Shown here: one piece after another, positions 1-64,000 of the stretch
Numbering within the stretch: the first letter of the stretch is position 1
Layout: each line of letters opens with the position of its first letter
From: Streptomyces asiaticus
GTDB lineage: Bacteria > Actinomycetota > Actinomycetes > Streptomycetales > Streptomycetaceae
DNA length: 64,000 nt
NCBI RefSeq assembly: GCF_018138715.1
Contig: NZ_JAGSHX010000006.1
Coordinates: 4,774,001-4,838,000 of the forward strand
Direction: 5' to 3'
Notes under the pieces: generated by a model
What the model saw: only the letters and a program-made list of their open reading frames with translations
Database searches by the model: none
What the model was told of the DNA's origin: nothing
Translations under genes and position numbers: made by a program

Positions 1-1035
1 GTGGTCGCCGCCGTAGAACGTGGCCTGGTCGGGGGTGTTGAACGGGCCGCCCGCGGCCAGTCGCCGCGGCAGGTCGGGGTTGGCCAGGAACAGCGCCCCG
101 TACGCGACCATGTCCGCGGTTCCGTCCTCGATCAGCTTCAGCGCCTCGGGCCCGGTGGCGTCCGGATGCGTGAACGGATTGATGATGAACGCACCCGGCC
201 ACGACTTCCGCAGCCGCGCGGTCAGCTCGCGGTTCGGCCCCTCCAGCAGGTGCAGATAGGCCAGGTCCAGCCCGGCGAGCCGGTCCAGCAGGGCGAGGTA
301 GACCTCATCCGGGGCCTCCTCGGCGATGTCGTTGTACGGGTTCCCGGGCGAGATCCGCAGGCCGACCCGGTGGCTGCCGATCGCCTCGGCCACGGCCGTG
401 GTGACCTCGACGGCCAAGCGGATCCGGCCCTCGGTGTCGCCGCCCCAGCCATCCGCGCGCAGGTTGGAGTTGGGCGCGAGGAACTGGTGGATCAGATAGC
501 CGTTCGCGCCGTGGATCTCCACGCCGTCGAACCCGGCCTCGACCGCGTTGCGCGCCGCCTCGGCGAAGTCGGCGATCGTCTGCCGGATGTCCGCCTCGCT
601 CAGCTCCCTCGGCGTCACGAAGTCCTTCGGCCCCTCATGGGTGAAGACCTGGCCCTTGGCGGCCACCGCCGACGGCCCCACCGGCACCAGCCCGTCGGGC
701 AGCAGGCTCGGGTGCCCGACCCGCCCGGTGTGCATCAGCTGCGCGAAGATCACGCCGCCCTCCCGGTGCACGGCGTCGGTCACCGTTCGCCACGCCCGCA
801 CCTGCCCGGCCGTGTGCAGGCCGGGGGTGTCGGGGTAGCCCTGGCCGACCGGTGAGGGCTGGATGCCCTCGGTGACGATCAGCCCGGCACTGGCGCGCTG
901 CGCGTAGTACGTCGCCATCAGCTCGGTCGGCTCCGCGCCGGTCCCGAAGGCGCGGCTGCGGGTCATCGGGGCCATTGCGACGCGGTTGGCCAGGTGCTTG
1001 CCGCCGAGGACGATCGGATCGAAGGGGGTGGTCAT
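1..1035 (-). CDS. Old yellow enzyme family alkene reductase (3' end cut by window)
   Basis: Flavin-dependent ene-reductase that would reduce activated C=C bonds with NAD(P)H in the cytoplasm. The reverse-strand product starts MTTPFDPIVLGG, keeps the MAPMTRSRA segment, the QLMHTGRVG substrate/flavin segment and HGANGYLIHQFL, and reaches FYGGD at the window edge, so about 345 of the usual 350-365 residues are present. ATG at 1035 is preceded by AAGGAGG, a strong ribosome binding site. It is transcribed away from a MarR-type gene at 1278 across a 242-bp gap with operator-like sequences, which suggests local control by that regulator (inference). The NemA/XenB-like family call is firm; the substrate is not knowable from sequence. 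Confidence 0.9.
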   Translation of the reverse strand, partial: MTTPFDPIVLGGKHLANRVAMAPMTRSRAFGTGAEPTELMATYYAQRASAGLIVTEGIQPSPVGQGYPDTPGLHTAGQVRAWRTVTDAVHREGGVIFAQLMHTGRVGHPSLLPDGLVPVGPSAVAAKGQVFTHEGPKDFVTPRELSEADIRQTIADFAEAARNAVEAGFDGVEIHGANGYLIHQFLAPNSNLRADGWGGDTEGRIRLAVEVTTAVAEAIGSHRVGLRISPGNPYNDIAEEAPDEVYLALLDRLAGLDLAYLHLLEGPNRELTARLRKSWPGAFIINPFTHPDATGPEALKLIEDGTADMVAYGALFLANPDLPRRLAAGGPFNTPDQATFYGGDH

Positions 1036-1100
1036 GGTTCCTCCTTGGGTCTTGGGTCTTGGGCCCTGGGCCTTGGGCCTTGAGATGGGTGATGCCTGTC

Positions 1101-1133
1101 TGAACAAGTAAGTCACTTAGCCGAACAAGTAAA
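1101..1133. promoter_or_regulatory. Operator-like repeats in the ene-reductase/MarR gap
   Basis: The 9-mer AACAAGTAA occurs twice, at 1103-1111 and 1124-1132, 21 bp apart. The perfect palindrome TAAGTCACTTA at 1109-1119 lies between and partly over the first copy. All sit close upstream of the ene-reductase start. This is what a dimeric winged-helix repressor site looks like; assignment to the MarR protein is inference. Confidence 0.45.
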
Positions 1134-1195
1134 TGCCGCGAAGGCATTCCTGGGGGTGAGTGTGAGGTGGGTCACATGCATCTAGCTGCACTTAT

Positions 1196-1207
1196 GTTGA
1201 TCGCAAC
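1196..1207. promoter_or_regulatory. Palindrome GTTGATCGCAAC, candidate MarR site
   Basis: Arms GTTG and CAAC around ATCG, about 70 bp upstream of the MarR gene start. TTG-N4-CAA arms resemble sites used by several MarR-family proteins. It could be an autoregulatory operator. Confidence 0.35.
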
Positions 1208-1277
1208 CTAAAGGGCCGGGCGGAGGCGCTGGCCAGAAGGTAGGCTTACCCTGCCCAAACAGGAAAGTGGGGACGAG

Positions 1278-1829
1278 ATGACGCACTCCACGCCGGAGGC
1301 CGGGAAGGAGCCTGCGGCGACGGGGCCTGCGGTGACCGGGCAGGAGGCCACCGTCCCGGTGCCGACCGCGGCCGGCGGCGGGCCGGTCAGTCACGCGATC
1401 TTCCGCCTGGCCCGGCTGCACCGCATGCTCGCCGGTCAGCTGCTGCGCCGTATCGGCCTGCATCCGGGCCAGGAGCTGGTCATGATGCATCTATGGGAGC
1501 TCGGCCCGCAGCGGCAGACCGACCTGGTGCGGCTGCTGGACTCCGACGCCGCCACCATGACCCGCACCGTCCGGCGCCTGGAGCAGGCCGGTTTCGTCCG
1601 CCGCAGTCCCTCGCCCACCGACAAGCGCGCGACGATCATCGAACCCACGGTGGCCAGCCAAGCCCTGCGCCGCGAGGTCGAGCGGATCTGGAGCCAGTTG
1701 GAGGACGTGTCGACGGCGGGTCTCTCCGGCGACGAGCGTGCCGCGGCCCTACGCACCCTGGAGCGCCTGGAGGGCAACCTCGTCCAGGCCGCGACCGACT
1801 CCGCGGGGGCGGGGGAGACGGAGCGTTGA
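1278..1829 (+). CDS. MarR family transcriptional regulator
   Basis: 183-residue winged-helix regulator, divergent from the ene-reductase. A low-complexity N-terminal tail of about 38 residues precedes the MarR core (AIFRLARLHRMLAGQLLRRIGL), the recognition-helix region DLVRLLDSDAATMTRTVRRLEQAG and the wing RRSPSPTDKRATII. Such proteins bind DNA as dimers and usually release it on binding a small ligand or on oxidation. No cysteine is obvious in the core, so ligand sensing is more likely than thiol sensing (inference). The probable target is the divergent ene-reductase and itself. ATG 1278 has only a modest GGGGACGAG-type ribosome binding site. Confidence 0.9.
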   Translation: MTHSTPEAGKEPAATGPAVTGQEATVPVPTAAGGGPVSHAIFRLARLHRMLAGQLLRRIGLHPGQELVMMHLWELGPQRQTDLVRLLDSDAATMTRTVRRLEQAGFVRRSPSPTDKRATIIEPTVASQALRREVERIWSQLEDVSTAGLSGDERAAALRTLERLEGNLVQAATDSAGAGETER

Positions 1830-1904
1830 CACCCCGCCGAACAGGTACGGGTCCGCCCGCCCCGCAAAGTGCCCCGAGGGCGTCGCCCTTGGAGTCCCGC
1901 CTGC

Positions 1905-2432
1905 TCAGGAGTGCGTGAGGCGTCGCAGCGCGGCGTGGGCGGGCGGGCCCCAGGTGCGCTTGCCGCCCGGACGGCCGTGGACGCCCGCCTCCCCGATGAG
2001 GACGCAGACGAGGGCTTTCAGCACCGCCCAGCCGCGGGCGCGGCGCCGGGTCGCCGGGTCCGGGGTCGGCCGATAGGCGTCGTAGAAGCGGTCGACGGCG
2101 CCGTCCGGCAGCAGCATCCACGCGGCGGCGAGATCGCAGGCCGGATCGCCCGCACAGAGGTCGCCGAAGTCGATCACGCCGCAGAAGGTGCCGTCCTCGG
2201 TGAGGACGTTGGCCGGATGCAGATCGGCGTGCAGCCACAGTGCCGGCCCCGTCCAGTCGGGCGCGGCGACGGCGTCCTCCCAGACGGCGCGCACGGCGTC
2301 CGGGTCGGGGATCAGCCCCGACTCGACGGCCGAGGCCAAAGTCCGGGCGAACCCCTCGGCGTGGTCGGTCAGCGGCCCGGTTCCGCGATGCCGACGAAGT
2401 TCCCGGCCATGGTCCGGATACGCACCGACCAC
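1905..2432 (-). pseudogene. Aminoglycoside phosphotransferase-like remnant (C-terminal half only)
   Basis: The reading frame keeps the phosphotransferase catalytic part: LWLHADLHPANVL (Brenner-type HxDxxxxN), CGVIDFGDL (metal-binding DFG-like), and the GDPACDLAAAWMLL helix. The N-terminal nucleotide-binding lobe of roughly 150 residues is missing. The frame begins inside the 3' end of the upstream methyltransferase gene (overlap 2369-2432), with a short non-homologous leader. A deletion that joined the methyltransferase end to the middle of a phosphotransferase gene explains this best. It could still be translated as an orphan domain, but it should not be an active kinase. Confidence 0.6.
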
Positions 2433-3013
2433 CCCAGCGCGGTGAGGTCGTCCGTGAGGGTCTGGGCATCGTGGAACACCTTCACGATGCGGTACTGGCT
2501 GCCGTCATCGAGCCGGCGCAGCGCCGCCGGGGTCGGCTGGTTGGCGAGGACTTCCTCGTACGCGGCCGCGGCGGGGCCGTCGTCGACGAAGATCGCTTTG
2601 CCGCCCGGCGCGAGTGCGGCGGCGACGGTGTGCCAGAAGTCGGGCAACCGCGCCGGCGGTACATGGGAAAGCCAGAAGGCGAAGAACACGGTGTCGTAGC
2701 GGCGCGGCGGCCGCCACTCGAAGAGGTCGGCCTCAAGGAACTGGACGGACGGGGATGCGGTGCGCGCCCGAGCGATGGCCAGCACTTCGGTCGCCGCGTC
2801 GACGGCCGTCACCGAACGTGCCCGTGCGGCAAGCCTCGAGGTCCACTGGCCCGTTCCGCAGGCCAGCTCCAGCACATCCCCGGCGATCGGGAGGTCGTCG
2901 ACGACAGCCAGCACATCCTGGAGGGCTGCGTACTCCGCGTAGGGCCGGTCGTATTCGGCCGCGCCGGCCCTGTAGTAGGCCCTCTGCTCCGCCAGGAGAG
3001 CGTCGTCGTCCAT
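2369..3013 (-). CDS. Class I SAM-dependent methyltransferase
   Basis: 214-residue soluble methyltransferase. The SAM-binding motif I is DVLELACGTGQWT, followed by the acidic motif II in SVTAVDAATEVLAIA, motif III near VQFLEADLFEW, and YDTVFFAFWLSHV (post-motif segment). The start at 3013 (MDDDALLAEQ) is chosen over the upstream in-frame start at 3127 because GAGAGG lies at the right distance before it and the family normally begins here. Similar actinobacterial proteins methylate unknown small molecules; no substrate is inferable. Its 3' end overlaps a phosphotransferase remnant on the same strand. Confidence 0.85.
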   Translation of the reverse strand: MDDDALLAEQRAYYRAGAAEYDRPYAEYAALQDVLAVVDDLPIAGDVLELACGTGQWTSRLAARARSVTAVDAATEVLAIARARTASPSVQFLEADLFEWRPPRRYDTVFFAFWLSHVPPARLPDFWHTVAAALAPGGKAIFVDDGPAAAAYEEVLANQPTPAALRRLDDGSQYRIVKVFHDAQTLTDDLTALGWSVRIRTMAGNFVGIAEPGR

Positions 3014-3167
3014 GTGGGCTCCTCTCATCCGAGGTCGGCCGAACGAGGCCGGTCGTAGCCCATCACGCTCAGCTCGTCGGCTTGGTTGCCGCGGACACCG
3101 TCGGCCTTCACCTTGGGGCAAGGTCAAGAGTCGGCCCGTCAGGGGGCGTTCGCCGCCGTGGAGCTCG

Positions 3168-4181
3168 TCACTCGTCCGTGATGACCACCTTCCCGAAGTG
3201 CCCCCGCCCCGCGAAGTACCGGTACGCGGCGGGCGCCTCGGCGAACGGGAAGGCGCGGTCGACGACGGGCCGCAGGCGGTGGTGCTCGATCGCGCGGTTC
3301 ATCTGCTCGAACGTCTCGCGGCTGCCCACGAACATCCCCTGGAGCGTGACGCCCTTGAGCAGTACGGAGGACGGGTCGGCGCCGCCGTCCCGGGACAGTA
3401 CGCCGATGAGGCTGATCCGCCCGCCGACCCGTACGGCCTCCAGTGACTGCGGCAGGGTGCCCGCGCCGCCCACCTCCACGACGTGGTCGACCCCGCCGTC
3501 GGTCGCCTCGGCCACCAGACGGCCCCAGTCGGGGGTGCGGGCGTAGTTGACGCCGTCCGTGGCGCCGAGCGAGCGCAGCCGCTCCAGCTTGGCGTCGTCG
3601 CTGGAGGTGGCGAGCACACGGGCCCCGCCGAGCGCGGCGAACTGGAGGGCGAACAGCGACACTCCGCCGCTGCCCAGGGTCAGCACGGTCTGGCCGGGGG
3701 CGAGTCCACCGGTGACCGCCACCGCGTGCCAGGCGGTCACGGCGGCGCAGGGCAGCGTCGCGGTCTCGGCGAAGTCGAGATGCGCGGGGGCGGAGACCAG
3801 GGCCTCCTGGTCGAAGAGGACGTACTCCGCGAGCACCCCGTCCGTCGGGCCGCCCAGCGCGCCCGCCGTCTTCCGCGCGGCGGGCGGCCCGGAGAGCCAG
3901 CCGGGCATGAAGATCCCGGCGACCCGGTCGCCCTCCCGCCACCGGGTGACCTCGGAACCGGCGTCCACCACCTCGCCCGCGCCGTCGGACAGCGGTACGA
4001 CATCGGGCTTCAGGGCGCGTCCGTACGCGTTCGACGCGATCATCAGATCCCGGTAGTTGAGCGACCAGGCCCGCATCCGGACCAGCACCTCGCGCGGCCC
4101 GGGGGCGGGCACCTCGCGCTCGTCCAGCCGGAGGGCGTCCACGCCGGTGAGGCGCGGCAGGTGGTAGTAGCGCGTCTTCAT
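3168..4181 (-). CDS. Zinc-type medium-chain (MDR) NAD(P)-dependent alcohol dehydrogenase
   Basis: 337-residue MDR oxidoreductase. An N-terminal GroES-like domain (MRAWSLNYRDLMIASNAYG) is followed by the linker LPCAAVTAWHAV and a Rossmann domain with VLTLGSGGVSLFALQFA and the coenzyme-binding ATSSDDAKLERLRSLGA. The structural zinc cysteine cluster and catalytic Cys are absent, which places it with quinone-reductase/enoyl-reductase-like MDR proteins rather than classical zinc alcohol dehydrogenases. GTG 4184 and ATG 4181 are adjacent; AGAGG precedes both. It lies downstream of phzF-like 4284-5255 on the same strand, about 100 bp away across a repeat. Confidence 0.85.
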   Translation of the reverse strand: MKTRYYHLPRLTGVDALRLDEREVPAPGPREVLVRMRAWSLNYRDLMIASNAYGRALKPDVVPLSDGAGEVVDAGSEVTRWREGDRVAGIFMPGWLSGPPAARKTAGALGGPTDGVLAEYVLFDQEALVSAPAHLDFAETATLPCAAVTAWHAVAVTGGLAPGQTVLTLGSGGVSLFALQFAALGGARVLATSSDDAKLERLRSLGATDGVNYARTPDWGRLVAEATDGGVDHVVEVGGAGTLPQSLEAVRVGGRISLIGVLSRDGGADPSSVLLKGVTLQGMFVGSRETFEQMNRAIEHHRLRPVVDRAFPFAEAPAAYRYFAGRGHFGKVVITDE

Positions 4182-4234
4182 CACACGGTTCCTCTTCTCA
4201 TGCGTCTCACGCGTCTCACGCGGTTCGCGGGATC

Positions 4235-4305
4235 GTTCATCGCCCGGTCTGCGGGGTCGTTCCCCGCCCGGTCTGCGGTTCGTTCATCGCTGGGTCTCCG
4301 GGATC
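4235..4305. repeat. Three 23-24-bp tandem units at the 3' end of the PhzF-like gene
   Basis: Units begin GTTCATCGCCCGGTCTGCG (4235), GTTCCCCGCCCGGTCTGCG (4259) and GTTCATCGCTGGGTCTCCG (4282). The third contains the gene's stop codon (4284-4286); the outer copies are downstream duplicates. This is one of at least eight stop-codon-associated duplications in the window. Confidence 0.75.
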
Positions 4306-5255
4306 GGGACGGCCTGGCCGCTGACCCGCGACCGGGGGTCGTCGGGCGTGACGTCGAGCAGGAGGTCGCTGGGGCGGCCCATGTCCTCGCCCTGGCGGAT
4401 ACGGACCCTGGTCTCGCCGCCGACCAGGCCGAGTACCCGCAGATAGCCGCCGAAGGCGGCGGCCGCGGCGCCGGTGGCCGGGTCCTCGACCACCCCGCCG
4501 ACCGGGAACGGGTCGCGGGCGTGGAAGACCACGTTCCCGGCAGAGCCGTCCGCGTTCCCGGCAGAGCCGTCCGCCGTCTCGCGCCACACCAGATGCACCG
4601 TCGTCCAGCCGCGCCGCCGCATCACCGCGTCCAGCGCGTCGAAGTCGTAGTCGAGGTCCGCCAGCCGCTCGCGGGTGGCGGCGGCGAGGACGAGGTGGTC
4701 GTTGCCCGCGAAGGCGACATGCGGGGGCAGGGCCGGGTCCAGGTCGTCCGCGGACCAGCCCAGCGCCGCCAGCGTCGGCTCGAGCTCCGTGCCCGGGTCG
4801 GCGGGGCGCGACCGCGTGGGAACGCTGGTGAGCGTGGCGCGGGGCGGGCCGTCGCCGTCGGCCGTGGTCTCGACGCGGATCTCGCCCGACGCCGTGTCGA
4901 AGACCAGCTCACCGGGGCCGTCGCGCTCGGCGAGTGCCACGGACGTGGCGATCGTGGCGTGTCCGCAGAACGCGACCTCGGCGAGCGGGCTGAAGTACCG
5001 CAGCCGGTAGCGGCGCGCGGCCTCGTCCCGCTCGGTGATGAACGCGGTCTCCGAGTAGCCGACCCGCGCGGCGATGGCGGTCATGGCCGCGTCGTCGTCC
5101 GCGACGGCCGCGGCGTCGAGGACCACACCGGCGGGGTTGCCGCCGTCGGGGCGGGTGGTGAAGGCGGAGTAGTGCAGAACGTCGACGTCCGGGGTGGAGG
5201 CGGTGGACGTGGTGGACGCGGTGGCGGGCGTGGTGGGTTCGGTGGGTGCGGTCAT
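4284..5255 (-). CDS. PhzF family isomerase/epimerase-like protein
   Basis: 323-residue protein of the PhzF/diaminopimelate-epimerase fold. After a threonine/alanine-rich N-terminal tail it shows VLHYSAFTTRPDGGNPAGVVLDA, GYSETAFI (the conserved Glu that acts as general base in PhzF), LRYFSPLAEVAFCGHATIA and the C-terminal PFPVGGVVEDPATGAAAAAFGGYL. The start at 5255 is chosen because it agrees with the family N-terminus and leaves a 108-bp promoter gap to the divergent LysR gene. Members occur in many bacteria without phenazine pathways, and no other phz genes are here, so a phenazine role is not supported. The LysR protein probably controls it. Confidence 0.85.
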   Translation of the reverse strand: MTAPTEPTTPATASTTSTASTPDVDVLHYSAFTTRPDGGNPAGVVLDAAAVADDDAAMTAIAARVGYSETAFITERDEAARRYRLRYFSPLAEVAFCGHATIATSVALAERDGPGELVFDTASGEIRVETTADGDGPPRATLTSVPTRSRPADPGTELEPTLAALGWSADDLDPALPPHVAFAGNDHLVLAAATRERLADLDYDFDALDAVMRRRGWTTVHLVWRETADGSAGNADGSAGNVVFHARDPFPVGGVVEDPATGAAAAAFGGYLRVLGLVGGETRVRIRQGEDMGRPSDLLLDVTPDDPRSRVSGQAVPIPETQR

Positions 5256-5363
5256 GCCGTCCACGGTTCCACCGCCCCCGGTATCGCGTCCAACGATTCC
5301 TTTCGTTCGAGCCGATCGAGAAACCCAATGAGAGCAGGTCGGAGCCCATCTATCCTGACCGTC

Positions 5364-6263
5364 GTGGACACACGACTCCTGAAGACGTTCGCGGCCCTGG
5401 CGAGAACCGGCAGCTTCACCGCGACCGCCACCGAGCTCCATCTCGCCCAGTCCACCGTCACCGTCCAGATACGCACCCTGGAACGGGAGCTGGGCACCCG
5501 CCTCTTCGACCGGCTGCCCTCAGGCGCCCTGCCGACAAGCGCCGGCCGCCGGCTGCTGGCGGAGGCCGAGGAGGTCCTGGACGCCGAGGCCCGGCTGCGC
5601 GCGGTGGCGGCGGCCGGGAACGGCGACGGCGCGGACGGCGCGGTGGAGGGCCCGGTGGCCCTCGGCGCGGGCGAGTCGCTGTGCGCCTCGCACCTCCCCC
5701 GCGTGATCGCCTCGCTGCGCCGCACCCACCCCGGTATCGACCTCAACCTCCACCCCGCGGGCAGCGCGGCGGCCGTCGAGGGGCTGCGCACGGGGCGGCT
5801 CGACCTCGTCCTGCTCCTCGAACAGGACGTGACCGACGCCGACCTGGTGGCCCGCCCCATCGCCCGCGAACCCCTCGTCTACGTCGCCGCTCCCGGCCAT
5901 CCGCTGGCCGGACGCGAGGCGGGCTGGGACGAACTGGCCGGGCAGAGCTTCTTCGTCCACGAACAGGGCTGCTCCTACAGCGACCACCTCGTGCGCACCC
6001 TCCTCGCCCTCCCCGGCCCGGCGCCGCGCCTCACCCGCTTCGGCAGCATCGAGGCCGCCCGCGCCTGTGTCGCCGCGGGCCTCGGCCTGACGCTGCTCCC
6101 CCGCGCCACGGTGGAACGCCAGCTCGGCGAGGGCTATCTCGCCGAGGTCCACGGCCCGGCCATCCCCCCGGTGCCCGTCCAGCTCACCCGCCACCGCCGC
6201 CGCTGGACCAGCCCGGCGGCACGGGCGGTGGCGGACGAGCTGACGCGGCTGCTGGCGGCGTGA
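5364..6263 (+). CDS. LysR family transcriptional regulator
   Basis: 299-residue LTTR starting at GTG 5364 (VDTRLLKTFAALARTGSFTA). The winged HTH is at residues 1-60 (ATELHLAQSTVTVQIRTLERELGTRLFDR) and the periplasmic-binding-like effector domain spans about 90-299. Divergent from the PhzF-like gene, the classical LTTR arrangement, so it probably activates or represses that gene in response to a small ligand. The long frame running upstream from 3483 is antisense to real genes, and its start is not used. Confidence 0.88.
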   Translation: MDTRLLKTFAALARTGSFTATATELHLAQSTVTVQIRTLERELGTRLFDRLPSGALPTSAGRRLLAEAEEVLDAEARLRAVAAAGNGDGADGAVEGPVALGAGESLCASHLPRVIASLRRTHPGIDLNLHPAGSAAAVEGLRTGRLDLVLLLEQDVTDADLVARPIAREPLVYVAAPGHPLAGREAGWDELAGQSFFVHEQGCSYSDHLVRTLLALPGPAPRLTRFGSIEAARACVAAGLGLTLLPRATVERQLGEGYLAEVHGPAIPPVPVQLTRHRRRWTSPAARAVADELTRLLAA

Positions 6264-6350
6264 GCCGTACGTCAACCGAGCGTCGGACGAGGCGGGCCGT
6301 ACGCCAATCGACCGTCGGACGAGGCGGGCCGTACGTCAGACCAGCGTGAC
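6264..6350. repeat. 32-bp tandem repeat between converging LysR and NUDIX genes
   Basis: Units start with GCCGTACG at 6264, 6296 and 6328. The first two share CGTCGGACGAGGCGG at their ends. The third, partial unit contains the stop codon of the NUDIX gene (6336-6338), and the first begins directly after the LysR stop. Confidence 0.8.
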
Positions 6351-6767
6351 GCCGTCGTGCGCGCGGATCGCCGGTGGGGCGGCGGTGTCGAGCGCGTCCA
6401 GGACGCGCACGGCGTACGCCTCGTCGGCGAGATCGGGGACCTCGGCGCGGGTGGCCCAGCGCCAGGCGCGGGTGCGGGGGCCGGTGGCGGGGGTGCCGTC
6501 GAGGGCCTCGCAGCGGAAGACGAGGGAGACCGTGAGGTCGTTCATGTCCTTGTAGACCCCGGTGAGCGCGGCCGGGAGCGCGATCTTGACGCCCGTCTCC
6601 TCGAGGATCTCGCGCTGGAGGGCGTCCGGGACGGTGGCGTCGGGGTCGAGCACACCGCCCGGCGGTTCCCAGGTGCTGCCGTCGCGCCGCTTGATCAGCA
6701 GCGCCCGGCCGCGCTCGTCCACGATGACTCCGGCGACGCTGACGCGGTGCGGGCGGTCAGTGGTCAC
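6336..6767 (-). CDS. NUDIX hydrolase
   Basis: 143-residue single-domain NUDIX protein that would hydrolyse a nucleoside-diphosphate-linked substrate. The NUDIX box runs from GGVLDPDATVPDALQREILE to EETGV, with the REIxEETG core intact. Start is taken as GTG 6767 (VTTDRPHRVSVAGVIVDERG) behind GAGGAAC; the upstream ATG at 6857 would add an unconserved proline/arginine-rich tail. Converges on the LysR gene across a tandem repeat that includes this gene's stop codon. Substrate unknown. Confidence 0.85.
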   Translation of the reverse strand: MTTDRPHRVSVAGVIVDERGRALLIKRRDGSTWEPPGGVLDPDATVPDALQREILEETGVKIALPAALTGVYKDMNDLTVSLVFRCEALDGTPATGPRTRAWRWATRAEVPDLADEAYAVRVLDALDTAAPPAIRAHDGVTLV

Positions 6768-6863
6768 GTTCCTCGGCCCTCTCGGCTGGCTGGGGTTTCT
6801 CACGGTAGCAACGCCCGGACGGGGCCGGGGCCATGACCGGGGAGCCGGCCCCGCCACCGTCGC

Positions 6864-8024
6864 CTAACGGACCTCGACCGCGCCGTCGTCCGCCCCGCCC
6901 CGCGGCTTCGGCTTCGGCTTCGGCTTGGACTCGTCCGCCGCGCCCGGCGCGCCCATGTTGCGCCGCACCGCGTCCAGGATGGTCAGCCCCTGGCCGACCA
7001 GGCCCGCCGCGATCTCGCCCAGCCCGTCCGCCCCGTTGAGGACGTTGACGTTCGCCCCGGAGAGCCCGGAGGCGGCCTCCTTGACGATCTGCGGCAGTTG
7101 GTCGATCAGCATGCGGTCGAGCGCGACCCGGCCGTGTGAGGCCGCCGCCTCGGCCTGTATCTTCATCCGCTCCGCCTCGGCCAGCGCCACCACCCGGATC
7201 CGCTCGGCCTCCGCCTCCGCCGGTTTCACGATCTCGGCCACCAACTGCTGCTGCCGCAGATCGGCGGCCCGCTGGGCCAACTCCGTCCGCGCGGAGAGCA
7301 CTTCCTGCTGCGCGTGCGCCTCCGCCAGCGGTCCGGCCTGGGCGGCCTGCGCCTGGGCGCGGTCCACCTCGGCGTTGTACTGGGCCTGCACCACCGCCGT
7401 CTGCCGCGCGTACTCGGCCTGGTTGCGCGCCGCCTCCTGCTGCGCCTCGGACGCCGCCTGGCTGGCCTGCGCCTGGGCGATCTGGGCCTGCCGCTGGATG
7501 GCGGCCTTGTGCGGGGCGGACATCGCGTCGATATAGCCGGTGTCGCCGTCGTCGATCGACTGGATCTGCAACGAGTCCACGATCAGACCGATCTTCGCCA
7601 TCTCCGCCTTGGAGGTGTCCAGCACCTCGGTGGCCAGCTTCTGCCGCTCGGTGATGAGCTCCTCGACCGTCATCGAGCCGATGATGGACCGCAGATGACC
7701 CGCGAAGATCCGCCCCGTCAGCACCGCCATCTGATCCTGGTCGGAGAGGAACCGCTGCCCCGCGTTGACGATGGACTCGGTGTCATTGCCCACCTTGAAC
7801 GCGATCACCGCGCGCACCGTCAGCGTGATGCCCTGCCGGCTGACGCACTTCTCCGCGACCTCGGCCTCACACATCGCCAGCGTCAGGAAGCGGACCTTGC
7901 GGAAGACCGGAAGCACGAACTTGCCGTGCCCGGTCACCACGCGAAACGGCGCACCCCCATGTCCACGCCTGCCCCCCGAGATCAGCATCGCCTGGTCGGG
8001 TGCGGGCACGCGGTAACCGAACAT
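6864..8024 (-). CDS. Flotillin/SPFH-domain protein
   Basis: 386-residue SPFH (prohibitin-homology) protein, starting MFGYRVPAPDQAMLISGG after GAGGAG. The SPFH domain covers about residues 5-170. A long Ala/Gln/Glu coiled coil follows (about 175-300; AQAQASQAASEAQQEAARNQ, AEAERIRVVALAEAERMK), then a C-terminal region ending in a KPKPKPKPR tail coded by a 6-bp repeat. Flotillins scaffold ordered membrane domains and oligomerise through the coiled coil. The gene directly upstream encodes a short NfeD-like protein, the usual flotillin partner. Confidence 0.88.
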   Translation of the reverse strand: MFGYRVPAPDQAMLISGGRRGHGGAPFRVVTGHGKFVLPVFRKVRFLTLAMCEAEVAEKCVSRQGITLTVRAVIAFKVGNDTESIVNAGQRFLSDQDQMAVLTGRIFAGHLRSIIGSMTVEELITERQKLATEVLDTSKAEMAKIGLIVDSLQIQSIDDGDTGYIDAMSAPHKAAIQRQAQIAQAQASQAASEAQQEAARNQAEYARQTAVVQAQYNAEVDRAQAQAAQAGPLAEAHAQQEVLSARTELAQRAADLRQQQLVAEIVKPAEAEAERIRVVALAEAERMKIQAEAAASHGRVALDRMLIDQLPQIVKEAASGLSGANVNVLNGADGLGEIAAGLVGQGLTILDAVRRNMGAPGAADESKPKPKPKPRGGADDGAVEVR

Positions 8025-8035
8025 CCTTCGTCTCC

Positions 8036-8287
8036 TCAACCGGCGCCGCCGGCCCGGCCGGACGACGCGTTCAATGGATCGGTCCACTCGATGACGTCGA
8101 CCTGGCGGGAGCCGCGGAAGTCGATCACGAGGACGGACGCGCCTTGCGGCAGCGGGTCGGAGGACCAGGCGAGGAACGTCTCCGAACCGCCCCTGACGCG
8201 CACCAGGACCTCGCCGGGACCACTGGCACCACGGGTGCCCAGAAGGAGCACCCCGGTGCGACCGATCACAGGATCATCCGGTGTCAT
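8036..8287 (-). CDS. Short NfeD-like (OB-fold) protein upstream of flotillin
   Basis: 83 residues starting MTPDDPVIGRTGVLLL. The body (GTRGASGPGEVLVRVRGGSETFLAWSSDPLPQGASVLVIDFRGSRQVDVIEW) has the pattern of the soluble OB-fold domain of NfeD proteins: Gly-rich strands, a charged loop, and a closing VxV strand. No membrane segment is present. Only 11 bp separate it from the flotillin start, so they form an operon. Function rests on the NfeD-flotillin association known in Bacillus and actinobacteria; the assignment is by pattern and context. Confidence 0.65.
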   Translation of the reverse strand: MTPDDPVIGRTGVLLLGTRGASGPGEVLVRVRGGSETFLAWSSDPLPQGASVLVIDFRGSRQVDVIEWTDPLNASSGRAGGAG

Positions 8288-8404
8288 GCGGCAGCCGCCC
8301 CCCGTTGTTCCGCTGCTGAAATCCGACGTTAGACCGTTTTCCCGGCGCCGGATACGGTTGTGCGCAGCGGGGATCGGGCGAACCGCCACCCGCGTGGGCG
8401 GCCG

Positions 8405-9070
8405 CTACGAGGTGGCGTCCTTGGCGTCGGCTTCGGTCTCGGCTTCGGTCTCGGTCTCGGCTTCGGTCTCGGCCCCGCCGTCCTCCGAGTCCTCGAAATA
8501 CGCGTCGAGGACCGCGTCCAGCTCCGCCGTCCATTCCTTGAGGAGTTTGCGGGCCGGTGCCTCGACATCGGCGGTGTACCAGCGCCGGTTGGTCGTATAG
8601 ACGGTGATCCCGAAGCGCTTGCCGAACCGCGGGGTGTCGACCTCCACCGCGCCGATCTCGTCCCATCCGAACTCGGCCTTCTCGCCGTCGAGTTCGAATA
8701 CGACCCCGCGGCGCCCGGCTCGTATCGCACCGCGCCGGTCGGACACCTCGAAGGCGGCCCCGCCGTCCTCGTCCGCGTCCTCGTCCTCCGCGTCGTCGTC
8801 CGCTTCCCCGTCGGACGCGACGACGTCCTTCGACACGTCGGCGTCGCCGTCGGACTCCGTCTCGGCCTCGACGCCCTCTTCGTCGTCGAGCTCGTCGAGC
8901 TCCGGCTCGTCCTCGGCGGTGACTTCCTCCGGCGGCTGTTCCGCCGCTGCCTTGTCCGGGGCGTCCTCCTCCACATCGGCAGGGCGCGGGGACGTCAGGC
9001 CGGGGATGTACCCCGGATCCGTCCCGGCGGTAGGCATGGGCGGGATGATCGGTCCAGTGCTCTGCTCCAC
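8405..9070 (-). CDS. Acidic hypothetical protein with C-terminal folded domain
   Basis: About 221 residues. The N-terminal half is extremely acidic and disordered (runs of D and E). The second half is a compact domain: FEVSDRRGAIRAGRRGVVFEL, WDEIGAVEVDTPRFGKRFGITVYTTNRRWYTADVEAP, LLKEWTAELDAVLDAYFE, reminiscent of PH-like or small beta-barrel modules. It ends in an ETEAETE repeat from a 6/12-bp tandem repeat (8421-8475). Start uncertain: GTG 9070, ATG 9037 and TTG 9124 are in frame, none with a strong ribosome site. Function unknown; homologues are common in Streptomyces as uncharacterised proteins (from memory). Confidence 0.6.
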   Translation of the reverse strand: MEQSTGPIIPPMPTAGTDPGYIPGLTSPRPADVEEDAPDKAAAEQPPEEVTAEDEPELDELDDEEGVEAETESDGDADVSKDVVASDGEADDDAEDEDADEDGGAAFEVSDRRGAIRAGRRGVVFELDGEKAEFGWDEIGAVEVDTPRFGKRFGITVYTTNRRWYTADVEAPARKLLKEWTAELDAVLDAYFEDSEDGGAETEAETETEAETEADAKDATS

Positions 9071-9297
9071 GGCCGGAAGTATTGCCGATAAACCTGTGCC
9101 GACGACAGGCAACCTCGGGGCCAATCGAGCCGACGCGGAAAAGCCGCAGGTTAGGCGGAGCCGATTCCGACGCGGACCGCAGCGGCCGCCCGGCGGGCGC
9201 GCCCCTTTGCCGTACCTTTACTATGGGTGTGGGGACACTTGACCCACCAGCGCCCTCCCAGCACTTTCCCAGCGACGTAAGGAGCACCGGACCCGCA

Positions 9298-9387
9298 ATG
9301 GGCGAACCTCCCAGTACCACCCGTGCCACTCCCCGCCCGCCCCTCACCGGAACACCCCTTGTCGGGCAGACGGGACTGGCACGGTGA
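9298..9387 (+). CDS. Short proline-rich upstream ORF coupled to the CNNM gene
   Basis: 29-codon ORF, ATG 9298, with AAGGAG 13 bp upstream. It contains six prolines (including two PP pairs), and its stop overlaps the GTG start of the next gene as GTGA (9384-9387). It may be a regulatory leader whose translation controls entry into the membrane-protein gene, or just a chance ORF. No homology recognised. Confidence 0.35.
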   Translation: MGEPPSTTRATPRPPLTGTPLVGQTGLAR

Positions 9388-10769
9388 CCGAGATCCTGCT
9401 GCTTCTCCTCGCGCTGGCCCTCACCCTGGCCTGCGCCCTCTTCGTGGCCGCCGAGTTCTCCCTCACCACCGTCGAGCGCGGCGCCCTGGAGCGTGCCGCC
9501 GAAGCCGGTGAGCGCGGGGCCGACAGCGCGCTCACGGCCGTGCGCCGGCTGACGTTCCAGCTCTCCGGGGCCCAGCTGGGCATCACCGTCACCTCCCTGG
9601 TGATCGGCATGCTCGCCGAGCCATCGCTGGCCGTCCTCCTCGAAACCCCGCTCACCGCGATCGGCCTGCCCGCCGGCGCGGCCTCGACGACCGCCGTGGT
9701 GCTGGGCGTGGCCGTCTCCACGGTGGTGCTCATGGTCGCCGGGGAGCTGGTGCCCAAGAACTGGGCCATCTCCCGGCCCCTGCACGTGGCCAAGGCGGTC
9801 GCCTCCCCGCAGCGCGCCTTCACCGCCGCCTTCGCCCCGCTGATCCACCACCTCAACAACACGGCCAACCGCCTGGTGCGCCGCATGGGCCTGGAGCCCG
9901 CCGAGGAGCTGGCCTCGGCCCGTACGCCGGACGAGCTGGTCGCGCTGGCCCGCCACTCGGCCGCCGAGGGCGCGCTGGAGCAGGACGCGGCCGAGCTGTT
10001 CGTCCGCACGCTCCACCTGGGCGAGCTGACCGCCGAGAACGTGATGACCCCGCGCGTGGACGTCCAGGCGCTGGAGGCCCACGCCACCGCCGCCGACGCG
10101 GCCAACCTCACCCTGGCCACCGGGCGGTCCCGCCTCCCCGTCTACCGCGACACCCTGGACGAGGTGGTCGGCACCGTGCACATCCGCGACGTCCTCGCCC
10201 TGGACGCCGCCCGCCGCGCCACCACCCCCGTCACCGACCTGGCCACGCCCCCGCTTCTGGTGCCCGACAGCCTCCCGGTGGACCGGCTGCTGGACCGGCT
10301 GCGCCGTGCGCACACCATGGCCGTCGTCATCGACGAGTACGGGGGCACCGCGGGCATCGCCACCCTGGAGGACATCGTCGAGGAGATCGTCGGTGACGTC
10401 CGCGACGAATACGACCCCGACGAGACGCCGGGCCTGGTCCCCCTCGGCCCCGGCACCTGGGAGGCGGACGGCGGCGTACGGCTGGACGAGCTCACCGGCA
10501 TCGGCCTGGCCGCCCCCGAGGGCCCGTACGAAACGGTCGCGGGCCTCCTGGCCACCGCCCTGGGGCGCATCCCGGCGGCCGGGGACACCCTCGAGACGGA
10601 CGACGGCTGGCAGCTCACGGTCCTGAAGGTGGACCACCACCGGGCCGACCGCGTACGGATCACGGAAGCCGCCGAGGCCGTCCACCCCACCCAGGCCGCC
10701 GAGGCCGTCCACCCCACCCAGCCTCCCGAGGCTGTCCAGACCACCGAGTCCCCCGAGGCCGCCCGATGA
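9384..10769 (+). CDS. CNNM/CorC-HlyC family membrane protein (hemolysin-like)
   Basis: 461 residues. The N-terminal DUF21/CNNM membrane domain (about 1-190, starting MTEILLLLLALALTLACALFVAAEFSL) has about three to four membrane segments. Paired CBS domains follow (about 205-335; NVMTPRVDVQALEAH, DEYGGTAGIATLEDIVEEIVGDVRDEYD), then a CorC/HlyC C-terminal domain (about 350-425) and a tail with a 24-bp-encoded repeat (EAVHPTQAA). CNNM proteins are linked to Mg2+ (and Co2+) efflux with nucleotide sensing by the CBS pair. Overlaps the next gene by ATGA (10766-10769), so the two are co-translated and possibly heteromeric. Confidence 0.88.
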   Translation: MTEILLLLLALALTLACALFVAAEFSLTTVERGALERAAEAGERGADSALTAVRRLTFQLSGAQLGITVTSLVIGMLAEPSLAVLLETPLTAIGLPAGAASTTAVVLGVAVSTVVLMVAGELVPKNWAISRPLHVAKAVASPQRAFTAAFAPLIHHLNNTANRLVRRMGLEPAEELASARTPDELVALARHSAAEGALEQDAAELFVRTLHLGELTAENVMTPRVDVQALEAHATAADAANLTLATGRSRLPVYRDTLDEVVGTVHIRDVLALDAARRATTPVTDLATPPLLVPDSLPVDRLLDRLRRAHTMAVVIDEYGGTAGIATLEDIVEEIVGDVRDEYDPDETPGLVPLGPGTWEADGGVRLDELTGIGLAAPEGPYETVAGLLATALGRIPAAGDTLETDDGWQLTVLKVDHHRADRVRITEAAEAVHPTQAAEAVHPTQPPEAVQTTESPEAAR

Positions 10770-11785
10770 CCGTCGTCCAACTCACCATCGGCGCCCTCAC
10801 CCTCCTCACCAACGCCTTCTTCGTCGGCGCCGAATTCGCCCTGATCTCCGTGCGCCGCAGCCAGATCGAACCGCGCGCCCAGGCGGGGGAGAAGCGGGCG
10901 CGCGGTGTGCTGTGGGCGCTGGAGCACCTGTCCGCGCTGATGGCCACCGCCCAGCTCGGCATCACCATTTCCTCCCTCGTGCTGGGGGCGGTCGCCGAAC
11001 CGGCCATCGCCCATCTGCTGGAGCCCGGCTTCGACGCCGTTCACGTGCCGCACGCCCTGGTGCATCCGATCGCGTTCGTCATCGCGCTCACGGCGGCCAC
11101 GTATCTCCACATGCTCATCGGCGAGATGGTCCCCAAGAACATCGCCCTCGCCGCGCCCGAGCGCACCGCGCTCCTCCTCGGCCCGCCGCTGGTGGCCCTG
11201 ACCCGCCTGCTGCGCCCCGTCGTCTTCGGCGTCAACGCGTTCGCCAACGCGCTGCTGCGGCTGCTGAAGGTCGAGCCGAAGGACGAGGTCGAGTCGGTCT
11301 TCACCGACGCTGAACTCATCCGGCTGGTACGGGACTCCAGCGAGGCCGGGCTGCTGGACAAGTCCGGCGGCGAGCGGCTGCGCGACGCGCTGGAGCTGGG
11401 CACCCGGCGGGTCGGCGACATCCTCGTCCCCCTCGACGAGATGGTCACCGTCGACCACCGCGTCACCCCCGCCCAACTGGAACGTACGGCGGCCGCCTCC
11501 GGCTGCTCCCGCCTCCCGGTGACCGGGCCCGGCGGCGCCATCCTGGGCTATCTGCACATCAAGGACACCCTCGGCAGCGCCGACCGGGACCACCCCTTCC
11601 CCCGCACCGCCGTCCACACCGTCCCCCGCGTGCGCGCCGACACCCCGCTGGACGACACCCTCACCACCATGCGCGCCACCGGTGCCCACCTGGCCGCCGT
11701 GACGGCGGACACCGGTACGGTCCTGGGCTTCGTCACGATGACGGACGTCCTGGACGAACTCGTGGGCCCGGCCACCCCGGCGTAG
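10766..11785 (+). CDS. CNNM-type membrane protein, shorter paralogue
   Basis: 339 residues with the same plan as the upstream gene: DUF21/CNNM membrane domain (MTVVQLTIGALTLLTNAFFV, LMATAQLGITISSLVLG) and a CBS pair (about 205-335, ending VTMTDVLDELVGPATPA), but no CorC/HlyC C-terminal domain. Start ATG overlaps the previous stop, giving strict coupling. Such long/short CNNM pairs are common in actinobacteria. A metal-ion transport role is inferred from family. The ORF ends 78 bp before the converging kinase gene. Confidence 0.87.
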   Translation: MTVVQLTIGALTLLTNAFFVGAEFALISVRRSQIEPRAQAGEKRARGVLWALEHLSALMATAQLGITISSLVLGAVAEPAIAHLLEPGFDAVHVPHALVHPIAFVIALTAATYLHMLIGEMVPKNIALAAPERTALLLGPPLVALTRLLRPVVFGVNAFANALLRLLKVEPKDEVESVFTDAELIRLVRDSSEAGLLDKSGGERLRDALELGTRRVGDILVPLDEMVTVDHRVTPAQLERTAAASGCSRLPVTGPGGAILGYLHIKDTLGSADRDHPFPRTAVHTVPRVRADTPLDDTLTTMRATGAHLAAVTADTGTVLGFVTMTDVLDELVGPATPA

Positions 11786-11798
11786 CCGGGGGCGTCAC

Positions 11799-11875
11799 AC
11801 CGCGCCGCTCAGGACGACGGCGAGGTCGACGGCCGGGCCGCGCAGGGACGTGACCGCGCCGCTCAGGACGACGGC
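11799..11875. repeat. 23-bp direct repeat duplicating the kinase gene 3' end
   Basis: ACCGCGCCGCTCAGGACGAC with its next three bases occurs at 11799-11821 and 11853-11875, 54 bp apart. The inner copy holds the kinase stop codon (11863-11865). The spacing is a multiple of three, so the outer copy looks like a duplicated C-terminal segment. Confidence 0.75.
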
Positions 11876-14184
11876 CGGACCGACGGGTGCACCGACGGAC
11901 GGTCCGGCCGTACGGAGAACGCCGTGTCCCCGGCCGTCGCCACGATCGCGTCCTTGACGAGCACCACCCTCGGCTCCGTGTCCTCCGCCGAGTTCCCGGG
12001 GTCGTTCAGCGCGGCCGTGCGCCACGCCTCCTTGCCGTCGTCCACGTCCAGCGCCAGCAGACGGCCGAAGCGGTTGACGAAGTACAGCTGCCCGTACCGC
12101 CGGGACAGCACCGGCTCGGACAGGCTCTCCGTTTCCGTCACCCGCTGCCACAGCTCCCGGCCGCTGTCCGCCGCCACCGCGGTGACCGTCCCGTTGGGAC
12201 GGACGAAGTAGACGGCGCCGTGCAGCAGGGTCGGCTTGCCGAGCACCGGGCGCTTCAGCGGGATCCGCGTGACCTCGCCGGTGCGCGGATCCACCCGCAC
12301 CAGCCCCTTGTACGGGCGCTCGTACCCCGAGTCGTACACCTCCTTCCCGGTCTGCGGGATCACGAACAGCGGCTTGCCCTGAACCGCGCCGAGGCTCAGC
12401 GTCTTCCGCGGGAGGGTGGTGAGGTGCCGCTGCCTGCCGTCGGAGGGGTCGAACGCCAGCAGGTCATACGGGCCGTCGGCGGCCAGGCCGTTGGAGTCGG
12501 CGGGCGCGCACAGGGCGTACGGCGCCCCGTTCAGCGCCGTCGGCTCGCAGAACCTCCCCTCGGGCGCCGGTGACTGCCACAGCCGGGCGCCCGACGGCCC
12601 GTAGGCGACGAGCTCCCGGTCGTCCGGCGACAGCGTCAGCACTCCGCCGCGGAACATGTGCACGTCGGCGGAGCCGCTGATGCTCCGCTCCCACCGCTGC
12701 TTCCGGGTGACGACGTCCAGGGCCACGACGGACCGCCCGCCCTCCTCCGACGCGCGGTAGGTGTAGACGATGCCGTCCCGTACCCCGATGGGCCGCGCCA
12801 GCTGGGGACGGGTGCCCCACCGCCACTGGACGCGGCCGGTGGCGGCGTCGACCCTGGCGACCGTGAATCCGCTGCCGCCGCAGTACAGGGCCCGGCCGTC
12901 CTCCGGGGCGCATCCGGGCTCGTCGTAGACGAGGGGCGGCCCCTCGGTCCCGACCCGCAGATCCGTCCGCCACGGCTGCCAGCCCTTGGGGAGCGAGGCG
13001 GGCTGCTGGGAGTGCGCGGCGTCGGCGGGGGCGGACGCGTCGCCCGACGAGTCCGTCATGTCCGGGGCGAAGACCGCAGCGGCGACGATCAGCCCGGTGA
13101 GGGCCACGGCCACTCCGGTGGTGGTGACGACGAGCCGCCGCCGCGCGCCTCGCTTGGATGCGGTCCGCTGGGGGGCGGGCGGCTCGGGGGCGAGGGTCGG
13201 TGCCGGTGCCGGTGCCGGGGAGACGGGCGGAGGTCCAACGGCGGAGGTTGCCGGGCCGTGGGGCATTCCGAGGCGGTCGACCGGCCCATGCCCGTCAACC
13301 GCCCCATGCCCGTCGACCGCCCCATGCCCGTCGACCGTCGCGGAGCTGTCGGCCGCCGACGGGGAAGCCGCCGGGAAGTCCGACAGCTCGCGCAGCATGC
13401 GATGCAACTCGTCCAGTTCCGGCCGGGCCTCCGGCTCCTTGGCCAGACAGCGCTCGGCGATGGGCCGCAGCGGTTCCGGGACCCCTTCCAGCGTCGGATG
13501 CTCGTACATCACCTGGTAGCCCGACAGATAGGGGCTGTCCGACTCGAACGGGCTGCTGCCCCGCGCCGCGTACACCAGCAGCGAACCCAGCGAGAAGACG
13601 TCCGACGCCCCCGTGACGCCCCGCGGACTGCGCAGCTGCTCCGGCGACATGAACGGCGGGGTGCCGAGCACCCGCCCGATGGTGACGGTGAGCGTCTGGC
13701 TGTCGACGGCGCGGGAGATGCCGAAGTCGATGACGCGCGGACCGTCCGCGGCCATCAGGATGTTGGCCGGTTTCAGGTCCCGGTGCACCACCCCGGCCCG
13801 GTGGATGTCGCTCAGCGCCTCGACCAGCCCGAGGCCGAGCGTCCGCAACTCCCGCCCGCTCAGGGGGCCGTTCCTCCGTACGACCTCGGAGAGGGTGTGC
13901 CCCGGTACGTACAGGGTGGCCATCCACGGCCGGTCGGCCTCCGGATCGGCGTCCACGACGGGAGCGGTGAACGCCCCGCTCACCCGGCGCGCCGCCGCGA
14001 CCTCCTGCCGGAAGCGGGTGCGGAACTCCTCGTCCTGCGCGTACTGCTCATGGACCAGTTTGATCGCGACCTGCCGCCCCGAGGCCGCACGCCCGAGATA
14101 GACGACGCCCATGCCGCCCGCCCCGAGCCGGTCGAGCAGGGCGTAGCCGCCTATGGATTCCGGATCCCCGGTGGCCAGCGGCAT
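11863..14184 (-). CDS. Membrane Ser/Thr protein kinase with PQQ-like beta-propeller sensor
   Basis: 773 residues. The cytoplasmic Hanks-type kinase (about 13-270) has Gly-loop GAGGMG (21-26), Lys42, catalytic HRDLKPAN (134-141), DFG (153-155) and the PPFMSPEQL activation segment. A Pro/Ala linker carries three DGHG(A/P)V repeats. One membrane helix (351-373, VVTTTGVAVALTGLIVAAA) follows, then an extracellular region with PQQ/WD40-type repeats (GRVQWRWG, KQRWERSI, GRELWQRV, GKEAWRTA). The kinase is active by motif content; the propeller probably senses an extracellular ligand or wall state. Start ATG 14184 is preceded by GAGAGGGG. The extreme C-terminus (repeats of RPSVHPSV) has been altered by tandem duplication. 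Confidence 0.93.
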   Translation of the reverse strand: MPLATGDPESIGGYALLDRLGAGGMGVVYLGRAASGRQVAIKLVHEQYAQDEEFRTRFRQEVAAARRVSGAFTAPVVDADPEADRPWMATLYVPGHTLSEVVRRNGPLSGRELRTLGLGLVEALSDIHRAGVVHRDLKPANILMAADGPRVIDFGISRAVDSQTLTVTIGRVLGTPPFMSPEQLRSPRGVTGASDVFSLGSLLVYAARGSSPFESDSPYLSGYQVMYEHPTLEGVPEPLRPIAERCLAKEPEARPELDELHRMLRELSDFPAASPSAADSSATVDGHGAVDGHGAVDGHGPVDRLGMPHGPATSAVGPPPVSPAPAPAPTLAPEPPAPQRTASKRGARRRLVVTTTGVAVALTGLIVAAAVFAPDMTDSSGDASAPADAAHSQQPASLPKGWQPWRTDLRVGTEGPPLVYDEPGCAPEDGRALYCGGSGFTVARVDAATGRVQWRWGTRPQLARPIGVRDGIVYTYRASEEGGRSVVALDVVTRKQRWERSISGSADVHMFRGGVLTLSPDDRELVAYGPSGARLWQSPAPEGRFCEPTALNGAPYALCAPADSNGLAADGPYDLLAFDPSDGRQRHLTTLPRKTLSLGAVQGKPLFVIPQTGKEVYDSGYERPYKGLVRVDPRTGEVTRIPLKRPVLGKPTLLHGAVYFVRPNGTVTAVAADSGRELWQRVTETESLSEPVLSRRYGQLYFVNRFGRLLALDVDDGKEAWRTAALNDPGNSAEDTEPRVVLVKDAIVATAGDTAFSVRPDRPSVHPSVRPSS

Positions 14185-14498
14185 CGCCGATCCCCTCTCC
14201 CGCGCCTCTCCCGCGCTGTTTTTCGCGTCTCGAACACGGCCCTACCGGAGACCTACATTAGGTCGGCCGGGGCCTCGGCGGACCATGCGGTCCAGGACGT
14301 GGCGGAACGGTGATGTGGGCCAGGGTGGCGCGCAGGGGGCGAACGGCCGGTGTGGACGGGGAAGTTCCGTTAGCGGCGCGTTAGCGGAACGGTGTCGGGA
14401 CGGCAGTGATACGGCAGCGGACCACGGAAGGCTCATAGCCATACCGAGGGCCGGTTCGGAACACCGGCCGGACCGCCGACCCATTGGGGGAGCCCACC
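14185..14498. other. Divergent intergenic region, kinase / DUF4232 lipoprotein
   Basis: 314 bp without a gene. It contains the kinase ribosome site at its left edge and, at 14368-14387, a pair of CGTTAGCGG repeats upstream of the lipoprotein gene. No RNA gene or terminator was recognised. Confidence 0.6.
14368..14387 (+). promoter_or_regulatory. 11-bp-phased direct repeat CGTTAGCGG x2 (DUF4232 box 1)
   Basis: Exact CGTTAGCGG at 14368-14376 and 14379-14387, starts 11 bp apart, followed by AACGG. The second copy starts 120 bp before the lipoprotein ATG. The same layout occurs upstream of the two other DUF4232 genes (19267 and 27198). An 11-bp direct repeat is typical of OmpR/PhoB-type response regulators; the binding protein is unknown. 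Confidence 0.55.
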
Positions 14499-15257
14499 AT
14501 GAACGTCACCGCTTACCGCCGCGGCCGCACCGTCCGGACGATCGCCGCCTCCATCGTGGCCGTCGCCGCCCTGAGCGTGACCGCCGCGTGCAGCGGGGGC
14601 GGAGACGGAGGCTCCGACAACGCGGGCAAGGCGAACTCGTCGGCCACGGCCCCCGCGTCCGGCACGGACGCACAGGGCGCGGACAAGGCCGAGGGCGGCA
14701 AGGAGAACCAGGCCGGCAAGGAGAACCAGGCCGGCAAGGAGAACCAGGGCGGCAAGGAGAACCAGGGCGGCAAGGAGGGCGCCACGGGCGTCAAGGATGC
14801 GAAGTCGCAGACCCAGAAGTCCGGCGGCGGCTCCGAGTCCGAGCCGGTCGGCGACTGCGACATCAACAAGACGGCCATCACCGTCCAGAACGTCAAGAGC
14901 CCCGTCAACCACATGCTGCTCAAGGCGACCAACAAGGCCGGCGTGGACTGCAAGCTGGTCGGCTACCCGGGCCTGAAGTTCGGCGCCAGCGCGCAGGCCG
15001 CCACCCCGGTGAACGAGGACAGCAAGCCGCAGGCCGTGGTCATGCTCGCCCCGGGCGAGAGCGCCTACGCGGGCATCACCACCTCCGCGGCGGACGGCTC
15101 GGGCGCCGAGGGCGGCAAGGTCGACTCGCTCGAGGTCTTCATCGACGGCAGCGAGGACCCCAAGCCGGTCGAACTGCCCGGCGGCTCGGTCTACGTCGAC
15201 AGCGCGGCGAAGGTCACGTATTGGCAGACGGACGCGCAGACCGCCCTGACCTGGTAA
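14499..15257 (+). CDS. DUF4232 lipoprotein with GGKENQA repeats
   Basis: 252-residue exported lipoprotein. A signal peptide (MNVTAYRRGRTVRTIAAS, then a hydrophobic stretch) ends in lipobox VTAAC, so it should be lipidated at Cys31. A low-complexity Ser/Gly/Ala linker contains four GKENQ repeats encoded by an 18-bp tandem repeat (14694-14775). The C-terminal DUF4232 domain (about 115-252) has paired cysteines (VGDCDIN, VDCKLVGYPGL). ATG 14499 lies behind GGGGGAG; the in-frame ATG at 14484 has no ribosome site. Function of DUF4232 is not established. Two paralogues lie at 19374 and 26422. Confidence 0.88.
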   Translation: MNVTAYRRGRTVRTIAASIVAVAALSVTAACSGGGDGGSDNAGKANSSATAPASGTDAQGADKAEGGKENQAGKENQAGKENQGGKENQGGKEGATGVKDAKSQTQKSGGGSESEPVGDCDINKTAITVQNVKSPVNHMLLKATNKAGVDCKLVGYPGLKFGASAQAATPVNEDSKPQAVVMLAPGESAYAGITTSAADGSGAEGGKVDSLEVFIDGSEDPKPVELPGGSVYVDSAAKVTYWQTDAQTALTW

Positions 15258-15284
15258 CACGCGCACAAGCACCCTTGCGTCTCG

Positions 15285-15306
15285 GGTGTCCATGTACATG
15301 AACACC
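15285..15306. promoter_or_regulatory. 22-bp near-perfect palindrome upstream of TSUP gene
   Basis: Arms GGTGTCCATGT and ACATGAACACC pair at 20 of 22 positions, with a perfect CATGTACATG core. It lies 88 bp upstream of the transporter start and 28 bp after the preceding stop. It is not GC-rich and lacks a T-run, so it fits a repressor operator better than a terminator. Confidence 0.6.
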
Positions 15307-15393
15307 GTCTTGCATAGAAGACAGCCCTCCCTGGAGGATGAGGCGGCGCCGCCGACGCGGCGCACCGGGCACAGGCACAGGGGTGGGGAACGG

Positions 15394-16152
15394 ATGGGCA
15401 TCGGCTCCGCGGCGCTGCTGGTGTCGGCCGGTGTGGCCTCCGGGCTCGCCGGTTCGATCGCGGGGCTGGCCTCGCTGTTCAGCTATCCGGCGCTGCTGGC
15501 GGTGGGACTGCCGCCGGTGGCCGCGAATGTGACCAACACGGTGGCGCTGTTCTCCAACACCGTCGGCACCGCGGCCGGATCCCGCACCGAACTCCGCGGC
15601 CAGCGCGACCGCCTCCTCCGGCTCGCCACCATCGCGGCGCTGGGCGGCGCGGTCGGGGCCGCCCTGCTGCTGGGCACCCCGTCCTCCGCCTTCGAGGCCG
15701 TTGTGCCGTGGCTGATCGCCCTCGGCTCGGTACTGATCCTGGTCCGCGACCCGCTCCGCCGCCTCATGGCCTCCCGCCCACGCCCCCTCGCCCACACCGC
15801 CCGCCCCACCCTCCCGGTGGCGTGCGCGGTCCTGCTGGTCGGCCTCTACGGCGGCTACTTCGGCGCGGCCTCGGGCGTCCTGATGCTGGCAGTGCTCTCC
15901 CTGACGGCCACGGAACCCCTCCCGGTCACCAACGCCGTCAAGAACATCGCCACCGGCGCGGCCAACGTAACGGCCGCAGTCGCCTACGCGGCAGTAGCCC
16001 CCGTCAACTGGCCCGCCGCCGCCACCCTCGGCCTGGGCGCCCTCCTGGGCAGCCGCCTGGGCCCCCCGGCCGTCCGCCGCCTCCCCGAAACCCCCCTTCG
16101 CATCGCCATCGCCCTGAGCGGCCTCGGCCTGGCCATCTCCCTCTGGCACTGA
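15394..16152 (+). CDS. TSUP (TauE/SafE) family membrane transporter
   Basis: 252-residue integral membrane protein with about seven to eight hydrophobic segments. The internal repeat of the family is visible: GLAGSIAGLASLFSYPALLAVGLPPVAANVTNTVALFSNTVG and, later, YGGYFGAASGVLMLAVLSLTATEPLPVTNAVKNIATGAANV. TSUP proteins move sulfite, sulfonates or other small organic anions. ATG 15394 with GGTGGGGA upstream is preferred; the in-frame start at 15286 lies inside the palindromic operator. The 3' end shows a 17-bp duplication around the stop (from 16139 and 16156). Confidence 0.85.
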   Translation: MGIGSAALLVSAGVASGLAGSIAGLASLFSYPALLAVGLPPVAANVTNTVALFSNTVGTAAGSRTELRGQRDRLLRLATIAALGGAVGAALLLGTPSSAFEAVVPWLIALGSVLILVRDPLRRLMASRPRPLAHTARPTLPVACAVLLVGLYGGYFGAASGVLMLAVLSLTATEPLPVTNAVKNIATGAANVTAAVAYAAVAPVNWPAAATLGLGALLGSRLGPPAVRRLPETPLRIAIALSGLGLAISLWH

Positions 16153-16234
16153 CCCCCCTCTGGCGCCAGCCCCGCCGACGGCCCCCAGTCGCTGTACCGC
16201 TGCCGCCCGACGATCGCGGGCCTATTCTGTGCCG

Positions 16235-16819
16235 GTGAACAAATGGTCGCTCGAAGGCACTGTTGTCCGCCTCGTCCCGTTATCCGCCGACCATGCCGAG
16301 GCCCTCTTCCCCTCCGCGACCGACCCCGAGGTCTGGCGGTGGATGCCCCGGCCGCGCCCCGAGAGCGTGGGCCAACTGCGGGACATGCTCAGCGAGATGA
16401 TCGCCGACCCCACGCGGCGCTGCTTCGCGGTGCAACGGCGCGCTGACGGTACCGTCATCGGTTCAACCAGCATGTATGACCTCGACCTCGTCGAGAGCCG
16501 CACCGAGATCGGCGCGACATGGTTCGACCGTTCCTGCTGGGGCGGCCCGTACAACGCCGAGTCCAAGCTGCTTCTGTTCGGCCACGCCTTCGACGACCTG
16601 CGGCTCGCGCGGCTGGCCCTGCGCACGGACAACCTCAATGTGCGCTCGCAGCGTGCCCTGGCCCGCCTCGGCCTGGTCCACGAGGGGACCTTGCGCAGCC
16701 ATATGCGCCGCCCGGACGGCAGTCGTCGTGACTCGCTGTACTACAGCCTCCTCGCGGACGAATGGCCCGCGGTGCGAGACGCCCTGCTCGCCCGCGTCGC
16801 GGCCAGGCGCGTGGCCTGA
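16235..16819 (+). CDS. GNAT family N-acetyltransferase (RimJ/RimL-like)
   Basis: 194 residues starting GTG 16235 (VNKWSLEGTVVRLVPLS). Typical of the RimJ-type GNAT fold: VIGSTSMYDLDLVESRTEIGATWFDRSCWG, NAESKLLLFGHAFDDLRLARLALRTDNLNVRSQRALARLGLVHEG (acetyl-CoA and Asn-rich helix). It may acetylate a protein N-terminus or a small amine. A TATTCT hexamer at 16223-16228 ends six bases before the GTG, so the mRNA may be leaderless. A strong terminator follows at 16824. Confidence 0.85.
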   Translation: MNKWSLEGTVVRLVPLSADHAEALFPSATDPEVWRWMPRPRPESVGQLRDMLSEMIADPTRRCFAVQRRADGTVIGSTSMYDLDLVESRTEIGATWFDRSCWGGPYNAESKLLLFGHAFDDLRLARLALRTDNLNVRSQRALARLGLVHEGTLRSHMRRPDGSRRDSLYYSLLADEWPAVRDALLARVAARRVA

Positions 16820-16823
16820 AGCG

Positions 16824-16848
16824 GAGCCCGCCGCCATGAGGCGGGCTC
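16824..16848 (+). terminator. Hairpin terminator after the GNAT gene
   Basis: Perfect 9-bp stem GAGCCCGCC / GGCGGGCTC with a 7-base loop, starting four bases after the stop codon, followed by ATTA. Confidence 0.75.
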
Positions 16849-16934
16849 ATTACCCCGGACGTAATCGCGCCGCACCGCTGCCCCCGTCAGCATGGTGATC
16901 GCTCCCCGCAAGGTTTCCGATCGGAGGGATCACC

Positions 16935-17384
16935 ATGTCCTTGGCCGCGCCCATGACCACCCGCGCCCTGGTGGAGGAACTGCTGCGCCGCATCGGTGAG
17001 GGTGATCCCGAGCGGATCGCCGAGCTGTATGCCGAGCGCAGTGACTGGAAGCTGGACTGGCCGGAGGGCGAGCACGGTCGCGCGGCCACTCCGTGGATTC
17101 GGCACCGGTCCACCCGTGCGGATGTGGTGGACCACTTCCGGGAGCTGGCCCGGCATCATGTGCCCGAGGAGGCGGCCACCGAGGTGGAGCGGGTTCTCGT
17201 CGACGGCGATGACGCGGTCGTGCTGGGCGAGATCCGGCAGACCGCCAGGTCCACCGGGCGCGCCTATCGTGCGCGGTTCGCCCTGCATCTGACGATCGAG
17301 GGCGGCCTCGTCACCCGGCACCACGTCTACGAGGACAGCCTCGCCGTCGCCCAGGCGTTCAGCCCGGCCCAGCCGCAGCCATGA
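16935..17384 (+). CDS. SnoaL-like / NTF2-fold protein
   Basis: 149-residue single-domain protein: MTTRALVEELLRRIGEGDPERIAELYAERSDWKLDW, then VVDHFRELARHHVPEE and the beta strands VERVLVDGDDAVVLGEIRQTARSTGRAYRARFALHLTIEGGLVTRHHVYEDS. This is the ketosteroid-isomerase/SnoaL cone fold. Clear ribosome site CGGAGGGATCACC before ATG 16935. Substrate and catalysis cannot be judged from sequence. Converges closely on the NUDIX gene (18-bp gap). Confidence 0.82.
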   Translation: MSLAAPMTTRALVEELLRRIGEGDPERIAELYAERSDWKLDWPEGEHGRAATPWIRHRSTRADVVDHFRELARHHVPEEAATEVERVLVDGDDAVVLGEIRQTARSTGRAYRARFALHLTIEGGLVTRHHVYEDSLAVAQAFSPAQPQP

Positions 17385-17402
17385 CGCCGGGCCATTGAGC
17401 GA

Positions 17403-17957
17403 TCAGCGGGCGAGCAGGGGCTCCACCCGGGACAGGGTGTCCAGGATGTTCGCCTCCGTGATCGCCATCCGTGCCTCGTCCGGCGTCAGCCAGCGCAGCG
17501 GTGCGTCCGGGTTCTCCGGCCGTACCGCCTCGGGAGCGCTGGTGGCCAGCACAAAGCGCACGTCGGCGTGCTCATGCGCCGGCTCCCGGCTGTTCGCGGG
17601 GACCGGGACGATCACCAGATGCCGTATCTCCGCGTCCGGCCACGGGGCCAGGTCCGGCAGCCCCGTCTCCTCCCGCCCCTCCCGCAGCGCGATGGCGAGC
17701 GGGTCGTACTCACCCGGGTCGCCATGCCCGCCGACCAGCAGCCACGACTGGTGGCGCTGGTGCCAGCGCAGCAGCACACGGCCGCTGTCGGGGTGCACGA
17801 TCAGGGCGGAGGCGGTGAGGTGAAGGGGACTCATCCGGTCCCAGGGCGCGCCCGCCTCGATGACGCCGCGCACCCGCTCGACGTCGGCGCATTCCGCGGT
17901 GGTCTTCGGCCGGTAGCCCGTAAGGACATGGAGGACTGAGTGATCGGCTGTGGCCAT
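17403..17957 (-). CDS. NUDIX hydrolase
   Basis: 184 residues with the NUDIX box GGHGDPGEYDPLAIALREGREETGL (REGREETG core intact) in the middle of an alpha-beta-alpha fold; LHLTASALIVHPDSGRVLLRWHQRHQSWLLV precedes it. The N-terminal extension of about 45 residues and the HADVRFVLAT segment match actinobacterial NUDIX proteins of unknown substrate. Not closely similar to the first NUDIX gene at 6336. Confidence 0.88.
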   Translation of the reverse strand: MATADHSVLHVLTGYRPKTTAECADVERVRGVIEAGAPWDRMSPLHLTASALIVHPDSGRVLLRWHQRHQSWLLVGGHGDPGEYDPLAIALREGREETGLPDLAPWPDAEIRHLVIVPVPANSREPAHEHADVRFVLATSAPEAVRPENPDAPLRWLTPDEARMAITEANILDTLSRVEPLLAR

Positions 17958-18109
17958 GCGCGGATCCTAACGACGCGACCCCACCCACGGCGCGGGGTTT
18001 TCCAAGGCCGGTTCGGATACCTGGGCCCTGGTCTCGGGCTTTCACGAGGTGAGCTGTCCGATGCTTGGCAGAAGACGCGGAGTGGAGCCACTGGCGGGGC
18101 TCGTCCGAA

Positions 18110-18138
18110 GAAGCCCCAGGCCGCCTGCCTGGGGCTTC
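18110..18138. terminator. Hairpin terminator downstream of xylanase
   Basis: Perfect 12-bp stem GAAGCCCCAGGC / GCCTGGGGCTTC with a 5-base loop. It sits 46 bp past the xylanase stop, so it most likely ends that transcript. Confidence 0.75.
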
Positions 18139-18184
18139 CGGAAGGAGTGGGCCAAGCGCATTGGCCCGTGTTCGGTCAGGACGT

Positions 18185-18880
18185 TCATCCGCTCACGGTG
18201 AGATTCGAATTCCCGCTGCTCTGATATCCCTCAGTCGCGAGGATCATGTAGTACTTGAAGGTGCCCAGACCCATTCCGGAACGGGCCCATGCGTCGAAGT
18301 GATTGCCCGTGGTGATGGTTCCGCCCGTTTTCTTCGACTGCCGCACGCTCCAGTACTGGTTGAAGGTCCGGATGCCCTCGACCGAGGGGGCGTTGTAGCG
18401 CGTCGTCTGGTAGATGTCGTACGTGCCGCCATCGCTGGTGACGGTGCCCTTGTACGTCCCCGTGGGCCGGTATGTACCCCAGTTGTCGACGACGTAGTAC
18501 TCCACGAGCGGATTCGAGGTCCAGCCGTAGAGGCACAGATATCCGTTGCCGGACGGATTGAAGCCGCCCGAGTACTGCACGCTCCTGCGTCCGCCGTTGC
18601 TCCAGCCCTTACCGCACACGAAATTCCCGCAGTTGGACCATGAGGCCCGGTAACTGCCGCCTGATGACAGCGTCATGGATACCGACCCACCGCCGTCGGT
18701 CCAGAACGAATAGTAGAAGCCGTTATTGGTGCCGGTTTGGTTCGTGGTGATGGTCGTGTCGGCGCTGGCGGTTCCGATACTGGGCAGCGTCAGCCCGGAC
18801 GTGACCAGCGTCAGGGCGCCGGCCCGGCCGATTAAGTTTCTGCGGCTGATCGGCCGGGCGGGGGTGTCGTCCCGGTGCAT
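18185..18880 (-). CDS. Secreted GH11 endo-1,4-beta-xylanase (Tat signal)
   Basis: 231 residues. A twin-arginine signal ([20 protein letters not shown]) ends at about ASA-D (residues 38-41), so export of a folded enzyme is predicted, as for S. lividans XlnC. The GH11 jelly-roll follows ([19 protein letters not shown] to the end). Catalytic glutamates are visible: nucleophile Glu127 in [10 protein letters not shown] and acid/base Glu217 in ATEGYQSSG. There is no carbohydrate-binding module. Ribosome site AAGGAGGAAGC precedes ATG 18880. It should hydrolyse xylan outside the cell. Upstream DNA holds a promoter, a small ORF and a CGAAAATTTTCG palindrome. Confidence 0.95.
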
Positions 18881-18928
18881 GCTTCCTCCTTCGGGTGTGG
18901 TGGGGGCCTGTTGGCCTGTTGGTGCGAC

Positions 18929-18957
18929 AGTGTTGGACCGGCGCCGTGGGCTGTCAA
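18929..18957 (-). promoter_or_regulatory. Candidate xylanase promoter
   Basis: On the minus strand TTGACA (18957-18952), a 17-bp spacer, then AACACT (18934-18929). Transcription would begin about 40 bp before the xylanase ATG. The -35 is consensus; the -10 is weak. Confidence 0.5.
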
Positions 18958-19028
18958 CAGTTTCCGCAAGGATTACGGAAGCTCTGCTGTGGCTGGTGAT
19001 CTCTCGGGAGAGGGTATTGCCTGTTCAT
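18954..19028 (-). CDS. 24-residue small ORF upstream of xylanase
   Basis: ATG 19028 with an unusually good ribosome site (AAAGGAGG, correct spacing). The product [20 protein letters not shown] plus CGNC ends in two cysteines, and its stop overlaps the candidate xylanase -35 box. It contains the inverted repeat TTCCG-N9-CGGAA (18962-18980) in its coding DNA. It may be a leader peptide, a real micropeptide, or the remnant of a deleted gene. No homologue recognised. Confidence 0.35.
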
Positions 19029-19106
19029 CGCCCTCCTTTCTTTGATCAAATTCAGAGATGATCGATGAGAAGAGGGTAGGAGAGATTCTTTCCAAGGTCT
19101 CGTCAT

Positions 19107-19118
19107 CGAAAATTTTCG
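19107..19118. promoter_or_regulatory. CGAAAATTTTCG palindrome upstream of xylanase
   Basis: Perfect 12-bp palindrome about 227 bp upstream of the xylanase start. CGAAA/TTTCG inverted repeats are known in Streptomyces xylanase promoters as repressor-linked elements; assignment here is by resemblance. Confidence 0.5.
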
Positions 19119-19266
19119 GAGCTCTTCCGGATCAATTCAGCACCCGTGAGGGCCCGGCCGGACGAAGGGGGCGATGACGTACATGCCATAACTCGCGCTC
19201 ATATTCAGCGGGTTCGTTCCCCAAGGCGGGCGGGCGACGAAGTACCTGGTCAGAGCATTGCCAGCC

Positions 19267-19286
19267 CGTTACCAGGTCGTTAGTGA
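19267..19286 (+). promoter_or_regulatory. 11-bp-phased CGTTA repeat (DUF4232 box 2)
   Basis: CGTTACCAG at 19267 and CGTTAGTGA at 19278, starts 11 bp apart, 96 bp (second copy) before the lipoprotein ATG. More degenerate than the boxes at 14368 and 27198 but with the same phase and position. Confidence 0.45.
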
Positions 19287-19373
19287 CGCGGCAGTAGATC
19301 GTCAGTGCCGACTGACAGTCTTGTTGTCATGGCCCCGGGGGACGGGGCCGAAGCCCACGACAACAGGGGACCC

Positions 19374-20015
19374 ATGTCTCGCCGCACCACCACTCTTCGC
19401 CATGCCCGCAAGGCCGCCGCCGCGGCGGTCGTCGCTGTCGCCGCGTTCGGTCTGACCGCGTGCCAGGACAACGCGGACGCCAGCGGAAGCTCGTCCTCCT
19501 CGGCCGCGAGCGACTCCTCGGACTCCGGTTCGTCCGGTTCCGGCTCGTCGGACGGGGGCTCGTCCGGTTCGGCCGGTGGCAATCAGGGCAATGGCGGTGC
19601 GGGCGGCGGTGGCGGCGCCGGTGCGGACACCTGCAAGACCCGGCAACTGGGGTTCAGGAGCTCGCACGGCATGGGTGAGGGCACGCTGATCGTCGACCTC
19701 AAGAACAACGGGTCCGCCCCCTGCACCCTCCAGGGCTTCCCCGGTGTGGACCTCAAGAGCAAGAACGGCTCGATCAGCGCCGAGCGCAGCGACCTCAAGG
19801 CGCCGAAGACCAAGGTCAAGCCGGGCGAGGAGACCCGCTTCACGCTCTCCTACCCGCCGAACGACTCCGGCGGCAGCGGCGAGACCTTCACCACCCTCGT
19901 CGTCACCCCGCCCAACGAGACCCACTCCCACTCCCTCCCCGTGAGCATCAACGTCCCGGTCACCGACGGCTCCGCCGACGCCATCAAGGTGGACCCGGTC
20001 GGCACCGGCAAGTAG
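19374..20015 (+). CDS. DUF4232 lipoprotein
   Basis: 213-residue exported protein. Signal peptide MSRRTTTLRHARKAAAAAVV continues to lipobox LTAC (Cys28). A Ser/Gly-rich linker (about 29-85) leads to a DUF4232 domain (about 86-213) with cysteines in ADTCKTRQLGF and APCTLQGFPG, and the conserved VKPGEETRFTLSY segment. ATG 19374 behind AGGGGA; the earlier in-frame ATG at 19305 lies upstream of the signal peptide and is not credible. Followed by a strong terminator. Function unknown. Confidence 0.87.
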   Translation: MSRRTTTLRHARKAAAAAVVAVAAFGLTACQDNADASGSSSSSAASDSSDSGSSGSGSSDGGSSGSAGGNQGNGGAGGGGGAGADTCKTRQLGFRSSHGMGEGTLIVDLKNNGSAPCTLQGFPGVDLKSKNGSISAERSDLKAPKTKVKPGEETRFTLSYPPNDSGGSGETFTTLVVTPPNETHSHSLPVSINVPVTDGSADAIKVDPVGTGK

Positions 20016-20025
20016 GCGCGCACAG

Positions 20026-20066
20026 CATGGCGAATCCCCGGGCCGCTGGCCTGGGGATTCGCCATG
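20026..20066 (+). terminator. Long hairpin terminator after DUF4232 gene
   Basis: Arms CATGGCGAATCCCC and GGGGATTCGCCATG are perfectly complementary, around an inner GGCC-GCT-GGCC stem. Ten bases after the stop codon. No T-run, as usual in Streptomyces. Confidence 0.8.
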
Positions 20067-20238
20067 AGCAACGAGTATGGGCAACAAGACTGCCTGATCG
20101 ATCGAACGTTCAACTTCCGGCGCACCGGCGTACCGGCGTGCGCCCTCGCCCGCGACGGCCGACCCTGGATGGCGGGGGCGGTGGACCGTGGACCGGGCTG
20201 GAACCGGACCGGAACCGGACTGGAAGGTGAACATCACG

Positions 20239-20964
20239 ATGGAAACACCCCCGATCGTTTCGGCGCAGGAGTGGGAGGCCGCACGCCAGCAGCTGCTCGG
20301 GGAAGAGAAGCGGCTGACCCGCGCCCGTGACGCACTGGCCGCCAAGCGCCGGCGGATGCCGTGGCTGGCGGTGGAGAAGGCGTACGCGTTCGACGGCCCC
20401 GAGGGCAGGGTGAGCCTGCTCGACCTGTTCGCCGGGCGTCGTCAGCTGATCCTCTACCGCGCCTTCTTCGAGCCCATCGTCTACGGCTGGCCCGAGCACG
20501 CCTGCCGCGGCTGCTCCATGGTCGCCGACCACGTCGGCGACCTCGCCCACCTCAACGCCCGCGACACCACCCTCGTCTTCGCCTCGCGCGCCCCGCAGCC
20601 GGAGATCGAACAGCTGAAGGCGCGGATGGGCTGGACGATGCCCTGGTACACGATCACCGACGACTTCGACGCCGACTTCGACGTGGACGAATGGCACGGC
20701 ACCAACGCGTTCATCCGCGACGGCGACCGCGTGTTCCGCACCTACTTCATCAACGCCCGCGGCGACGAGGCGCTGGGCAGCACCTGGAGCTACCTCGACA
20801 TGACCGCGCTCGGACGGCAGGAGGTGTGGGAGGACTCGCCCGAGGGCTACCCCCAGACCCCGCCGTACGAGTGGTGGAACTGGCACGACGCGTATGGCGA
20901 CCCCGAACCGGCCCCGGAGTGGCTGGCCCAGACCCGCCGGGGCCCCCGCGGCCGGCCCGCCTGA
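20239..20964 (+). CDS. DUF899 (thioredoxin-like) family protein
   Basis: 241 residues. The typical DUF899 opening (EWEAARQQLLGEEKRLTRARDALAAKRRRMPWLAVEKAYAF) is followed by the thioredoxin-like core: LLDLFAGRRQLILYRAFFEP, then the HACRGCSMVADHVGDLAHLNARDTTL segment with a CxxC, and MGWTMPWYTITDDFDADFDVDEWHGTNAFIRDG. It ends with the PPYEWWNWHDAYG signature. Redox function is plausible from CRGC but untested in this family. ATG 20239; the ORF could begin at 20188 but homologues start here. Its stop lies in a 31-bp tandem repeat. Confidence 0.85.
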   Translation: METPPIVSAQEWEAARQQLLGEEKRLTRARDALAAKRRRMPWLAVEKAYAFDGPEGRVSLLDLFAGRRQLILYRAFFEPIVYGWPEHACRGCSMVADHVGDLAHLNARDTTLVFASRAPQPEIEQLKARMGWTMPWYTITDDFDADFDVDEWHGTNAFIRDGDRVFRTYFINARGDEALGSTWSYLDMTALGRQEVWEDSPEGYPQTPPYEWWNWHDAYGDPEPAPEWLAQTRRGPRGRPA

Positions 20965-21032
20965 CCTCCGAGGACTGCGCGGCCAGCCCGCCTGACCTCC
21001 GAGGACTGCGCGGTCGGCCCGCCTGACCTCCG
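20956..21032. repeat. 31-bp tandem repeat spanning the DUF899 stop codon
   Basis: CCCGCCTGACCTCCG begins units at 20956, 20987 and 21018. The first contains the gene's TGA (20962-20964). The second and third are copies downstream of the gene. Confidence 0.8.
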
Positions 21033-21093
21033 GGGCCCCCGCACCCCCGCGACCAGCACACCTCGACGTCCGTATGCCGCACACTGTGGAGCC

Positions 21094-21561
21094 ATGGACC
21101 ACCACATCCGCCCCGCGACGGCCGCCGACGCCGACGCCGTAGAGGCCGTCATCGACGCGGCATACCGCCCCTACGTCGCCCGGATCGGGCTCCGCCCGGC
21201 CCCCATGGACGCCGACCACGCGGCCGACATCGCGGCGGGCCGCGTCTTCGTCACCGGCGACCCGGTCATGGGCGTGCTGGTCCTGGTGGCCGAGCCCGAC
21301 CACCTCGTCCTGGAGAACATCGCCGTCCATCCCGACGCCCACCGCCAGGGCGTGGGCAGGCACCTGCTCACCTTCGCCGAAACCCACGCCCGCGCCCTCG
21401 GCCTCCCGGAGATCCGGCTCTACACCAACGCCCTCATGTGGGAGAACCAGGAGATCTACCCGAGGTACGGATACGAGGTGACGCAGCGCCGCCAGGACGG
21501 CCAGTACGACCGCGTCCACTACCGGAAGCGCGTGACCGGGCCCACGTCCGACGAGCGGTGA
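21094..21561 (+). CDS. GNAT family N-acetyltransferase
   Basis: 155-residue acetyltransferase. MDHHIRPATAADADAVEAVIDAAY, the beta4 strand HLVLENIAVHPDAHRQGVGRHLLTFAETHA (acetyl-CoA P-loop RQGVGR) and the C-terminal YTNALMWENQEIYPRYGYEVTQRR are standard GNAT elements. Substrate unknown. Confidence 0.88.
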   Translation: MDHHIRPATAADADAVEAVIDAAYRPYVARIGLRPAPMDADHAADIAAGRVFVTGDPVMGVLVLVAEPDHLVLENIAVHPDAHRQGVGRHLLTFAETHARALGLPEIRLYTNALMWENQEIYPRYGYEVTQRRQDGQYDRVHYRKRVTGPTSDER

Positions 21562-21694
21562 GGGGGCAGCAGCGGGATCGCCGCCGTGCTGCTGGCCGGC
21601 TGGGCCGCCACGGACGAAGCACTGCCCAGAGGGGTATCGCCACCTCGTCTTGACCTTGCCCTCGGGGGCAAGGCACCGGCGACGGCGTCTCCCG

Positions 21695-22342
21695 CTAAGG
21701 CCGCTCCAGGATTCCCCTCTCCATGGCCACCACCACCGCCCTCGTCCGGTCGTTCACATCGAGCTTGGCGAACAGCCGGAGCAGATGCGTCTTCACCGTG
21801 GCCTCGCCGATCACGAGGCGCCGTCCGATCTCGGCGTTGGTGAGACCGTCCGCCACGGCGTTGAGGACGTCGGTCTCGCGCTCGGTCAGCGGGTCCTGAA
21901 CGGGCCGCCGCATCCGCGCGACCAGTTTCTCCGCGACCCGGGGAGCGAGCACCGTCTCGCCCCGTGCCGCCGCGTGGATGGCGTCGACGAGCTGCTCGCG
22001 GGTGGTGTCCTTGAGCAGATAGCCGATGGCACCGGCCTCCACCCCGCGCTCGATCTCCGCGTCGGTGTCGTACGTGGTCAGGATCAGCACCCGGGTACGG
22101 GGATACCGGGCGACGATCTCGGTCGTCGTCGCCACCCCGTCCAGTACGGGCATCCGCAGATCGACCAGAGCCACATCGGGGTCGTACCGCTCGACGAGTT
22201 CGAGCGCCGCGCGTCCGTCCCCCGCCTCGCCGACGATCTCGATGCTGTCCTCGGCGGCCAGCAGGGCGATCACCCCGGCCCGCATCACGGTGTGATCGTC
22301 CACCACGACGATCCGCAGACCGCCCTCGCGCATGTCCCTCAT
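21695..22342 (-). CDS. NarL/FixJ family response regulator
   Basis: 215 residues. REC domain (about 9-125) with phosphoacceptor Asp61 in VALVDLRMP, acidic pair VVVDDH, and switch Thr/Lys in ILTTYD and GYLLKD. LuxR-type HTH follows (about 148-210, LTERETDVLNAVADGLTNAEIGRRLVIGEATVKTHLLRLFAKLDV). Start ATG 22342 overlaps the histidine kinase stop as ATGA, so the two are co-translated. Regulates an unknown regulon; the upstream MMPL gene is a likely target. Confidence 0.93.
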   Translation of the reverse strand: MRDMREGGLRIVVVDDHTVMRAGVIALLAAEDSIEIVGEAGDGRAALELVERYDPDVALVDLRMPVLDGVATTTEIVARYPRTRVLILTTYDTDAEIERGVEAGAIGYLLKDTTREQLVDAIHAAARGETVLAPRVAEKLVARMRRPVQDPLTERETDVLNAVADGLTNAEIGRRLVIGEATVKTHLLRLFAKLDVNDRTRAVVVAMERGILERP

Positions 22343-23553
22343 GCCTCCACCTCGCCCGCCGTGGGGACCCCCGCCAGGGGGATCAACGCCAGGATCCGCG
22401 TCCCGTCGCCCACCGAACTCGTCACCGTGAGTCTCCCGCCCAGCTCCGCCAGCCGCTTGCGCATGCCGTCGAGCCCGAAGCCCGTCGACTCCCCGACCAG
22501 GAACCCGGTTCCGTCGTCGGTGATCTCCAGCTCCACTCCGTGCGGACGCCGCGCCAGCACCACGCCGACCATGGACGCGCGCGCGTGTTTGCGCACATTG
22601 GCCAGCGACTCCTGGGTGCAGCGCAGCAGCGCGATACGGGTCTGCTGGTCGCACTCGAGGTCCGCCAGGTCGGCGTCCACCGCGAGCCCGGTGTCCTCCG
22701 CGAAGCGGTCCAGCGTACGGCGCAGGGTCCGCGCCACCGAGCCGCCCGCCACCTGGCCCGGACCCGGCTGCCGCGCCGAGCCGACCAACTCCCGGGCCTC
22801 GGCGAGGTTTTCCCTGGCGGTGGACTCGATCGACCGCAGCTGCTGGGCGCTGGTCGCCGGGTCGTGGTGAATGCCCGCCTGGGCCGCCTCCGCGAGCACG
22901 ATGATCGACGCGAAGCCCTGCGCGAGCGTGTCGTGGATGTCCCGTGCGATGCGTTCCCGTTCGTCCGCCGCGCCCTGCCGCTGGTGAGCCTCGGACAGCT
23001 GCGCCTGCGTACGCTCCAACTCCTCGATCAGCCGCGCCCGTTCACTGCTCTGCGCGACGACCGAGTGCGCCCACAGGCCGATCAGTACGCCCACCGCGAC
23101 CACGATCAGGGTGGACACCATCGTCTCGCCGAAGAACTCCGCGGTCCATCCCTGCCGGATCAGGCTCCCGGCCAGCGTGGCACCGGTGGCCAGCCCGAGG
23201 AACCCCATCGAGACCCGCGGCGTGCGCCCGAACATCCAGTAGTGCGGCAGCGTCACCATGAACAGCGCCGCGTAGCTGCTGCCCAGATAGGCCAGCCCGC
23301 CGAGCGCGAGCACGAGCGCCGAGAGATAGACCCGTGGCCGTACGACGGGGTTCCCCGGGAAGCGGTCGAGCACCGCGTAGCAGAGCACCACCAAGCTGAG
23401 CAGCGCGAGCGCCTCGTACTTGCTCCCGCTGGCCGGGACCGTCGTCACCAGGCCGACGGCCATCGCGGCGAACAGCACCCAGCACACGGCGTTCCACCGG
23501 CGCAGCGACGTGGCCCAGAAGGCGTCGGCCAAGGGGGTGGCGAGAGCGGTCAT
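22339..23553 (-). CDS. NarL-type sensor histidine kinase
   Basis: 404 residues. Five to six membrane helices (about 15-180) with little extracellular sequence. A short coiled coil (ERARLIEELERTQAQLSEAHQ) leads to the HisKA_3 dimerisation domain, with phospho-His in ERERIARDIHDTLAQGF, and an HATPase domain (LLRCTQESLANVRKHARA, ITDDGTGF, GFGLDGMRKRLAELGG). Its membrane-embedded sensor suggests it detects membrane or envelope stress. Stop/start overlap with the response regulator; only 5 bp from the MMPL gene. Confidence 0.92.
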   Translation of the reverse strand: MTALATPLADAFWATSLRRWNAVCWVLFAAMAVGLVTTVPASGSKYEALALLSLVVLCYAVLDRFPGNPVVRPRVYLSALVLALGGLAYLGSSYAALFMVTLPHYWMFGRTPRVSMGFLGLATGATLAGSLIRQGWTAEFFGETMVSTLIVVAVGVLIGLWAHSVVAQSSERARLIEELERTQAQLSEAHQRQGAADERERIARDIHDTLAQGFASIIVLAEAAQAGIHHDPATSAQQLRSIESTARENLAEARELVGSARQPGPGQVAGGSVARTLRRTLDRFAEDTGLAVDADLADLECDQQTRIALLRCTQESLANVRKHARASMVGVVLARRPHGVELEITDDGTGFLVGESTGFGLDGMRKRLAELGGRLTVTSSVGDGTRILALIPLAGVPTAGEVEA

Positions 23554-23558
23554 ACCGA

Positions 23559-25775
23559 TCAACGTACGTCGACCGCCGGTCGTCCGTCGGCCGCCGGTCG
23601 TCCGTCGGCCGTTCGGGACGAGGTCACCGTGGCCCGTCCCGCCGCCCGCGAGGGCCACCAACTCGCCTCACCGAGCAGCAGCATCGCCGACGGAAGGACC
23701 ATGATCCGGACGATGAAGGCGTCGAGCAGCACGGCCGCCGCGAGGACGAAGCCGATCTGCTTCATCTCGATGATGTGGAGGAAGACGAAGCTCACGAAGA
23801 CCGTCGTCATCACCACCGCCGCACTCGTCACCACACTCGCCGACCTCCGGATGCCGTCCAGCACCGCCTGCCTCGTGGACGCGCCCGCGAGTACGGCCTC
23901 CCTGATCCGGCTCACCACGAACACCTGGTAGTCCATCGAGAGCCCGAAGAGGATCACGAAGAGGAACAGTGGTACCCGCGATCCGATCGAACCCGTGGAG
24001 TGGAAGTCCAGCGGCCCCTCGGCCCAGGTCCCCTGGAAGACCAGGACGAGCAGACCGAGCGCGGCCGCCGCGGACAGCACATTCAGCAGGACCCCGATCA
24101 GCGCCAGCACCAGCGAGCGGAACGCGTACGCGGTCATCGCGAAGGTCACCAGCAGCAACGCCCCGAGGACCAGCGGGAGTTTGCCGTTCTGGTGCGCGGG
24201 ATAGTCGGCGTACCGGGCGACGTCGCCACTCACCCCGGACTCCGCCCCGTCGACCCGGCCGACGGTCGCGGGGAGGTAGTCCTCGCGCAGGTGGTCCAGG
24301 GAGTCGTACGCCTGGTCGGAGTTGCCCAGGTACGGCACCTTCAGCTCGAGCACACTGACCCGGTGGTCGGCGGAGGTCCGCACCCGCGAGGCGCCGCTGA
24401 ACAGCGGGTCGGCGTCGGCGCGCCGGGCCAGCTCCCGCAGCGCGCCGCCGACCTCGCCGGATCGCGACGCGTCGGCACGTACGACGACCTGGTGGGTGAC
24501 CCGCTGGTCCGGGAACGCCGCGTTGAGCCGGTCGTACACCCGCATGGCGGCGATGTCGCGGGAGTGGGTGTCCCGGCTCATCTCCGTGATCTTCAACTCG
24601 GCCAACGGGACGGCGAGCGCGAGCAGGGCGAGAACGGATACGCACAGGGTCGCCAAGGGGTGCCGGCTCGCGGGTCGCAGCAGGGCGGCCCATACGCGGC
24701 CACCGCCGTCGCCCCGCGTCCGGCGCGCGGGCCTTCCCCGCTCGGCACGCCGCCGTGCCCTGCGCTCCTCCCGTTCTCCGAGCTTGACGAGCATCGCGGG
24801 CAGCGCCGTCAGCGAGCTGGCCACCGCGACCAGGACGACCACGATCGTGCCGGTGGCCAGCGAGGAGAAGATGACGTCGGAGGCGAGGTACAGCGTCGCG
24901 GTGGACGCCACGACCGCGAGCCCGGAGATCACGACGGCCCGGCCCGAGGTCGCCGAGGCCAGGTCCACCAGCGCCTCGGAGCTCAGTCGGCCGCCCGAGC
25001 GGGCGCGCTCCTCGCGTTCCCGCTTGAGGTAGAAGAGCGTGTAGTCGACGCCGACCGCGAGGCCGATCATCAGGATGACGTTCGTGCCGACCCCCGCGTC
25101 GGGCGAAACGTGTGAGGCCACCATCGAGAGCCCGATGGCCGCCGCGATCGACGACAGCGCGAGCAGCAGCGGCACCCCCGCCATGGTCACGGATCCGAAC
25201 ACGACCAGCAGGGTGATCAGGGTGATGGGAAGCGTGATCTTCTCGGAGAGCGCCAGGTCGTCGCCGCGCTGCTGGTCGACCCCCTTGCTGATGGACGGGC
25301 TCCCGGTCTCCTCCAGCCGCAGCCCCGGATACGCCTTCCTCACGGCGTCCGTCTGCCCGACCAGCGCGTCGACCTTGTCCTTCGCGTCGCGCTCCTCGCC
25401 CTTCAGCGCCACCTCGACCATGAGGATCCGGCGGTCCCCGGACAGCAGCGGGTCGGCGACGCCCGCGACCTCGGGCAGCCGCTCCATCCGGGCGGTCAGG
25501 TCCCCGGCGGCGGCCTCGGCCGCGTCCCGGTCGAGGCCGCCCGACCGGGCGGAGATCAGCACCTGCTCGGTGGCCCGGCGCGCCAGACCCCCCTCGGCGG
25601 CCATCGCCTCGGCCCGTCCCGCCTCGCCGACCCGGTAGTCGGCCGTCGTCGCGCTGTGGGTCCCGACGGCGCTGCCGACCCCCAGGCACAGCGCCACGAA
25701 CACCAGCCAGCCGACGATGGCCCGCCAGGGGTGCCGAGCGCTCCAGCGCGCCATGCGCACAGTGAGTGATGTCAT
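23559..25775 (-). CDS. MMPL family (RND-type) transporter
   Basis: 738 residues. A MMPL/RND plan with two halves, each with one N-terminal helix, a periplasmic loop and a five-helix bundle. First half: WRAIVGWLVFVALCLGVGSAVG, then ITLPITLITLLVVFGSVTMAG and VILMIGLAVGVDYTLFYLKR. Second half: LATLCVSVLALLALAVPLAEL, then LFLFVILFGLSMDYQVFVVSRIRE. The two intramembrane DY(T/Q)LF-type motifs are present. It exports lipids or hydrophobic drugs by proton motive force. First gene of an operon with the sensor kinase and regulator. The C-terminus carries ADGRPA repeats from an 18-bp tandem repeat. Confidence 0.92.
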   Translation of the reverse strand: MTSLTVRMARWSARHPWRAIVGWLVFVALCLGVGSAVGTHSATTADYRVGEAGRAEAMAAEGGLARRATEQVLISARSGGLDRDAAEAAAGDLTARMERLPEVAGVADPLLSGDRRILMVEVALKGEERDAKDKVDALVGQTDAVRKAYPGLRLEETGSPSISKGVDQQRGDDLALSEKITLPITLITLLVVFGSVTMAGVPLLLALSSIAAAIGLSMVASHVSPDAGVGTNVILMIGLAVGVDYTLFYLKREREERARSGGRLSSEALVDLASATSGRAVVISGLAVVASTATLYLASDVIFSSLATGTIVVVLVAVASSLTALPAMLVKLGEREERRARRRAERGRPARRTRGDGGGRVWAALLRPASRHPLATLCVSVLALLALAVPLAELKITEMSRDTHSRDIAAMRVYDRLNAAFPDQRVTHQVVVRADASRSGEVGGALRELARRADADPLFSGASRVRTSADHRVSVLELKVPYLGNSDQAYDSLDHLREDYLPATVGRVDGAESGVSGDVARYADYPAHQNGKLPLVLGALLLVTFAMTAYAFRSLVLALIGVLLNVLSAAAALGLLVLVFQGTWAEGPLDFHSTGSIGSRVPLFLFVILFGLSMDYQVFVVSRIREAVLAGASTRQAVLDGIRRSASVVTSAAVVMTTVFVSFVFLHIIEMKQIGFVLAAAVLLDAFIVRIMVLPSAMLLLGEASWWPSRAAGRATVTSSRTADGRPAADGRPAVDVR

Positions 25776-26000
25776 GCCCGAAAGCCTTGCTGGCCAGGGC
25801 AGTTGGCCGACAGAGGTACCCGGTTGAACTTCCCGTCCACCGATCGGTGGACGGCACGGCTGCTCGGGCAGCGGCCGGTCGTTCGCCGAAGCGCCCGCGA
25901 CCGCCGCCGCCATCGCGGCCATCGCGGCCATCGCGACCGTCCCGGACGCCGGACGCCGCCGGTGTCCGGAGGACCCGGCGGCGCCCAGTCGTGGCGAGGA

Positions 26001-26372
26001 TCAGGAGCAGGACTCGTAGAACTGCTTCCAACCGTCGCTGGGCATGGCCGGCGGCTCGGCCGTGGACCCGAACTCGCCGTACTTCTCCTTCAGCGCGTAG
26101 TCGAAGTCGCCCGGGCCGCTGCCCGCGTACGACAGACGCACGTCCCGGTCCAGCTGCCCGTCACCGGAGTTGTTGAGGATCGCGAGGTCCGGGTACGGGT
26201 CGTCGCCGTAGTTGACGATCCGGAGCTGCTGGACCTCGCCGTGGTCGCCGATGTCGGAGTGCCGGGACTCGGCGGAGCCGAGGTTCGACCGCTGGAGCGG
26301 GCCGGGGCGGTACTCCGCGACGCGCGCCGTCGAAGGGTCGTCCCCGCCGGCCGGCTCGACGATGACGACCAT
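26001..26372 (-). CDS. Hypothetical protein, possibly a truncated exported protein
   Basis: 123 residues (MVVIVEPAGGDDPSTARVAE to the C-terminal FYESCS). It contains VQQLRIVNYGDDPYPDLAILNNSG, resembling the ligand-exposed domain of small exported Streptomyces proteins, but no signal peptide or lipobox. No credible ribosome site precedes ATG 26372. The frame continues upstream to 26579 with coding-unlike sequence that overlaps the 3' end of the DUF4232 gene. Probably a decayed gene whose 5' part was replaced by its neighbour. Function unknown. Confidence 0.4.
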   Translation of the reverse strand: MVVIVEPAGGDDPSTARVAEYRPGPLQRSNLGSAESRHSDIGDHGEVQQLRIVNYGDDPYPDLAILNNSGDGQLDRDVRLSYAGSGPGDFDYALKEKYGEFGSTAEPPAMPSDGWKQFYESCS

Positions 26373-26421
26373 AACGTTGTTGCTGCGAGAAAACCGCGGC
26401 TCACAGCCGACCCCCCATGGG

Positions 26422-27108
26422 CTACTGGTCCGTTCCACCGAAGGGGACAGCGTCCGCCGCGGAGGTGTGCCAGTTGGTGACGATGGGCTCGTCGACGGTG
26501 ATGGTGCCGACGGGCAGGGAGACCGGGTTGGGGTCCTCATCGCCGATCCCGACGATGATGCTGTCCAGCTCCTTGCCACCGTTTTCCTTGGTGGTCTTCG
26601 GGTTCACGCCGGCGTAGGCGGTCGTTCCCCTGCCCAGCGTGATCGCGGGCCCGACGGCCTGCTCCGCGGGACCCGCCTCGGTGCCGTCCGACCCGAAGGC
26701 CACCGTGGGAAGCGCGGCGGGCAGCGTGCAGGTGATCCCCGGCTTGGCCTTCGCGATGACCAGGATGTAGCCACCGGCCTGCGACTCGTTCCTGGTGCTC
26801 CAGGAAATGTCATTGGCCCCGCACGCCTGCCCGACCTTGCCCCGCTCACCATTCCCGGTATCGGCACCGGACCCGTCCTGGCTCCCCTCGCCCTTCGCGC
26901 CGGAGGATCCGCCCGACGAGCCGGAGCCGGTGTCCTTCCCGGTGTCCGCCCCGGTCGAGGCCTTGGCGGTGGCCTCGGCGGAGGCGGACGAGTCACCGGA
27001 CCCACTGCTCGTGTCGTTCGAGTTCTGGCAAGCGGTGGCGAACATCGCGGCCGTCACCAGCAGACTCGCACCGGCGAACGTACGGATCCGGGAGCGGTTG
27101 ATAACCAT
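26422..27108 (-). CDS. DUF4232 lipoprotein
   Basis: 228 residues. Signal peptide (MVINRSRIRTFAGASLLVTA) and lipobox ATAC with lipidated Cys27; a disordered Ser/Gly/Ala/Thr linker to about residue 90; then a DUF4232 domain with QACGANDISWSTRN, ITCTLPAALPTVAFG and GRGTTAYAGVNP. Closest in architecture to the gene at 14499, including the -YAGI/YAGV- segment and C-terminal VGTITVDEPIVTNWHT. ATG 27108 is preceded by GAGGGTC. Function unknown. Confidence 0.87.
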   Translation of the reverse strand: MVINRSRIRTFAGASLLVTAAMFATACQNSNDTSSGSGDSSASAEATAKASTGADTGKDTGSGSSGGSSGAKGEGSQDGSGADTGNGERGKVGQACGANDISWSTRNESQAGGYILVIAKAKPGITCTLPAALPTVAFGSDGTEAGPAEQAVGPAITLGRGTTAYAGVNPKTTKENGGKELDSIIVGIGDEDPNPVSLPVGTITVDEPIVTNWHTSAADAVPFGGTDQ

Positions 27109-27197
27109 GGAATGACCCTCTTCGTCATCAGCGGAGTACTGCGCCCGGCGACGTTTCGCTCGGTGTGCCACCCACCCTGCCGCTGACCGCTACCGTT

Positions 27198-27217
27198 CCA
27201 TTAGCGCCCCGCTAACG
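27198..27217 (-). promoter_or_regulatory. 11-bp-phased repeat CGTTAGCGG / CGCTAATGG (DUF4232 box 3)
   Basis: On the minus strand CGTTAGCGG (27217-27209), then CGCTAATGG (27206-27198), followed by AACGGT. Same spacing and order as the box before the 14499 gene, including the downstream AACGGT. About 90 bp upstream of the lipoprotein start. Confidence 0.55.
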
Positions 27218-27276
27218 AACCGCTGACGCCCCTCCCTTGCCCGCGTGGTCGTCGGGGTGCGGCGGTGTCGTGTTCG

Positions 27277-27706
27277 TCAGGGCAGAGCGGTGGCGTTGGC
27301 GGGAGAGGCGACGCCGCCGGTGAGGTTGAGCGGCTTGACGGTCAGAAGGCTGGACCAGCGGCCGGTGGCCCGGCAGTCGGCCGTCAGAGCGGTCAGGTTC
27401 CACAGCTCACCCAACGGCAGGCCGAGCTTGGCGATCAGTTCCTGGTGCATCATGCCGCTGTCCTCGGGTGCGCTGGCGTGGAAGTCGCTCTCGGGCACCA
27501 CGGGGAGGACTTCGACGGCGAAGTGTCCGTGGCCGGCAGCGCGATGCGGTGGTCCCAGCACCAGGCGACGAAGTCCCGGGATTGGACGAACCCGGTGGCG
27601 CGCCGCTCGGCGCGGACCGCGGCTCGTGCGCCGGGTTCGGCGGTGAGGTACCAGTGGGCCCAGCCGGTGTGGACGAGCACCAGATCGCCGGGCTCGAGAC
27701 GGCAAT
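27277..27706 (-). pseudogene. Cyclase (kynurenine formamidase-like) gene remnant, frameshifted
   Basis: The C-terminal half of a PF04199-type metal-dependent cyclase is readable in two frames. HCRLEPGDLVLVHTGWAHWY and FVQSRDFVAWCWDHRIALPA (about 27706-27527) are in one frame. VEVLPVVPESDFHASAPEDS and MMHQELIAKLGLPLGELWNL, down to the stop at 27277, are in another. A frameshift lies near 27525. The N-terminal HxGTHxD metal-binding region is missing. The 5' end abuts a short GCCGC tandem repeat and a PIN-toxin remnant. Confidence 0.6.
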
Positions 27707-27745
27707 GCTGTGCCTCGAGCGCCGCGCCGCGCCGCGCCGCGCCGC

Positions 27746-28080
27746 CGTCGCCGGTGCTGCTCGCCGAACTCGACCACGCAGCCACCCGGGAACTGGGCCG
27801 CGAGGCCGCGGTGAGCGCGATCGACGACATCCGGGGCTGGACGCGCCGCGGCCGGGTATCCGTACCCGAGATCACCGAAGCGCACCTCGGCAGAGCCCAG
27901 ACCGTCCGATCCCGCTACCCGGCGCTCGACCTCGATCTCACCGACGTGGTGAACGTCGCGCTGGCGGCCGACTACGACACCGACGCGATCCTCACCCTGG
28001 ACCGCCGGGACTTCCGCGCCGTACGCCCCCTCGGCCATCACAAGGCCTTCCGCGTCCTGCCCGGCGATCTGCCCGTCTGA
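27746..28080 (+). pseudogene. 5'-truncated VapC-like PIN toxin, copy of 31258-31701
   Basis: From LLAELDHAATRELGREAAVS to the stop, the translation matches the intact toxin at 31258 almost residue for residue (e.g. YDTDAILTLDRRDFRAVRPL in both). The first about 35 residues, including the catalytic IADTS aspartate, are gone, and there is no antitoxin. The 5' junction is a GCCGC repeat at about 27715-27750. This is a dead duplicate of the cassette-2 toxin. Confidence 0.7.
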
Positions 28081-28104
28081 ACCCCGCGGCGTCGGAGGCG
28101 CCTA

Positions 28105-28190
28105 CGGCGACTGGTGGCGGCTGGCGTGGTGCCGCGTAGTGCCGCCTCGGCGACGGTGGTGTCGATCGCGTATTCGTGCCTGTGGGAGAT
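28105..28190 (-). pseudogene. Fragment of the other VapC-like toxin (matches 30058-30150)
   Basis: About 85 bp resembling the minus-strand toxin gene of cassette 1, with small indels (shared GCCTCGGCGACGGTGG, and GCGTATT.GTGCC). Only the segment around the third catalytic aspartate remains. It lies immediately right of the other toxin remnant. Confidence 0.5.
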
Positions 28191-28284
28191 CTACTCAGTC
28201 CGCCCGCGGGCCGTCGAGTCCGCGGGGCCCGATAGAGTCCCGGCCATTGCATTGCGGCTGTTGTGCACGAGGGCGAGGCGTCTG

Positions 28285-29043
28285 ATGGGACGAAAGATGT
28301 GGCTGGCGGATCCGGCCGAGCGGATCCAGTCCGGGCACACGGCGGACAAGGACAAGGGGAGCGGGCCGGAGGACGGCGCCTCGTACCGCGAGATACGGAT
28401 GTGGGAGGCCCGCCAGGCGCCCGACGGGACCGACCTCGTACGGACCGTCGCCTATCCGGAGCGGCCGCTGCCTCCGGGCGGCCTGGACGAGTACCGGAAG
28501 GCACGTAAGCAGGGCAGCCGCTCCATCGTCCTGTGGGCCGACCCCCACCGGGAGCGGAAGCTGGCGACGGTGGTCACCAGGACGGCGTCCAAGGGCCGCC
28601 CGGCGACTTACGACGTGGTGGACGAGTCCGGGGCGCCGCTCGGCTCGATCGTCCGTGAACCGGCCGCGAGGGGCGGGCGGATCAGGACCCGCTGGACCGT
28701 ACAGCAGACCGGCCGCCCAGCCGCCGTGGGCCACAAGGGGCACCCCTTCTGGTGGGTCGTGTGGTGGCTGATCTGGCCCGTCCAGCTGGCCCTCGCCTTC
28801 CTGAGCATCTTGGGGGGCGGCGCCGCGGCACGGACACCGCGGCACACGAAGTGGCGGATCGACGGCGAGACCGTCCTGGACTGGCACGACGGCGGCTACG
28901 AGTTCCAGCTGTCCCTCCTCGCGGACTGGTGGGACGAGCGGCTGGTCGCCGCCCTGGTCGCGCTGGAGGAGAGCCACGAGAGCCGGCTGGGCGACGCGTG
29001 GGACAACACCTCGCACGAGGAGTTTCATTTGGGTCGGCGATGA
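28285..29043 (+). CDS. Hypothetical protein with one central hydrophobic segment
   Basis: 252 residues from ATG 28285 (MGRKMWLADPAERIQSGHTA), with GAGG upstream. The first 150 residues are charged and soluble (IVLWADPHRERKLATVVTRT, VVDESGAPLGSIVREPAARG). A Trp-rich hydrophobic stretch follows at about 153-177 (FWWVVWWLIWPVQLALAFLS), then a basic turn and a C-terminal soluble part (WDERLVAALVALEESHESRL). Looks like an LURP/scramblase-like or DUF-type membrane-associated protein, but I do not recognise the family. The 3' end is duplicated in tandem (24 bp, 29021-29068), the first copy containing the stop codon. Confidence 0.55.
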   Translation: MGRKMWLADPAERIQSGHTADKDKGSGPEDGASYREIRMWEARQAPDGTDLVRTVAYPERPLPPGGLDEYRKARKQGSRSIVLWADPHRERKLATVVTRTASKGRPATYDVVDESGAPLGSIVREPAARGGRIRTRWTVQQTGRPAAVGHKGHPFWWVVWWLIWPVQLALAFLSILGGGAAARTPRHTKWRIDGETVLDWHDGGYEFQLSLLADWWDERLVAALVALEESHESRLGDAWDNTSHEEFHLGRR

Positions 29044-29068
29044 CAGTTTCGTTCGGGTCGGCGATCGG

Positions 29069-29589
29069 ACCAGAGGAAGATGCCGGCGCCGTCCCGCACC
29101 GGCGGCACGCGCCGCGGCGATTCCCGTACGGCCTCGGGCGCCACGTGCTCGGCGGCTCCGTGCTCCACCCCTCCAAGCCACGCCAGCCGGCCGCAAGCGA
29201 AACCGCCAAGGCCGATGCCGGCGGGAACTGACCCGACAATGGGTCGGCATAATCTGCATAATCCAGCAGCGCATTCAGTACCGAGCAGAAGCCGCGCTGA
29301 CTCGTGGAGACGTAGACGTGGTCATCCACTCCATGAAGGACCTTCCTACCGCGAATCCACTCGGCCACCCTGCTACTACCTCCGCCTCCATAACGGTCAT
29401 GCTTATAGACCGAGGGTCTCGGCAAGTGATCTGCTCGGGGCGGGGCAGTTGAGGTCGGCGGAGTGGGCTTGGGCGGTGACCTGTCCGCTTTGGGGTCGGG
29501 CATGGCCCAAGGCCGTACGCTGCTTGGCGACCTGGGCAGGCTTTGGACCTGCCTGCTTTGTGCGCGAGCGGCCCCCTGGCCTTGCCCGA
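29069..29589. other. Accessory-region stretch without a confident gene
   Basis: About 520 bp of lower coding quality. On the minus strand at 29235-29405, a readable piece (SSRVAEWIRGRKVLHGVDDH, then YVSTSQRGFCSVLNALLDYA) looks like a fragment of a lost gene; family not recognised. The rest shows no start, ribosome site or repeat that I can support. Confidence 0.4.
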
Positions 29590-29743
29590 TGCGAGTCTTG
29601 GCCAAGGAGAGGTCCACGTCGTCACTGACTCGGTTGACGATGTGGTGGGCCTGGACGGCGTAGCCGCCCGCGAGGGCGTATCCGTAGTCCTTGGCGAGCG
29701 CGTCCAGGCCGATGCGGATCAGTTGGCGGTGCAGCTCGTCCAC
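29590..29743 (-). pseudogene. AbiEii-type nucleotidyltransferase toxin remnant (N-terminus)
   Basis: GTG 29743 starts VDELHRQLIRIGLDALAKDY, then GYALAGGYAVQAHHIVNRVS and DDVDLSLA. This is the N-terminal GG..(A)xxxH....S.DxD nucleotidyltransferase motif of the AbiEii/AbiGii toxin family. The frame then runs into non-homologous sequence, so about 80 percent of the protein is missing. The partner antitoxin is absent. It lies directly left of the first tRNA-Gly repeat. Confidence 0.6.
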
Positions 29744-29787
29744 TAGGCGGCCGCTGTCGTGGCGCCCGGTTCGCGGAGCTCGGGGAA

Positions 29788-29827
29788 GCGGGTGACGGGA
29801 ATCGAACCCGCGCTCTGAGCTTGGGAA
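29788..29827. repeat. tRNA-Gly 3'-end direct repeat A (att-like)
   Basis: 40 bp identical to 32927-32966, the T-arm, variable region and anticodon 3' side of the intact tRNA-Gly(CCC). It starts GCGGGTGACGGG and ends GAGCTTGGGAA. Beyond that it diverges into TCACGGGGTGATC instead of the rest of the tRNA. This is a displaced tRNA end as left by site-specific integration. Confidence 0.85.
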
Positions 29828-29935
29828 TCACGGGGTGATCGACACTGGTCATGCCGCTGACCAGCATGAACGAGTGCTGGCTGCGGGCTGGTGTGCCCGC
29901 CGCAGCACCCGTCATTGACCGCTGTCACCGCTCTA

Positions 29936-29955
29936 TCTGGTGCGGATCTGGTGCG
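29936..29955. repeat. Arm-type-like repeats TCTGGTGCG x2 (cassette 1)
   Basis: TCTGGTGCG at 29936-29944 and 29947-29955. The same pair at the same phase occurs at 32044-32063, at an equivalent distance from repeat C. Tyrosine integrase arm sites have this form. Confidence 0.55.
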
Positions 29956-29995
29956 TCGTCCTCCACGCATCTGTCTGTCCTGAGGGGCCCGCGCC

Positions 29996-30397
29996 TCATA
30001 GGGCGATCAGTCGCACGCGGTCATTGCAGAGCTTGGCCATGTCGTCGGTGTCGGAGGTGAGTATGGCGACTGGGGACGGCTGGCGTAGTGCTGCCTCGGC
30101 GACGGTGGCGTCGAGCGCGTATTTGTGCCCGTGCAGTCCTGCTGATTTGAGTAGTTCGGCGGCAGCCTTAGCGGCCTGTTCGGTGACGGGTTCGACCTTG
30201 ACGCGGGAGAGGGCCCAGTTCAGGTGTGGGAGGTTCACTCGCGAGTGGCTGACTTCGACGATGGTGTTGGCGCTGATGACGAGATCGGCTCCCATCCCGT
30301 GGAACACCTGGAACATCGCGAGAACTTTGCGGTCCTGGGCAACCCAGGCGGACAGTCCCTGGGAGTCCAGGACGACGGTCTCAAGATGTGTGCTCAC
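29996..30397 (-). CDS. VapC-like PIN-domain toxin (cassette 1)
   Basis: 133-residue PIN ribonuclease, starting GTG 30397. The four acidic active-site positions are present: Asp11 (VVLDSQGLS), Glu48 (ISANTIVEVSH), Asp96 (HKYALDATVAEAAL) and Asp116/119 (ILTSDTDDM). Such toxins cleave tRNA or rRNA and are neutralised by the antitoxin made just before. The start overlaps the antitoxin stop as GTGA (30394-30397). The long in-frame reading beyond 30397 crosses a tRNA fragment and is spurious. Confidence 0.82.
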   Translation of the reverse strand: MSTHLETVVLDSQGLSAWVAQDRKVLAMFQVFHGMGADLVISANTIVEVSHSRVNLPHLNWALSRVKVEPVTEQAAKAAAELLKSAGLHGHKYALDATVAEAALRQPSPVAILTSDTDDMAKLCNDRVRLIAL

Positions 30398-30642
30398 GCG
30401 GCGTCCGTGCGGCCGGCACGGTCGGCGGCGCCGAAGATCTTGGCGCGGGCTTCGGTGAGCTCTTCGTCTGTGAAGGCACCTTGTTCCTCCTGATGGCGCC
30501 GCAGATCGTCGCCGAGGAGTTGGTGGCGGATCTGGCGGGCCACCGCTTCCGCCACGTAGCCGGACACGTTGTCCGTGAGCTTCCTCAGCTCGGCGACCTG
30601 CTCGGTGGGCAGGGTGACGGTGATGCGTGTTGTGGCGGACAT
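30394..30642 (-). CDS. RHH antitoxin for the cassette-1 PIN toxin
   Basis: 82 residues: MSATTRITVTLPTEQVAELRKL begins with the beta strand and helix of a ribbon-helix-helix domain (about 5-45, including ITVTLPTEQ and VSGYVAEAVARQIRHQLL). A charged C-terminal tail (EEQGAFTDEELTEARAKIFG) would bind the toxin. ATG 30642 lies six bases after a TATGCT -10 box (30654-30649), so the mRNA may be leaderless. A GCATACT-CC-AGTATGC palindrome lies over that promoter, consistent with autoregulation. Confidence 0.78.
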   Translation of the reverse strand: MSATTRITVTLPTEQVAELRKLTDNVSGYVAEAVARQIRHQLLGDDLRRHQEEQGAFTDEELTEARAKIFGAADRAGRTDAA

Positions 30643-30649
30643 GAGTCGA

Positions 30650-30665
30650 GCATACTCCAGTATGC
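30650..30665. promoter_or_regulatory. Palindromic operator over the cassette-1 antitoxin promoter
   Basis: GCATACT / AGTATGC arms around CC, perfect 7-bp arms. It overlaps the -10 TATGCT and ends 8 bp from the antitoxin ATG, the place where RHH antitoxins bind. Confidence 0.65.
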
Positions 30666-30749
30666 GTTTGATCGAAGTCCGGCTGCGAACGGCTGTCCCC
30701 GTGAAAACCAAACAAGGACCAGGTCGCTGACCTGTGCCTTCGTCGTGGA

Positions 30750-30789
30750 GCGGGTGACGGGAATCGAACCCGCGCTCTGAGCTTGGGAA
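30750..30789. repeat. tRNA-Gly 3'-end direct repeat B (att-like)
   Basis: Same 40 bp as repeats A, C and the tRNA gene. Left flank (AAACAAGG ... GCCTTCGTCGTGGA, including a degenerate hairpin) matches the left flank of repeat C, so the repeat really includes the region downstream of the tRNA. Right flank TCACAGAGTGAT keeps the TCAC-N3-GTGA inverted repeat. Confidence 0.85.
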
Positions 30790-31000
30790 TCACAGAGTGA
30801 TGGGCGCGGAACCGCCTCTCACCTGCTGGAACGGGTGCAGTGCCGAGTCCCGTCGGGCTGGCCTCACACCGTGATTGACCCTGGTTCGCCGGTCCAGCGG
30901 GCACACATCGGGCACGGCCGAGACGGAGCGACCAGCGTGTTACGCCGAGGGGATCGAACGCTGGCATACACCAATTTGGTACATGTGTTACTCTAGGTAC

Positions 31001-31261
31001 ATGTCCATGAAGCGCACCAATGTCTATGCCGACCCGGAAGACCTCGCCATCATCAAGGAGGCCGCCAAGCGTCGCGGTATCAGTGAGGCCGAGATCATCC
31101 GGCAGGGCATCCATCTTGCCGCCATGGCCAATCGCGTGTGGGACGAGCCGTTGTTCTCCCGCACTTTCCCCGGCCCTGGGCGCACTCTTACCAAGGGCGA
31201 GGTGCGTGATGTCGTTGCTGACGCTGCCCAGCGCGAAACCGGTTCAGGAACTGCTGCGTGA
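31001..31261 (+). CDS. RHH antitoxin for the cassette-2 PIN toxin
   Basis: 86 residues, MSMKRTNVYADPEDLAIIKE followed by AAKRRGISEAEIIRQGIHLA: a CopG/VapB-like ribbon-helix-helix (about 1-45), then a toxin-binding tail (FPGPGRTLTKGEVRDVVADA). ATG 31001 lies six bases after TACTCT (30989-30994), so a leaderless transcript is likely; ATG 31007 is the alternative. GGTACATGT occurs at 30978 and 30997, flanking the -10, a possible operator. The stop overlaps the toxin start. Confidence 0.8.
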   Translation: MSMKRTNVYADPEDLAIIKEAAKRRGISEAEIIRQGIHLAAMANRVWDEPLFSRTFPGPGRTLTKGEVRDVVADAAQRETGSGTAA

Positions 31262-31701
31262 TCGTCGTCATCGCTGACACCTCCGGCCTGTTGGCAGCGC
31301 TCGATTCCACGCACCCGGAGCATGCCGCGGCGCAGGAGGCCATCATGGCTGCCGGGCTGCTCGTCATGTCGCCATTGCTGCTTGCTGAGCTCGACCACGT
31401 AGCCACCCGCGAACTGGGCCGCGAGGCCGTGGTGAGCGCGATCGACGACATCCGGGGCTGGATGCGCCGCGGCCGGGTATCCGTACCGGAGATTACTGAG
31501 GGCCACCTCGGCATCGCCCAGACCGTACGATCCCGCTACCTGGCGCTCGACCTGGATCTCACCGACGTGGTGAACGTCGCCCTGGCGGCCGACTACGACA
31601 CCGACGCGATCCTCACCCTGGATCGCCGAGACTTCCGCGCTGTACGCCCCCTCGGCCATCACAAGGCCTTCCGCGTCCTGCCTGACGATCTACCCCTCTG
31701 A
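31258..31701 (+). CDS. VapC-like PIN-domain toxin (cassette 2)
   Basis: 147 residues starting GTG 31258, which overlaps the antitoxin TGA as GTGA. PIN active-site acids: Asp7 (VVIADTSGLL), Glu44 (LLLAELDH), Asp103 (DLTDVVNVALA) and Asp122/125 (ILTLDRRDF). This is the intact version of the remnant at 27746-28080. Unrelated in detail to the cassette-1 toxin, so the two cassettes carry different VapC types. Confidence 0.85.
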   Translation: MIVVIADTSGLLAALDSTHPEHAAAQEAIMAAGLLVMSPLLLAELDHVATRELGREAVVSAIDDIRGWMRRGRVSVPEITEGHLGIAQTVRSRYLALDLDLTDVVNVALAADYDTDAILTLDRRDFRAVRPLGHHKAFRVLPDDLPL

Positions 31702-31895
31702 AGCCCCACACGCGCTGCGGAGGGCCTCGAAGGGCAGTCCGCCCTCTCCCGTGCGGAGTTGTCGAGCCGTGCAGGGTCGGTGTGTCCACTCGGTTGGAGA
31801 GGCGAGGCCTTCTGGCGCGGATCTGGTGTAAGACGCTTAGCGCGGTCTAGACAACAAACAAGGCCCGGGTCTGTGACCTGGGCCTTCGTCGTGGA

Positions 31896-31935
31896 GCGGG
31901 TGACGGGAATCGAACCCGCGCTCTGAGCTTGGGAA
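31896..31935. repeat. tRNA-Gly 3'-end direct repeat C (att-like)
   Basis: Same 40 bp. Right flank TCACGTGGTGATCAC, then GCTGACCAGCA, CATTGACCGCTGT and TATCTGGTGCG, all shared with the right flank of repeat A at matching distances. So cassettes 1 and 3 carry the same type of left end. Confidence 0.85.
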
Positions 31936-32070
31936 TCACGTGGTGATCACGGCTGAGTTACCTGCTGACCAGCACAAACGAGGGCTGACGGCAAGCCGCC
32001 GACCTTTCGCAGTTCCCGGCATTGACCGCTGTTGACTGCCGTATCTGGTGCGCTTCTGGTGCGGGGGACG

Positions 32071-32334
32071 CTAGCCGAGCCATGTGATGCGGGTGATCAC
32101 AACAAGTTCGAGCCGTTCCAGGGCCATGAACATGAAGAAGCCCCGCCCTCCGAAAATGTCCTGTGTCCGCAGACCTCCGCCGTGCGGGTTTCCGCGTCCG
32201 ACGTCGACGGCGTCGCTGCCCAGGACCGTCAGCTGCTCAGCCAAGCGCTCTACCTCGGCCACGACTTCGTGCGGCAGGCCGCCTACGACATGCTCGGCAT
32301 CGGGGTCGTAGTCCCAGGTCCAGTTATCGCTCAC
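32071..32334 (-). CDS. Small RelE/ParE-like partner of DUF6247 protein
   Basis: 87 residues from GTG 32334 (VSDNWTWDYDPDAEHVVGGL). It has the layout of a RelE/ParE-type toxin: an N-terminal strand, two helices (LPHEVVAEVERLAEQLTVLG), then strands (GGGLRTQDIFGGRGFFMFMA, LERLELVVITRITWLG). Classical catalytic residues cannot be assigned with confidence. Its start overlaps the DUF6247 stop as GTGA, as in the two VapBC modules. Toxin role is inferred from size, coupling and context; it could be a regulator instead. Confidence 0.55.
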   Translation of the reverse strand: MSDNWTWDYDPDAEHVVGGLPHEVVAEVERLAEQLTVLGSDAVDVGRGNPHGGGLRTQDIFGGRGFFMFMALERLELVVITRITWLG

Positions 32335-32684
32335 GCGGAGATCTCGCGCTGCGCCACGTCTGTGATCTGTCGCATCTCGGCGAGTGCGGAGTGCAGGGCC
32401 TCGCGGTCCGTTGCTTCTTCCGCTACGGCCTCCAGTTCACGCAGGCGGGCCGCTCGTGCGGGGTAGCGCTCGATGGCAACGAATTCTCCCCACCACAGCA
32501 GGAAGGTGCGCAGTGGAGCGATAGTGCTCTGAGTGGCGGCTTGTTCGACCGCGCGGTCGAGGTGTTCGGCGAAGGAAGGCAACTGGGCGGGGGCGATCTG
32601 GGCGACCGCTGCGCGGAGCGCTGCCGGAGTGAGCGCCGGCATGGGGATCAGGGGCCCGTCGGGGGCGGAGGGCTGCTCGGTCAT
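32331..32684 (-). CDS. DUF6247 family protein (putative antitoxin)
   Basis: 117 residues, mostly helical: LIPMPALTPAALRAAVAQIA, PAQLPSFAEHLDRAVEQAAT, TIAPLRTFLLWWGEFVAIER, then YPARAARLRELEAVAEEATD. Matches the uncharacterised DUF6247 pattern of streptomycetes as I remember it. CAGGAGACGTTCCG before ATG 32684 is a good ribosome site. It is first in the pair, and its stop overlaps the partner's start. Antitoxin role is inferred from this order only. Confidence 0.6.
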   Translation of the reverse strand: MTEQPSAPDGPLIPMPALTPAALRAAVAQIAPAQLPSFAEHLDRAVEQAATQSTIAPLRTFLLWWGEFVAIERYPARAARLRELEAVAEEATDREALHSALAEMRQITDVAQREISA

Positions 32685-32886
32685 CGGAACGTCTCCTGGG
32701 CGGCGGTCTGAGTGATCATCGTGAGCATGGCCGTTGTTGCGGACGCTGGGCCGAGCCTACGCCCGCGCCTCGTCCGCCACACAACACCCGACGCGTCTCG
32801 ATCGCTTTGGCCCAAGTGTGATCGCGCTGTGCTGGGGCTTGGTGCGTCGCCGGGAGTCGCCGGAGACGCCAGCGGTCCAGGGCAAC

Positions 32887-32919
32887 AAAGAAGCCCCGGG
32901 CCGCTGGCCTGGGGCTTTG
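32887..32919 (-). terminator. Terminator hairpin of tRNA-Gly
   Basis: AAGCCCC / GGGGCTT arms with an inner GGCC-GCT-GGCC stem, ending a few bases 3' of the tRNA on its strand. Comparable hairpins stand at the same place next to repeats B and C. Confidence 0.65.
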
Positions 32920-32922
32920 TGC

Positions 32923-32996
32923 TGGAGCGGGTGACGGGAATCGAACCCGCGCTCTGAGCTTGGGAAGCTCATGTTCTACCATTAAACTACACCCGC
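32923..32996 (-). tRNA. tRNA-Gly (anticodon CCC)
   Basis: 74 bases including an encoded CCA. The acceptor stem GCGGGTG / CACCCGC is perfect, discriminator T. The anticodon stem TGAGC / GCTCA encloses loop TTCCCAA, giving anticodon CCC. The T-arm GCGGG-TTCGATT-CCCGT is standard. Reads GGG codons. The 3' half is the target repeated at 29788, 30750 and 31896, so it is the attachment site of the neighbouring cassettes. Confidence 0.95.
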
Positions 32997-33359
32997 GAGA
33001 GGCGCCCGATCTCTGGCGCCGCATCGTCGGACACTTTACCCCATGGCTGACCCCCGGCGCATTCGTCGTGGGGTCTTCGTGCTGTTTGCGGTCCGGGCGA
33101 GGGCATGGCGAGGCCAGGACGGAGCCAAGACGGTGCCAAGTCGGGGTTGAGGTCGGGTGGGGGCGGGGGTGTTTTGAGGGGGATTTGGTGTGGTTTTGGG
33201 GTGGATTTTCGGGGGTGTCCGTGGGGTGGAAGCGGCTGTTGGGGTGCGGGAGTTGGGCGTACGGTGGGGGTGCGGAGTGCCGTGTGGAGTGGTGGGTGGT
33301 TGATCCCCTAATGTGGCTTTTGTCGTCCACGCCGTCCACGTTCTTGGGGAAGGGACTCA
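32997..33359. other. G-tract-rich intergenic region
   Basis: 363 bp without a gene. From about 33120 to 33310 the plus strand is strongly G/T-biased with many runs of 3-5 G (GGGTGGGGGCGGGGG and GGGGTGCGGGAGTTGGG), far from the local C:G balance. It could form G-quadruplexes. It lies between the tRNA 5' end and the zinc-ribbon gene, whose promoter must be in or after it. Confidence 0.5.
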
Positions 33360-33524
33360 ATGGAGCGCACCGTCGTCCGTTGTGCTGAAGGGCATGTGTT
33401 CAGCACCTCCTCGTTCCCGATGCAGCACCTCACCGTCGATCGCATCGGCCCCGGCCGGTTGCTGCGGTGTCCGCGTTGCGCTCGGCTCCGGCACGCGGTG
33501 CCGGTGGGAGCCGATAAGCGGTGA
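33360..33524 (+). CDS. Small zinc-ribbon-like protein
   Basis: 54 residues from ATG 33360 with GGGGAAGGG upstream. Cys8 and His12 (VRCAEGHVFS) pair with Cys37 and Cys40 (LLRCPRCARLRH), giving a C-x3-H ... C-x2-C metal site. Basic C-terminus. A conserved small Streptomyces protein next to dcd, as I remember it; role unknown. A terminator hairpin follows at 33553. Too short for most ORF callers but well supported by codon bias and motif. Confidence 0.7.
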   Translation: MERTVVRCAEGHVFSTSSFPMQHLTVDRIGPGRLLRCPRCARLRHAVPVGADKR

Positions 33525-33552
33525 GCGGTAGCTGATGAAGCCGCAGGGTGCG

Positions 33553-33576
33553 GGCCCGGTCCGGTGGGACCGGGCC
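33553..33576 (+). terminator. Hairpin between zinc-ribbon gene and dcd
   Basis: Perfect 10-bp stem GGCCCGGTCC / GGACCGGGCC with a 4-base loop, followed by TGTG. Confidence 0.7.
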
Positions 33577-33616
33577 TGTGCCGTGGGGGCGCCGGTGATG
33601 TGCGTATCCTCTTCGG

Positions 33617-34192
33617 GTGCTTCTCTCAGACAAGGACATCCGGGCCGAGATCGACGCCGGACGGGTGCGGATTGATCCGTACGATCCGGCGATGGTGCAG
33701 CCGTCGAGTATCGATGTAAGGCTGGACCGGTTCTTCCGGGTGTTCGAGAACCACCGCTATCCGCATATCGACCCGGCGGTGGAACAGCCCGATCTGACGC
33801 GGCTGGTGGAGCCCGAGGGTGAGGACGCGTTCATCCTGCACCCCGGGGAGTTCGTGCTCGCCTCGACGTACGAGGTCGTGACGCTGCCGGATGACATCGC
33901 CTCGCGGCTCGAGGGGAAGTCGAGTCTGGGGCGGCTGGGGCTGCTGACGCACTCCACGGCGGGGTTCATCGACCCGGGGTTCTCCGGGCATGTCACGCTC
34001 GAGCTGTCGAATGTCGCGACGCTGCCGATCAAGCTCTGGCCGGGGATGAAGATCGGGCAGCTGTGCATGTTCCGGCTGACCTCGCCCGCGGAGCATCCTT
34101 ACGGTTCCGCCCGTTACGGCTCCCGCTATCAGGGGCAGCGCGGGCCGACGCCCTCGCGGTCGTTCCAGAGCTTCCACCGGACGAAGGTGTGA
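33617..34192 (+). CDS. dcd: dCTP deaminase
   Basis: 191 residues from GTG 33617. Deaminates dCTP to dUTP (or onward to dUMP in bifunctional types), supplying dTMP synthesis. Key segments: [76 protein letters not shown] (catalytic Glu and substrate Ser/Arg) and [12 protein letters not shown] (nucleotide phosphate clamp). Length is normal. TATCCT at 33605-33610 ends six bases before the GTG, with no Shine-Dalgarno, so translation is probably leaderless. Followed after 5 bp by a phosphoribosyltransferase gene, likely co-transcribed. Confidence 0.95.
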
Positions 34193-34197
34193 GCGGC

Positions 34198-34695
34198 GTG
34201 GGTGAGCAGCGCGAGAACCTTACGTACGAGCGGTTCGGGGCCGCGGTCCGCGAGCTGGCGGAGAAGATCGCCGGAGATGGCTATGAGCCGGACATAGTGC
34301 TCTCCATCGCCCGCGGCGGGGTCTTCGTGGCCGGTGGGCTGGCGTACGCGCTCGACTGCAAGAACATCCACCTGGTGAACGTGGAGTTCTACACGGGCGT
34401 TGGGACCACTTTGGACATGCCCGTGATGCTCGCGCCCGTGCCCAACGTGATCGACTTCTCCGACAAGAAGGTGCTGATCGCCGATGACGTGGCGGACACC
34501 GGCAAGACGCTGAAGCTGGTCCGGGACTTCTGCCTCGGCACGGTCGCCGAGGTGCGCAGCGCGGTGATCTACGAGAAGTCCCAGTCGCTCGTGAAGTGCG
34601 AGTACGTCTGGCAGCGTACCGATCAGTGGATCAACTTCCCGTGGAGCGTGGAACCGCCCGTGGTGCGGCGGGAGGGGCAAGTGCGGGACGCCTGA
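34198..34695 (+). CDS. Phosphoribosyltransferase family protein
   Basis: 165 residues. The PRPP-binding signature is VLIADDVADTGKTLKLV, with the pyrophosphate-site SIARGGVFVAGGLA. Resembles xanthine/hypoxanthine-type PRTs of actinobacteria (QRTDQWINFPW C-terminus binds the base). GTG 34198 is preferred, with GAAGG upstream; GTG 34189 overlaps the dcd stop. Partner of dcd in nucleotide metabolism. The stop is inside a 20-bp tandem repeat (CGCCTGACAC at 34689 and 34709). Confidence 0.87.
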   Translation: MGEQRENLTYERFGAAVRELAEKIAGDGYEPDIVLSIARGGVFVAGGLAYALDCKNIHLVNVEFYTGVGTTLDMPVMLAPVPNVIDFSDKKVLIADDVADTGKTLKLVRDFCLGTVAEVRSAVIYEKSQSLVKCEYVWQRTDQWINFPWSVEPPVVRREGQVRDA

Positions 34696-34788
34696 CACCG
34701 AGCACGACCGCCTGACACGGGGCACGATGCCTGAGGTCCTGAGGCGCGATGCCTAAGACGCCTGAGGTCCCTGAGACGCCTGAGATGA

Positions 34789-34810
34789 GGGGCCCGCCGG
34801 TGCGGGCCCC
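34789..34810. terminator. Bidirectional terminator between PRT and Yip1 genes
   Basis: GGGGCCCGC / GCGGGCCCC stem with a 4-base loop, followed on the plus strand by TTGG. Lies between converging genes. Confidence 0.7.
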
Positions 34811-34847
34811 TTGGTCATGCGGTCTGTGGTGCGGGCCCTACAGCGCC

Positions 34848-35804
34848 TTACAGCGTTCCCAGCTTCAGCAGGCTCAGCAGCGCGATCAGCTGGATCGCCG
34901 ACGCGCCCAGCGCCTTCTGCCACGGCAGGTCGTGCGACTTGCTCACCATCGAGGTGAAGAGCGCGCCCGCCGCCAGCCAGGTCACCCAGCCCAGCACCTT
35001 CACCAGCGAGCTGTCCCCGCCCAGGAAGAGCGCGAACACCAGCCGCGGCGCGTCCGTGATCGACATGATCAGCATCGACAGACCGATGGTCGGCGCCCAC
35101 GTGCCGTCGCCGCCCAGCTGGCGGGCGAGGGTGTGGGTGACGGCGCCCAGGATCAGTCCACTGATCACCATGGCGACGCCCGCGGTGAGCACCCACGGGA
35201 TGCTGTTGGACATGGGGGCGTTGAGGACGTCCTTACGGGCGTCATCGAAGCTGAAGACCGCCAGCAGACCGTAGACGAAGGTCACGATCAGCGCCGGGCC
35301 CCACACCGCGTAGTCCCGCATCTGCCAGAAGGTGGCCGACGGGCGCAGCACGATGCCGCTCAGCAGCTGCTGCCAGTGCAGCCGGGGGCCGGCGGGCGGG
35401 GCCGTGGAGGAGCCTGCGCGGTACGTCTGCCCGCCGTAGCCGTCGTCGTACGAACCGGGGCCCTGGCCGTACGGGTCGTACGCGTCGGGCGCATCGCCGA
35501 TGCTGAACTGCTGTGTATGGCCCGAGTTGTCGTCGGCGTACGTGCCGCCGCCCTGTCCGTACGGTCTCTGCCCCTGGCCGTAGCCTCCGGGGCCGGGGCC
35601 CTGCCCGGGCCCGGGGCCGTAGTGCGGGTCCTGGCCGCCGAAATACTCCGGCTCTCCCTGTGAGGAGGGCTGCTGCCACTGCGGCTGCTGCTGACCGCCG
35701 TACGGGGCGTTCTGTCCGTACGGCGGCTGCGGCGGCCGCTGCCGCTGCCCTTGTTGCGCGGAGTGGGAGTCCCGTCCGCGTCCGATCCTGAATCCAGCCA
35801 CCAT
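34848..35804 (-). CDS. Yip1-domain membrane protein with long Gly/Gln/Tyr-rich N-terminus
   Basis: 318 residues. The first 140 are disordered and enriched in Gly, Gln, Pro and Tyr (PYGQGG, QQPQWQQPSS, YDPYGQGPGSYDDGYGG). A Yip1-like domain follows (about 145-318), LHWQQLLSGIVLRPSATFWQ with five predicted helices (WGPALIVTFVYGLLAVFSF, IPWVLTAGVAMVISGLILGA, LGGDGTWAPTIGLSMLIMSI, VKVLGWVTWLAAGALFTSM, ALGASAIQLIALLSLL). Function in bacteria unknown; conserved in Streptomyces. The tail could mediate condensation at the membrane (inference). Confidence 0.8.
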   Translation of the reverse strand: MVAGFRIGRGRDSHSAQQGQRQRPPQPPYGQNAPYGGQQQPQWQQPSSQGEPEYFGGQDPHYGPGPGQGPGPGGYGQGQRPYGQGGGTYADDNSGHTQQFSIGDAPDAYDPYGQGPGSYDDGYGGQTYRAGSSTAPPAGPRLHWQQLLSGIVLRPSATFWQMRDYAVWGPALIVTFVYGLLAVFSFDDARKDVLNAPMSNSIPWVLTAGVAMVISGLILGAVTHTLARQLGGDGTWAPTIGLSMLIMSITDAPRLVFALFLGGDSSLVKVLGWVTWLAAGALFTSMVSKSHDLPWQKALGASAIQLIALLSLLKLGTL

Positions 35805-35956
35805 TCGAACGTACCCGGTCGTAGCGGGCCGGGTACGGGAGCTGTGGGAGCGGACCGGGCATTGCGGCCGAGCTGTGACATCCCTTAGGGGGTCCCTTAT
35901 GGGTTTTCCCCCAGTGGGGGAGTGGGGAGCGCCGGTGTGTCCGACCGGCCCTCGCC

Positions 35957-36041
35957 CGCCTTGGCCCGCGTCCTGGTCCTTGTCCGCGTTCTAGTCCGCG
36001 CCCTAGTCCTAGTCCGCGCCCTAGTCCTTGTCCGCGCCCTA
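35957..36041. repeat. 18-bp tandem repeat copying the FG-GAP gene's last codons and stop
   Basis: Unit CGCGCCCTAGTCCTTGTC and variants, about four and a half copies (one 12-bp). Read on the minus strand, each copy restores Asp-Lys-Asp (or Asp) followed by TAG, i.e. the gene's own C-terminus and stop, repeated downstream. Confidence 0.8.
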
Positions 36042-37619
36042 GTCCTTGTCCGCCGCGAACGGCTTGCTGCTGAAGGCCGTCTTGTCCGCCGTGCCGTCCG
36101 TGATCCACCACCACTCGGGACGTTCGCCGTACCGCGAGAAGGCCAGACCGGGGCCCCACGCCAGGACGACCTCATCCTTACCGTCGTGATCGAAGTCCGC
36201 GACGCCGTAGAGCCGGGCCGCGCGCTCGTCCTTACGGATGGTCTTGCCGTCCACGGCGGCGGGTGCCGCGCGGGTCAGCAGATGCCGCCGGGTGACGCGG
36301 GTCGTCGCGGGGTGGGAGCCGCGCAGGGTGAGCAGCTCGACGCCGCCCCGCCCGAGCGAGACGGCCAGTTCATCGGTGCCGTCCCCGTCCGTGTCGGCGG
36401 CGGCCAGGGTGCCCGACATCCCGGGCACCTTGAGGGGGCGCGGAACCGAACCGGACGTCTGCGCCGCCCCCTTGTGGTAGATGCTCACCGTCTTGCCGAC
36501 GTCCGGCCGTTCCGTCTCCACACCCGGCTCGTCGTCACGGGTGCCGCTGTCGCCGACCGCGACATCGCGGCGGCCGTCGCCGTCGAAGTCGCCGAAGGCG
36601 ATCGAGTTGCCCTCGCGCAGCCCGCGGCTCGTGTGGCTGAGGCCGTGGGACCCGGCGGTGAGGAGGGCGGAGCCGGACTGGTCGTTGTCGTTGACCGCGT
36701 GCACCACCAGATCGGTGGCGCGGTGGCCGTCGGCGGTGTCCGCGATGGTGTCGGCGATGAGATCGCCGATTTCGCCGTGGCCCTCCAGCGGGCTCGCGTA
36801 CGGCACGGTCCGGGCGGCCTTGCCCGCCCGGTTGAACGGCCCGTACAGCACCAGCAGCGAGTGCCGGTCCGCGCGGACCAGGGCCAGGTCGTGGTGGCCG
36901 TCGCCGTTGAAGTCGCCGACGGTGGGGCGCTGGGCGTCCACGCCGTCGTCCGGGCCGGTCAGCTGGACGCGGGCGGCGGAGCGGGTGCGGTGGGGGCCGC
37001 CGGGGCCGCCCCAGGAGATGTAGGGGACGGTCCGGACGGTGGCCTGGGTGCGCTCGGTCTCCTGCTTGCCGAGCGCCTCGCCCGCCGTCGTGGTGACGTC
37101 GGCGTAGCCGTCGCCGTCGAGGTCGGCCGTGGCCACCTCGGTCGCGCCCGCGACGGTGACGTCCTTGGACGGCAGCCCGAGGTCGCGGTGGCGGAGCACG
37201 GTCCGGGTGGCGGGATTCAGGCCGTGGGACGAGCCGTGGACGAAGGCGATCCGGCTGGGCAGCCCCCCTTTGCCGGACGGGACGGGGACGCGCAGATCGG
37301 GGTAGCCGTCGCCGTTGACGTCATCCGGCAGCCGGCTGCCCTTGCCGTGGGGGACGGGCGCGGTCGCGGTGGGGGTGATGACGGACCCGGCGGCGGAGTC
37401 GTCGCGCCGGCCCCCGGCGCCGTCGTCGGGGCCGCAGGCGGTGAGCAGCAGCGCCAGACAGGCCGTACCGGCGGCGACGGAAGCGGTGACGGAAGTGACG
37501 GCAGAGGCGGAGGCTGAGGCGGTGGAGGCGCGGCGGACGCGGGGGATGCGGGGGAGGGAGCGGCGTCGGGGGCCCGGGACGCGGCCGGGTGGTGCTGTGG
37601 GGGGAGGTGCTGGCGTCAT
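36039..37619 (-). CDS. FG-GAP/VCBS-repeat lipoprotein (integrin-like)
   Basis: 526 residues. Basic N-region and hydrophobic core end in lipobox LLTAC (about residue 62), so it is surface lipidated. Then about six FG-GAP beta-propeller repeats with Ca2+-binding D-x-(D/N)-x-D-G signatures: DVNGDGYPDL, DLDGDGYADV, DFNGDGHHDL, DFDGDGRRDV, DTDGDGTDEL and DFDHDGKDEV. An extracellular scaffold or ligand-binding protein. ATG 37619 is preceded by GAGGTGGG. The gene ends in a tandem-duplicated tail (35957-36041). Confidence 0.9.
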   Translation of the reverse strand: MTPAPPPTAPPGRVPGPRRRSLPRIPRVRRASTASASASAVTSVTASVAAGTACLALLLTACGPDDGAGGRRDDSAAGSVITPTATAPVPHGKGSRLPDDVNGDGYPDLRVPVPSGKGGLPSRIAFVHGSSHGLNPATRTVLRHRDLGLPSKDVTVAGATEVATADLDGDGYADVTTTAGEALGKQETERTQATVRTVPYISWGGPGGPHRTRSAARVQLTGPDDGVDAQRPTVGDFNGDGHHDLALVRADRHSLLVLYGPFNRAGKAARTVPYASPLEGHGEIGDLIADTIADTADGHRATDLVVHAVNDNDQSGSALLTAGSHGLSHTSRGLREGNSIAFGDFDGDGRRDVAVGDSGTRDDEPGVETERPDVGKTVSIYHKGAAQTSGSVPRPLKVPGMSGTLAAADTDGDGTDELAVSLGRGGVELLTLRGSHPATTRVTRRHLLTRAAPAAVDGKTIRKDERAARLYGVADFDHDGKDEVVLAWGPGLAFSRYGERPEWWWITDGTADKTAFSSKPFAADKD

Positions 37620-38022
37620 CGGCCCACCTCAACCCATCAGGGCGACTGAGGCAACCCATCAGGGCGGCTGAGACCAAGGGGCACGGCACTTCGTTACGAA
37701 GGGTGATGCCTGGTGCTCCCGCCGACCGCCGTTTGGTGATCTTCCGGATGATGCGGGATCGATCAGTCTGCTTGACTGTAAAGATGACCTTTGGAGCACA
37801 AGGGCCGTCCAGGACATTTACGGATGCCGTGTTGGGCATGATCCTGTAGGGAATTCGCAACGTCGTTGTGAGAAGGGATGCTTCACGGCCAGTATCGGTA
37901 CGTCCGGCGCGGGAACTTTGATGCGGAAAAGCGGGGGCAACCATGTGCTTAACGCACGGTGGGCGGATGACGGGTGAGGCGACGAGACCGGTGAAAGAGG
38001 GCGCGGGCGGGGTGTAGTCGCG
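37620..38022. other. Divergent intergenic region, FG-GAP lipoprotein / SpoIIE phosphatase
   Basis: 403 bp. A 22-bp tandem repeat AACCCATCAGGGCG(A/G)CTGAG lies at 37631-37674. Palindromes CTTCG-TTA-CGAAG (37689-37701) and CAACG-T-CGTTG (37858-37868) may be operators. No gene supported; the ORF of 86 codons at 37589-37849 has poor codon bias. Confidence 0.5.
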
Positions 38023-41000
38023 ATGTCGGACGGGAGTGCGCGGCCGGCGGCGGAGGATGCCGCTCGCCCACCGCTGAGCGAGGGTGCTAGAAATAGCGAC
38101 ATGGCCGGACTTTTCGGTCGACCACGGGTTCCGCTGGCCCGCACGATGACCGACTGGCGCCCACGCGGTCGGCGTGAGGGGCCCCATTCGGCATGGGAGC
38201 GACGTGGGCGGCGCGTTCAGCAGGACACGCAGGACCACCAGGACCGACAGGACCCGCGAGACCAGCAAGGTCAGCGAGACCAGCAAGGTCGGCGAGACCC
38301 GCGAGACCAGCAAGGTCAGCGAGACGAGCGAGGTCAGCAAGGCCAGCGAGACGAGCAAGGTCAGCGCGATCAGTGGGATCAGCGCGATCAAGCCGATCCG
38401 CATGGCTCGCCGGCCCCCATTGCCCGCTGGGGCCCGCAGGGTCGGCAGAGCACGTACGCCCAGCTGAGCCCGCATGGCCGGCCGCCGGTGCGCACCGGCT
38501 GGAGCGGCCGCGGACCGGGCCCCGGATCCGGCCCCGGATCCGGCCCCGGCTCCGGCGGCGGTCCCGGCGCGCCCACCGGCCGCGGCTATGGGCAGCGGTC
38601 CCGCTGGCACCCGGGGCGCGGGGTGCGCACCGTGGCCGGCCAGGTCTTCGTCCTACAGGTCGGCGTCGTGCTGCTGCTGGTCGTGGCCGCCGTAGTGGCC
38701 CTCGTCCTCCAGTCCCGCTACGACAGCGAGCGGGAGGCCCGTAACCGCTCCATGGCGGTCGCCGAGAGCTTCGCGAACGCGCCGGGCATGGTGAGCGCGC
38801 TGCGCGGCCGCGATCCCAGCGCCGTGCTCCAGCCGCTCGCCGAGCGGGCCCGTAAGGGCTCCGGCGTCGACTTCGTCGTGGCCATGACGCCGCAGGGGAT
38901 CCGCTACACCCACCCCAACCCCGCCCGGATCGGCAAGCACTTCATGGGCAGCATCCGCCCGGCGGCCGAGGGCCGGACGGTCCAGGAGACCTTCACCGGC
39001 ACCCTCGGCCTGTCCGTACGGTCCGTGGTGCCCGTCAAGGACGCCCAGGGGAAGGTCGTCGGCCTGGTCGCGGCCGGTATCACGATCAAGAAGGTGAGCG
39101 GCGCGGCCGACCACCAGATGCCGCTGCTGTTCGGCGCGGCGGCGGCCGCCCTGGCGCTCGCCACGGCGGGCACGGCCCTGGTGAGCAGGCGGCTGCGGCG
39201 CCAGACCCACGGGCTGGACCCGTCCGAGATGACGCGGATGTACGAGCACCACGACGCGGTGCTGCACTCGGTGCGCGAGGGCGTGCTGATCGTCGGCGGC
39301 GACGGACGGCTGGTGCTGGCCAACGACGAGGCGCGCCGGCTCTTCGACCTCCCGTCGGACGCCGAGGGCCGTCTGGTGTCCGAGCTCGGCTTCGATCCGC
39401 ACACCGCCGCGCTGCTGGCGTCCGGGCGCCCCGCCACCGACGAGGTCCATACGGCCGGTGAGCGGCTGCTGTCCGTCAGCCACCGCCCCACCGACCGCGA
39501 CGGCGGCCCGCCCGGCAGCGTCGCCACCCTGCGCGACACCACGGAGCTGCGCGCGCTGTCCGGCAAGGTCGACCTCGCGCGCAACCGGCTCAAGCTGCTG
39601 TACGACGCGGGCGTCTCCATCGGCACCACGCTGGACGTGGTGCGCACCGCCCAGGAGCTGGCGGAGTACGCGGTGGCCCGGTTCGCCGACTACGTCTCGG
39701 TGGACCTCGCGGACTCGGTGCTGCGCGGCGAGGAGCCCCCGGACGGGGTGTCGGGTCTCAGCGAGTCCCCGGACGGGGTGTCGGGCCTCAGCGAGCCCCC
39801 GGACGGGGTCCCGGGCCTCAGCGAGCCCCCGGACGGGGTCCCGGGCCTCAGCGACCCCCCGGACGGGGTCCCGGGCCTCAGCGACCCCCCGGACGGGGTC
39901 CCGGGCCTCAGCGAGCCCCCGGACGCGGGCTCGTGGGCCGCCGTGGCGGCCGCGGACGGCGGCCGTACGGTGCTGCGCCGTACGGCCCTCAGTGGCATCC
40001 GGGACGACGGCCCGCTCTACCCGCTCGGCATGCTGATCGAGTTCGGCCCGAGCGCGCCCCAGGCCCGGGGCTTCCGCAGTGGAGCGGTCACGGTCGAGCC
40101 GGTCCTGGGCGACTTCGGCGGCTGGCAGGAGCAGGACCCCGAGCACGCCCGCCGGATCGTGGACTACGGCATCCACTCGATGATCACGGTCCCGCTGCGG
40201 GCCCGGGGCGTCGTCCTGGGCGTGGCCAGCTTCATGCGCGCGGAGAAGCCGGAGCCCTTCGAGGAGGACGATGTCTCCCTCGCGGAGGAGCTGGTCACCC
40301 GGGCCGCCGTGAGCATCGACAACGCCCGCCGCTACACCCGCGAGCACACCATGGCGGTGACCCTCCAGCGCAGTCTGCTGCCCCGGATGCTGCCGGAGCA
40401 GAACGCGCTGGATGTGGCGTACCGCTATCTGCCGGCGGAGTCGGGGGTCGGGGGCGACTGGTTCGACGTCATCCCGTTGCCCGGGGCGCGGGTGGCGCTG
40501 GTGGTGGGGGACGTGGTCGGGCATGGTCTGCACGCGGCGGCGACGATGGGGCGGCTGCGGACGGCGGTGCACAACTTCTCCACGCTCGACCTGCCGCCCG
40601 ACGAGATCCTCTCCCACCTCGATGACCTGATCGCCCGGATCGACCAGGACGAGGGCCCTGGCGGGCTGGACGGCGACGGCGGCGGTGGCGGTGGCGGTGG
40701 CGGTGGCGGTGAGGGCATCACGGGGGCCACGTGTCTGTACGCGATCTACGATCCGGTGACGCGGCGCTGCACGATGGCGCGGGCCGGTCATCCGCCGCCC
40801 GCGCTGGTGCGTCCGGACGGCTCGGTGGAGTTCCTGGAACTTCCCGCGGGACCGCCGCTGGGCCTGGGCGGGCTGCCGTTCGAGACGGCGGAGCTGGAGC
40901 TGCCCGAGGGCAGCCATCTGGTGCTCTACACGGACGGGCTGATCGAGAAGCGCGACCGGGACATCGAAACGGGTCTGGAGATGCTGCGCGGCGCCCTTGC

Positions 41001-41511
41001 CCACCCCGGCCGGACGCCTGAGGACGCCTGTACGGCGGTGCTGGACGCGCTGCTGCCCGATCGCCCGAGCGATGACATCGCGCTCATCGTGGCCCGTACG
41101 AGGGTGCTGGAGCCCGGTCTGACCGCCGACTGGGAGGTGCCGTCCGATCCGGCGCAGGTGGCCGAGGTGCGTGCCGCGGTGGCCCGGAAGCTCGCGGAGT
41201 GGGATCTGGGCGACGTCGCGTTCACGACCGAGCTCATCCTCAGCGAGCTGATCACCAACGCGATCCGCTACGCGACCGGCCCGATCCGGGTGCGGCTGCT
41301 CTGCGACCGCAGCCTGATCTGCGAGGTCTTCGACACCAGCAGCACCTCCCCGCATCTGCGGTACGCGGGGACGACGGACGAGGGCGGCCGGGGGCTCTTC
41401 CTGGTCTCGCAGTTCGCCGACCGCTGGGGCACCCGCTACACCGCGGACGGCAAGGTCATCTGGACCGAGCAGACGCTGCCGCTGTCGAAGCACGGCAGGC
41501 CGAGGCCGTAG
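38023..41511 (+). CDS. Membrane PAS-GAF-SpoIIE phosphatase with HATPase domain
   Basis: 1162 residues, if ATG 38023 is right (ATG 38101 is an alternative). Order: long disordered N-terminus with QQGQRD repeats (about 75-125); TM1 (207-230); extracytoplasmic single-Cache sensor (RYDSEREARNRSMAVAESFA ...); TM2 (about 365-388); PAS (about 405-500); GAF (about 530-770), interrupted by a 10-residue repeat array at 571-636; SpoIIE/PP2C phosphatase (about 790-1020; GGDWFDVIPLPG, TDGLIEKRDRDIETGLEML, PSDDIALIVAR); RsbW-type HATPase (about 1040-1155; LSELITNAIRYATGPI, GRGLFLVSQFADRWG). Such proteins switch anti-anti-sigma factors by phosphorylation and dephosphorylation in response to an external ligand. 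A poly-Gly run lies inside the PP2C domain. Confidence 0.92.
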   Translation: MSDGSARPAAEDAARPPLSEGARNSDMAGLFGRPRVPLARTMTDWRPRGRREGPHSAWERRGRRVQQDTQDHQDRQDPRDQQGQRDQQGRRDPRDQQGQRDERGQQGQRDEQGQRDQWDQRDQADPHGSPAPIARWGPQGRQSTYAQLSPHGRPPVRTGWSGRGPGPGSGPGSGPGSGGGPGAPTGRGYGQRSRWHPGRGVRTVAGQVFVLQVGVVLLLVVAAVVALVLQSRYDSEREARNRSMAVAESFANAPGMVSALRGRDPSAVLQPLAERARKGSGVDFVVAMTPQGIRYTHPNPARIGKHFMGSIRPAAEGRTVQETFTGTLGLSVRSVVPVKDAQGKVVGLVAAGITIKKVSGAADHQMPLLFGAAAAALALATAGTALVSRRLRRQTHGLDPSEMTRMYEHHDAVLHSVREGVLIVGGDGRLVLANDEARRLFDLPSDAEGRLVSELGFDPHTAALLASGRPATDEVHTAGERLLSVSHRPTDRDGGPPGSVATLRDTTELRALSGKVDLARNRLKLLYDAGVSIGTTLDVVRTAQELAEYAVARFADYVSVDLADSVLRGEEPPDGVSGLSESPDGVSGLSEPPDGVPGLSEPPDGVPGLSDPPDGVPGLSDPPDGVPGLSEPPDAGSWAAVAAADGGRTVLRRTALSGIRDDGPLYPLGMLIEFGPSAPQARGFRSGAVTVEPVLGDFGGWQEQDPEHARRIVDYGIHSMITVPLRARGVVLGVASFMRAEKPEPFEEDDVSLAEELVTRAAVSIDNARRYTREHTMAVTLQRSLLPRMLPEQNALDVAYRYLPAESGVGGDWFDVIPLPGARVALVVGDVVGHGLHAAATMGRLRTAVHNFSTLDLPPDEILSHLDDLIARIDQDEGPGGLDGDGGGGGGGGGGGEGITGATCLYAIYDPVTRRCTMARAGHPPPALVRPDGSVEFLELPAGPPLGLGGLPFETAELELPEGSHLVLYTDGLIEKRDRDIETGLEMLRGALAHPGRTPEDACTAVLDALLPDRPSDDIALIVARTRVLEPGLTADWEVPSDPAQVAEVRAAVARKLAEWDLGDVAFTTELILSELITNAIRYATGPIRVRLLCDRSLICEVFDTSSTSPHLRYAGTTDEGGRGLFLVSQFADRWGTRYTADGKVIWTEQTLPLSKHGRPRP
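39733..39930 (+). repeat. 30-bp in-frame repeat array inside the GAF domain
   Basis: Six full 30-bp units (39733-39912) and a partial seventh encode (E/D)(P/S)PDGV(S/P)GLS. Units 3-6 are nearly identical in DNA. Copy number probably varies between strains. Confidence 0.9.
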
Positions 41512-41521
41512 ACGTACGAAG

Positions 41522-41556
41522 CGAGGCCCGCCCGCGCAGTGCGCGGGCGGGCCTCG
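41522..41556. terminator. Strong bidirectional terminator
   Basis: 16-bp perfect stem CGAGGCCCGCCCGCGC / GCGCGGGCGGGCCTCG with a 3-base loop, between converging genes. Confidence 0.85.
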
Positions 41557-41576
41557 TCATGGTCGACACGGGGGCG

Positions 41577-43844
41577 TCACTTCACCGGCGTGGGCTCCGG
41601 GGCCTCGGCCGACTCGCCGTCGCCCTCCGGCTCGGCGGGGGTCTTCACCGAGTCGAGGAGCAGCTGCGCCACATCCACGACCTGGAGCTCCTCCTTCACC
41701 ACGCCGTCGTTCTTCTTGCCGTTGACGGAGTCGGTGAGCATCACCAGGCAGAACGGGCAGGCGGTGGAGACGATGTCCGGGTTGAGGGACAGCGCCTCGT
41801 CCACGCGCTCGTTGTTGATGCGCTTGCCGATCCGCTCCTCCATCCACATCCGGGCGCCGCCCGCGCCACAGCAGAAGCCGCGCTCCTTGTGGCGGTGCAT
41901 CTCCTCGTTCCGCAGCCCCGGCACCTTGGCGATGATCTCGCGCGGCGGGGTGTAGACCTTGTTGTGGCGGCCCAGGTAGCAGGGGTCGTGGTAGGTGATC
42001 AGACCCTCGACCGGGGTGACCGGGATCAGCTTGCCCTCGTCGATGAGGTGCTGGAGCAGCTGGGTGTGGTGGATGACCTCGAACTCGCCGCCCAGCTGCG
42101 GGTATTCGTTGGCGATCGTGTTGAAGCAGTGCGGGCAGGTGGCGACGATCTTCTTCGCCGACTTCGGCTTCTTGGACGACTCGTCTTCATCGTCCTCGCC
42201 GAAGGCCATGTTCAGCATCTCGACGTTCTGCTGGCCGAGCTGCTGGAAGAGGAACTCATTGCCCAGCCGGCGGGCGGAGTCACCGGTGCACGCCTCGTCG
42301 CCGCCCATGATCGCGAACTTGACGCCCGCGATGTGCAGCAGCTCCGCGAAGGCCTTGGTGGTCTTCTTGGCCCGGTCCTCCAGGGCGCCCGCGCAGCCGA
42401 CCCAGTAAAGGTAGTCGACCTCGGTGAGGTCCTCGATGTCCTTGCCGACGACCGGCACCTCGAAGTCGACTTCCTTGGTCCACGCCAGCCGCTGCTTCTT
42501 GGCCAGCCCCCAGGGGTTGCCCTTCTTCTCCAGGTTCTTGAGCATCGTGCCCGCCTCGGACGGGAACGAGGACTCGATCATCACCTGGTAGCGGCGCATG
42601 TCCACGATGTGGTCGACGTGCTCGATGTCCACCGGGCACTGCTCGACGCACGCCCCGCAAGTGGTGCAGGACCACAGCACGTCCGGGTCGATGACGCCGT
42701 TCTCCTCGAGCGTGCCGATCAGCGGCCGCTCGGCCTCCGCGAGCGCGGACGCGGGCACCTCGGCGAGCTGCTCCTCGCTCGCCTTCTCCTCGCCCTCGGC
42801 CGTCTTGCCGCCACCGGCGAGCAGATACGGGGCCTTGGCGTGGCTGTGGTCGCGCAGCGACATGATCAGCAGCTTGGGCGAGAGCGGCTTGCCGGTGTTC
42901 CAGGCGGGGCACTGCGACTGGCAGCGGCCGCATTCGGTGCAGGTGGAGAAGTCGAGGATGCCCTTCCAGGAGAAGTGCTCGATCTGCGAGACGCCGAACT
43001 GGGCGTCCTCGTCCGGGTCCTCGAAGTCGATCGGCTTGCCCTCGCTCACCATCGGCTGGAGCGCGCCGAGCGCCACCTCGCCGCTGGACTCCCGCTTGAA
43101 CCAGATGTTGGGGAAGGCGAGGAAGCGGTGCCAGGCGATGCTCATGTCGAGGTTGGTGCTGACCGTGATCATCCAGATCATGGTCGTGCCCAGCTTGATC
43201 ATCGCGAAGAAGTAGGTCAGGTTCTGCACCGTGTCCACGCTGAGCCCGTCGAAGAGCTGGACCAGCGGATACGAGGCGAAGTACGCGGGCTCGTAATGGT
43301 CTACGTGGTGCAGCGCGCCCTCGGTGCCGCGCAGCGCCATGATCGCGAGGCCGATGATGAGGATGACGTACTCGACGAAGTACGCCTGCCAGGCGGTGGA
43401 GCCCGTGAACCGGGACTTGCGCCCGGCCCGGCTGGGCAGGTTCAGCAGCCGGATCACCATCAGCGTCAGGATGCCCAGGGTGGTCATCGTGCCGATGAAC
43501 TCGATGTACAGCTCGTAGGGGAGGAAGCCGCCGAGGACCGGCAGCGTCCAGTCCGCCTGGAAGAGCTGGCCATAGGCGTTGATGATGGTCGGTGGCAGGG
43601 TCAGGAAGCCGATCGCCACGAACCAGTGGGCGACGCCGATGACGCCCCACTTGTTCATGCGCGTGTGCGCGAGGAACTCGCGGACCAGGGTCACGCTGCG
43701 CTGCCAGGGATTGTCGGTCCTGACCCCCGCCGGGACCGGCGCGCCGAGCTTGAAGAAGCGCACGAACTGTGCGACGGCCCGGCCGAGCAGGGCAACGCCG
43801 ACCGCGGTGAGGACCAGCGACACGATGATCGCGGCGAGTTGCAT
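41577..43844 (-). CDS. Membrane Fe-S oxidoreductase, EtfD-like (heterodisulfide-reductase related)
   Basis: 755 residues. Five or six N-terminal membrane helices (1-260; MQLAAIIVSLVLTAVGVALL, AHWFVAIGFLTLPPTIINA). Two 4Fe-4S motifs follow: CTECGRCQSQC with CP, and CTTCGACVEQC with CP. Two CCG domains follow: CTGDSARR...CPHCFNT, and DPCYLGRHNKVY with CCGAGGARM and CPFCLVM. Mycobacterial homologue Rv0338c (EtfD) passes electrons from ETF to menaquinone during beta-oxidation; the same role is inferred here. Tandem operator-like repeats lie just upstream (43873-43908). Ends at a terminator shared with the phosphatase gene. Confidence 0.92.
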   Translation of the reverse strand: MQLAAIIVSLVLTAVGVALLGRAVAQFVRFFKLGAPVPAGVRTDNPWQRSVTLVREFLAHTRMNKWGVIGVAHWFVAIGFLTLPPTIINAYGQLFQADWTLPVLGGFLPYELYIEFIGTMTTLGILTLMVIRLLNLPSRAGRKSRFTGSTAWQAYFVEYVILIIGLAIMALRGTEGALHHVDHYEPAYFASYPLVQLFDGLSVDTVQNLTYFFAMIKLGTTMIWMITVSTNLDMSIAWHRFLAFPNIWFKRESSGEVALGALQPMVSEGKPIDFEDPDEDAQFGVSQIEHFSWKGILDFSTCTECGRCQSQCPAWNTGKPLSPKLLIMSLRDHSHAKAPYLLAGGGKTAEGEEKASEEQLAEVPASALAEAERPLIGTLEENGVIDPDVLWSCTTCGACVEQCPVDIEHVDHIVDMRRYQVMIESSFPSEAGTMLKNLEKKGNPWGLAKKQRLAWTKEVDFEVPVVGKDIEDLTEVDYLYWVGCAGALEDRAKKTTKAFAELLHIAGVKFAIMGGDEACTGDSARRLGNEFLFQQLGQQNVEMLNMAFGEDDEDESSKKPKSAKKIVATCPHCFNTIANEYPQLGGEFEVIHHTQLLQHLIDEGKLIPVTPVEGLITYHDPCYLGRHNKVYTPPREIIAKVPGLRNEEMHRHKERGFCCGAGGARMWMEERIGKRINNERVDEALSLNPDIVSTACPFCLVMLTDSVNGKKNDGVVKEELQVVDVAQLLLDSVKTPAEPEGDGESAEAPEPTPVK

Positions 43845-43872
43845 AAGGGGCTCCTCGAACCTGCGAGAGCTG

Positions 43873-43908
43873 GATTACTAAGCAGTACTTGATTACTAAG
43901 CAGTAACT
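43873..43908 (-). promoter_or_regulatory. Tandem TTACT..AGTAA operator upstream of the etfD-like gene
   Basis: GATTACTAAGCAGTA repeats with an 18-bp period (43873 and 43891). On the gene's strand each reads as TACTGCTTAGTAA, with TTACT-GCTT-AGTAA dyad symmetry in the full copy (43893-43906). About 30 bp from the start codon. Resembles TetR-family operators of fatty-acid genes; the regulator is not in this window. Confidence 0.55.
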
Positions 43909-44059
43909 TAATGTGGCTTGACCGAGATTACCCGCCCGGACGGGCGCCCATGTAGTCGACGAGCCGGTGATCTGTGTCGCTCATTTGGCCCCTACCCTCC
44001 CTCACTTGGCCCCTCCTCTCCCGCTTCCACGCCCGCTTGGGCATAAGCCTCATATAAAA

Positions 44060-44080
44060 CTTGAGCCCTGTCGACTCAGG
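44060..44080 (+). promoter_or_regulatory. HAIR site 1 (HspR operator) of dnaK operon
   Basis: CTTGAGC-N7-ACTCAGG. The consensus HspR-associated inverted repeat is CTTGAGT-N7-ACTCAAG; two positions differ. Directly upstream of the -35 box. Confidence 0.85.
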
Positions 44081-44084
44081 TCTG

Positions 44085-44114
44085 TTGACAGCGGCAGAGC
44101 GGCTGATGCACGCT
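44085..44114 (+). promoter_or_regulatory. Candidate dnaK operon promoter
   Basis: TTGACA (44085-44090), 18-bp spacer, CACGCT (44109-44114). Transcription would start near 44121, inside HAIR site 2, about 35 bp before ATG. Confidence 0.65.
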
Positions 44115-44133
44115 TGAGCCTGTTCCACTCAAT
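44113..44133 (+). promoter_or_regulatory. HAIR site 2 (HspR operator) of dnaK operon
   Basis: CTTGAGC-N7-ACTCAAT, covering the end of the -10 box and the probable transcription start, so bound HspR would block the promoter. Confidence 0.87.
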
Positions 44134-44140
44134 GCTGTAG

Positions 44141-46686
<2,546 letters not shown>

Positions 46687-46731
46687 CGTGACGGTGACCG
46701 CGAGAGCAGCAGGAGAGGAGGGACGTCGGGG

Positions 46732-47916
46732 ATGAGCACCAAGGACTTCGTGGAGAAGGACTACTACAAAGTTCTCGGCGTCCCCAAGGACGCCACCGAG
46801 GCGGAGATCAAGAAGGCGTACCGGAAGCTCGCCCGCGAGTACCACCCGGACGCCAACAAGGGCGACGCCAAGGCGGAGGACCGGTTCAAGGAGATCTCCG
46901 AGGCCAATGACATCCTCGGGGATCCCAAGCGGCGCAAGGAGTACGACGAGGCCCGCGCGCTGTTCGGCAACGGGGGCTTCCGCCCCGGGCCGGGCGGACC
47001 GGGTGGCACCGGCAGCTTCAACTTCGACCTGGGCGACCTCTTCGGCGGCGGCGCGCAGGGCGGCGGCGGTGGCGGCGCCGGCGGCTTCGGCGGCGGGCTC
47101 GGGGATGTCTTCGGCGGGCTGTTCGGCCGCGGCGGCACCACCCGCGCCCAGCCGCGCCGGGGCCAGGACATCGAGTCCGAGGTGACGCTCAGCTTCACCG
47201 AGGCCGTCGAGGGGGCCACGGTCCCGCTGCGGATGTCCAGCCAGGCCCCGTGCAAGGCGTGCTCGGGCACCGGCGACCGGGACGGCACCCCGCGGGTCTG
47301 CCCGACCTGTGTCGGCACCGGCCAGGTCAGCCGGGGCGGCGGGGGCGGCTTCTCGCTCACCGACCCGTGCGTGGAGTGCCGCGGCCGCGGGCTGATCGCG
47401 CAGAACCCGTGCGAGACCTGCAAGGGCAGCGGACGGGCCCGTTCCGCCCGCACCATGCAGGTCCGGATCCCCGCGGGGGTCAGCGACGGCCAGCGGATCC
47501 GGCTGCGCGGCAAGGGCGCCCCGGGCGAGACCGGCGGCCCGGCCGGCGATCTGTACGTGGTCGTGCATGTGGACCCGCATCCGGTCTTCGGCCGCAAGGA
47601 CGACAACCTGACCGTCACCGTGCCCGTCACCCTTCCCGAGGCGGCGCTCGGCGGCGAGATCAAGGTCCCGACCCTGGGCGGCCCGCCGGTCACCCTGAAG
47701 CTGCCGCCCGGCACGCCCAACGGACGGACCATGCGCGCCCGGGGCAAGGGCGCGGTGCGCAAGGACGGCACCCGCGGGGACCTGCTGGTCACCGTCGAGG
47801 TCACGGTGCCGAAGGACCTGAGCGACCCGGCGCGTGACGCGCTGGAGTCGTATCGCGAGGCGACCGTGGGAGAGGACCCACGGGCGGAGCTGTTCAAGGC
47901 CGCGAAGGGAGCATGA
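46732..47916 (+). CDS. dnaJ: Chaperone DnaJ (type I Hsp40)
   Basis: 394 residues. J domain (about 8-75; KDYYKVLGVPKDATEAEIKK, HPD in REYHPDANKG), Gly/Phe-rich linker, four zinc-binding CxxCxGxG repeats (CKACSGTG, CPTCVGTG, CVECRGRG, CETCKGSG) and the C-terminal substrate-binding beta domain. Stimulates DnaK ATPase and delivers clients. 45 bp after grpE; 1 bp before hspR. Confidence 0.97.
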   Translation: MSTKDFVEKDYYKVLGVPKDATEAEIKKAYRKLAREYHPDANKGDAKAEDRFKEISEANDILGDPKRRKEYDEARALFGNGGFRPGPGGPGGTGSFNFDLGDLFGGGAQGGGGGGAGGFGGGLGDVFGGLFGRGGTTRAQPRRGQDIESEVTLSFTEAVEGATVPLRMSSQAPCKACSGTGDRDGTPRVCPTCVGTGQVSRGGGGGFSLTDPCVECRGRGLIAQNPCETCKGSGRARSARTMQVRIPAGVSDGQRIRLRGKGAPGETGGPAGDLYVVVHVDPHPVFGRKDDNLTVTVPVTLPEAALGGEIKVPTLGGPPVTLKLPPGTPNGRTMRARGKGAVRKDGTRGDLLVTVEVTVPKDLSDPARDALESYREATVGEDPRAELFKAAKGA

Positions 47917-47917
47917 G

Positions 47918-48391
47918 ATGGACGGCCGAGGAGGATTCGGAGGCAGGGGCGCCGGCCGACCCCGTAACCCCTATGAGCTGACCGAGGATTCGCCGGTCTA
48001 CGTCATCTCGGTGGCCGCCCAGCTCTCCGGGCTGCACCCGCAGACCCTGCGTCAGTACGACCGCCTCGGCCTGGTCTCCCCCGACCGTACCGCCGGCCGC
48101 GGCCGGCGGTACTCCGCGCGCGACATCCAGCTGCTCCGCCAGGTCCAGCAGCTGTCCCAGGACGAGGGCATCAACCTCGCCGGGATCAAGCGCATCATCG
48201 AACTGGAGAACCAGGTCGCGGCCCTCCAGTCCCGGGTCGCCGAGCTCCAGGCCGCGGTCGAGGGCGCCGCGACGGCCATGCAGCAGCGCGAGGCCCAGGT
48301 CCACGCCTCCTACCGCCGCGACCTGGTCCGCTACCAGGACGTCCAGCAGAGCAGCGCCCTGGTGGTCTGGCGCCCCAAGCGCCCGGAGTAG
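47918..48391 (+). CDS. hspR: MerR-type heat-shock repressor HspR
   Basis: 157 residues from ATG 47918, just after the dnaJ stop. MerR winged HTH (about 27-95; VYVISVAAQLSGLHPQTLRQ, YDRLGLVSPDRTAGRGRRYS), the tight-turn HspR sequence, then a coiled coil (IIELENQVAALQSRVAELQA) and a short C-terminal tail. Binds HAIR sites with DnaK as co-repressor; two such sites precede its own operon, and one lies before clpB in this window. Negative feedback senses free DnaK. Confidence 0.96.
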   Translation: MDGRGGFGGRGAGRPRNPYELTEDSPVYVISVAAQLSGLHPQTLRQYDRLGLVSPDRTAGRGRRYSARDIQLLRQVQQLSQDEGINLAGIKRIIELENQVAALQSRVAELQAAVEGAATAMQQREAQVHASYRRDLVRYQDVQQSSALVVWRPKRPE

Positions 48392-48434
48392 CGCCCGGAC
48401 CGTTTCTTCCGTTTCCAAACTCATCCGATCGAGT

Positions 48435-48466
48435 GGCCCGGCGACCGAATCCCAGGTCGTCGGGCC
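48435..48466 (+). terminator. Terminator of the dnaK operon
   Basis: Stem GGCCCGGCGACC / GGTCGTCGGGCC (one G-T pair), 8-base loop, followed by TTTC. Confidence 0.8.
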
Positions 48467-48549
48467 TTTCGTATCTCTAGCGTGAGGCCGTTGCCTGCCT
48501 GTGCCACGAGGGCACTCTTGGCCCACACTTGAGGAGGAGGTGCTGCGCC

Positions 48550-49191
48550 ATGACCGCACTCGCCCATGAGGCGCCTACGACGACGGAGGTGCCCGAGGCC
48601 ATGTCCCCGATCTCGCTCGATGAGGCCCTGTGGCAGGCGTGGAAGTCCCTGGAACTCCCCGAGGGCTTTCGCGCGGAGATTGTCGAGGGGTTCATCGAGG
48701 TGTCGCCAACCGGACGTTCCAGCCATGCCCGCATCATCAACCGGCTGCGGCGGCTGCTCGAGAAGTACCTGGAAGACGGCGATTACGCGGTCCACCACGA
48801 CTGGAATGTCATCCACGGCCTGAAGGCATGGGTGCCGGATCTGTTCGTCGCGCCCCAGGAGGACGAGGAGTTCGTCACCGAGGACGGCCTCGGCTTCGCC
48901 GCCTCCGCCGTGAAGCTCGTCGTCGAAGTGGTCTCCCCCGGCCACGAGAACCAGCAGCGCGACCGGGTGCGCAAGCGCCGTGCCTACGCAGGGGCCGGGA
49001 TCCCCGTCTACGTCCTGATCGACGACCACGACAACCACGGCACCGTCACCGTGCTGACCTCCCCCTCCCCGGACGAGGGGACGTACGCCGCCGAGACCCG
49101 TGTCCCGTACGGCACCGTGGTGGAGATTCCGGAGGGCCCGGCGAAGGGCTTCGGGATCACGGAGGAGATCACCGGCCCGCGCCAGGGGTGA
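48550..49191 (+). CDS. Uma2 family (DUF820) restriction-endonuclease-fold protein
   Basis: 213 residues from ATG 48550 behind AGGAGGAGG. PD-(D/E)XK-type fold: FRAEIVEGFIEVSPTGRSSH, AWVPDLFVAPQEDE (PD motif) and AASAVKLVVEVVSPGHENQQRDRVRKRRAYAGAGIPVYVLID (E-V-V, then the conserved Arg/Lys helix). Uma2 proteins are abundant in Streptomyces and cyanobacteria; biological substrates are unclear. Single gene, no partner. Confidence 0.87.
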   Translation: MTALAHEAPTTTEVPEAMSPISLDEALWQAWKSLELPEGFRAEIVEGFIEVSPTGRSSHARIINRLRRLLEKYLEDGDYAVHHDWNVIHGLKAWVPDLFVAPQEDEEFVTEDGLGFAASAVKLVVEVVSPGHENQQRDRVRKRRAYAGAGIPVYVLIDDHDNHGTVTVLTSPSPDEGTYAAETRVPYGTVVEIPEGPAKGFGITEEITGPRQG

Positions 49192-49265
49192 CCGGGCCGG
49201 GATGAGTTCCGGGCCGCTGGAGTGTCCTATCTGCTGAACGGAGCATTCCACCGCAGGAGACCCCG

Positions 49266-49538
49266 ATGCACGCAGCCCTCGTCACCCTCACGATCGACCC
49301 GGCCCAGGCCTCTGCGGCTGCCGCCGCGCTCATGAACGACATCTTGCCCAAGCTCACCGCCGCACCAGGCTTCGTCTCCGGCCAGTGGCTGGAGCCCGTG
49401 GACGGTCGGGGCCTGTCGATCCTGACCTTCGAGGACGAGGAGCGGGCCCGCGCCGCCGCCCCGCTGCTGGGCGCCTCGGCCCCCGGCGTCACCATCGAGT
49501 CCGTCGAGTTCCGCCGCGTCGCCCTCACGGCGCCCTGA
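49266..49538 (+). CDS. Small ABM-like (dimeric alpha-beta barrel) protein
   Basis: 90 residues: MHAALVTLTIDPAQASAAAA and the alternating helix/strand plan with GFVSGQWLEPVDGRGLSILTFEDEERARAAAPLL. Fits a ferredoxin-like fold of the antibiotic-biosynthesis-monooxygenase type, without clear catalytic residues. GCAGGAGACCCCG gives a good ribosome site. Function unknown. Confidence 0.65.
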   Translation: MHAALVTLTIDPAQASAAAAALMNDILPKLTAAPGFVSGQWLEPVDGRGLSILTFEDEERARAAAPLLGASAPGVTIESVEFRRVALTAP

Positions 49539-49547
49539 CCGTACGGT

Positions 49548-49982
49548 CTACGCCCACGCGGCGGGCGGCGTTCTGGTGATCTCGCACCAGACGACCTTGG
49601 ACGCGGGCCCCCACCGCTCACCCGTCAGCGGGTAGTGGCTCCACCGGTCGGCGAGCAGCCGCAGCAAGTGCAGCCCGCGCCCACTCTCGCCGCCCGCCGT
49701 GAGCGGGCGGAGGCCGGGTGGGGCCACGCTGGAGTCCCACACGGTCATCCGCAACGTCTCGGCGGACCACTTCAGCCGCAGATCGGCCTCGCCGCCCGCG
49801 TGCACGAGGGCGTTGGTGAGCATCTCGCTCGCCAACAGCTCGGCACGCTCGACCAGTTCGGGTAGCTCATGAGCGGTGAGGGCGGTACGGAGGGAGGCTC
49901 TGGCCACGCCGACGGCCCGGGGGTCGTGCGGGATGTGGAGGCAGTACTCGAACGGGGCGACGGGTGGCGTGACGAGGGGCAT
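49548..49982 (-). CDS. RsbW/AbaA-type ATP-binding (anti-sigma-like) protein
   Basis: 144 residues with a GHKL HATPase_c_2 domain: VGVARASLRTALTAHELPEL, LLASEMLTNALVHAGGEADL (N box, Asn), MTVWDSS and GRGLHLLRLLADRW (G boxes). Part of the family that, in streptomycetes, is encoded near DUF5753/HTH and DUF397 genes (abaA/whiJ-like clusters). ATG 49982 behind GGAGG. Could be a histidine-kinase-like anti-sigma factor or a phospho-relay partner of the neighbouring pair. Confidence 0.85.
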   Translation of the reverse strand: MPLVTPPVAPFEYCLHIPHDPRAVGVARASLRTALTAHELPELVERAELLASEMLTNALVHAGGEADLRLKWSAETLRMTVWDSSVAPPGLRPLTAGGESGRGLHLLRLLADRWSHYPLTGERWGPASKVVWCEITRTPPAAWA

Positions 49983-50216
49983 AGGGGCCTCCTGCTGGCG
50001 CGATGGGACGGGCCGACCGGTGTCAATGCCGCCGCCCTGCGTTTGCGGGCATGACGGTGCGCTTCCGGCTGGCCGGTTGCTTCGTTGGGTGAGCAGTGCG
50101 ATACGTAACGTAGGGTGCTACCTAGTAACGGTGCAACCTAGTCCGGCAAGTTCGCCCGAATGGGTCGAGTCATGGCATCGTGGCGCCGCAGATGTTGAGT
50201 CACAGGGAGTACATGC

Positions 50217-51068
50217 ATGCCGCCGAGGAGTAATCCCACCGCTCGACAGGAGCGCCTTGGTGCAGAGCTGCGAAAGATGCGGGAGCGTGCGGGTATGACC
50301 GCGCGGGAGGCTGCTGGGCGCCTCGGCGTGAGCCCCATGCAGATGAGTCACATGGAGGTCGGCCGTATCGGCGTCAGTGCGGAGCGGCTGCGCACGCTGG
50401 CTGATCACTACTGCTGTGCGGACCGCGCGTTGGTGGATGCGCTGGCCGCAATGGCGACGGAGCGGGTCCGTGGCTGGTGGGAGGATTACCGCGGCACGCT
50501 TGCCCCGATGTCTCTGGACCTCGCGGCAATGGAGTGGCACTCCCGGCGTATGCGAGCCCTGCAAGTGGTGCACATCCCGGGCTTGCTCCAAGTGGAGCCG
50601 TACATGCGGGCTCTGTTCACCTACGCGCGTTTGAACCACGCTTCGGACCACCTTGAGGCGGTCATCGACTTCCGCTTGAGGCGCCGGAATGTGCTGGAGC
50701 GAGACGACCCGCCGGAGTTCACGGCGATCATCCACGAAGCCGCGCTACTGATGAGGGTCGGTGACCGCAAGGCGGCCCGTGAACAGCTGGAGCACATCCT
50801 GGAGACCTCCGAACTCCCGGGCGTCACCGTATGTGTGGTTCCCTTCTCTGCCGAAGGGTTCGCGGGTATGGGGTACGCAATGACGTACGCGGCAGGTCCG
50901 GTGCCTCAGCTGGACACGGCGCAGATCGATCACTTCCATGGCATCGACTTCCTTCACGCCGAGGCGCAACTGGAGCACTACCGGGCCCTTCTGCGTACCG
51001 TTGAGTCGTCTGCGATGAGTGCCGAGGACTCGCGAGCCTTCATCCACCGCATCGCACGAGAGCTGTAA
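50217..51068 (+). CDS. WhiJ-like XRE/DUF5753 regulator
   Basis: 283 residues. Helix-turn-helix of the XRE type (about 10-68; LGAELRKMRERAGMTAREAA, GRLGVSPMQMSHMEVGR), then DUF5753 (about 90-280; LQVVHIPGLLQVEPYMRALF, VRFLTEAAL-type IIHEAALLMRVGD, EFTAIIHEA, VVPFSAEGFAGMGYAM). WhiJ of S. coelicolor, paired with a DUF397 protein, controls development. Start 50217 has GGGAG upstream. Coupled with the DUF397 gene 12 bp later. Confidence 0.9.
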   Translation: MPPRSNPTARQERLGAELRKMRERAGMTAREAAGRLGVSPMQMSHMEVGRIGVSAERLRTLADHYCCADRALVDALAAMATERVRGWWEDYRGTLAPMSLDLAAMEWHSRRMRALQVVHIPGLLQVEPYMRALFTYARLNHASDHLEAVIDFRLRRRNVLERDDPPEFTAIIHEAALLMRVGDRKAAREQLEHILETSELPGVTVCVVPFSAEGFAGMGYAMTYAAGPVPQLDTAQIDHFHGIDFLHAEAQLEHYRALLRTVESSAMSAEDSRAFIHRIAREL

Positions 51069-51080
51069 GGGGCCAGGAGA

Positions 51081-51284
51081 ATGCACCGAACCGGCTGGCG
51101 GAAGAGTTCCTTCTCGGGGACAGGGCCGGACAACAACTGCGTCGAACTCGCCACCGCCGAGAGTGGCGGCATACACCTGCGCGAGAGCGACGCCCCTAGG
51201 ACCGTCCTCACCACCACTCCCCGCCCCCTCGCGGCCTTCATACGGGCCGCCAAGGCGGGGAGGTTCGACCGCCTGGCCGGGTGA
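51081..51284 (+). CDS. DUF397 (BldB-like) small protein
   Basis: 67 residues, MHRTGWRKSSFSGTGPDNNC, then VELATAESGGIHLRESDAPR and PLAAFIRAAKAGRFDRLAG: the complete DUF397 signature. These proteins bind or antagonise the adjacent WhiJ-type regulator. Ribosome site CAGGAGA. Same transcript as the HTH gene. Confidence 0.92.
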   Translation: MHRTGWRKSSFSGTGPDNNCVELATAESGGIHLRESDAPRTVLTTTPRPLAAFIRAAKAGRFDRLAG

Positions 51285-51414
51285 GCCGGGGGTTGGCGGT
51301 GGGTTTGTGCCGCCGTTCATGGACCGTGTTGCCACATTGGTGACGCAAACTCACCGCAAAACCCGTTATCCACAGGCCCAGCGCGAGAGCAGGACCCTAC
51401 GGCACTGTGGGGAG

Positions 51415-52377
51415 ATGACGGGGACGGGGGATGCGGTGTTGCTCGCCAGGCTGGCCGCTGCCCAGGGCGGGGTGGTGCTGACTGCCCAGGCGCTGGCAGG
51501 CGGCTGGAAGCGCGGGCGGCTGAACCGCCGCTTCCGCGCGGAGGGGTGGACACAGCTTCGTGCAGGTGTGTGGGTGGAGCCCGGGCGCGGAGTCGACCCG
51601 ATGGCGTTGCTGTGGGCGAACCAACTGGCGCATGCGCGCCTCGTCGTCAGCCATACGGCAGCGGCTGTACTCCACGACATCGAAACCCGTGCACCGCGTG
51701 TGGAGTTCACCGGGCCGCCCAAGGGCAGGACGGACGTTCGCGGTGGCGTGCTGCACCGCTTGCCGCTCGGCGCGGACGAAACCACAACCCTGGGCGGGCT
51801 GAGGGGCACCACCGTGGTACGCACCATGGCAGACCTCTTACGGGCCGGGCCGCGTGACGACGCGCTGGTGGCGGTGGAGTCGGCGGTGAGCGGGCGGCCC
51901 AGCCGGTACGGGGGCGGGGAGCGGCGTAGGGCGCCGCTGACCACGCTGGGGGAGATCGCCCGAGCCCTGGAGCGGGGGTCTGCCATGCGCGGTACGGCCA
52001 CCGCACGGGAGTGGTTGGCGCTGGCGGACCCGAAGGCGGGGTCACCGGCGGAGACGATCGCCCGCCTGCGGATGCACGACGCGGGACTGCACCCTGCCTC
52101 GCAGGTGCTGCTCACCACCCCGATGGGTCGGCGGGCGTACCCGGACTTCTTCTTCCGGGCGCAGGGGCTGGTAGTGGAGATCGAGGGCTACCGGTGGCAC
52201 GGCAGCAGGGCACAGCACCAGCGGGATATTGCTCGCTTCAACGACCTGATGTCGTGCGGGGAAGTGCGCCGGATTCTGCGGTTCACGGCGAGCGACGTGT
52301 ACCGGCGCCCCGGAGCGATGATTCGCGACATCCGGGGCGCACTTGCTCAGCTGTCCGGCGTTCAGCCCGCTTCGTAG
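51415..52377 (+). CDS. DUF559 nuclease-fold protein with N-terminal AbiEi-like winged helix
   Basis: 320 residues. Residues 1-65 form a winged-helix domain like AbiEi antitoxins (LLARLAAAQGGVVLTAQALA, RFRAEGWTQLRAGVWVEPG). The middle holds an all-alpha region. The C-terminus is a DUF559/Vsr-like PD-(D/E)XK nuclease (AYPDFFFRAQGLVVEIEGYR, then WHGSRAQHQRDIARFNDLM). D and E-x-E-type acids are present. Common as an orphan near restriction loci in streptomycetes; a defence or toxin role is inference. ATG 51415 is preferred, with GGGGAG next to it. Converges on hsdM. Confidence 0.7.
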   Translation: MTGTGDAVLLARLAAAQGGVVLTAQALAGGWKRGRLNRRFRAEGWTQLRAGVWVEPGRGVDPMALLWANQLAHARLVVSHTAAAVLHDIETRAPRVEFTGPPKGRTDVRGGVLHRLPLGADETTTLGGLRGTTVVRTMADLLRAGPRDDALVAVESAVSGRPSRYGGGERRRAPLTTLGEIARALERGSAMRGTATAREWLALADPKAGSPAETIARLRMHDAGLHPASQVLLTTPMGRRAYPDFFFRAQGLVVEIEGYRWHGSRAQHQRDIARFNDLMSCGEVRRILRFTASDVYRRPGAMIRDIRGALAQLSGVQPAS

Positions 52378-52389
52378 CTCGCGCGGAGG

Positions 52390-53961
52390 TCACTCATCGG
52401 CGATGTCCGCCTCGTTGCCTCCTCGGGCCTGCTGGAGGGTTTCGGCGATGGCGGCGAACTCGCTGAGCGCGGCCTGGAGGTCCTCGACGATCTCGGCGGC
52501 GAGGACTTCGGGTGCGGGGAGCGATTCGGCGTCGTCGAGGCTGGGGTCGCGGAGCCAGAGGATGTCGAGGTTCGCCTTGTCGCGGGCGGCCAGCTCTTCG
52601 TAGGTGAAGGACTTGAAGCGTTCTGTCTCGACGCGCTTGCTGCGATCCTCGTCGTCGGGCCGGTAGCACTGGACGAAGTCCTCGAGGGCGGCCCGGGTGA
52701 GGGGGTTCTGCTTGAGGGTGAAGTGCTGGGCGGTACGGAAGTCGTAGACCCAGAGCTTCTCGGTCCAGGGCTTCTCGGGGCGGGCGGGCTTGCGCTCGAA
52801 GAACAGGACGTTGGCCTTCACGCCGCCCGCGTAGAAGATGCCGGTGGGCAGGCGGAGGAGGGTGTGGACGTCGTACTCCTTGAGGAGGCGGCGCCGGATG
52901 GTCTCGCCCGCGCCGCCCTCGAAGAGGACGTTGTCGGGGACGACGACGGCGGCGCGGCCGTGGATTTCGAGGAGCGAGGCGATGTGCTGGACGAAGTTCA
53001 GCTGCTTGTTGGTCGTGGTGACCCAGAAGTCCCGGCGCTCGTACGCGATGGCCTCGCGGGCCGCCTTGCCGTCGTCGCCATAGACGGTGATGGAGGACTT
53101 CTTGCCGAAGGGCGGGTTGGCCAGGACGAGGGTGGCGCGCTGGTCGGGCGGGGCGGCGAGCGCGTCCTTGGCGCGGACGAGGGCGTTGCGGGTGGGGTGG
53201 CCGATGCCGTGGAGGAAGAGGTTCATCGCGGCGAGCCGCGCGGTGTTACGGACCAGCTCGTTACCCCAGATGCCACCCGAGCTGAGGTGCTGGCGCTGCT
53301 CGGGGGTGAGGTTGGAGCCGTACTCCTTGAAGATGTGCTCGGCCGCGGCGAGGAGGAAGCCGCCGGTTCCACAGGCCGGGTCGGTGATCGTGTCCTCTGG
53401 GGTCGGCTTGACGCAGTCGATGATGGCCTGGATCAGCGGGCGCGGGGTGAAGTACTGGCCGGCGCCCGACTTGATGTCCTCGGCGCCGCGGGCCAGGAGT
53501 TCTTCGTAGGCATCGCCCTTGATGTCCGTCTTCTGGCCCGACCAGCTCTCCTTGTCGATGAGGTCGCTGATCAGGCGCTTGAGCTTGGCCGGGTCGTGGA
53601 CCCGGTTGCGGGCGCCGTTGAAGATCAGGTGGAAGGTGGTGTTCTGGCGCTGGTTGCCGAGGTCTTCGAGGAGGTTGGTGTAGGCGACTTCGAGGGGCGC
53701 GCCGCTCTTCTTGAGGAGTTCGGGCCAGCCCCGGCCCTCCCACTCGGGCCCCTCGGGCATGATCTGCTCACGGAACACCGGGGGGCGGGACTGGGCCTCG
53801 TGCGCCATCTTGAGGAAGACGAGCAGGGTGAGCTGCTCGACGTAGTCGATGGTGGAGACGCCGTCGTCGCGGAGGACGTGGCAGTAGCTCCAGAGCTTGT
53901 CGACGAGACGGCGGGCCTCGGTGGTGTTGCCGGTGGCGTTCGCTGTTGGGGCCGTCGTCAC
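52390..53961 (-). CDS. hsdM: Type I restriction-modification methyltransferase subunit
   Basis: 523 residues. HsdM N-terminal domain (LVDKLWSYCHVLRDDGVSTI), SAM-binding motif I DPACGTGGFLLAAA (194-207), and the N6-adenine methyltransferase motif IV NPPF (282-285), with GQYFTPRPLIQAIID before it. Methylates adenine in the sequence set by HsdS. GTG 53961 overlaps the hsdS stop (GTGA), so translation is coupled. Last gene of an R-S-M operon, minus strand. Confidence 0.96.
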   Translation of the reverse strand: MTTAPTANATGNTTEARRLVDKLWSYCHVLRDDGVSTIDYVEQLTLLVFLKMAHEAQSRPPVFREQIMPEGPEWEGRGWPELLKKSGAPLEVAYTNLLEDLGNQRQNTTFHLIFNGARNRVHDPAKLKRLISDLIDKESWSGQKTDIKGDAYEELLARGAEDIKSGAGQYFTPRPLIQAIIDCVKPTPEDTITDPACGTGGFLLAAAEHIFKEYGSNLTPEQRQHLSSGGIWGNELVRNTARLAAMNLFLHGIGHPTRNALVRAKDALAAPPDQRATLVLANPPFGKKSSITVYGDDGKAAREAIAYERRDFWVTTTNKQLNFVQHIASLLEIHGRAAVVVPDNVLFEGGAGETIRRRLLKEYDVHTLLRLPTGIFYAGGVKANVLFFERKPARPEKPWTEKLWVYDFRTAQHFTLKQNPLTRAALEDFVQCYRPDDEDRSKRVETERFKSFTYEELAARDKANLDILWLRDPSLDDAESLPAPEVLAAEIVEDLQAALSEFAAIAETLQQARGGNEADIADE

Positions 53962-55400
53962 GAGGGGAACTCCAGGTCGAGGGTGGGCTGTTCGCCGGTG
54001 AGGGGTGTGGTGGAGGTGGTGGCGGGCGCGGGTGGTGGCTCGTCGTGGGTTGCCTTGCGCTGCGCCGGTGCCCGGCGGGTACGCCGCTTCTTGGGCGCGG
54101 CAGCCTCGCGCTCCGCGCGGATGCGGGCGAGGAGTTCTTCGGCGGGCTCGTCGTTGGGGTCCTGGGGGGCCAGGCGCCCGGCGAAGGCCTCGGCGAGGAG
54201 AGAACGGCGGAGCATCACGGCACGCCTTGCCCCGATGTCGTTGGCGTTTTCAATCCGGACGATCGAATCCTGATACTCCGCGAGTTCCTCCAGGATCTGG
54301 TCCTGGACTTGCTGGGTTGGGAAGTGAACCTCGATGTTGCGAATTGAGGACAGATTAAGGTTTGGCTGGACGCCTCCGGCGGAAAGGCGCCGGTTTCTTT
54401 CGTAGCTTGCTTGCAGGAACTCTCGTAGCCACTTCTTTTTGTGGGCATGCTCTGGGAGAAGGGTGATACTTGCACAGGCCTGATTCGTTGTGGCCGAGAT
54501 ACGCAACTCCGTGCAGCGTCCTCGAGTCCTCCCTTCGCCGTACATGGCTACAAGTAGAGTCCCCGGAGGGTGGAGTTTGACAGACGTCTCTCGTAGGGCC
54601 CTTTCTGTGATGAACTGTTCGGCCTTTTCTATGAAGGGGCGATTAGCGAGGCTGCTGGTTACCCAGGGAATGGTCCCGCCCTCGTAATATTCTGGTCGCG
54701 AGCGATTGGGTGTTGCCCCGCTTCCCACTTTCGCGATGTCACCGATGCGCATGACGACCCATCCGGTGTGACAAGGGCCAGGGTTCAATAGACTTTGCGC
54801 GACGGTAGTCTTGAGGTGGGCAATACGGCTGTTGGTGCGCTGTAGTAGCGTTTGTGCGGACTCTAGTCGAGACAGTTGCTCTTCGAGCGCGGTGACAATG
54901 CGCTGCTGCTCCGCGACCGGCGGCACAGGCACACTCCAACCCGCCAGCCGCGCTGCCCCGATGTGGTGGATGCCCACCCCGCGTGAATGCTCGACAAACG
55001 CACCCCGCATGGCCTCCGCCCGCAGGAAGAGCAGCAGATAGTGCGGTTCGACGCCATGGCTCCGCACTCGGATCAGCGTGTTCTGGAAGCAGCAGTCCGG
55101 AATCTCGTCGTTCCAGATGGCAGGTTTGCCTACCTCCTTCGCGCTGCCGGACGCCTCACCGAGGACGATGTCGCCCTTCTTGAGCCTGTAAGTCTCGACT
55201 TCGTCATCGGTGAAGTTCATCTCCTTCACGTCATCGAGCTTCAGACCATTCCAGTCGACGTTGGCTGCCCGCACATAGGGCCGCATGTGCGTACCCGTGT
55301 GGTTCTTGGGCGAGCGTTGCCGTCCAAGCCGAACCTCGGCGATTTCATCGAGCCGGGCCCATACCCAACCCTTGGGAAGCTCCCCGCCAACCCCACTCAC
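53958..55400 (-). CDS. hsdS: Type I restriction-modification specificity subunit
   Basis: 480 residues with two target-recognition domains. TRD1 (about 8-175; LPKGWVWARLDEIAEVRLGR) and the first central helix (IVTALEEQLSRLESAQTLLQ), then TRD2 (about 215-370; IGDIAKVGSGATPNRSRPEY, NLSSIRNIEVHFPTQQVQDQ) with the second conserved helix, and a Lys/Arg/Pro-rich C-terminal tail. The DNA of TRD2 (54240-54860) is visibly lower in G+C than the rest, consistent with exchange of the recognition domain. GTG 55400 overlaps the hsdR stop. Confidence 0.94.
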   Translation of the reverse strand: MSGVGGELPKGWVWARLDEIAEVRLGRQRSPKNHTGTHMRPYVRAANVDWNGLKLDDVKEMNFTDDEVETYRLKKGDIVLGEASGSAKEVGKPAIWNDEIPDCCFQNTLIRVRSHGVEPHYLLLFLRAEAMRGAFVEHSRGVGIHHIGAARLAGWSVPVPPVAEQQRIVTALEEQLSRLESAQTLLQRTNSRIAHLKTTVAQSLLNPGPCHTGWVVMRIGDIAKVGSGATPNRSRPEYYEGGTIPWVTSSLANRPFIEKAEQFITERALRETSVKLHPPGTLLVAMYGEGRTRGRCTELRISATTNQACASITLLPEHAHKKKWLREFLQASYERNRRLSAGGVQPNLNLSSIRNIEVHFPTQQVQDQILEELAEYQDSIVRIENANDIGARRAVMLRRSLLAEAFAGRLAPQDPNDEPAEELLARIRAEREAAAPKKRRTRRAPAQRKATHDEPPPAPATTSTTPLTGEQPTLDLEFPS

Positions 55401-58400
55401 GCGCCCAGCTCCCGTCCCAGCTCATCCAACAACTCAGCCCCACGGTCGGCGCCGAAAGCTCGCAAGAACCCATCAACCCCGCCATGCTCGATGAAGGGTA
55501 CGTCCTTCAGGTGCTCCGGGCTGATCGCCGCATCCGTCGCTATCACGTCCACGATCCGGTCCAGCCACCACTCCTGCTCCTCGTCGAACACCGCCCCTGC
55601 CTGGGCCTGCCGGGCGCGCCAGCCCGCGTACCGCTCCTCCACCAGCGCCCGGTACGGGCGGACCTCGTCGTCCAAGCCCAGCTCGAACCGCAGCAGGCTG
55701 ATGAGATCCACCGCACCGGCCTTGCCACTCGGGCGCTCGGTCGCCTTCCCGAGCTGCACGTACGCGTCATAGAGCTTCGTGGGCGTCCACTGGAACGGGG
55801 GGCGTTCGATCTTGCGCGCGAGGTCGCGGACCTTGCGGTAGACCTCCCTGGGCTCGCGCCGCTCGCGGAAGGCCACGTTGAACGCGGCGATCTCGTCGCG
55901 GTGCGTATCCAGATACTCCTTCCATGAAGTCACCCGCTTCATCGCCAGCTCGTCCGCCGTGATGCCGCGCGCCTCCCGCACGCTGTCCACGCTCACCTCG
56001 TCGATGACGATGTCGTGGGCGCGCCGTATCGACATCAGCCGTTCCCTCAGCTCCTTGTTGGACGCGATCGGCTTGAGCGCCTCCACCACGTTCTCCCGGA
56101 CCTTCTCCCGGCCGCCCTCCCGCTGCGCCTTCTCCTGCTCGTCCGGGTCGACCGCCTTGACCAGGCCGCCCACGATCTCGCTCAGCGGCTGACCGGCCAG
56201 CTCCTCGATCTCCTCGCGCTCCTCATCCGTGATCTGCCGGTCCAGCCGGGCAAGGCGGCCCGCCAGCGTGGCGACCTCGTCCTCGGTCATCGCCAGGCCC
56301 GCCGTCTTGTCCATGAGCCGCTGGAGCGGGATCTGCTTCTCGGACGCTCGGTTCAGGGGCCGGGCGTCCACACGAGGGGAGTCCGTGACGCCCACCGCGT
56401 CGACGATCACGAACCTCTCCTTCACCTCCGCGTCCGGCGTGACCGCCTGGAACTCGGCCGGGTCGATGGTCCGCGACCCCCGGCCCTTCATCTGCTCGAA
56501 GTACGCCCAGCTCTTCACGTCGCGCAGGAAGAACACGCACTCCAGCGGCGGGATGTCCGTCCCCGTGGCGATCATGTCGACGGTCACGGCGACGCGCAGC
56601 TCGGGGCTGTTGCGGAACGCCTTGATGAGCCGCGCGGGGTTCTTCGCGGCGTGCGTGATCTTCGTACAGAAGTCGTCGCCCGTGCCGAAGACTTGGCGGA
56701 CCGTCTGCACGATCTCATCGGCATGGTTGTCGTCCACGGCGAAGATCAGAGTCTTGGGCACATGGGTCCGCGCCCGTTGGTCCTCGCCCTCGCCCAACGG
56801 CGGGAAGATGTCGGTGAACAGGTGGTTGCGGAAGGTCTCGATCACCAGCTTCAGCTGGCCCTTGCTGATGATCTGCCGTCCGAGCTGGGACGCCTTCCAC
56901 TCCAGGTCGGACTCCAGCTCCTGGTACCGCTCGCGCCGGGTCTTCCGCTCCCGTATGGGGACGACCGTCTCGGCCGGGATGGTGGCACCCTGCTCGCCCA
57001 GCTCGGTACGGATGCGGAAGACGTCGAAGTCGACGTTGACGCCGTCGGCGACGGCCTGCTCGTACGGGTACTCGCTGACGAGGTTCTGGAAGAAGAAACC
57101 GAAGGTCTGGGCGACGGGAGTCGCGGTGAGGCCGACCAGGTGGGCGTCGAAGTACTCCAGCACCGCGCGCCACTTGCCGTAGATGGACCGGTGGCACTCG
57201 TCGACGACGATCAGGTCGAAGGACTCGGGCGGCAGCGAGGCGTTGTAGCCGACTTCGGCAGGCGTGTCGATCAGGTCGTAGCGGTCGAGGGCGGCGTCGT
57301 CCACGTCCGCGTCGGGGACCTCGCGACCGGTCAGAGCCATCCAGAGCCGCTGCACCGTGGAGACGACGACATCCGCGGAGCCGAGCACGGTGTCGCCCGC
57401 GAGCCGCTGCACCACGTACAGCTCGGTGAACTTCCGGCCGTCGTCCGGGGTGTCGAAGTTCTCGAACTCCGTGGCGGCCTGGCTGCCCAGGTTGTTGCGG
57501 TCGACCAGGAACAGGATCCGCTTGGCGTCCGCGTGCTTGAGCAGCCGGTAGCTCTCGCTCACCACCGTGAACGTCTTGCCCGCGCCCGTGGCCATCTGGA
57601 TGAGGGAGCGGGGGTCGTCCTTGGCGAGGGAGCGCTCCAGTCCCTCGATGGCCGACACCTGGGCCGGACGCAGCGGTTCCCGGTTGAGGAACACCTCCGG
57701 GAGGCGGCGCATACGGGCGCGCAGGGTGGGTGCCTGCGGGTCGGCCTCGGCTTCGTCGATCCACCGGGCGACGGTGTCCGGCCGGTGGATGGCGAAGACG
57801 TCCCGGGTGCGGGGTGCGGGGTCCAGCGCGTTGTGGAAGCGGACGGTGTTGCCGTCGGCGACGTAGCGGAAGGGCAGGCTGGCCCGCCAAGCGCTCAGCT
57901 GCTGGCTGCGAGTGAGCCCGGTGGCGTACCGCGCGGCCTGGTGCATGGCCGACTCCAGGTCGGCGCCCTCGCGCTTGGCCTCGACCACACCCACCAGCTG
58001 CTGTTTCACGTAGAGCAGGTAGTCGGCGCGGCCCACGGCGGTGGTGACCTCGCGCACAGCGACGCCGGCGACTCCGGGGACGCCCTCCTCGTAGAGGTTC
58101 ATGGCGTTGGCGTCCTGGACCACCCAGCCCGCCTGTTCCAAGATCCGGTCCAGTTCCGCGCGGACCTGCGCCTCGCTCATGGGAGGCAGGGCCGCCTTCT
58201 GGGCGTGGGAGATGAACGCGTCGCGTTCCGAGGTGTTCTTGAGCGGCGGCGGCGCGACGAAGGTGTCGGCCAAGTCGGTGTCAGCGAACTCCTCGATCTG
58301 CGCGTTGAGCTGCTCGACCAGTTCGCTGAGCGCGGCGCGGTCCGCTTCGGCTCGGGCCAGTTCGGCTTCGGCCTGCTCGCGTGCGGCCTTCTCCCGCTCC

Positions 58401-59005
58401 AAGCGGTCCTGCTTGCCGTCGAAGCGCATACGGGCCTCGGCGAGCTTGGCACGGTAGTCGTCCAGCTCGGTGCGGAGCTGTTCCAGCTCCTCCAGGTCGG
58501 CGGGAGTGGCAGGGATGGGGCTGTCCTCGGGCGGGGCCGGGGCGAGGAAGACGCGGTGCGTGGTGTCGTTCTCGTTGCGGGCCCGGTGCAGCCAGTCGCC
58601 GAGCTTGAAGCAGGTCTCGACCATCTGGAGCGCGGTGCGGACGTTCGCGTAGTAGCCGTGGGCGGCCTTGTTCCCCGTATCGCGCAGGAAGTCGAACCAG
58701 TCGTAGGTCTGCTCTTTCAGGATCCCGGCCTGGGACAAGGCCTTGATGCGGTGGAACTGCTTGTTGCTGTTGACCTGGAGGCCGAGGAGGTGCAGCAGAT
58801 AGCGGGCCATGACCTCGCCGAAGAGGCGGGCCTTGAACATGGCGGCGTGCGAATCGGTGTGGACATACGACTCGGCGGAGCAGCCGAGGGTAACGAGCAG
58901 GGGCTCGTGTTCAAGCAGGTGACCGAAGTTGGACGATCCGGCTGCCAGCTGAGCGACCTGCGGGTCGTGCTCGTTCCCGCCCTGGCCGGTCGGCGACGTC
59001 GGCAT
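55397..59005 (-). CDS. hsdR: Type I restriction endonuclease subunit with DUF4145-like N-terminus
   Basis: 1202 residues from ATG 59005. An N-terminal region of about 160 residues (LLEHEPLLVTLGCSAESYVH, WFDFLRDTGNKAAHGYYANV) resembles DUF4145. A coiled coil follows (about 170-240). The HsdR nuclease domain has Asp327 (GRADYLLYV) and E342-A-K344 (VVEAKRE). The SF2 translocase has Walker A ATGAGKT (472-478) and DECH (602-605), with later helicase motifs GLTATP, DMIATGTDIP, QMKGRGSR. The C-terminal HsdR helical domain follows. Cuts unmodified DNA after ATP-driven translocation. The N-terminal extension is not in the classical EcoKI type and may bind the complex or sense a signal. Confidence 0.94.
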   Translation of the reverse strand: MPTSPTGQGGNEHDPQVAQLAAGSSNFGHLLEHEPLLVTLGCSAESYVHTDSHAAMFKARLFGEVMARYLLHLLGLQVNSNKQFHRIKALSQAGILKEQTYDWFDFLRDTGNKAAHGYYANVRTALQMVETCFKLGDWLHRARNENDTTHRVFLAPAPPEDSPIPATPADLEELEQLRTELDDYRAKLAEARMRFDGKQDRLEREKAAREQAEAELARAEADRAALSELVEQLNAQIEEFADTDLADTFVAPPPLKNTSERDAFISHAQKAALPPMSEAQVRAELDRILEQAGWVVQDANAMNLYEEGVPGVAGVAVREVTTAVGRADYLLYVKQQLVGVVEAKREGADLESAMHQAARYATGLTRSQQLSAWRASLPFRYVADGNTVRFHNALDPAPRTRDVFAIHRPDTVARWIDEAEADPQAPTLRARMRRLPEVFLNREPLRPAQVSAIEGLERSLAKDDPRSLIQMATGAGKTFTVVSESYRLLKHADAKRILFLVDRNNLGSQAATEFENFDTPDDGRKFTELYVVQRLAGDTVLGSADVVVSTVQRLWMALTGREVPDADVDDAALDRYDLIDTPAEVGYNASLPPESFDLIVVDECHRSIYGKWRAVLEYFDAHLVGLTATPVAQTFGFFFQNLVSEYPYEQAVADGVNVDFDVFRIRTELGEQGATIPAETVVPIRERKTRRERYQELESDLEWKASQLGRQIISKGQLKLVIETFRNHLFTDIFPPLGEGEDQRARTHVPKTLIFAVDDNHADEIVQTVRQVFGTGDDFCTKITHAAKNPARLIKAFRNSPELRVAVTVDMIATGTDIPPLECVFFLRDVKSWAYFEQMKGRGSRTIDPAEFQAVTPDAEVKERFVIVDAVGVTDSPRVDARPLNRASEKQIPLQRLMDKTAGLAMTEDEVATLAGRLARLDRQITDEEREEIEELAGQPLSEIVGGLVKAVDPDEQEKAQREGGREKVRENVVEALKPIASNKELRERLMSIRRAHDIVIDEVSVDSVREARGITADELAMKRVTSWKEYLDTHRDEIAAFNVAFRERREPREVYRKVRDLARKIERPPFQWTPTKLYDAYVQLGKATERPSGKAGAVDLISLLRFELGLDDEVRPYRALVEERYAGWRARQAQAGAVFDEEQEWWLDRIVDVIATDAAISPEHLKDVPFIEHGGVDGFLRAFGADRGAELLDELGRELGA

Positions 59006-59162
59006 GGTGTTCCCCCCAGAACCGTTTCCGTGCGTGAGCAAAGCCTTGCAGGATGCCACCGGGGCGCTGGGGCGCACAAGGGGGTTGTGAGAACGCCGAG
59101 GTGCTCGAAGCGCCACTGGGGGCCGCCGGGCGCACCATGGAGGTATGGGAGGAGGTATCCCA

Positions 59163-59534
59163 ATGGTGGAAGTCAAGACGATCGAGAAGCCGGACGAACG
59201 GCGTGACTTTCCCGGAGGCCATATCGAGGCCCTCCATCTGACCGGACTGGATTTCGCCGTGGGCACCTTCGAGCCCGGATGGCGCTGGCGGGAGTCGGTG
59301 CGGCCGATCGTGGGGACCGATCTGTGCGAGGTGCACCACAGCGGGGTCGTGGTCCAGGGCCGGATGCGGCTGCGTACGGCCGATGGCGCGGAGGCCGAGG
59401 TGGGGCCCGGGGACGTGTACGTGGTGCCGCCCGGCCATGACGCCTGGGTGATCGGTGATGAGCAGGTCGTGGTGTACGACGTCGGCGGGCAGATGGCGGA
59501 GACCTACGCGAAGTCCAGCGACGCCGGGGCCTGA
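59163..59534 (+). CDS. Cupin-domain protein
   Basis: 123 residues. A single small cupin: LDFAVGTFEPGWRWRESVRP, CEVHHSGVVVQGRMRLRTAD, then GDVYVVPPGHDAWVIGDEQV. Only part of the His/Glu metal set is present (HH...Q and H). ATG 59163 lies behind GGAGGAGG. Function unknown; divergent from hsdR. Confidence 0.8.
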   Translation: MVEVKTIEKPDERRDFPGGHIEALHLTGLDFAVGTFEPGWRWRESVRPIVGTDLCEVHHSGVVVQGRMRLRTADGAEAEVGPGDVYVVPPGHDAWVIGDEQVVVYDVGGQMAETYAKSSDAGA

Positions 59535-59587
59535 GCCCGGGGGCGGGGGCGGCGTCGGGTAGCGGTTCAGCCGCGGCAGGGGACGAG

Positions 59588-61213
59588 ATGACTACCGATC
59601 CGAGACCACCGCGCGGCCCCCGCCGCGGAGGATGGCCGCACGGCAGCGCCCGTACCGACCAGCTGATCCGCACGCTGCTGCGCCGCCGCAAGGAGCCGCT
59701 GGCGATCGAGGACGTCACCGTCGTCGACAAGCCGGGGATGCGCCGCGCCGTCGCGGCGACGGCCATCGGCAACACCATGGAGTGGTTCGACTTCGGTGTC
59801 TACGCGTATGTCGCCGTCACCCTCGGCCATGTCTTCTTCCCCGCCGACGACCCCGCCACCCAGGTGGTCTCCACGTTCGCCACCTTCGCCGTGGCGTTTC
59901 TGGTGCGGCCGCTGGGCGGGCTGGTGTTCGGGCCGCTGGGCGACCGGATCGGGCGGCGCCGGGTGCTGTCCACCACCATGATCATGATGGCGACGGGCAC
60001 CTTCGCGGTGGGCCTGCTGCCCGGCTACGACGCGATCGGCTTCGCCGCCCCGCTGCTGCTCCTGGCCTGCCGGGTGGTGCAGGGCTTCTCGACCGGCGGG
60101 GAGTACGCGGGGGCGACCACGTACATCGCCGAGTTCGCGCCCGATCAGCGCCGTGGCTTCCTCGGCAGCTGGCTGGACTTCGGCACCTTCATCGGCTATT
60201 CGCTGGGCTCCGGCCTGGTCACCGTGCTCACCGTCGCCATCGGTGAGACCGGGATGGTGGACTGGGGCTGGCGGGTGCCGTTCCTGGTGGCGGGGCCGCT
60301 GGGGCTGATCGGTCTCTACATGCGGCTGCGGCTGGAGGAGACCCCGGCGTTCCAGCAGGAGGCCGAGCGGGCGGCCGAGGCGGCGGAGACGGCCAGGGCA
60401 CACGGTGACACCCTGCCGATCGAGGAGGCGCGCCAGTCCGGGCGTGGGCGGCTGAAGGAGATCTTCACCAGGCACTGGCAGGCGGTGCTGATCTGCATGG
60501 GGCTGGTGCTGATGTACAACGTCACCAACTACATGGTGACGTCGTACCTGCCGACGTTCATGACCTCCACGCTCGGCGCCGACGCCACCACGGCCCAGGT
60601 GCTGGTGCTGGGCACCATGCTGTTCGTGGTGCTGGCGATCACGGTGGTCGGGCGCACATCCGACCGCTGGGGGCGGCGGCCGCTGTTCCTGTTCGGCAGC
60701 GTGGGCATGATCGTGCTGGCCATTCCGGCGGTGGTGCTGATCCGGGAGGGCGGCGTGCTGCTGCCCGCGATCGGCTGTCTGATCCTGGGCGCGATGCTGG
60801 TCACCTTCGCGGGGACGAGCGCCGCGACGCTCCCGGCGCTGTTCCCCACCCGGCTGCGCTACGGCGCGTTGTCGATCTCGTACAACCTCTCCGTGTCGCT
60901 GTTCGGCGGGACCACGCCGCTGCTGGCCTCGTGGCTGGTGGCCACCACGCACAACACGCTGGTGCCCGCCTTCTATCTGATGGCGGCGGGTGTGATCGGG
61001 CTGATCTCCACGGTGTTCCTGCACGAGACGGCGGGGAAGCCGCTGCGCGGTTCGGGGCCCATGGTGGAGACCGAGGAGGAGGCGCGTACGGCGGTGGCCG
61101 AGAGCCGTACGGAGGCCGGGCGGCGCGCCCGCGACGTCTGGATCCGGCTGCGCCACCCGTGGGCGGGGGCGGGGCATCGGGGGGCCGGTCACCAGGAGGA
61201 GGAAGAGGAGTGA
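59588..61213 (+). CDS. MFS transporter, metabolite:H+ symporter (ProP/MHS-like)
   Basis: 541 residues, 12 predicted helices. A basic N-terminal tail of 50 residues precedes the MHS signature VAATAIGNTMEWFDFGVYAYVA. The loop2-3 motif is GPLGDRIGRRRVL, and RVVQGFSTGGEYAGATTYIA follows. The central loop has AEAAETARAHGDTLP. Loop 8-9 repeats the motif (GRTSDRWGRRPLFLFGS). The C-terminal tail is acidic. Imports osmolytes or organic acids such as proline/betaine, citrate or ketoglutarate; substrate not resolved. GGCAGGGGACGAG precedes ATG. Confidence 0.92.
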   Translation: MTTDPRPPRGPRRGGWPHGSARTDQLIRTLLRRRKEPLAIEDVTVVDKPGMRRAVAATAIGNTMEWFDFGVYAYVAVTLGHVFFPADDPATQVVSTFATFAVAFLVRPLGGLVFGPLGDRIGRRRVLSTTMIMMATGTFAVGLLPGYDAIGFAAPLLLLACRVVQGFSTGGEYAGATTYIAEFAPDQRRGFLGSWLDFGTFIGYSLGSGLVTVLTVAIGETGMVDWGWRVPFLVAGPLGLIGLYMRLRLEETPAFQQEAERAAEAAETARAHGDTLPIEEARQSGRGRLKEIFTRHWQAVLICMGLVLMYNVTNYMVTSYLPTFMTSTLGADATTAQVLVLGTMLFVVLAITVVGRTSDRWGRRPLFLFGSVGMIVLAIPAVVLIREGGVLLPAIGCLILGAMLVTFAGTSAATLPALFPTRLRYGALSISYNLSVSLFGGTTPLLASWLVATTHNTLVPAFYLMAAGVIGLISTVFLHETAGKPLRGSGPMVETEEEARTAVAESRTEAGRRARDVWIRLRHPWAGAGHRGAGHQEEEEE

Positions 61214-61262
61214 CCACGGGCCATGGGCAGTGACGGGCTCGGGCCGAGAGGGGTGACGGGCC

Positions 61263-61667
61263 TCAGCCTCGGCCCATTGCCCGGGTGAGGGCGATCTCGA
61301 TGACGACGCGGTCCGGGTTGGGGCGGGGGGTGCGCTGGTAGCGCTCGGCGTAGCGGCGTTCGGCGTCCGCGATCAGCTCGGGGTCCTCCCGTACCACCGC
61401 GAGCCCCTCCAGCGTGGCCCACCGCCTGCCCGCCATTTGGCAGACCGCGACCCGCGCACCGCCCTCGCCCGCCGCCCGGACATGGGCGACCTTACGGCTG
61501 TGACGGCTCGCGATGACGCGGGCGAGCCCGGCCTCGGGGTCGTAGGTGACGCCGACCGGGACCACATGCGGGCTGCCGTCCGGGCGTGGGGTGGTCAGGG
61601 TGCACACATGGCGTTCGCGCCAGAAAGCGAGGTACCCGGGGTCGGGGTTGCGGGGATCGACGGACAT
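61263..61667 (-). CDS. PPOX-class F420/FMN-dependent oxidoreductase
   Basis: 134 residues with the split-beta-barrel fold: YLAFWRERHVCTLTTPRPDG, SPHVVPVGVTYDPEAGLARV, IASRHSRKVAHVRAAGEG, then ARVAVCQMAGRRWATLEGLA. Typical of actinobacterial TIGR-type PPOX proteins that bind F420. Divergent from clpB across a HAIR operator (61706-61726), so its promoter may also be under HspR. Confidence 0.87.
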   Translation of the reverse strand: MSVDPRNPDPGYLAFWRERHVCTLTTPRPDGSPHVVPVGVTYDPEAGLARVIASRHSRKVAHVRAAGEGGARVAVCQMAGRRWATLEGLAVVREDPELIADAERRYAERYQRTPRPNPDRVVIEIALTRAMGRG

Positions 61668-61705
61668 GGTCCAGAACCTAAGGCCAGAGGAGTGGCGTTC
61701 GCGAG

Positions 61706-61726
61706 GTTGAGTGGAATAGACTCAAC
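61706..61726. promoter_or_regulatory. HAIR site (HspR operator) between PPOX gene and clpB
   Basis: GTTGAGT-N7-ACTCAAC: the inner TTGAGT-N7-ACTCAA is a perfect match to the HspR consensus. 60 bp before clpB and 39 bp before the PPOX gene start. Confidence 0.9.
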
Positions 61727-61785
61727 TTTACGGAGGTTGGGTAGGGCAGGGATGGGAAGATCGGAGCGAGGAGGAGCACAGGGAC

Positions 61786-64000
<2,215 letters not shown>

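Follow-up and report, generated by a model that had tools for sequence, protein, structure and literature searches.

What are the short gene blocks stacked beside a tRNA-Gly(CCC) gene of Streptomyces asiaticus, and by what route could blocks of this kind have gathered there? The window analyzed here is a 64,000-nucleotide stretch of one contig, and in it a 40-bp piece of the tRNA gene (the core) occurs as exact copies at 29788, 30750, 31896 and 32927. The blocks between these copies are, with good probability, minimal cis-mobilizable elements (CIMEs) derived from a pSAM2-like AICE whose integration site is the anticodon loop of tRNA-Gly(CCC), a reading drawn from sequence comparison with units and larger elements of other genomes.

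Layout and cargo of the array

The core-to-core spacings are 962, 1146 and 1031 bp (units 1, 2 and 3), and each block holds one two-gene module whose genes overlap in a GTGA, at 30394, 31258 and 32331 (Table 1). Sequence checks bear out the preliminary description on these points, which had reported exact 40-bp repeats, blocks of these lengths and one module with a GTG/TGA overlap in each. Beyond the four copies, no further core was found at up to three mismatches in the whole 11.88-Mb genome, and the core read backward, used as a control, gave 0 matches there. Chance repeats are ruled out, the copies being exact and absent elsewhere in the genome. The second tRNA-Gly gene of the window (TCC) has no repeats, as judged from 20-mers sampled every 10 nt. 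Although the three blocks are real, they are not the complete array as first described: older pieces of AbiEii- and VapC-type units lie to their left, and because of these remnants the array was once longer and 29788 is not its original end. The AbiEii genes of relatives G149 and G371 sit inside units, and the G371 gene matches PF08843.

Table 1. Positions of the array, its genes and the adjoining remnants in the window
Feature	Position	Strand	Evidence
Unit-2-type vapC remnant	27747-28085	+	91% to 31368-31706
Unit-1-type vapC remnant	28087-28184	+	78% to 30046-30133
AbiEii-type gene remnant	29608-29787	minus	93-94% to G149 and G371
Core copy 1, unit 1 left end, without CCA/hairpin tail on left, adjoining AbiEii-like remnant	29788-29827	+	
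Unit 1 left (P'-type) arm, direct repeat 29939-29955	29828-29960	+	
Unit 1 VapC-like PIN protein, 133 aa	29996-30397	minus	PF01850 E=1.1e-5
Unit 1 VapB/CcdA-like antitoxin, 82 aa, ORF extendable to 30711	30394-30642	minus	PF07362 E=2.8e-4
Unit 1 right tail, hairpin and CCA	30692-30749	+	fold z -1.36, weak
Core copy 2, junction of units 1 and 2	30750-30789	+	
Unit 2 left arm, repeat 30899-30916 degenerate in first half	30790-30920	+	
Unit 2 ribbon-helix-helix antitoxin (RHH_1), 86 aa	31001-31261	+	PF01402 E=2.6e-6
Unit 2 VapC-like PIN protein, 147 aa	31258-31701	+	PF01850 E=9.6e-13
Unit 2 right end, probable AICE integrase 3'-end remnant (~25 codons), altered arm pair	31763-31837	+	
Unit 2 right tail with hairpin, resembling AICE post-integrase tail	31838-31895	+	fold z -3.10
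Core copy 3, junction of units 2 and 3	31896-31935	+	
Unit 3 left arm, direct repeat 32047-32063	31936-32065	+	
Unit 3 second gene, 87 aa, no family	32071-32334	minus	Pfam, NCBIfam
Unit 3 first gene, DUF6247 protein, 117 aa	32331-32684	minus	PF19760 E=5.5e-6
Unit 3 right tail, terminator-like hairpin 3' of tRNA	32869-32926	+	fold z -2.26
tRNA-Gly(CCC), attB gene	32923-32996	minus	ARAGORN
Core copy 4, within intact tRNA gene, anticodon loop to 3' end	32927-32966	+	

Pfam agrees with the earlier view that the modules are unrelated, in that two are VapBC-like pairs and the third is a DUF6247 pair. By domain content units 1 and 2 are predicted type II toxin-antitoxin (TA) modules of the VapBC kind, each with overlapping genes for a PIN toxin and a small DNA-binding antitoxin; the PF07362 match of the unit 1 antitoxin is slightly below its curated cut-off. 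The DUF6247 match of unit 3 lies exactly at the Pfam cut-off, and the 87-aa partner may be the toxin; its structure model was uninformative (pLDDT 50.7). An NCBIfam scan of the six window proteins returned a single weak match, below cut-off. Among the open reading frames scanned in the units, genes for an integrase, excisionase, replication or FtsK-like transfer are absent, and on this content the units do not appear to be AICEs. The first report of no integrase therefore holds for whole genes and not for the right end of unit 2, where a probable remnant of one remains.

Shared ends and a parent element

The 40-bp repeat is exact, as first described, but it is not the whole of the shared boundary, since at the junctions the core is also flanked by a shared hairpin tail on the left and a shared arm of ~145 bp on the right. 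Units of unrelated cargo have the core, left arm and right tail in common, as seen in a set of 77 units from 38 genomes. The left arm holds an integrase-type direct repeat in 67 of the 77, a right arm pair was found in 34 and pairs at both ends in 30, as compared to a mean of 1.84 and a maximum of 6 when unit interiors were searched as a control. The left pair is absent in 10 units, and under stricter search settings it is recovered in only 53. Of the 54 units that lack an integrase remnant, 48 retain the left pair and 16 the right pair, and the right-arm search fails in all three window units. A perfect stem of 7 occurs in the tail of 30/77 units.

Larger pSAM2-like AICE elements with the same ends lie at the same tRNA in five genomes. 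A scan of ten of their proteins gave the families Phage_integrase, RepSA, SpdB, FtsK/SpoIIIE, GntR-UTRA and HTH_17 (Xis-like), which are not all present in one element. In six integrase genes the stop codon falls ~58-68 nt from the core, with the arm pair within the last codons. Integrase content was scored in 78 units, defined as having both cores within one locus: four hold a full gene, 19 a partial one and 55 none. The AICEs of G388 and G371 are outside the four because both cores were required. Among the partial genes, 13/19 end 58-70 nt from the core; three, unit 2 among them, were accepted on position only (E 0.85-3.4). Like whole genes, the unit 2 remnant has its end 58 nt from the core (tblastn 52% over 25 aa, E=3.3), and by eye its DNA resembles the integrase ends of G388 and G347. 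Because the same ends bound pSAM2-like AICEs and the integrase content is graded, the 40-bp-bounded units are, as far as sequence can tell, deletion derivatives of AICEs, i.e. CIMEs by origin. This origin holds for the group; within the window unit 2 alone points to it directly, and weakly.

An AICE adjoins a unit in G347, G388 and G371. Of the 22 genomes for which the matches listed include both core copies and an integrase of at least 60% identity, 19 have the two on one contig and no more than 36 kb apart, and 3 have them on different contigs. The integrase family is not tied to the core pattern, because relatives of at least 70% identity also occur in G012, G084, G122 and G124, where no core match was found. 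A known phage as helper was rejected, as all 251 matched phage records are <60% identical, with at most 38% in the eight matches listed. Carriage of the array by a plasmid was likewise rejected; only four plasmid records matched, covering 6% of the query.

Recurrence between species and routes of movement

The core pattern was present in 147/392 genomes of the genus, in a set of one genome per species. Short blocks with other TA pairs were found in further genomes in varying number and order, so that the search proposed at the outset, for TA blocks of 0.8-1.5 kb, came out positive. Up to 1.5 kb long are 25 of the 77 units, with sizes biased towards small because loci were selected for closely spaced core copies; the start-of-L070 unit gave an empty sequence, leaving 77 for the arm and stem searches. 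L036, L039, L101 and L106 were excluded as overlapping duplicates, and seven further loci lie outside the unit set. Seven single-core loci were rejected as truly empty sites, since all carry a hairpin-like tail by the tRNA and that of G355 an integrase-end-like piece, both judged by eye. The Pfam cargo count covers 94 proteins, homologous cassettes of several genomes included; automatic gene picking missed the window's first vapC, three window genes were added manually, and a longer ORF of the window was removed together with two tail ORFs. The initial idea of a tRNA-anchored addiction-module array fits the TA pairs and is too narrow as a label, because cargo extends to Shedu-, GmrSD- and Rhs-type proteins, a P-type ATPase, SecY, a dehydrogenase and a member of the beta-lactamase family PF00144.

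Between species, 15 unit pairs from seven unit families, chosen for full-length match, align core to core at 83.5-97.1%. Their neighbors are unrelated in 28 comparisons (46.3-52.4%, against an unrelated baseline of 49.4, sd 1.8), where the right "neighbor" of a tRNA-adjacent unit is the chromosome and two pairs have no left-neighbor comparison. Homologous units keep their sizes across species (938/952/955, 962/963, 1111/1118/1129 and 1345/1349/1352 bp). Unit 1 matches its G371 counterpart at 97.1%, little above the chromosomal flank at 93-94%. No unit in the set matches unit 3 over its full length; similarity to its relatives starts at about position 178 and, because they carry other left arms, homologous exchange also appears to shape units. 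Mean dN/dS is 0.06-0.13 in five cargo families, in sets that include some copies from loci without both cores (0.13 over nine copies of the unit 1 VapC; 0.09 for the unit 3 87-aa protein); the closest vapC pair, window versus G371, has dN 0.021 and dS 0.041, a ratio of about 0.5. Recurrence core to core, conserved sizes and low dN/dS together mark the units as more than debris, as judged from these comparisons.

In the proposed course of events, an AICE would insert and lose tra, rep, xis and int through internal deletion, as comparison supports, which would leave a single cargo module between left arm and right tail, with a core at each end. The tRNA-side core would remain a target, and later elements would stack between it and older units, which the order in relatives supports. 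An AICE docked there could take the unit along on excision and transfer, the composite being bounded by the left end of the unit and the right end of the AICE; such joint excision would be possible because the left arm, on the attL side, is usually kept. After transfer the AICE would leave or decay, with the unit left beside new neighbors, and working TA or defense cargo, on which purifying selection was measured, would favor its retention. This sequence of docking, joint excision and transfer, and new neighbors is modestly favored, and the better survival of left than of right arm pairs (67 versus 34 of 77) fits accretion with an AICE better than trans-only excision. The window units are probably immobile until a suitable AICE arrives, because their own genome has no close integrase relative (none at E<=1e-40).

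Trans mobilization, in which an AICE integrase and Xis would excise single units as small circles that reinsert at the tRNA in the manner of integron cassettes, shares its origin with the CIME reading and differs in the mobility step, and the odds of the two overlap. It would account for single units of similar size recurring core to core beside new neighbors, and for the retained left arms and the 30 units with pairs at both ends. Lambda-type excision is expected to need the right arm pair, however, which only 16 of the 54 units without integrase remnant keep, and the plasmid collection gave short matches only, although 1-kb circles would rarely be expected there; this route is somewhat unlikely. 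Distinctly unlikely is RecA-dependent shuffling, in which only the first insertion would be site-specific and cores, arms and shared cargo would later recombine by homology: the cores (40 bp) and arms (~145 bp) would supply that homology and the relatives of unit 3 have swapped arms, but the shared units end at cores in all 15 pairs (which were selected for that), and integrases lie near the arrays in the 19 of 22 genomes noted above. Independent erosion of TA-bearing AICEs in each lineage, with the last-lost part remaining, is very improbable: it would agree with the graded integrase remnants, the decayed units that lie farthest left in the window array and the AICE decay described in passages of PMC9513070, but separate erosions would not give the shared ends and nearly equal lengths of homologous units across species. 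As between eroded larger elements and real minimal units, the alternatives originally offered, the integrase remnants speak for the former as origin and core-to-core recurrence for the latter as present state.

A wider picture is put forward tentatively, with the odds leaning against it: Streptomyces and some relatives may possess a conjugation-driven counterpart of the integron, a shared pool of minimal cassettes that have att sites at their ends and are rich in TA and defense genes. AICE integrases would stack and excise these cassettes at tRNA-Gly(CCC) and trade them between species; only the left arm would be under selection as a mobility signal, and the array would serve as a stockpile anchored at the tRNA. 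The units suggest a route by which single TA or defense modules could become exchangeable without a mobility gene of their own, and offer one reason for TA genes gathering beside a tRNA gene in these bacteria; their recurrence across species points to a possible shared pool of addiction and defense genes. One-armed att units offer a ready test of mobilization by accretion, and the kept-left, lost-right arm pattern is a signature searchable at other tRNA sites.

Comparison with known systems

In the literature searched, no published description of this tRNA-Gly(CCC) array was found. Integron cassettes and integrase-less cassette clusters consist of single-module units with one type of site, grow at one end and have their integrase elsewhere. 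The architecture of the Gly(CCC) array is similar, but its site combines a tRNA core and lambda-type arms, and the matches of helper integrases to integron integrase models lie far below cut-off. With tRNA core/arm ends and no integron integrase, the units do not appear to be integron cassettes. Tycheposons and other tRNA-targeting satellites are also tRNA-anchored and often lack full transfer genes. PMC11389934 lists tycheposons among phage satellites. The helper of the Gly(CCC) units is likely a conjugative AICE and not a phage.

Closer likenesses are found among Streptomyces AICEs and DAICEs of the pSAM2 type, for which portions of PMC9513070 and PMC3218068 describe accretion at tRNA-Arg with several elements per site and remnants beside them. 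The Gly(CCC) units share the parent element type, a tRNA site, multiple elements and adjoining remnants; DAICEs as portrayed there keep traB, whereas the window units are without any whole AICE gene.

Streptococcal CIMEs, in the sections of PMC7563491 and PMC5704250 that treat them, keep att sites and cargo and have lost Int and transfer genes; accretion there gives tandem stacks with the most decayed member farthest from the target gene, and sizes given are 1.2-13 kb for CIMEs and 130-220 bp for microCIMEs. The Gly(CCC) units likewise are tandem deletion derivatives with att sites and cargo and without Int or transfer genes, and the most decayed again lie farthest from the target gene. Parent-type attL/attR flanks are present as core, left arm and right tail, with the right-hand arm pair missing in the window; integration and transfer genes are lost from the window units among the ORFs scanned; and deletion from an ICE or IME is seen for the group, in the integrase pieces of 19 of 78 units. 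As compared to the streptococcal elements of those sections, the parent here is an AICE, cargo-bearing units reach down to 0.94 kb, up to nine core matches occur on one contig (in G202) as opposed to composites of two or three elements, and the reduced units recur across species beside different neighbors.

Arrangement of the window array

The preliminary description had placed identical copies of the last 40 bp of tRNA-Gly(CCC) beside the tRNA gene. Four exact copies (cores) were recovered, the last within the gene itself, and no further copy with up to three mismatches was found elsewhere in the 11.88-Mb genome of this strain. The three blocks between consecutive cores, hereafter units, have the lengths described, each with one gene pair joined by a GTGA overlap. 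The array reaches beyond its described left end at 29788: farther left are fragments of an AbiEii gene (93-94% identical to G149 and G371; G numbers denote other genomes of a 392-genome genus set), of a unit-2-type vapC (91% identity) and of a unit-1-type vapC (78% identity), and up to three older units have therefore decayed there. This far-left position accords with PMC7563491, in which the most decayed elements are those at the greatest distance from the target gene. Another tRNA-Gly gene (TCC) is found ~9 kb from the array, and none of the 20-mers sampled from it was repeated within the window.

Coordinates of array features and of loci read from other genomes (L numbers)
Feature	Sequence	Position	Size	Content
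Unit 1, from its core copy	window	29788	962 bp	PIN and CcdA-like protein (Pfam; the latter just under its cut-off)
Unit 2, from its core copy	window	30750	1146 bp	RHH and PIN (Pfam)
Unit 3, from its core copy	window	31896	1031 bp	DUF6247 and 87-aa protein, no family matched
Fourth core copy	window	32927		inside tRNA-Gly(CCC), minus strand, anticodon loop to 3' end
Start of unit 3 compared with L054, L095, L037	window	31896-32073
tRNA-Gly (TCC)	window	23946-24034
Rhs/WXG100-type protein with Ntox27 domain	L044 (G202)	14640-19436	1598 aa	in 5.8-kb unit
Nonomuraea gerenzanensis locus	L165 (NZ_LT559118.1)	1340000-1366000

Unit ends, recurrence and cargo

Units have in common a tail left of the core, consisting of a hairpin and CCA, and an arm right of it in which blocks resembling TGACCTGC and TTGACCG accompany 6-bp boxes directly repeated ~11 nt apart (the left arm pair). 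Perfect tail stems of at least 7 were present in 30 of 77 units (interior control mean 2.85, maximum 6). The left arm pair, with two substitutions at most, was detected in 67 of these units (control mean 1.84, maximum 6) and, under a stricter search, in 53 (control mean 0.145). Because the three window tails fold on the tRNA strand (z = -2.26, -3.10 and -1.36) and T-rich DNA follows each, every window unit probably supplies a terminator for the tRNA.

A 29-nt core pattern (≤2 mismatches) occurs in 147 of the 392 genomes, with a backward-read control of 0 throughout. Roughly 90 genomes, counted by hand, have at least two core matches; the tRNA itself can be one of these in some genomes, and in those with a CGAACTCG core it would be too mismatched to be listed. 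An exact 44-nt pattern returned 48 named stretches, all Streptomyces, Streptantibioticus or Actinacidiphila. The array structure is real and widespread.

Fifteen full-length unit pairs between genomes, from seven unit families, share 83.5-97.1% identity, the upper value being that of unit 1 with a G371 unit. Sizes are similar within families, and all 28 comparisons of the neighbours of paired units were at unrelated level. Unit-3-type DNA adjoins the tRNA in G000 and G164, has other units after it in G149, G356 and G359, and in G069 lies directly beside unit-1-type DNA with no unit 2 between. Window unit 3 had no full-length partner within the compared set; good matches to some of its relatives begin only at about position 178, and the left arms of these relatives are of a different kind, as if arms had been exchanged between units.

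Among 94 proteins from 50 units of up to 3 kb, matches were to PIN (11), AbiEii (6), DUF6247 (5), CcdA (4), Phd/YefM (2) and RHH_1 (2). Other cargo proteins match Shedu, PD-Lambda-2, PDC-S27, DUF4365, PF00144 beta-lactamase, a zinc dehydrogenase and an FAD oxidase. In longer units a toxin-domain Rhs protein occurs, as do a P-type ATPase, GmrSD and SecY; given the Rhs/WXG100-type protein in G202, units can also hold large polymorphic toxins. By coordinates read by hand, 6 of 34 PIN matches in eight genomes fall within core-bounded units and 3 more <6 kb from an array; in this strain's genome, two of five fall in the 3.2-kb array stretch. Mean dN/dS was 0.06-0.13 in five cargo families of 2 to 9 sequences each, and ~0.5, on few changes, for the closest pair (unit 1 vapC, window versus G371).

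Parent elements and proposed mode of movement

Elements of ~10-16 kb with unit-type ends adjoin the intact tRNA in G347, G386, G036, G390 and G388. Ten scanned proteins of these five elements included Phage_integrase, RepSA, SpdB, FtsK/SpoIIIE, GntR-UTRA and HTH_17; the elements are pSAM2-like conjugative integrative elements (AICEs). Their integrase gene ends ~58-68 nt from the core, and the arm pair lay within the last integrase codons in all six genes examined (L055, L056, L057, L058, L060, L105), one sequence thus encoding both the integrase C-terminus and the right att arm. The arm repeat varies by integrase group: GGTGCG (G347/G388), GGGCACG (G386/G036/G371) or GGCACG (G390). Of 78 units, 4 contain a full integrase, 19 pieces and 55 none. 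Thirteen pieces end 58-70 nt from the core, like whole genes, and six farther in; three of the 19 were accepted on position (E = 0.85-3.4). One of these three is a 25-codon remnant in window unit 2 (protein E=3.3), similar in location and DNA to the G388 integrase gene end. These comparisons make it quite probable that the units are CIMEs, cis-mobilisable deletion derivatives of AICEs that keep att sites and cargo, spreading unit by unit.

At E≤1e-40, 200 of the 392 genomes contain integrase relatives; in this strain's genome none was found among 5 scored of 49 first-look candidates. Tyrosine-recombinase matches in that genome number 18 at E≤1e-10 and all lie outside the array, so a more distant one may act as helper. 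Where core copies and integrases (≥60% identity) were both among the matches listed, 19 of 22 genomes had the two on one contig and no more than 36 kb apart. Relatives ~70% identical occur in genomes without a core match (G012, G084, G122, G124); the family would therefore act at further cores or sites too, and the link is not strict.

Among units without an integrase remnant, 48 of 54 keep the left arm pair and 16 of 54 the right, an imbalance partly by definition, as the right pair sits inside the integrase end. Kept left and scarce right arms match the needs of accretion, in which an AICE would dock in tandem beside a unit, the unit supplying the attL side and the AICE the attR side, integrase and excisionase. 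Movement in cis by such accretion is somewhat favoured. Excision in trans, each unit leaving independently, appears rather unlikely: lambda-type integrases are expected to need both arms for this, but most remnant-free units lack the right pair.

Relation to known elements

In Nonomuraea gerenzanensis, a tRNA-Gly-like core is followed by a 10.7-kb element with RepSA and integrase, a 1.6-kb unit that encodes an HTH_17 protein and matches PIN_3 in part, and two ORFs of a split integrase. Because its arms are unlike those of Streptomyces and its integrase is ~37% identical, this layout may be a parallel case, possibly of separate origin. CIMEs and the accretion and decay of AICEs are described in PMC9513070, PMC5704250, PMC3218068, PMC7563491, PMC11389934 and PMC8978831. 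In a literature search lying mostly outside subscription papers, no account emerged of minimal cassettes derived from AICEs and shuffled at tRNA-Gly(CCC). Judged from its sequence, the window array would be a CIME-type structure in a new form, with putative mobility.
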